From a virus, in IMG/VR virus record IMGVR_UViG_3300032331_001428, positions 1 to 28,223 of that record: a stretch of 28,223 nucleotides of DNA; one strand, written 5' to 3'. Positions within the stretch are counted from its first letter, which is position 1. Each line of letters begins with the position of its first letter. Both the position numbers and the translations under genes were made by a program. This document shows, piece by piece, positions 1 through 28,223 of the stretch. The notes below the pieces were generated by a model, which saw only the letters and a program-made list of their open reading frames with translations, was not told the origin of the DNA and made no database searches.

Positions 1-473
1 TCTTTTTGGAGAGTCAAGGCAATGAAGACATTAGCCTGTTTATTAATAGCCCTGGGGGGTCCGTTACTGCTGGCCTTGCTATTTACGATACCATGCAGTT
101 TATCCGACCCGACGTCGCCACTTACGTTATGGGACAGGCCTGTAGTATGGGCTCATTCCTTGCTCAAGCCGGCGCCCCAGGTAAGCGGTTTGTCCTGCCT
201 GAGTCACGTACAATGATCCATCGTGTTAGTTCCGGTACTCCCGGAACTCGCGGTACAGTACACGTACAGGAATTAGAATTTGAAGATGCTAAACGTAGTT
301 TTGAAGAATCTAAGCGTATTAACGAACGACTAACTGAGCTGTATGTCAAACACAATACTGCTGGAAAGACGTACGAACAGCTATTTGAAGCTATGAAATT
401 TGACACTTTTTTGAGTGCTAAAGAAGCAGTAGAATACGGGCTGGCTGATAAAGTCATCGATAAACGCCCATAA
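1..473 (+). CDS. clpP: ClpP-like serine protease, 5' end outside window
   Basis: This is the C-terminal part of a ClpP-family peptidase, the proteolytic chamber subunit that degrades unfolded proteins delivered by Clp ATPases. The reading frame is open from base 3, and its first residues align with the middle of ClpP, so the true start lies about 40 codons upstream. The substrate-binding motif INSPGGSVTAGLAIYDTMQF is nearly canonical. The Ser-His-Asp triad is complete: Ser in CSMGS (codon 144), His in MIHR (codon 219) and Asp in KFDTFLSA (codon 402). The C-terminus (AKEAVEYGLADKVIDK) also matches ClpP. In phages such genes are either prohead or host-regulating proteases. The strong match to cellular ClpP favours an acquired host-type enzyme. 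Its partner ATPase is not visible here. No promoter can be assigned because the upstream region is missing. Confidence 0.93.
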   Translation, partial: FLESQGNEDISLFINSPGGSVTAGLAIYDTMQFIRPDVATYVMGQACSMGSFLAQAGAPGKRFVLPESRTMIHRVSSGTPGTRGTVHVQELEFEDAKRSFEESKRINERLTELYVKHNTAGKTYEQLFEAMKFDTFLSAKEAVEYGLADKVIDKRP

Positions 474-504
474 AGTGCTTATATAATGGTTTGCCGTAGT
501 ACAC

Positions 505-512
505 TATAAATA
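505..512 (+). promoter_or_regulatory. T4-type late promoter TATAAATA
   Basis: Exact match to the T4 late promoter core TATAAATA, ending 19 bases before the start codon at 532. A good Shine-Dalgarno (AGGAG) lies between them. The same core-to-start spacing occurs at four other places in this window, which makes chance unlikely. Confidence 0.72.
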
Positions 513-531
513 GTTATGTTAGGAGTGTACT

Positions 532-1257
532 ATGGCCCAGTTACCATTCGATTGGTCGGAATTAACCCGCAGTAACTTGTACTCTATGTTCTATTCGCTT
601 AACGGCGAAATAGTGGGCAAAGAGCTAAGTCCTAGTCAAATCCAAAAACGTATTATTCGCCATATCAAAGCGCATGTACCCGTTAAACTTAAAAAATGCT
701 TATATGCACCTACTACAAAAGGGTTCGTGTTTATGGGTGGGGTATATTACAGTGATTTAGATCGAAAAGGCAAACCTGCTATTGAAGTTAATTTTAACTA
801 CAATCCAACAGATAAAAAATTAAAATTAACTAATCATCGTTTTAAACGTATGGCAATTCGATTTGCTGATGTTATGCTACATGAAATTGTACATATGCGC
901 CAATTCCGTAGCCGTAACTTTAAAAATATACCCGGCTATCAAAGTACAGCAGAATATGCTAAAGATCGTAAAAAACAAGAATACTACGGTGATAGAGACG
1001 AAATGGGTGCTCATGCTTTTAATACCGCATGTGAACTGATCGATCGATTTGGTTATGATCCCACAACTATTGCTCGATATTTAGATTCAAACGAATGCCG
1101 TAGACATAAAAGTTCTACGTGGCACGACTATTTAAAAGTGTTCGATTGGAATCACGATCATCCAATTATACGTAGAATGAGAAATTTAATTCTACGCAAT
1201 TTAGAAAATGCCTACTACGGCAAACCATTTAAGACTACTAACCATCTGACATATTGA
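532..1257 (+). CDS. Putative zinc metallopeptidase, phage protein
   Basis: A 241-residue protein with a zincin signature: HEIVH at residues 117-121 (two zinc-ligand His and the catalytic Glu). An acidic stretch about 35 residues later (GDRDEMGAHAF) has Glu157 as the likely third ligand. The N-terminal half contains a beta-type segment (FMGGVYYSDL...IEVNFNYNP) as seen before the zinc helix in SprT-like and other minimal peptidases. The substrate is unknown. It is preceded by AGGAG and an exact T4-type late promoter, suggesting expression late in infection, where maturation or lysis roles are possible. The next gene begins about 40 bases after its stop. I recognise the fold class from the motif, not a named family, so the peptidase call is inference from the HExxH pattern. 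Confidence 0.7.
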   Translation: MAQLPFDWSELTRSNLYSMFYSLNGEIVGKELSPSQIQKRIIRHIKAHVPVKLKKCLYAPTTKGFVFMGGVYYSDLDRKGKPAIEVNFNYNPTDKKLKLTNHRFKRMAIRFADVMLHEIVHMRQFRSRNFKNIPGYQSTAEYAKDRKKQEYYGDRDEMGAHAFNTACELIDRFGYDPTTIARYLDSNECRRHKSSTWHDYLKVFDWNHDHPIIRRMRNLILRNLENAYYGKPFKTTNHLTY

Positions 1258-1295
1258 TAATTAGATTGTATAAACAATTTAATGAGGAATGTCAT

Positions 1296-1907
1296 ATGCA
1301 CTTTGAAATACAAAACTTCTTTCCAAAAGCGTTAGCTTCGTGTACTGACTTGTATAAATTTTCCGAAGAAGAATTAGAATTTATAAAAAGCCAAGAACGA
1401 GCATACAACGGAAGTGGTTATAACTTTCGCAGTGAAAATACCTACATCCTTAAATCTCCAGAAATGAAAAATATTTTTGAATATGTTTCACATGGAGTTC
1501 GATTCTACGCCCATACCATATTATCAGCATCAGATGATGTTGAATTTTACATAACCCAATCTTGGTTAAATTGGACTGAGCCTGGACAATCGCATCACGA
1601 ACATGCTCATCCTAACAGTATTATTTCAGGAGTGTTTTATATCGATGTTGATGAAAAACACGATAGCATAAGTTTTGTAAATGACAAGTATGATAGGATC
1701 CATTTAGTAAAGAAAGAAGCGACTCCCTGGAATACAGTAAAATGTGCTTTTGAAACAAAAGTTGGACAGATGATGCTTTTTGATTCGTCTGTAGTCCATT
1801 GCGTTGAACCTACTACATCTAGTAGCACCCGAATTAGTTTATCATTTAATGTATTTGCTAAAGGTAGTTTGGGTTTTGACGATGCTCTCACCCAATTAAT
1901 CTTATAA
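1296..1907 (+). CDS. 2-oxoglutarate/Fe(II)-dependent oxygenase-like protein (TIGR02466 type)
   Basis: About 203 residues. The sequence SWLNWTEPGQ, followed by a His cluster at residues 100-105 and PNSIISGVFYI, matches the putative 2OG-Fe(II) oxygenase family common in marine phages. The distal His168 (VVHCVEP) and Arg179 (TRISLSFN) fit the third iron ligand and the 2-oxoglutarate-binding Arg. The substrate is unknown; family members are presumed hydroxylases. I chose ATG 1296 rather than the ATG at 1254 because GAGGA lies 7 bases upstream and family members start close to this point. It follows the metallopeptidase gene closely and probably shares its late transcript. Its stop lies just before the sigma70 promoter of the ligase operon. 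Confidence 0.8.
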   Translation: MHFEIQNFFPKALASCTDLYKFSEEELEFIKSQERAYNGSGYNFRSENTYILKSPEMKNIFEYVSHGVRFYAHTILSASDDVEFYITQSWLNWTEPGQSHHEHAHPNSIISGVFYIDVDEKHDSISFVNDKYDRIHLVKKEATPWNTVKCAFETKVGQMMLFDSSVVHCVEPTTSSSTRISLSFNVFAKGSLGFDDALTQLIL

Positions 1908-1912
1908 ATTGC

Positions 1913-1941
1913 TTGACACGTAAGTCAATAGACTGTATAAT
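1913..1941 (+). promoter_or_regulatory. Consensus sigma70 promoter for the ligase operon
   Basis: TTGACA (1913-1918) and TATAAT (1936-1941) are separated by 17 bases: a perfect consensus host-type promoter. The -35 box lies in an inverted repeat, TTGAC-N6-GTCAA (1913-1928), which could bind a regulator. The predicted leader to ATG 1974 is about 26 bases and contains TTGGAG as ribosome-binding site. Confidence 0.85.
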
Positions 1942-1973
1942 ATAAACTTAAACAGTTAATTATTGGAGTCAAC

Positions 1974-3299
1974 ATGAGCGTGTGTGCAAGCCACATTTGG
2001 GATTTGGAAAGTCATCCTTCCCGTCTAAACAAAGAAGCCATCATTCTAGCCATTGCCCAATCGGGTAATAAGGAATTTTTTGAAGGTTGTCGTCTAGCTC
2101 TTGATCCAATGATTACATTTGGACTAAAACAAATTCCGGAGAAAACAGATGAAGATGGGCCTGGCCTTCCTTGGGATAGCTTTACTCTCGCTCTTACTGG
2201 CTTTGTATCTCGCAACGTCACCGGTAATACAGCACGTGACATGATCCAAGCAATGATGAAATCCGCCACTAAGAAAGAGTGGAATGGATGGTATCGGCGC
2301 ATACTGATCAAAGACTTGCGTTGTGGGGTAAGTGAAAAAACAATCAACAAGATGGTGGAGAAGAAATATGCTGACTATGCTATACCTGTTTTTGGGTGCC
2401 AGCTTGCTCATGACAGTGCCAATCATGAGACTAAGGTATCTGGAAAGAAACTTATCGAAGTCAAACTTGACGGAGTACGAGTTATTACTATTGTCCGTGC
2501 CGACGGTCGGGTTGATATGTTTAGTCGTAACGGCAAAGAGCTTGCAAATTTTCCACATATTGTAGAACAGATTTCGAGTGTAATTAAACAAAAAGGTTCT
2601 AGCAAGAGTATGGATGTTGTACTAGATGGCGAGATTATGTCGTCTAGTTTCCAAGACTTGATGAAGCAGGTACACCGAAAAGACAATGTAGAAGCTGGTG
2701 ATGCTATCCTTAACTTGTTTGACGTACTACCGTTAGAAGATTTTGAGAAAGGTATTTACAACAAGGATCAAACTACTCGTAGTAGCATGGTCAAGTTTTG
2801 GGTTGAACAAAATCAAGACCTGTTGCCTAACGTGACCTATGTTGCTAATGAGCTTGTAGACTTGGACACAGAAGAAGGTCAAGCTCGCTACAAAGAAATC
2901 AACGCCAAAGCGATTGCTGGTGGGTACGAAGGTATCATGCTTAAGGATCCTACGGCTGGATATGAATGTAAGAGAAGTGTTGCATGGTTAAAGCTCAAGC
3001 CATTTATCGAAGTTAGTCTTGCAGTAGTCGCAGTGGAAGAAGGTACTGGTAAGAACATAGGTAAACTAGGTGCTCTAGTATGCGAAGGTGTAGACGATGG
3101 TAAGGCGATTCGAGTAAATGTAGGTTCAGGACTTACAGATGAAGATCGTGTTACTTACTGGAATAATGCTGATACACTCATTGGGGATATTGTTGAAGTT
3201 CGTGCTGATGCTATTACACAAAATCAAGACGGAACGTACAGTTTACGATTCCCACGTTTCAAAGGATTCAGAGGTTTTGTAGCAGGTGAAAAACTTTAA
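1974..3299 (+). CDS. ATP-dependent DNA ligase (T4 gp30-like)
   Basis: A 441-residue nick-sealing enzyme for replication and repair. The adenylated lysine is Lys164 in motif I (EVKLDGVR). The other nucleotidyltransferase motifs follow in order: SRNGKE, LDGEIMS, EGIMLKD (319-325) and WLKLKP (338-343). The OB-fold region ends with FPRFKGFRGF, corresponding to motif VI. An N-terminal helical domain of about 150 residues precedes the catalytic core, as in T4 gp30 (487 residues); Lys164 is close to the T4 active-site Lys159. The gene follows a perfect sigma70 promoter and heads a long co-directional gene run, consistent with early or middle expression. Confidence 0.95.
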   Translation: MSVCASHIWDLESHPSRLNKEAIILAIAQSGNKEFFEGCRLALDPMITFGLKQIPEKTDEDGPGLPWDSFTLALTGFVSRNVTGNTARDMIQAMMKSATKKEWNGWYRRILIKDLRCGVSEKTINKMVEKKYADYAIPVFGCQLAHDSANHETKVSGKKLIEVKLDGVRVITIVRADGRVDMFSRNGKELANFPHIVEQISSVIKQKGSSKSMDVVLDGEIMSSSFQDLMKQVHRKDNVEAGDAILNLFDVLPLEDFEKGIYNKDQTTRSSMVKFWVEQNQDLLPNVTYVANELVDLDTEEGQARYKEINAKAIAGGYEGIMLKDPTAGYECKRSVAWLKLKPFIEVSLAVVAVEEGTGKNIGKLGALVCEGVDDGKAIRVNVGSGLTDEDRVTYWNNADTLIGDIVEVRADAITQNQDGTYSLRFPRFKGFRGFVAGEKL

Positions 3300-3534
3300 T
3301 ATTTTACTACAACGTCTTATACTTTCAATTTTCTGTATAGCAGTTGTAGTATACTTTTGGCCTGAAGAGTCTAAAGGAATACATGCTACTCGTTTTTGTG
3401 CATACGGTGAATTATATGTAGAATTTGAGAATCATGGCAAAGTATGGGGAACTACTTTCCTAGATGAGCTTGGAAGGCCGATCCCCTGTAATGAAAATGG
3501 CGAAGTCCAAGAAAATGTAAGACACGCAATTTAA
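3286..3534 (+). CDS. Small membrane-anchored protein, unknown function
   Basis: An 82-residue protein starting at a GTG inside the last codons of the ligase gene (14-base overlap), which suggests translational coupling. Residues about 6-24 form one hydrophobic helix after a short basic N-terminus, so it is either a signal anchor or an uncleaved signal sequence. The following 58 residues are soluble, with two cysteines (FCAYGELYVEF and PIPCNENG) that could form a disulfide outside the cytoplasm. I know no function. The ordinary soluble domain and tight packing argue for a real gene. Ribosome-binding sequence is weak. Confidence 0.65.
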   Translation: MKNFNILLQRLILSIFCIAVVVYFWPEESKGIHATRFCAYGELYVEFENHGKVWGTTFLDELGRPIPCNENGEVQENVRHAI

Positions 3535-3554
3535 ATCGTAAATAAAGGAGTATT

Positions 3555-3920
3555 ATGACTAATCCATTTAGAGATCAAGAAAAATTTATGAAAGCCTGTG
3601 ATCAAACCACAGGCGGAGAATTTGACCAAGAACAATTTAAAATGTATCTTGGTCTTATTGAAGAAGAATACAAAGAACTTCAACTAGCCATTGACGACAA
3701 CGATCAGTTGGAAACGCTGGATGCACTTGTTGATATTCTAGTTGTTACTATTGGTGCTATTCATAGTATGGGTAGTGATGCAGAAGGTGCATGGAAAGAA
3801 GTCATGCAAACTAATTTTGCCAAGATTGATAAAGAAACTGGCAAAGTGCGTAAACGTGAAGATGGCAAAGTTTTAAAACCCGTGGGCTGGGTACCGCCCG
3901 ATCTTAAACCATTTGTATAA
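3555..3920 (+). CDS. MazG-like all-alpha NTP pyrophosphohydrolase
   Basis: A 121-residue helical protein carrying the MazG/all-alpha NTP-PPase metal-binding pattern: acidic residues in IEEEYKEL (about 35-42), and DALVDILV (about 56-63) on the second helix. The C-terminus (TGKVRKREDGKVLKPVGW...PPDL) matches the phage branch of this superfamily. Such enzymes hydrolyse nucleoside triphosphates to monophosphates, either cleaning or rebalancing the nucleotide pool or lowering ppGpp-type alarmones; the substrate here is not determinable. A strong AAGGAG precedes ATG 3555. It sits between the small membrane protein and the BI-1 gene in the ligase operon. Confidence 0.85.
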   Translation: MTNPFRDQEKFMKACDQTTGGEFDQEQFKMYLGLIEEEYKELQLAIDDNDQLETLDALVDILVVTIGAIHSMGSDAEGAWKEVMQTNFAKIDKETGKVRKREDGKVLKPVGWVPPDLKPFV

Positions 3921-3931
3921 AGGAATAAAAT

Positions 3932-4630
3932 ATGTTTGGACATAATTACACAGACGATGGAGTTATTAGCTATCGTTCCGCTGGAGAAGTAAATCAGGCT
4001 ATGGGCCGTGTATATGGCTATATGGGTCTTGCTACACTAGTCAGTATGATTGTTAGTTTCTTTGTAGGAACCAATCCAGAACTTGTAAAGTTTTTCTTTA
4101 CAGGTGTAATGCACTATGTAGTAATTTTTGCACCTCTACTAGCCGTGTTTGGTATTACTATTGCACTCAACGCTAACCCGCCAAAAGAAACTGCTGTCTT
4201 ATTGTTAGCAGGATTCGCGGCAATCATGGGGTTGAGTTTTGCTGTTATTTTTGCTGTCTATACAATGGCAAGTATTTTTAGTGCCTTTATGGGTGCGGCA
4301 GTATTGTTTGGTACTATGAGCTTTTACGGATACTTTACTAAGAAGGATTTAGACAGCTTGGGTAAATTTATGTTTGTTGGATTGATTGCTATTGTCATTG
4401 CTAGTATTATCAATATCTTTATTGGTAGTAGTGTAATGCAAATGGTTATCTCAGCATTGGCTATTGTGATCTTCATGGGCTTGACTGCTTATGACACACA
4501 ACAGATCCGTGAGATGGTCAGTACAGATTCCAGTCCTGCTGTAGAAGTTATCGGTGCATTAACTCTGTACCTTGACTTTATCAATATTTTCTTAAGTCTA
4601 TTGCAGTTGTTTGGGGATAAAAAGGATTAA
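3932..4630 (+). CDS. Bax inhibitor-1 / YccA-YbhL family membrane protein
   Basis: A 232-residue protein with about seven transmembrane segments after a 30-residue cytosolic N-terminus. It has the family's C-terminal signature: LTAYDTQQIREM followed by ALTLYLDFINIFLSLLQLFG, very close to bacterial YbhL-type members. BI-1 proteins are pH-sensitive ion (Ca2+) leak channels, and the E. coli relative YccA is a substrate and modulator of the membrane protease FtsH. A phage copy might blunt FtsH or membrane-stress responses; that role is inference. AAGGAA precedes the ATG. It starts 11 bases after the MazG-like gene and ends 2 bases before the next. Confidence 0.9.
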   Translation: MFGHNYTDDGVISYRSAGEVNQAMGRVYGYMGLATLVSMIVSFFVGTNPELVKFFFTGVMHYVVIFAPLLAVFGITIALNANPPKETAVLLLAGFAAIMGLSFAVIFAVYTMASIFSAFMGAAVLFGTMSFYGYFTKKDLDSLGKFMFVGLIAIVIASIINIFIGSSVMQMVISALAIVIFMGLTAYDTQQIREMVSTDSSPAVEVIGALTLYLDFINIFLSLLQLFGDKKD

Positions 4631-4632
4631 AA

Positions 4633-5457
4633 ATGCGTAGTCATTATTGGACATGTTCAAAATTTGCAGACTGGCTTCGTGGCACCACAAAGCTCAAATG
4701 CGGTACTAGCGAAGAATGGAACGAATGGGAAGATCGTGCTAAAGCGGCATATCCCATTCGTTGGTGGTTAGCTGAAGAAGGACTTGACCACATTCAAAAA
4801 TTTGTTTATTACATTCCGGACCGACTAAATGACATACGCTATTATATCAATAATCGCTGGGTTAGCCACAGCCATGCTCTTACAGCCCATCCTCGCGACA
4901 TACAACCGGGTAATTGGTGTGATGTTGGCAATCGCTTTCTTCCTTGTCTTTTCAATGAGCTTGTTGACTTTGTTGAAATAGAACAAGCATGGCATCACTG
5001 CATGTGGAGTGACGAAGCTAAGACTGAATTTGAAGTGCCTTGGTGGCGCAGTGGCTGGTTGCGCTGGCGCACATGGCGCAGTCCTGAAGCAGGCATGGAA
5101 TACCTAAAGTGGGCTAGTGGTCTTACTAACAAAGATTTCATCGAAGAAGGCGAAAAGGAAGAGCCAACCTACCAAGCTATTGCGGCAAAGGAAATCATTG
5201 AACTGTACACATGGTGGACTACTGTTTACCGTAATCGTCCAGATGCGTACGATGCTAGCGGTTGGAGTGCGTACTGTGAAGCAAGTCGCATAGCCAACGG
5301 TGGGAAGTTAAGCTGGAGTGGTGATAAGAGCCCCGAGCTTAAAGCGATGAGCGATACTGCTCACGCTAAACTTCGTGAGATGGAAGAAGCTTACGAAAAA
5401 GAAGAAGAAGAAATGATGATTCGTCTTATTAAAATTCGTGGAAGTCTTTGGACCTAA
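4633..5457 (+). CDS. Trp-rich conserved phage protein, unknown function
   Basis: A 274-residue soluble protein with about 21 tryptophans (KFADWLRG, FEVPWWRSGWLRWRTWRSPE, ELYTWWTTVYRNRPDAYDASGWSAYCE). It resembles a hypothetical protein I associate with large aquatic phages, but I know no function. The last 40 residues form an acidic, charged helix (AHAKLREMEEAYEKEEEEMM) encoded by a GAA-repeat-like stretch. ATG 4633 is preceded by AAAAGGA and lies 2 bases after the BI-1 stop, so it belongs to the same operon. No transmembrane segment or catalytic motif is evident. Confidence 0.72.
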   Translation: MRSHYWTCSKFADWLRGTTKLKCGTSEEWNEWEDRAKAAYPIRWWLAEEGLDHIQKFVYYIPDRLNDIRYYINNRWVSHSHALTAHPRDIQPGNWCDVGNRFLPCLFNELVDFVEIEQAWHHCMWSDEAKTEFEVPWWRSGWLRWRTWRSPEAGMEYLKWASGLTNKDFIEEGEKEEPTYQAIAAKEIIELYTWWTTVYRNRPDAYDASGWSAYCEASRIANGGKLSWSGDKSPELKAMSDTAHAKLREMEEAYEKEEEEMMIRLIKIRGSLWT

Positions 5458-5461
5458 TTTA

Positions 5462-6751
5462 ATGATTCCATTTAAAGCAGTCGTAGAACGATTCGTTCGT
5501 AAATACAAACGAAAACTAATTAAACAGAAAAATTCTATGACTAAAGATACTATATGTGCAGTGCCATGGATGCACTTGAACTTTGAACCAAATGGCAAGG
5601 TTGTACCTTGCTGTCTTACCAGCCATCATAATTATTTTGCAGGTGATCTTAACAAGCAGACTATTGATGAAATTTGGAACAGTAGTAATATGAAAAAACT
5701 ACGTAAACAAATGATCAACGGTGAGGAACCTGAAATCTGTGCTACGTGTTTTAATAAAGAACGTGTTACTGGTGAAAGTGGAAGATACTATCATAGTAAA
5801 GAATTTCCCAATGTAATTAAGATCATTCCTGAAATTACTGAGCCCGATGGTACTTGCACGACTATGGAGTTGAAGTATTGGGATTTTCGATTTAGCAATC
5901 TCTGCAATATGAAATGTCGTAGCTGTGGTCCACGATATAGTTCAGCATGGGTTCCTGATGCTAAAAAATTAGGTTACACTGACCAAGAAAAAGTTTGGAA
6001 TATCGAAAGTGTAGACGATAAGACGAATTTTGATTTTTTAAAAGATCAAGTACAGCACGTACAAAAGATTTATTTTGCAGGTGGCGAACCGTTGCTAATG
6101 CCTGAACACTGGCAAACTTTAGACATGCTAGTCGAGAACAAACGATTTGATGTTAAGATATCTTATAACACAAACGCATCAACACTCACATACGGTAAGA
6201 AAAATGCATTAGACTATTGGCGTCAATGGGAATATGGAAAAATCGAAGTTTGGCCGAGTATTGATGAAATTGGTCCTAGAGCTGAACTTATCCGTTCAGG
6301 CACTGTATGGCCAAAGGTTGAAGAAAATCTAATAGCACTTTCAAAATTAGACAATATCATTGTACGCCCTGGCATGACTATTGGGGCATGGAATGTGTTT
6401 AGACTCCCAGAGATTATAAATCACTTAATCAGTATTGGCGTAGTTACTGCTAAACACAAGCATCAAAATTTCTTTATTAATTTATTGCAGTTTCCTGAGC
6501 ACTATCACGTTAGTATCTTACCAGATCAATTTCGAAAAGACACTATAGATAAATTAAAAACATTTATTGTTAGTCATAACAAAAAATATAATACCACTAT
6601 TGATCATTTGTTTACCTATATCATTCATGAATTAGAAAAACCACACGATCCAGTATCTGCTAAAAAGTTCTTGCAAATGTCAGATACGATCGACCATTTA
6701 CGAAACGAAGATATCTTTGAAGTTATTCCTGAGTTAAAAATATTACTATGA
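5462..6751 (+). CDS. Radical SAM protein with N-terminal twitch/SPASM-like Cys cluster
   Basis: About 429 residues. The radical SAM core motif CxxxCxxC is at residues 148/152/155 (LCNMKCRSC), binding the [4Fe-4S] cluster that cleaves S-adenosylmethionine. The SAM-contact motif GGEP is at 207-210. Before the core lies a second cysteine set (ICAVPWMHL...VVPCC...CATC) typical of proteins with an N-terminal twitch domain carrying an auxiliary cluster. The substrate is unknown; relatives modify peptides, proteins or sugars. The start is uncertain: ATG 5462 keeps operon spacing tight, GTG 5438 would overlap the previous gene, and ATG 5537 would begin right at the conserved domain as most family members do. 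Its stop overlaps the next start in ATGA. Confidence 0.85.
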   Translation: MIPFKAVVERFVRKYKRKLIKQKNSMTKDTICAVPWMHLNFEPNGKVVPCCLTSHHNYFAGDLNKQTIDEIWNSSNMKKLRKQMINGEEPEICATCFNKERVTGESGRYYHSKEFPNVIKIIPEITEPDGTCTTMELKYWDFRFSNLCNMKCRSCGPRYSSAWVPDAKKLGYTDQEKVWNIESVDDKTNFDFLKDQVQHVQKIYFAGGEPLLMPEHWQTLDMLVENKRFDVKISYNTNASTLTYGKKNALDYWRQWEYGKIEVWPSIDEIGPRAELIRSGTVWPKVEENLIALSKLDNIIVRPGMTIGAWNVFRLPEIINHLISIGVVTAKHKHQNFFINLLQFPEHYHVSILPDQFRKDTIDKLKTFIVSHNKKYNTTIDHLFTYIIHELEKPHDPVSAKKFLQMSDTIDHLRNEDIFEVIPELKILL

Positions 6752-7683
6752 TTTGTCATATTACGTTTGAAGACACCGCAGGTCAGCATCATCGTATCCC
6801 CATAACAGTATACCCTACTAACTTAGCTAAACGATGGGTTGTTAAGGTCATGTCCAACCAACATTTTAAAGACAAATATCTACACAGCGCATTTATAAAT
6901 CAAAGTTATAAAAATATCGATAAACTACAATCTCGCTTGATTAATACAGTTAAGGATATTAATTTAGAATACGATCAGCAGTTACCGTTATTCGAAGGTA
7001 CTAGCTTGTTTAACGAAACTATTCTAAATGAATTGCATAGGCATTTTGAAGTAGTTGGTGGGCGGATTAAAGAAGGACTTGAACCCTCAGAGTCATTGAG
7101 AAAAAATTTCCTATTGCTAAACGAACTTATACACACCTACGAAGAAGTACTGCATAGTAAAGATTTACCAATATCGAATATGAGTGTATTAATAGACTAC
7201 TATCGCGCAACAGAGTTCGAACCAATACAGGAAAGAGATAAACTGCACCTTACTACACAATTTATGTGGGGAGGCGTTTATTTAGGATATGCTACATTAG
7301 GTAAAGACTGGCTTAATGTAGCACACGATAATGATATTGATGTTATCAAAAGAAATATGGTCAGACCACAAATAAGAATGTCAGCAGAAACATGGGTTAA
7401 CTTTGGTCAAGACGATGTCGAAAATTATACCGGATACAAATTTGAACAATGGTATTTACAGTTGTCTGAAGATGTCAAACAACTAGTTCCTATAGACGAT
7501 TTAAATAAATTATCATTAGGCAGATATTCGATTGGACGAGTACTAATCGATGAAGAATATTTTTTAAAATATCATAATAATAAACACGATTGGGAATCTT
7601 ATAATCATCCCATTAAAGGTCAATGGAATAACGAAGTATTCTCAACATTTACAAACGTAACAAATATACAATTCAGTGGCTAA
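6748..7683 (+). CDS. Unknown protein between two radical SAM genes
   Basis: A 311-residue soluble protein with no motif I recognise. It overlaps the preceding radical SAM gene by 4 bases (ATGA) and the following one by 8 bases, so the three are almost certainly co-translated. It begins with a beta-type segment (ICHITFEDTAGQHHRIPITV), continues with helical stretches (NETILNELHRHFEVVGGRI, NFLLLNELIHTYEEVL) and a central MWGGVYLGYATLGKDW motif, and ends in a His/Asn/Trp-rich region. The 4-base overlap suggests a functional partner or substrate carrier for the radical SAM enzymes; this is inference from context only. Confidence 0.75.
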   Translation: MICHITFEDTAGQHHRIPITVYPTNLAKRWVVKVMSNQHFKDKYLHSAFINQSYKNIDKLQSRLINTVKDINLEYDQQLPLFEGTSLFNETILNELHRHFEVVGGRIKEGLEPSESLRKNFLLLNELIHTYEEVLHSKDLPISNMSVLIDYYRATEFEPIQERDKLHLTTQFMWGGVYLGYATLGKDWLNVAHDNDIDVIKRNMVRPQIRMSAETWVNFGQDDVENYTGYKFEQWYLQLSEDVKQLVPIDDLNKLSLGRYSIGRVLIDEEYFLKYHNNKHDWESYNHPIKGQWNNEVFSTFTNVTNIQFSG

Positions 7684-8725
7684 ATTAATTCAAATCGCAC
7701 AAGAAACGCAAACACTTCAACTTACCTGGGTGTTGAATAATATCTGCACCAATCACTGTGACTACTGTCCGCCTAGTTTACACTCCGGAACTAATCATAA
7801 TTATCGTTGGGAGGATGCACAGTCGTTTATTAAACAACTAATTTCTCGTTATCCAAAAATACATTGTGCCATTAGCGGCGGCGAGCCGACAGTAAGCCCA
7901 TTCTTTCCCGACTTGGTTAAAATGTTTTATGATGCTGGACACACGGTGGGTATCACTACTAACGGTGCTAGATCAGTAGAGTATTGGGAAAAGATATCCC
8001 CATTACTCAGCTATGCATGTTTCAGTTATCATATCGCATATGAAGATGACAGATTTATTGAAAAAGTAAAAGCGGCATCAAAATATACTTCTGTTGCTGT
8101 TCGAGTGATGATGGATAGCCGTCAATGGGATCGCGCTATAAAAGTATTAGAAACTTGTAAACTTATACTCACTGACTGTAGAGTTGAACCTGTTAAAATT
8201 TTAGCAGAAAAAGCCTACAGAGAAAATATCGGTGATCAATATACACCTGAGCAGTTGGAATGGTTTAAAAATAATCCTGGAACAAATGCTAAGAACTGGG
8301 TCGCTCCTACAGCATGGCGACGTGCTCCTATGACCAGTAAATTTTTCTACGACGATGGAACTGTAAAAACAGATCAAACAAATTATATCATTGCTACAGG
8401 ACAAAATGATTTTAGAGGTTGGGCGTGTAATATTGGTTTGGAAAGTTTATTCGTTGGCTGGGAAGGATGGGTCAAAAAAGGTAACTGTCACCAGGGACCT
8501 CGATTGTTTAATTTGGGCGAATCTCCCACTAATTATATTTTACCAGATACCGCAGAACTCTGCGTCCAGAGTACTTGTTCGTGCAATACAGATATTTTAA
8601 TATCCAAAGTACCAATTATGGATAAGGAAGATCCGTATATTCGTAGCAATTTGCGTACATTCAAAATAAGTACTGAAGAAGAGTACCAAAAAGAGCGTAT
8701 TAGATACAGTAAAAAAGAGACTTGA
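7676..8725 (+). CDS. Radical SAM enzyme with C-terminal auxiliary Cys cluster
   Basis: A 349-residue protein. The core motif CTNHCDYC places CxxxCxxC at residues 24/28/31, and GGEP at 68-71 completes the SAM-binding signature. The C-terminal third carries further cysteines (WACNIG, GNCHQG, LCVQSTCSCNTD) arranged as for a SPASM/twitch-type auxiliary Fe-S cluster, used by enzymes that modify peptides or other large substrates. It does not look like QueE: it lacks that family's short length and has a large C-terminal Cys domain. It starts at GTG 7676, overlapping the previous gene by 8 bases, with little ribosome-binding sequence, which implies translational coupling. Its stop codon overlaps the -35 box of the next promoter. 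Confidence 0.87.
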   Translation: MAKLIQIAQETQTLQLTWVLNNICTNHCDYCPPSLHSGTNHNYRWEDAQSFIKQLISRYPKIHCAISGGEPTVSPFFPDLVKMFYDAGHTVGITTNGARSVEYWEKISPLLSYACFSYHIAYEDDRFIEKVKAASKYTSVAVRVMMDSRQWDRAIKVLETCKLILTDCRVEPVKILAEKAYRENIGDQYTPEQLEWFKNNPGTNAKNWVAPTAWRRAPMTSKFFYDDGTVKTDQTNYIIATGQNDFRGWACNIGLESLFVGWEGWVKKGNCHQGPRLFNLGESPTNYILPDTAELCVQSTCSCNTDILISKVPIMDKEDPYIRSNLRTFKISTEEEYQKERIRYSKKET

Positions 8726-8750
8726 CAGTTGTCCTATTTGGTGCTATAAT
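8722..8750 (+). promoter_or_regulatory. Consensus sigma70 promoter
   Basis: TTGACA (8722-8727), a 17-base spacer and TATAAT (8745-8750) form a perfect host-type promoter. The -35 hexamer overlaps the stop of the upstream radical SAM gene. The expected leader to the TTG start at 8784 is about 27 bases and contains AAGAGGAG. Confidence 0.87.
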
Positions 8751-8783
8751 ATACACATACTGAAACTTTAAGAGGAGCAGAAA

Positions 8784-9977
8784 TTGGCTAAAGTAGCAAC
8801 CAAATCACGTATTACTAAAAAACAAGTAATTGCACATCGCACTAAGGTGCCAAAAGATCACAGCCCAACTTGGGATGATGCAGAGATATTGTCTACTGAT
8901 GAGTTTAGCAAAAAGTTCCGTAACGCAATGGATTACTATCGTTTGGAATTTAGCGGGAAGGATTTAAAGCCTGCTGTTATCAAATGGATGACTAGTGTAG
9001 GTTGCACTAAAGAAGACATCCAAGCGTTTAAGAAAACTAAAGACAATCGTTGCGGTGGCACAATGGGTGCTATTGCTTCCTGCTTGCTCCGTGGTATGCC
9101 TGCTGTTCGTGCAGATTTTAACAACGGTCGTGACAGTTCAGCTTGGTTGCGTGAGCGCATTAACGAAGTTATCCGTGATGGTAAGGACGATCTCGACGAA
9201 GAAGCAGAGGCTAAAGTTGAAAAACCTGCGGTGTTCACCCCTTCAATCCAAGATCGTGTGCGTGAATCTGCTTACAAGATGACCGAAGAAATTGAAAATG
9301 CTATTGAGAGTTTCCAAGTTGATCCAGAAAACTTTGATCCAAAAGCGTTTAAAGTTCTTAACTTGCTCAAAGCAGTTGAAGCAAAAGCCGCACACACCCG
9401 TATCATTAAACAATTTTATAGCCGTGATTTAGCAGAGCTTGAAGAACTTGCTAGTGGTAATGCTGATGAGCAGTTGAAAGAAGGCTATTCGCACCGTAGT
9501 CGTAAGCAGATTAAAAACTTGATTGCATTCTATCAAGAAGTTATGGCCGCTTGCGATATGCTTGGACAAGAAGCTAAAATCAATCGTAAGCCACGCAAGG
9601 CTAAGGTTGTTCCTAAGGACAAAATTGTTGCTAAACTCAAGTACAAAAAGACTGATGAGCCTTTGAAACTTGTGTCTATTAATCCTGCTGACATTATTGG
9701 TAGCAAGGAATTGTGGATTTACAATACCAAGAGCCGTAAGTTAGGCAAATATGTTGCCAACGAGTACATGGAACTCGGAGTCAAGGGTACTACAATTACC
9801 GGCTTTAGTGAGAACTTGAGCATCTGTAAAACACTTCGCAAGCCTGACGAAAAACTCAAAGAGTTTAAAGCCGCTGGCAAGGTACAGTTGCGTAAATTCT
9901 TAGATGATATTAATGCTACAGACACTAAAATGAATGGACGCATTAACGAAGAAATTATACTACTTAAAGTAGCATAA
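8784..9977 (+). CDS. Conserved-looking phage protein, unknown function
   Basis: A 397-residue basic protein translated from a TTG start 7 bases or so after a strong AAGAGGAG. Three parts are visible. There is a helical N-terminal region (to about residue 115) with a KKTKDNRCGGTMGAIASCLL segment. A middle region holds long charged helices, interrupted by an acidic linker. After a Lys/Arg-rich stretch (KINRKPRKAKVVPKDKIVAK), a C-terminal beta-type domain begins near KLVSINPADIIG and includes ELWIYNTKSRKLGKYVANEY. I recall similar hypothetical proteins in T4-like aquatic phages but no function. It is a single-gene transcription unit, bounded by a perfect sigma70 promoter and a strong terminator, so it is probably strongly expressed early. 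The basic composition is compatible with nucleic-acid binding, unproven. Confidence 0.8.
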   Translation: MAKVATKSRITKKQVIAHRTKVPKDHSPTWDDAEILSTDEFSKKFRNAMDYYRLEFSGKDLKPAVIKWMTSVGCTKEDIQAFKKTKDNRCGGTMGAIASCLLRGMPAVRADFNNGRDSSAWLRERINEVIRDGKDDLDEEAEAKVEKPAVFTPSIQDRVRESAYKMTEEIENAIESFQVDPENFDPKAFKVLNLLKAVEAKAAHTRIIKQFYSRDLAELEELASGNADEQLKEGYSHRSRKQIKNLIAFYQEVMAACDMLGQEAKINRKPRKAKVVPKDKIVAKLKYKKTDEPLKLVSINPADIIGSKELWIYNTKSRKLGKYVANEYMELGVKGTTITGFSENLSICKTLRKPDEKLKEFKAAGKVQLRKFLDDINATDTKMNGRINEEIILLKVA

Positions 9978-9980
9978 AGA

Positions 9981-10006
9981 AAAACAGCCCTTAGGGCTGT
10001 TTTTTT
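9981..10006 (+). terminator. Rho-independent terminator
   Basis: Stem AAAACAGCCC (9981-9990), loop TTA, complementary arm GGGCTGTTTT (9994-10003) and a run of T to 10006. It begins 3 bases after the stop of the preceding gene and closes its transcription unit. Confidence 0.93.
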
Positions 10007-10043
10007 ATGGCTCGATACAGTGTTTTAGTCTTGGGTTATTATA

Positions 10044-10051
10044 GATAAATA
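10044..10051 (+). promoter_or_regulatory. T4-type late promoter GATAAATA
   Basis: GATAAATA matches the NATAAATA late core and ends 19 bases before ATG 10071, with GAGAG as ribosome-binding sequence. It lies between a strong terminator and a fibre gene, where a promoter is required. Confidence 0.72.
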
Positions 10052-10068
10052 CTCAAAAGAGAGTATTT
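10047..10068 (+). repeat. 8-bp inverted repeat overlapping the late promoter
   Basis: AAATACTC (10047-10054), six-base spacer AAAAGA, then GAGTATTT (10061-10068) form a perfect inverted repeat. It spans the 3' half of the late promoter and the ribosome-binding region of the fibre gene. It may be an operator or a hairpin, or may be fortuitous. Confidence 0.45.
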
Positions 10069-10070
10069 CC

Positions 10071-11537
10071 ATGACACAATTAATGATCCAAGACGGCATA
10101 GTTCAACTAGTAAACTCAGTTTTAGAAAACTCAACGGGTGCGTTTTCCCATAGCGGAAACTACACTATTGATGGAACATTGACTGCCGATACGATACATG
10201 TAAAAAATATCATCACAGAAGATGGTGCAATTTCCGACATTGGTAATTGGGTAGTTAATGCTGAAGAAGAGCTTAACGGTAAGGGATTTAATTGGGCTTG
10301 GGGGACCGGATCTGCACTATTACAGTATAGAACAGGTAACAGACTTTGGTCAAACGCCAGCTTTGACTTGCAGTCGGATCAAAGTTACAAGATCGACGAT
10401 ACTCCGGTAATTAGCGCCAGCAGTCTAGGCGATAGTATTGTAAACAGTAAACTACGTACTATCGGAACTTTGAATTCACTTAAGGTAAGCGGTGATGCTA
10501 CATTAGGTGATTTCTTCTTTGTTAATAGTACCTTTAACAAAATAGGTATCGGCACTGAAGATCCAAGTTCAGCTATTACAATTTTAGATAACAATGTTGA
10601 GATTTCAATCGGAAGTCCGGATTATGATGTTGCTTACATAGGAACTTCTAGCAATCACAATGTCAGCATCATTGCCGATGGTCATCCTCGGATAACTGCT
10701 ACTGCCGCTGGCGAAGTAGTTATCGGAAATCCAAGTAGCAAAGATGGTCTATTACGTGTTAATGGTTCAATCTATGTGGATAACTTGATTACAGATACCC
10801 GTGTTGATCGAACAAGCCCATTAGAGTTCCAATCAACACGAGATCAATCTATATATGGTCTAGGCATAGTTTGGAGTGGTACTGGACCACAACGTGAATT
10901 ACTAATGTACAGTGATCCTGATAGATTGCGTACAACAGAAAGCTTTGAACTAGCAGAAGGACAAAGTTATTATATTGGCGGACATCCAGTTCTTACATCT
11001 GAAAGACTGGGCAATAGTGTTGCCTATAGTAACTTAGTTACCGTTGGCCCATTGAACAGTCTTACAGTAACTGGCGATACTACACTACGTGGTAAATTAA
11101 GAGTAGATGGTACTGTAAATTTAAATAATTTAATCTTTACCGACGGTGATCGTAGTGTAATAATCGATAAAACAGGTGTTGGTAGTTTTAAATCTATAAC
11201 AATTAAATCAGCAGGATTTGAATCATTATACGCAGATCAAAGCGAACTAAACATTGGTGACAGAAGTTTAACTAATCGCCCTGTTAAAATATTTGGTCCT
11301 GTGAGTATCGGCATTAGAAATCCCGATTCAACTTTACAATTTTCAGTAAATGGTGATGTTGGTATTGGCGGGAAACGTTTTACAAACAGCAATGAAGCAC
11401 CAACATCCGGTACTTGGACACAAGGTGATATATGCTGGAATACTACCCCATTACCTAGCAGTTTCGTTGGATGGGTTTGTATCCAAACAGGCAGTCCCGG
11501 CACTTGGGCAGGGTTCGGACTAATTGCTAATCAATAA
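10071..11537 (+). CDS. Beta-rich tail fibre / virion structural protein
   Basis: A 488-residue protein rich in Gly, Ser, Thr, Asn and Asp with the short beta-repeat pattern of trimeric phage fibres (IDGTLTADTIHVKN, LRVNGSIYVDNLI, LRVDGTVNLNNLI). There is a clear internal duplication. A unit running from about LWSNASFDLQSDQSYKI to LNSLKVSGDATLG is repeated as LRTTESFELAEGQSYYI to LNSLTVTGDTTLRG. The C-terminus (APTSGTWTQGDICWNTTP...GWVCIQTGSPGTWAGFG) is a tip domain I recognise from many phage fibre proteins. Unlike the fibre genes at the window's right end, it lacks the NDGTGD N-terminal module. A T4-type late promoter precedes it. The receptor and exact virion position are unknown. Confidence 0.82.
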   Translation: MTQLMIQDGIVQLVNSVLENSTGAFSHSGNYTIDGTLTADTIHVKNIITEDGAISDIGNWVVNAEEELNGKGFNWAWGTGSALLQYRTGNRLWSNASFDLQSDQSYKIDDTPVISASSLGDSIVNSKLRTIGTLNSLKVSGDATLGDFFFVNSTFNKIGIGTEDPSSAITILDNNVEISIGSPDYDVAYIGTSSNHNVSIIADGHPRITATAAGEVVIGNPSSKDGLLRVNGSIYVDNLITDTRVDRTSPLEFQSTRDQSIYGLGIVWSGTGPQRELLMYSDPDRLRTTESFELAEGQSYYIGGHPVLTSERLGNSVAYSNLVTVGPLNSLTVTGDTTLRGKLRVDGTVNLNNLIFTDGDRSVIIDKTGVGSFKSITIKSAGFESLYADQSELNIGDRSLTNRPVKIFGPVSIGIRNPDSTLQFSVNGDVGIGGKRFTNSNEAPTSGTWTQGDICWNTTPLPSSFVGWVCIQTGSPGTWAGFGLIANQ

Positions 11538-11539
11538 AC

Positions 11540-11567
11540 TTGACCTTACTGCATAAAAGCGTATAAT
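11540..11567 (+). promoter_or_regulatory. sigma70-type promoter for the PTPS-UvsE operon
   Basis: TTGACC (11540-11545; one mismatch to consensus), 16-base spacer, TATAAT (11562-11567). It lies 2 bases after the fibre gene stop. The leader to ATG 11641 is about 67 bases, unusually long for this window, and can form a small TGCGG/CCGCA hairpin (11575-11579 with 11595-11599). Confidence 0.75.
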
Positions 11568-11640
11568 TACTATATGCGGACTTAGGCATTCATCCCGCAA
11601 TATAAACTCTGCATGCCATTGCTAATCTTAGGAGATAACA

Positions 11641-12156
11641 ATGGCAAAATTTTACTCAACAAAAACTTACGGCAACGATAGAGGTCTATCATGCTGTTTT
11701 AGACAGTGGAGAGCAACCCATAGTCACTGCTCAACACTACACGGATACTCAATTGGTATCAAATTGATCTTTGAATGCGACACACTAGATGACAAAAACT
11801 GGTGTATGGACTTTGGCGGGCTTAAGGAATTCAAAGCATGGGCAGACCATATGTTTGATCATACGCTAGTAATTGCATTTGATGATCCTATGATGCCTTT
11901 CTTCAAACAAATGGCTGCACAAGTCAATATGAGCTCGGAGGATCCTCGTAGCGATATTCCACACAAGCGAGGTGCTATTTGCGATCTTAGAGTGGTAGAT
12001 GGTGTAGGCTGTGAAATGTTTGCTAAAATAGCATACGACAAAATGGCAGAGCTATTAGCATCTGGCGATATGCGCTATCCAATCAATCCAACAGTAAGAG
12101 TTAAATCAGTTGAAGTATTTGAACACGGTGCTAATTCAGCTACGTACGAAGGCTAA
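11641..12156 (+). CDS. 6-pyruvoyl-tetrahydropterin synthase / QueD-like protein with altered zinc site
   Basis: A 171-residue member of the PTPS/QueD superfamily. In QueD the reaction converts dihydroneopterin triphosphate to carboxy-tetrahydropterin for 7-deazaguanine (queuosine, preQ0) synthesis. The motif HSHCSTLHGYS contains the predicted catalytic Cys30 and LHG His34. MDFGGLKEF, FDH (Asp73-His74) and Glu161 (FEHGANSATYEG) match the rest of the active site. Of the usual three zinc His, the last is Tyr36 and the first position appears to be Cys19 or displaced. It matches a divergent FRQWRATHSHC subfamily I recall from bacteria and phages, so the substrate may differ. AGGAG precedes the ATG. 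It overlaps the next small gene. Confidence 0.8.
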   Translation: MAKFYSTKTYGNDRGLSCCFRQWRATHSHCSTLHGYSIGIKLIFECDTLDDKNWCMDFGGLKEFKAWADHMFDHTLVIAFDDPMMPFFKQMAAQVNMSSEDPRSDIPHKRGAICDLRVVDGVGCEMFAKIAYDKMAELLASGDMRYPINPTVRVKSVEVFEHGANSATYEG

Positions 12157-12310
12157 ACAACTTTGGCGCATTTGGGCAAAAGCCCTAGGTGAAAAATCAG
12201 GCAGTTCGGACGAGGAATCGGATCGAATTGCTTGCATTAGAACGCTAATTGTGTTAACATATGTTATCACAAACTTTTTTATAATCGCAGGCGTCATAAG
12301 GCATTGGTAA
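12128..12310 (+). CDS. Small single-pass membrane protein
   Basis: About 60 residues: a basic amphipathic N-terminus (LRTKAKQLWRIWAKALGEK), a short acidic linker (SSDEESDR) and one transmembrane helix (IRTLIVLTYVITNFFIIAGV) ending in RHW. I recall similar small proteins in T4-like aquatic phages, with no known function. The start is uncertain. GTG 12128 is chosen; TTG codons at 12110 or 12119 are alternatives, and all overlap the end of the PTPS-like gene. Its TAA overlaps the ATG of the UV endonuclease gene (TAATG), which indicates translational coupling and supports a real gene despite its size. Confidence 0.62.
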   Translation: MLIQLRTKAKQLWRIWAKALGEKSGSSDEESDRIACIRTLIVLTYVITNFFIIAGVIRHW

Positions 12311-13338
12311 TGGGAAAAATAGGCTTCGCATGTAAATGGATCGATCATGCAGATCAAGTAAACGGCATCAAAAAAGATGACGATGCTAAACAATACAACA
12401 CTGGTACAACTACCGTTCGTTGGTTAAATAATCAATCGAGAGATATAGCAGAGCAGAGACTATGGGACCTAATGGTAGGCAATATCGAAGCAACACGGAG
12501 ATTAGTTGAACGTGTCAGCACACTTGACCCTCATCTTAGGATGGTTAGGATTAGCAGTGACATCCTGCCTGTTTATACTCACGCTGACTTTGCTGATTAT
12601 TGGCGTAAACCTGACGTGGTTTCATACTGCGAAACCGCGTTCAAAAGAGTGGGCGATATTGCTCGTAATAGCAATGTTCGGTTGTCTATGCATCCTGGGC
12701 AGTTTACAGTCTTGGCAAGTGATAACCCAGGCATTGTTGAACGTTCGATAGAGGAATTTGAATATCATGCAGATATGGCACGATGGATGGGCTATGGTAA
12801 ATCCTTCCAGGATTTTAAGATCAACGTACATATCTCGGGTAAACAAGGTCCCGAAGGTATTCGACATGCCTACAACAAACTCACACCCGAGGCCCGCAAC
12901 TGTATTACTATTGAAAACGAAGAAAACTCATGGGGTCTAGATGACTGTTTATCTATTAGCGATATCGTTCCTATTGTGCTTGATGTACACCACCATTGGA
13001 TTCGCGAAGGGGAGTATATCCTTCCGACAGACGATCGTGTTAGGCGTGTCGTTGATAGTTGGCGTGGTCTGCGCCCTACTATGCATTACTCAGTTAGCCG
13101 TGAAGATTATCTTGTGGGCCATGACCGACTTACCGCACCTGTTCATGCCCAACTCCTTCTAGACGGATATAAGAAACAAAAACTAAGGGCACACAGTGAC
13201 TTTTATTGGAATCAAAAAACAAACGAATGGGCAATAACTTTTCTAAACCAGTTCGACATAATGTGCGAAAGCAAGGGCAAAAACCTCGCCAGCATGGAAC
13301 TGTACAATCAAGCCAAAAACTATCTCGAGAACAACTAA
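12310..13338 (+). CDS. uvsE: UV damage endonuclease (UvsE/UVDE family)
   Basis: A 342-residue TIM-barrel metalloendonuclease that nicks DNA 5' to cyclobutane pyrimidine dimers and 6-4 photoproducts, starting a repair route independent of UvrABC. Family motifs are present in order: IGFACKW at the N-terminus, TTTVRWL, VRISSDILPVY, HPGQF (from His128), a long helix, KINVHISGKQG, ENEEN (from Glu202) and LDVHHHW (His227-229). The last three provide metal ligands in the family. Length and motif order fit UvsE, although some segments diverge. ATG 12310 is preferred over TTG 12304, and AAGG lies upstream. A phage UV endonuclease fits a sunlit aquatic setting and parallels T4 denV, which is unrelated in sequence. 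Confidence 0.88.
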   Translation: MGKIGFACKWIDHADQVNGIKKDDDAKQYNTGTTTVRWLNNQSRDIAEQRLWDLMVGNIEATRRLVERVSTLDPHLRMVRISSDILPVYTHADFADYWRKPDVVSYCETAFKRVGDIARNSNVRLSMHPGQFTVLASDNPGIVERSIEEFEYHADMARWMGYGKSFQDFKINVHISGKQGPEGIRHAYNKLTPEARNCITIENEENSWGLDDCLSISDIVPIVLDVHHHWIREGEYILPTDDRVRRVVDSWRGLRPTMHYSVSREDYLVGHDRLTAPVHAQLLLDGYKKQKLRAHSDFYWNQKTNEWAITFLNQFDIMCESKGKNLASMELYNQAKNYLENN

Positions 13339-13457
13339 TACATAGGTTGGAAACTCTTAGAGAAGAGCTAGAAGAAAATCCTAATATCAGCGAACAACGT
13401 CGAGTTCAGATACAAGGGGATATGGCTCGGTATTCTGAGCAACTAAAGAAGTTTTAA
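13227..13457 (+). CDS. Small charged protein overlapping the end of uvsE
   Basis: A 76-residue basic/helical protein in a different frame from the UV endonuclease gene, overlapping it by about 112 bases if ATG 13227 is used; TTG 13206 would add 7 residues. The non-overlapping part encodes a convincing charged helix (LIHRLETLREELEENPNISE, then RRVQIQGDMARYSEQLKKF), likely coiled-coil. The overlapping part is low-complexity and basic. No strong ribosome-binding site is seen, so the true start could lie nearer 13330. The frame stops exactly at the left arm of the following terminator, which supports the end coordinate. Function unknown. Confidence 0.45.
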   Translation: MGNNFSKPVRHNVRKQGQKPRQHGTVQSSQKLSREQLIHRLETLREELEENPNISEQRRVQIQGDMARYSEQLKKF

Positions 13458-13482
13458 TAATAGGGCACAAGGCCCTATTATT
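13456..13482. terminator. Bidirectional hairpin terminator between convergent genes
   Basis: Perfect 11-bp stem AATAATAGGGC (13456-13466) and GCCCTATTATT (13472-13482) with loop ACAAG. It lies between the stop of a plus-strand gene and the stop of a minus-strand gene. T-rich sequence follows on both strands, though the runs are short. Confidence 0.78.
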
Positions 13483-13723
13483 ATTTTGAAGCTTTCGGTT
13501 GACGTGGTTTCTTAGCGGCTGGAGCTTTTTTGGCAGCTGGAGCTTTCTTGGCTTTAGCTGGTTTTGCTTCAACTGCTGGTGCAACTGATGTTACCATCGC
13601 TTCTGTAGCTTGAACAGCAACTGGTGTTGCTTCTACTACTGGTGTTTCTACTTTATATGGTGCTTCTGCAACCGGTGCTTCTGCTTTTTTCATACCAAAT
13701 AGTTTTTTAAGTGCATTTAACAT
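13481..13723 (-). CDS. Lys/Ala/Pro-rich histone-tail-like small protein
   Basis: An 80-residue minus-strand protein. The N-terminal 14 residues (MLNALKKLFGMKKA) form a short amphipathic helix. A Val/Ala/Glu/Pro-rich linker follows, and the last 28 residues are a basic tail with tandem KKAPAA units (AKKAPAAKKAPAAKKPRQPK), resembling the C-terminal tails of histone H1 and bacterial histone-like proteins. The tail is encoded by 18-base tandem repeats. AGGAG lies 8 bases before the ATG, and an exact T4 late promoter core sits 19 bases upstream on the same strand. Late expression plus a DNA-binding-type tail suggests a role in DNA packaging or the virion interior. This is inference; low-complexity tails can also be linkers. 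Confidence 0.75.
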   Translation of the reverse strand: MLNALKKLFGMKKAEAPVAEAPYKVETPVVEATPVAVQATEAMVTSVAPAVEAKPAKAKKAPAAKKAPAAKKPRQPKASK

Positions 13724-13742
13724 AAGTTAATCTCCTGTTGAA

Positions 13743-13757
13743 TATTTATAATAAATA
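13743..13757. promoter_or_regulatory. Palindromic, divergent T4-type late promoter cores
   Basis: TATTTAT-A-ATAAATA is a perfect 15-base palindrome. It reads TATAAATA on the minus strand, 19 bases before the basic protein start, and AATAAATA on the plus strand, only 5 bases before the superoxide dismutase ATG. The minus promoter fits the window's fixed spacing; the plus one does not. Confidence 0.65.
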
Positions 13758-13762
13758 CCATT

Positions 13763-14773
13763 ATGTACAACTTTATTAGATACGTTAGCCTAAATGAAGG
13801 CAAACCACCTAAAACTTTAACTCAAGCTATTCTTCCTTACAAAAAGGACGAGTTAGAGCCTGCTATATCTGAAGATACTATCAAGTATCATTATGGCAAA
13901 CTTTACAAGGCCTATGTTGATCGTTTTAATAACGGTGAAGGCGATGCTGACTTTAATGAAGCGGGTGCGTTTTTGCATCATATTTTATTCACTCAATACT
14001 ATGCACCAGTGGCACCGAATCAACCTACAAATATTGCCGAAAATTTTATAAACAAGTATTTTAAAAGTTTTGATAATTTCAAAAACGAATTTGAAAAAGA
14101 AGCTATGAAAATACAAGGTAGCGGATGGGTCTATTTGTCTAGCGATGGCAGTATCAAAACTATTAAAAACCACCAAGTGCGCATGGATATTGTACTCCTA
14201 GTAGATTGGTGGGAACATGCTTGGGCATTAGATTATCAGGCAGATAAGAAAGGGTACCTTGCTAATCAATGGAAAATTATCAACTGGAATATTATTAGTT
14301 CTAGAATTGGAACTAAACATATCGTTAACGAAGATAAGTCTTCTAAAATAGTCATAGTAGGGGATAGTATTGCTGTCGGTGTCGGCAAATTTTTTCCTAA
14401 AGCACATGTAGATGCAATAGTTGGACGTAGCACTAAGGCAATATTATCCGCAGTTGCATCTAATAGAGAAATACAAGGTGCAGATTTAGCAATAGTCAGT
14501 GCCGGTACAAATGATTATCCATTAGCTAATGATGGGAAAAATAACAATCCTCAAGCTACTATTTCAAATATAGAAAGCATTAAAGCTGTACTAAATGCCA
14601 AACAATACATCTGGATATTGCCGTTTAATCGGACTGCCGCGAAAGATGTTAAGTCAGCTATCGACGGAGATGCTAATATTGATTTAGCTGAGATATCGAG
14701 CACTCAAGATAAACTACACCCTATAAGTTATAATCCTGTAGCTAGTGCAATTAAATCTAAAGTTGGTCTATAG
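13763..14773 (+). CDS. Fe/Mn superoxide dismutase fused to SGNH hydrolase
   Basis: A 336-residue two-domain protein. Residues about 19-183 are an Fe/Mn superoxide dismutase with all four metal ligands: His43 (KYHYGK), His73 (AFLHHILF), Asp148 and His152 (DWWEHAW). GSGW is at 119-122, and Gln138 sits near the Mn-type second-sphere position. Residues about 195-336 are an SGNH/GDSL hydrolase: Ser202 in GDSI, GTND at 248-251 and Asp316-x-x-His319 (DKLHP) complete the expected catalytic set. Residues 1-13 (MYNFIRYVSLNEG) precede the dismutase fold and resemble T4 internal-protein capsid-targeting peptides with an LNE|G cleavage site. No ribosome-binding site is visible before the ATG. The 3' end overlaps the convergent zinc-ribbon gene by 17 bases. 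Confidence 0.88.
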   Translation: MYNFIRYVSLNEGKPPKTLTQAILPYKKDELEPAISEDTIKYHYGKLYKAYVDRFNNGEGDADFNEAGAFLHHILFTQYYAPVAPNQPTNIAENFINKYFKSFDNFKNEFEKEAMKIQGSGWVYLSSDGSIKTIKNHQVRMDIVLLVDWWEHAWALDYQADKKGYLANQWKIINWNIISSRIGTKHIVNEDKSSKIVIVGDSIAVGVGKFFPKAHVDAIVGRSTKAILSAVASNREIQGADLAIVSAGTNDYPLANDGKNNNPQATISNIESIKAVLNAKQYIWILPFNRTAAKDVKSAIDGDANIDLAEISSTQDKLHPISYNPVASAIKSKVGL

Positions 14774-15044
14774 TCTTAAGACTGCTCACCGGCATATCCC
14801 ACACCTTACGTGCTTCTACGCCCTTTTCCTGGGCAAACTTCTTAGCATCACACTCACTGCACACATGGTAAACGGCATTAGTTAACCGCTTAGGATCCAT
14901 TGCTCCTTTGTCACGATTAAAAACTTCCTGACAACAATCACAACGCATAACCAGTACAGTCTTTTTACGACTGTAGGTATGAGTCTTTCCTCTGTTACTG
15001 ACCCTTACGTAATGATTTTCACGGAATTCGGTTCTGATTAGCAT
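14757..15044 (-). CDS. Zinc-ribbon phage protein, unknown function
   Basis: A 95-residue minus-strand protein with two cysteine pairs about 30 residues apart (RCDCCQEVF and HVCSECDAKKF), the layout of a zinc ribbon or HNH-like treble-clef fold without obvious catalytic His-Asn-His. The basic N-terminus (LIRTEFRENHYVRVSNRGKT) and C-terminal ARKVWDMPVSSL resemble a small protein I associate with many large phages. DNA or RNA binding is plausible, unproven. It is convergent with the superoxide dismutase fusion and overlaps its last 17 bases. No convincing promoter was found upstream on the minus strand. Confidence 0.75.
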   Translation of the reverse strand: MLIRTEFRENHYVRVSNRGKTHTYSRKKTVLVMRCDCCQEVFNRDKGAMDPKRLTNAVYHVCSECDAKKFAQEKGVEARKVWDMPVSSLKTIDQL

Positions 15045-15077
15045 TGTATATTTACATTAAGATTATAAAAAGTCTTT

Positions 15078-15085
15078 GATAAATA
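15078..15085 (+). promoter_or_regulatory. T4-type late promoter GATAAATA
   Basis: GATAAATA ends 18 bases before the GTG start at 15104, with GAGGG as ribosome-binding sequence between. It is positioned to drive the IscA-like gene and the giant fibre gene together. Confidence 0.72.
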
Positions 15086-15103
15086 CCATATCGAGGGCCT
15101 ATC

Positions 15104-26777
<11,674 letters not shown>

Positions 26778-26778
<1 letters not shown>

Positions 26779-27026
26779 TGGCACAACTAACTATAAACAT
26801 CGGTCAGTCGGCAAACGACAAAACAGGAGATCCGTTACGCACGGCCTTTACAAAAGTAAATTCAAACTTTACTGAAATATATGCCGTTTTAGGAACAGTT
26901 CCTAATGGTACTAAGACCGCAACTGCTACTGGAACTGCTGGACAAATCAGTTATGATGCAAACTATGTTTACATATGTATAGCAACAAATACTTGGAAAC
27001 GTGCGGCGCTGACTGGCGGTTATTAA
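26778..27026 (+). CDS. 82-residue mini-protein made of the fibre N-terminal module
   Basis: The first 37 residues (INIGQSANDKTGDPLRTAFT then KVNSNFTEIYAVLG) repeat the N-terminal module of the giant fibre. A short tail follows (TAGQISYDANYVYICIATNT, then WKRAAL) of the type found at the ends of many phage fibre and baseplate proteins. Its ATG overlaps the giant gene's TAA (TAATG), with GGGGAG just upstream, so it is translated in step with the giant fibre. It could be a free adaptor, plug or chaperone that occupies the same binding site as the fibres. The function is inferred from module sharing. Confidence 0.82.
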
Positions 27027-27031
27027 AATAC

Positions 27032-27039
27032 GGTAAATA
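27032..27039 (+). promoter_or_regulatory. Probable variant late promoter GGTAAATA
   Basis: One mismatch to NATAAATA, but its end is exactly 19 bases before ATG 27059, the same spacing as the other late promoters here, with AGAGAG between as ribosome-binding sequence. Confidence 0.5.
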
Positions 27040-27058
27040 TTAAAAGAGAGCAAACATT

Positions 27059-28223
27059 ATGGCAATTCAAACAATTAATTTAGGTAACTATGCAAATGAT
27101 GGCACTGGCGATGATTTAAGAGTCGCATTTACCAAAGTTAATGCAAACTTTGCTGCCTTAGACAGTGCGGCTGCGATTTCAAATGGAGTCAACGTTGGCA
27201 GTGGTATAGGTTTATTTTTTGCAAAAGACAGTACTAATTTACAATTTAAATCGTTAACCAGCACCGGAAACTCTGTTACAATTTCCAGCACGGGAAATAC
27301 AGTTAATCTAGAATCCATAACAAGATTACAAAGTGATCCAAATCCTGTATTGGGCGGAAATTTAAATCTCAATAATCACTATGTATATGGTGGTGATATT
27401 CAAAGTACTGTATACGGCTACAGTGTTCCAGCATCTGCAATGCTACATTCATTGCTCGTTGAATCAAATAATTTAAATGTTGACTTGGGATCATTTTTAA
27501 CTCCGACTGGATATGAAACTGACGGACTAGCAGGACGTAAAGGTTACTTGCTAGACTACGGATTATTTTCTGATAATCAAACTAATGATGAATTAAATTT
27601 TGGAACATTTAGTGATCATACAACAGGTGGTATTGGCCAAATAACCCTAGCTGGAAACCTAACTACTATCGGTGCTAATAATTTAACACTGACAACTACT
27701 GCAAACACTAGTCTAACATTGCCGACTAGCGGAACATTAACTACAACCGCTAACAATCTTAGCGCATTCGCAGCCACTACCAGCGCACAATTAGCTGGCG
27801 TTATTAGCGATGAAACTGGTACTGGCAATTTAGTATTTGCAACTAGTCCAACCCTAGTATCCCCAACGATCGGTGCGGCAGTTGCTACATCATTAACATT
27901 CCCAGACACAACTGTACAAACAACAGCCTTTCCCGGTACTTATGCTCAAAGTGGTGCTACTAGTGCTTATGCAACTAAAAGAATTTTACAGTATAATCCG
28001 TCAACCAACGTTGTCACCTATAGTAACTATATAGATGCGGCAAGCATATACGTTACAGGATACAGTTCAGAAATTCACGTTAGTCCTGTTGCTGCCGATG
28101 ATACTGGCAAGGGCACTATCGGTGATCCAGTTAAGACTATTGCTCGTGCCAAGGTACTCTTAGCCGCGGCTTTTGAAACAACAGGTGCTGGCCAAAGAAA
28201 GACAATTATCTTACATCCGGGCA
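27059..28223 (+). CDS. Large fibre protein, 3' end outside window
   Basis: Open from ATG 27059 to the window end (at least 388 residues). The start repeats the fibre N-terminal module (INLGNYANDGTGDDLRVAFT then KVNANFAAL). Typical fibre elements follow: LGGNLNLNNHYVYGGDI, long Thr/Asn-rich beta repeats (TTTANTSLTLPTSGTLTTT), SDETGTGNLVFATSPTLVSP and FPDTTVQTTAFPG. The last visible part (SPVAADDTGKGTIGDPVKTI then ARAKVLL...ILHPG) looks like the beginning of a parallel beta-helix (pectin-lyase-like) domain, often used by phages to bind or cleave polysaccharide. It is separated from the mini-protein gene by a 32-base gap holding a probable late promoter, so it may be expressed independently. Confidence 0.87.
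   Translation, partial: MAIQTINLGNYANDGTGDDLRVAFTKVNANFAALDSAAAISNGVNVGSGIGLFFAKDSTNLQFKSLTSTGNSVTISSTGNTVNLESITRLQSDPNPVLGGNLNLNNHYVYGGDIQSTVYGYSVPASAMLHSLLVESNNLNVDLGSFLTPTGYETDGLAGRKGYLLDYGLFSDNQTNDELNFGTFSDHTTGGIGQITLAGNLTTIGANNLTLTTTANTSLTLPTSGTLTTTANNLSAFAATTSAQLAGVISDETGTGNLVFATSPTLVSPTIGAAVATSLTFPDTTVQTTAFPGTYAQSGATSAYATKRILQYNPSTNVVTYSNYIDAASIYVTGYSSEIHVSPVAADDTGKGTIGDPVKTIARAKVLLAAAFETTGAGQRKTIILHPG

Follow-up and report, generated by a model that had tools for sequence, protein, structure and literature searches.

We have found that the 28,223-nucleotide stretch of viral DNA analysed here (the window, a 28-kb virus record) contains a gene that probably encodes late-made capsid cargo of a freshwater T4-related phage, namely a superoxide dismutase (SOD) that would be targeted to the head by an N-terminal leader, cut after Glu12 and ejected together with the DNA. 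More generally, packing of an Fe/Mn SOD in the head behind a short tag that is cut off appears to be common to a very large group of phages from lakes and rivers. The gene is an uninterrupted ORF of 336 aa (13763–14773, ATG at 13763, stop at 14773), in which the leader is followed by the Fe/Mn-SOD domain and then by an SGNH hydrolase domain (Table 1). An earlier note on this DNA, made by reading the letters, had proposed such a SOD-SGNH fusion with an N-terminal leader, and the intact ORF, the Pfam matches, the metal ligands, the SGNH fold and the leader itself all agree with that description.

Table 1 Features in and around the SOD gene of the window. Positions are those of the window; a slash within a sequence marks a predicted protease cut, here and in the text.
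Feature	Position	Strand	Basis
Leader MYNFIRYVSLNE at the N-terminus, residues 1-12; putative propeptide for capsid targeting, with a predicted cut after Glu12	13763..13798	+	motif in relatives, pLDDT
Fe/Mn superoxide dismutase domain (residues about 23-184); ligands H43, H72, D148, H152	13829..14314	+	Pfam, PDB match, Foldseek, alignment
SOD-SGNH linker ..GTKHIVNE/DK..; possible second prohead-protease site after Glu190	14315..14341	+	motif in fusions (putative cleavage)
SGNH/GDSL hydrolase domain (residues about 194-336); S202, G221, N250, D316, H319	14342..14770	+	motifs, pLDDT 91.7, fold
T4-type late-promoter octamer AATAAATA, ends 5 nt before SOD ATG	13750..13757	+	spacing across SOD genes
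Octamer TATAAATA, apparently for divergent gene	13743..13750	-	minus-strand match
Divergent 80-aa gene, Lys/Ala-rich C-terminus (MLNALKKLFGMKKAEAP...), Shine-Dalgarno site, syntenic in G001	13481..13723	-	
IscA/ErpA-like A-type iron-sulfur carrier	15104..15427	+	GGCSG..CGCG motif; conserved neighbour

Both Pfam domains of the Fe/Mn SOD family score above the cut-off in the window protein (Sod_Fe_C, E 2.4e-22; Sod_Fe_N, E 7e-10). Among solved structures, the closest in sequence is a PDB entry for Bacteroides fragilis SodFM2 (E 1e-26), and Foldseek backs the SOD fold (E 4.6e-12). The four metal ligands, which the earlier note had already recognised, are invariant in 208/208 aligned proteins, as is Y51 and also H137 of the second sphere; in the 'LHH' triplet it is the first His that serves as the second ligand, and the position after it is variable. 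With both Pfam domains and the His-His-Asp-His site, the protein is to be classed by its sequence as an Fe/Mn superoxide dismutase (SodFM) with predicted activity. It shares the fold, the four ligands, the Tyr and the second-sphere positions with bacterial SodFM proteins such as B. fragilis SodFM2 and the Porphyromonas gingivalis SOD. The phage SODs differ from these by a shortened N-terminal hairpin and a putative cleavable leader, at about 32% identity.

The leader has been followed through a scan of viral contigs, which gave at least 598 stretches encoding SOD relatives, and through two profile scans, which added more distant ones. Among the matches listed, all of the 80 closest carry MYNFI[RK][HY][IV][ST][LFM]NEG, bar one that is clipped by the contig end. 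The leaders of distant relatives are very different (MNDIRQTLDLLEA, MELRDHINLVEA, MKLNDFLIEA, MKNQIQQLIAVINEA, MYNFIKTIAEG), and when such diverse leaders are compared at the cut, e.g., MYNFIRYVSLNE/G, MNDIRQTLDLLE/A and MKLNDFLIE/A, only a hydrophobic P3 and a Glu at P1 are constant. Actually, the motif [LIVMF]-x-E/[AGS] lies inside the leader in 198 of 207 related SODs with a defined start. After dereplication of the SOD domain at 90, 80 and 70% identity the proportions are 97/104, 42/49 and 20/25, respectively, while the means for shuffled leaders are 7.8, 4.0 and 2.3 (at 80%, a maximum of 9 in 300 shuffles) and windows of equal length from the SOD domain show the motif in about 13%. The alignment of 208 proteins gives the same picture position by position: P3 is L/I/F/M/V in 207/208 and P1 is Glu in 206/208, P2 is unconstrained, and at P1' G, S and A predominate. 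That is, the leader is kept by rule rather than by sequence, and the rule is the (L/I)xE specificity of the gp21 protease that had been proposed for it from the window alone; the leaders of this type that the earlier note suggested looking for in other phage SODs do exist, and so does the same domain fusion (11 of the 80 closest among the matches listed).

It can be asked whether this stretch is protein at all. In 49 distinct DNA versions the leader varies almost solely by synonymous or conservative changes, and the synonymous codon variation rules out an untranslated stretch; the 13-residue leader seen ahead of the SOD fold is thus translated, and its residues 1–10 are predicted to be disordered (pLDDT 24). 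Cellular SOD relatives have no such leader and mostly begin immediately before LPY or behind a hydrophobic, signal-like stretch. The SOD of one Vibrio phage relative is also without it, which is a point against the cargo reading. T4 gp21 cleaves after L/I-X-E, and propeptides of 10 residues suffice for targeting to the T4 head (PMC9026906). Since the P3/P1 pattern of the leaders agrees with this specificity and with these propeptides, we count it for targeting, and the interpretation of the leader as a capsid-targeting propeptide is strongly supported by the sequences, with cleavage at the motif as the predicted consequence. One might instead suppose that the N-terminal extension serves the SOD structurally or in interactions, e.g., as an additional helix at the dimer interface, and resembles a gp21 site by accident. 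The conservation of the extension within the MYNFI subgroup would suit such a role, yet the extension is predicted to be disordered, its length (about 9 to 23 residues) and sequence vary strongly between groups while the cut motif stays constant, and shuffled leaders fail to reproduce the motif, so that we regard this explanation as highly improbable.

A propeptide of this kind calls for a prohead protease. The window, being a 28-kb fragment, has no recognised head genes. Its SOD neighbourhood is syntenic with that of the 161-kb record G001, with the common order of giant protein, IscA-like protein, SOD, divergent small gene, endonuclease and QueD, and G001 encodes a gp21-type protease (Peptidase_S77) beside a T4-type major head protein. 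Peptidase_S77 is also encoded by Pseudomonas phage PA5oct and Vibrio phage 2.275.O (jumbo), and by 11/22 other large SOD-bearing records, including 7/8 of those above 300 kb; the half of these 22 records in which no S77 match was found are probably fragments for the greater part. The gp21-type protease on which the earlier reading depends is present in the syntenic record and in half of the large ones, and the window phage may encode one too.

A point against the cargo reading is that in G001 the SOD gene lies close neither to the head module nor to the principal cluster of genes with leaders. This cluster (G001:101160-114604, L091) consists of large genes with leader-like starts, e.g., MNLRDLMNKLDTIAE/A and MRVKDIVSKFIAE/G, and includes a gene with a peptidoglycan-binding domain and a Dps/ferritin-like gene; it is likely to encode a set of injected proteins. 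As for the other neighbours, an IscA/ErpA-like carrier lies within 3 kb downstream of the SOD in 98/134 loci, and the repetitive protein of 3,782 residues at 15430–26778 of the window is syntenic with a protein of 4,710 residues in G001. Two bacterial assemblies also contain related sequences. In a Methylophilaceae MAG (L275, 89.5-kb contig), a phage-like stretch carries a related SOD split between frames together with ClpS-like, QueD-like and SufC-like genes, which hints at a methylotroph host and at phage iron-sulfur genes. In a Polaromonas MAG from Lac Pavin (L274), a phage-type SOD fragment is joined to an erpA-like gene and followed by bacterial-looking genes, which would reflect a chimeric assembly or, alternatively, past exchange between phage and host.

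Most of the SOD genes also have a T4-type late promoter. NTAAATA occurs within 40 nt upstream in 128/149 SOD genes, compared with 1.4% of random 40-mers, and in 110 of 113 octamer-bearing SOD genes the octamer ends 4–7 nt before the ATG (85 of them at 5 nt). Only 4/134 have a Shine-Dalgarno-like site. The other promoter-bearing genes of G001 show a spacing of 17–30 nt, with one exception, and the PA5oct SOD differs from the freshwater genes in having its octamer about 23 nt upstream. We rejected the idea that the octamer is a by-product of the stop codon of the upstream gene, since the spacing is equal where the upstream gene is divergent. The exact octamer TATAAATA shows no genome-wide enrichment over a reversed control, and the informative form is NATAAATA immediately upstream of genes. 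As the T4 late octamer occupies -13 to -6 (PMC1524935), transcription should start on the A of the ATG, and from the sequences a leaderless late mRNA is predicted for the SOD in most freshwater relatives, which are very divergent phages.

Evidence from virions comes from the cultured Pseudomonas phage PA5oct, whose SOD homologue EST35_0261 is 41% identical to the window SOD. It begins MNDSIKKYISIAEAA, with the leader MNDSIKKYISIAE/A and the cut motif ISIAE/A, and GenBank marks it as detected by mass spectrometry (ESI-MS/MS). Leader-like starts are found in 12/86 detected and 5/170 undetected PA5oct proteins (Fisher p=0.002; all proteins of at least 100 aa in the genome, with detection according to the GenBank annotation). 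The detected list also holds metabolic enzymes such as thymidylate synthase and ribonucleotide reductase, and some of its entries may be co-purified cell proteins; because of these enzymes, the detection is support and not proof. When cultured phages were searched with a freshwater SOD bearing a different type of leader, only the Vibrio phage matched, and the MIJ3 virion study found just four major proteins, the SOD not among them.

Phage-encoded SODs are usually taken as metabolic helpers active late in infection. The SOD might be an ordinary late auxiliary enzyme that is never packaged and shields replication and assembly in the dying cell, with the PA5oct detection due to carry-over. For this role the SOD alone would suffice, the late promoter would be equally expected, and the plainly metabolic enzymes in the PA5oct list would find a simple place. 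What it leaves unexplained is that divergent leaders keep just the hydrophobic-x-Glu-small pattern and that cellular relatives lack the leader, and we therefore hold it to be improbable.

The C-terminal part of the window protein is named just weakly by Pfam and PHROGs. Its Lipase_GDSL_2 match is below the cut-off (E 0.1, 13.5 bits vs 32.9), though this profile score is a convenience test and not a mechanistic requirement, and it was structure prediction that settled the identity. Predicted alone with 12 relatives, this part reaches a pLDDT of 91.7, and the model matches acylhydrolases in Foldseek (E 5e-7) and GDSL/SGNH esterases, including the compact OatA domain, in VIA-align (Z 13–15). The catalytic blocks that had been read from the window, GDS (S202), G221, N250 and HP (H319), are kept in all aligned SGNH relatives. 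As judged from the model, this part is an SGNH hydrolase of a divergent subfamily recognised by its fold, with predicted enzyme activity. It has the compact SGNH fold and the Ser, Gly, Asn and His blocks in common with GDSL acylhydrolases, TesA and the OatA catalytic domain, and unlike them it is fused to a SOD.

This fusion is not the rule. The 11 fused loci correspond to 8 distinct proteins, including that of the window, and the SODs closest to that of the window (92%) lack the fusion. When the fused state is mapped on a tree of SOD domains, 7 changes are required, and well-supported branches force at least 4 of them. Moreover, four SOD proteins (L029-L031, L033) end right behind the SOD-SGNH linker (..FTKVISESKFSKIGR), as expected from a recent-looking loss of the SGNH part. 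Since the fusion is rare and scattered, the general unit is the leader plus SOD. The earlier note had seen the whole fusion as a phage internal protein. The capsid-targeting part of this idea is favoured by the leader rule, the protease of the relatives and the mass spectrometry of PA5oct, and the leader with SOD is widespread; the fusion as a general unit does not stand, being a rare and unstable variant.

The window protein and the 7 other unique fusions all carry the motif [IVL][VI]xE[DGSA] at a corresponding point of the linker. A second cut by the prohead protease is thus possible, and the linker between SOD and SGNH may also be cleaved, which its sequence makes less convincing in the window, where P3 is V and not L/I. 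SGNH relatives occur in other contexts as well. In L097-L099, which are from other phages, they adjoin a peptidoglycan-binding domain (PG_binding_1) behind the start MDLAGKFRQLVE/QQ, resembling another leader-bearing cargo. Two further phage proteins, each some 1,760 residues long (L272:3131-8417 and L273:3122-8420), combine an SGNH domain 56–59% identical to that of the window with dCMP-deaminase and amidoligase domains, and several [LIV]xE[GASN] sites lie between the domains; these are possibly cargo polyproteins cut by the prohead protease. Such contexts suit enzymes directed at the envelope or carried as cargo, and point to no particular substrate.

Based on the above analyses, we infer the following course for the window phage. 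The SOD would be synthesised late in infection and drawn by its leader into the prohead core, where a gp21-type protease would remove the leader after Glu12. The SOD, with its complete metal site, would stay inside the head and be ejected with the DNA, by analogy to T4 internal proteins, and could then reduce the superoxide level of the cell just infected, as suggested by these proteins and by chlorovirus PBCV-1. In the window phage and a few relatives, the SGNH esterase would be extra cargo on the same chain, perhaps freed by the linker cut. Early detoxification of superoxide and hydrolysis of an envelope ester after injection are, by these analogies, plausible functions. A wider proposal is put forward only tentatively: every infection by a major freshwater T4-related lineage would begin with the injection of a redox enzyme, the SOD would be made from a leaderless late mRNA, and the SOD-SGNH polyproteins of some members would be split by the prohead protease within the capsid.

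The main rival concerns the benefit and not the packaging. A packaged SOD could protect the virion by clearing photochemical superoxide in sunlit water before the packaged DNA is damaged, and be dispensable after ejection. The packaging evidence, i.e., the leader rule and the PA5oct ESI-MS/MS, is identical for both; environmental viral contigs contain the SOD group in abundance, and the Dps/ferritin-like gene within the G001 leader-gene cluster would go well with protection. However, this Dps-like protein has no recognisable leader, and T4 internal proteins are ejected (PMC9026906); we consider protection of the virion somewhat unlikely as the main benefit, and keep action after ejection as the preferred reading.

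The likeness to T4, drawn for the window SOD from sequence alone, lies in a short N-terminal propeptide, of about 7–20 residues in such proteins, ending in L/I-x-E as in IPI-III and Alt, in a gp21-family protease and T4-type head proteins (here in relatives), in a late-type promoter, and in cargo that is otherwise non-homologous between phages; the T4 internal proteins are packaged and ejected. Unlike in T4, where the internal proteins are small and basic and Alt is an ADP-ribosyltransferase, the putative cargo is a complete Fe/Mn SOD, joined in the window by an SGNH domain. For the enzyme there is a precedent. The virion of chlorovirus PBCV-1 holds an active Cu/Zn SOD, and superoxide is lower than with a SOD-less virus (PMC7019647). 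This SOD, A245R, is likewise expressed late and found inside the particle of a large DNA virus (PMC7019647); it differs in belonging to the unrelated Cu/Zn family and to a virus of a eukaryotic alga, and a prohead-protease leader is not described there. In the literature searched, whose coverage was incomplete, we found no description of a capsid-targeted SOD in phages and no paper on a phage virion SOD in the context of a prohead protease or internal proteins; the chlorovirus is the one virion-SOD precedent used here.

Overall, leader-targeted cargo is already known from T4 and packaged SOD from chloroviruses. If the phage SOD is packed and delivered with the DNA, the control of superoxide would be part of entry in very common lake phages, and their hosts would answer phage entry with superoxide or suffer from it. 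In addition, the leader rule offers a means of cataloguing, by sequence alone, the proteins that uncultured phages inject.
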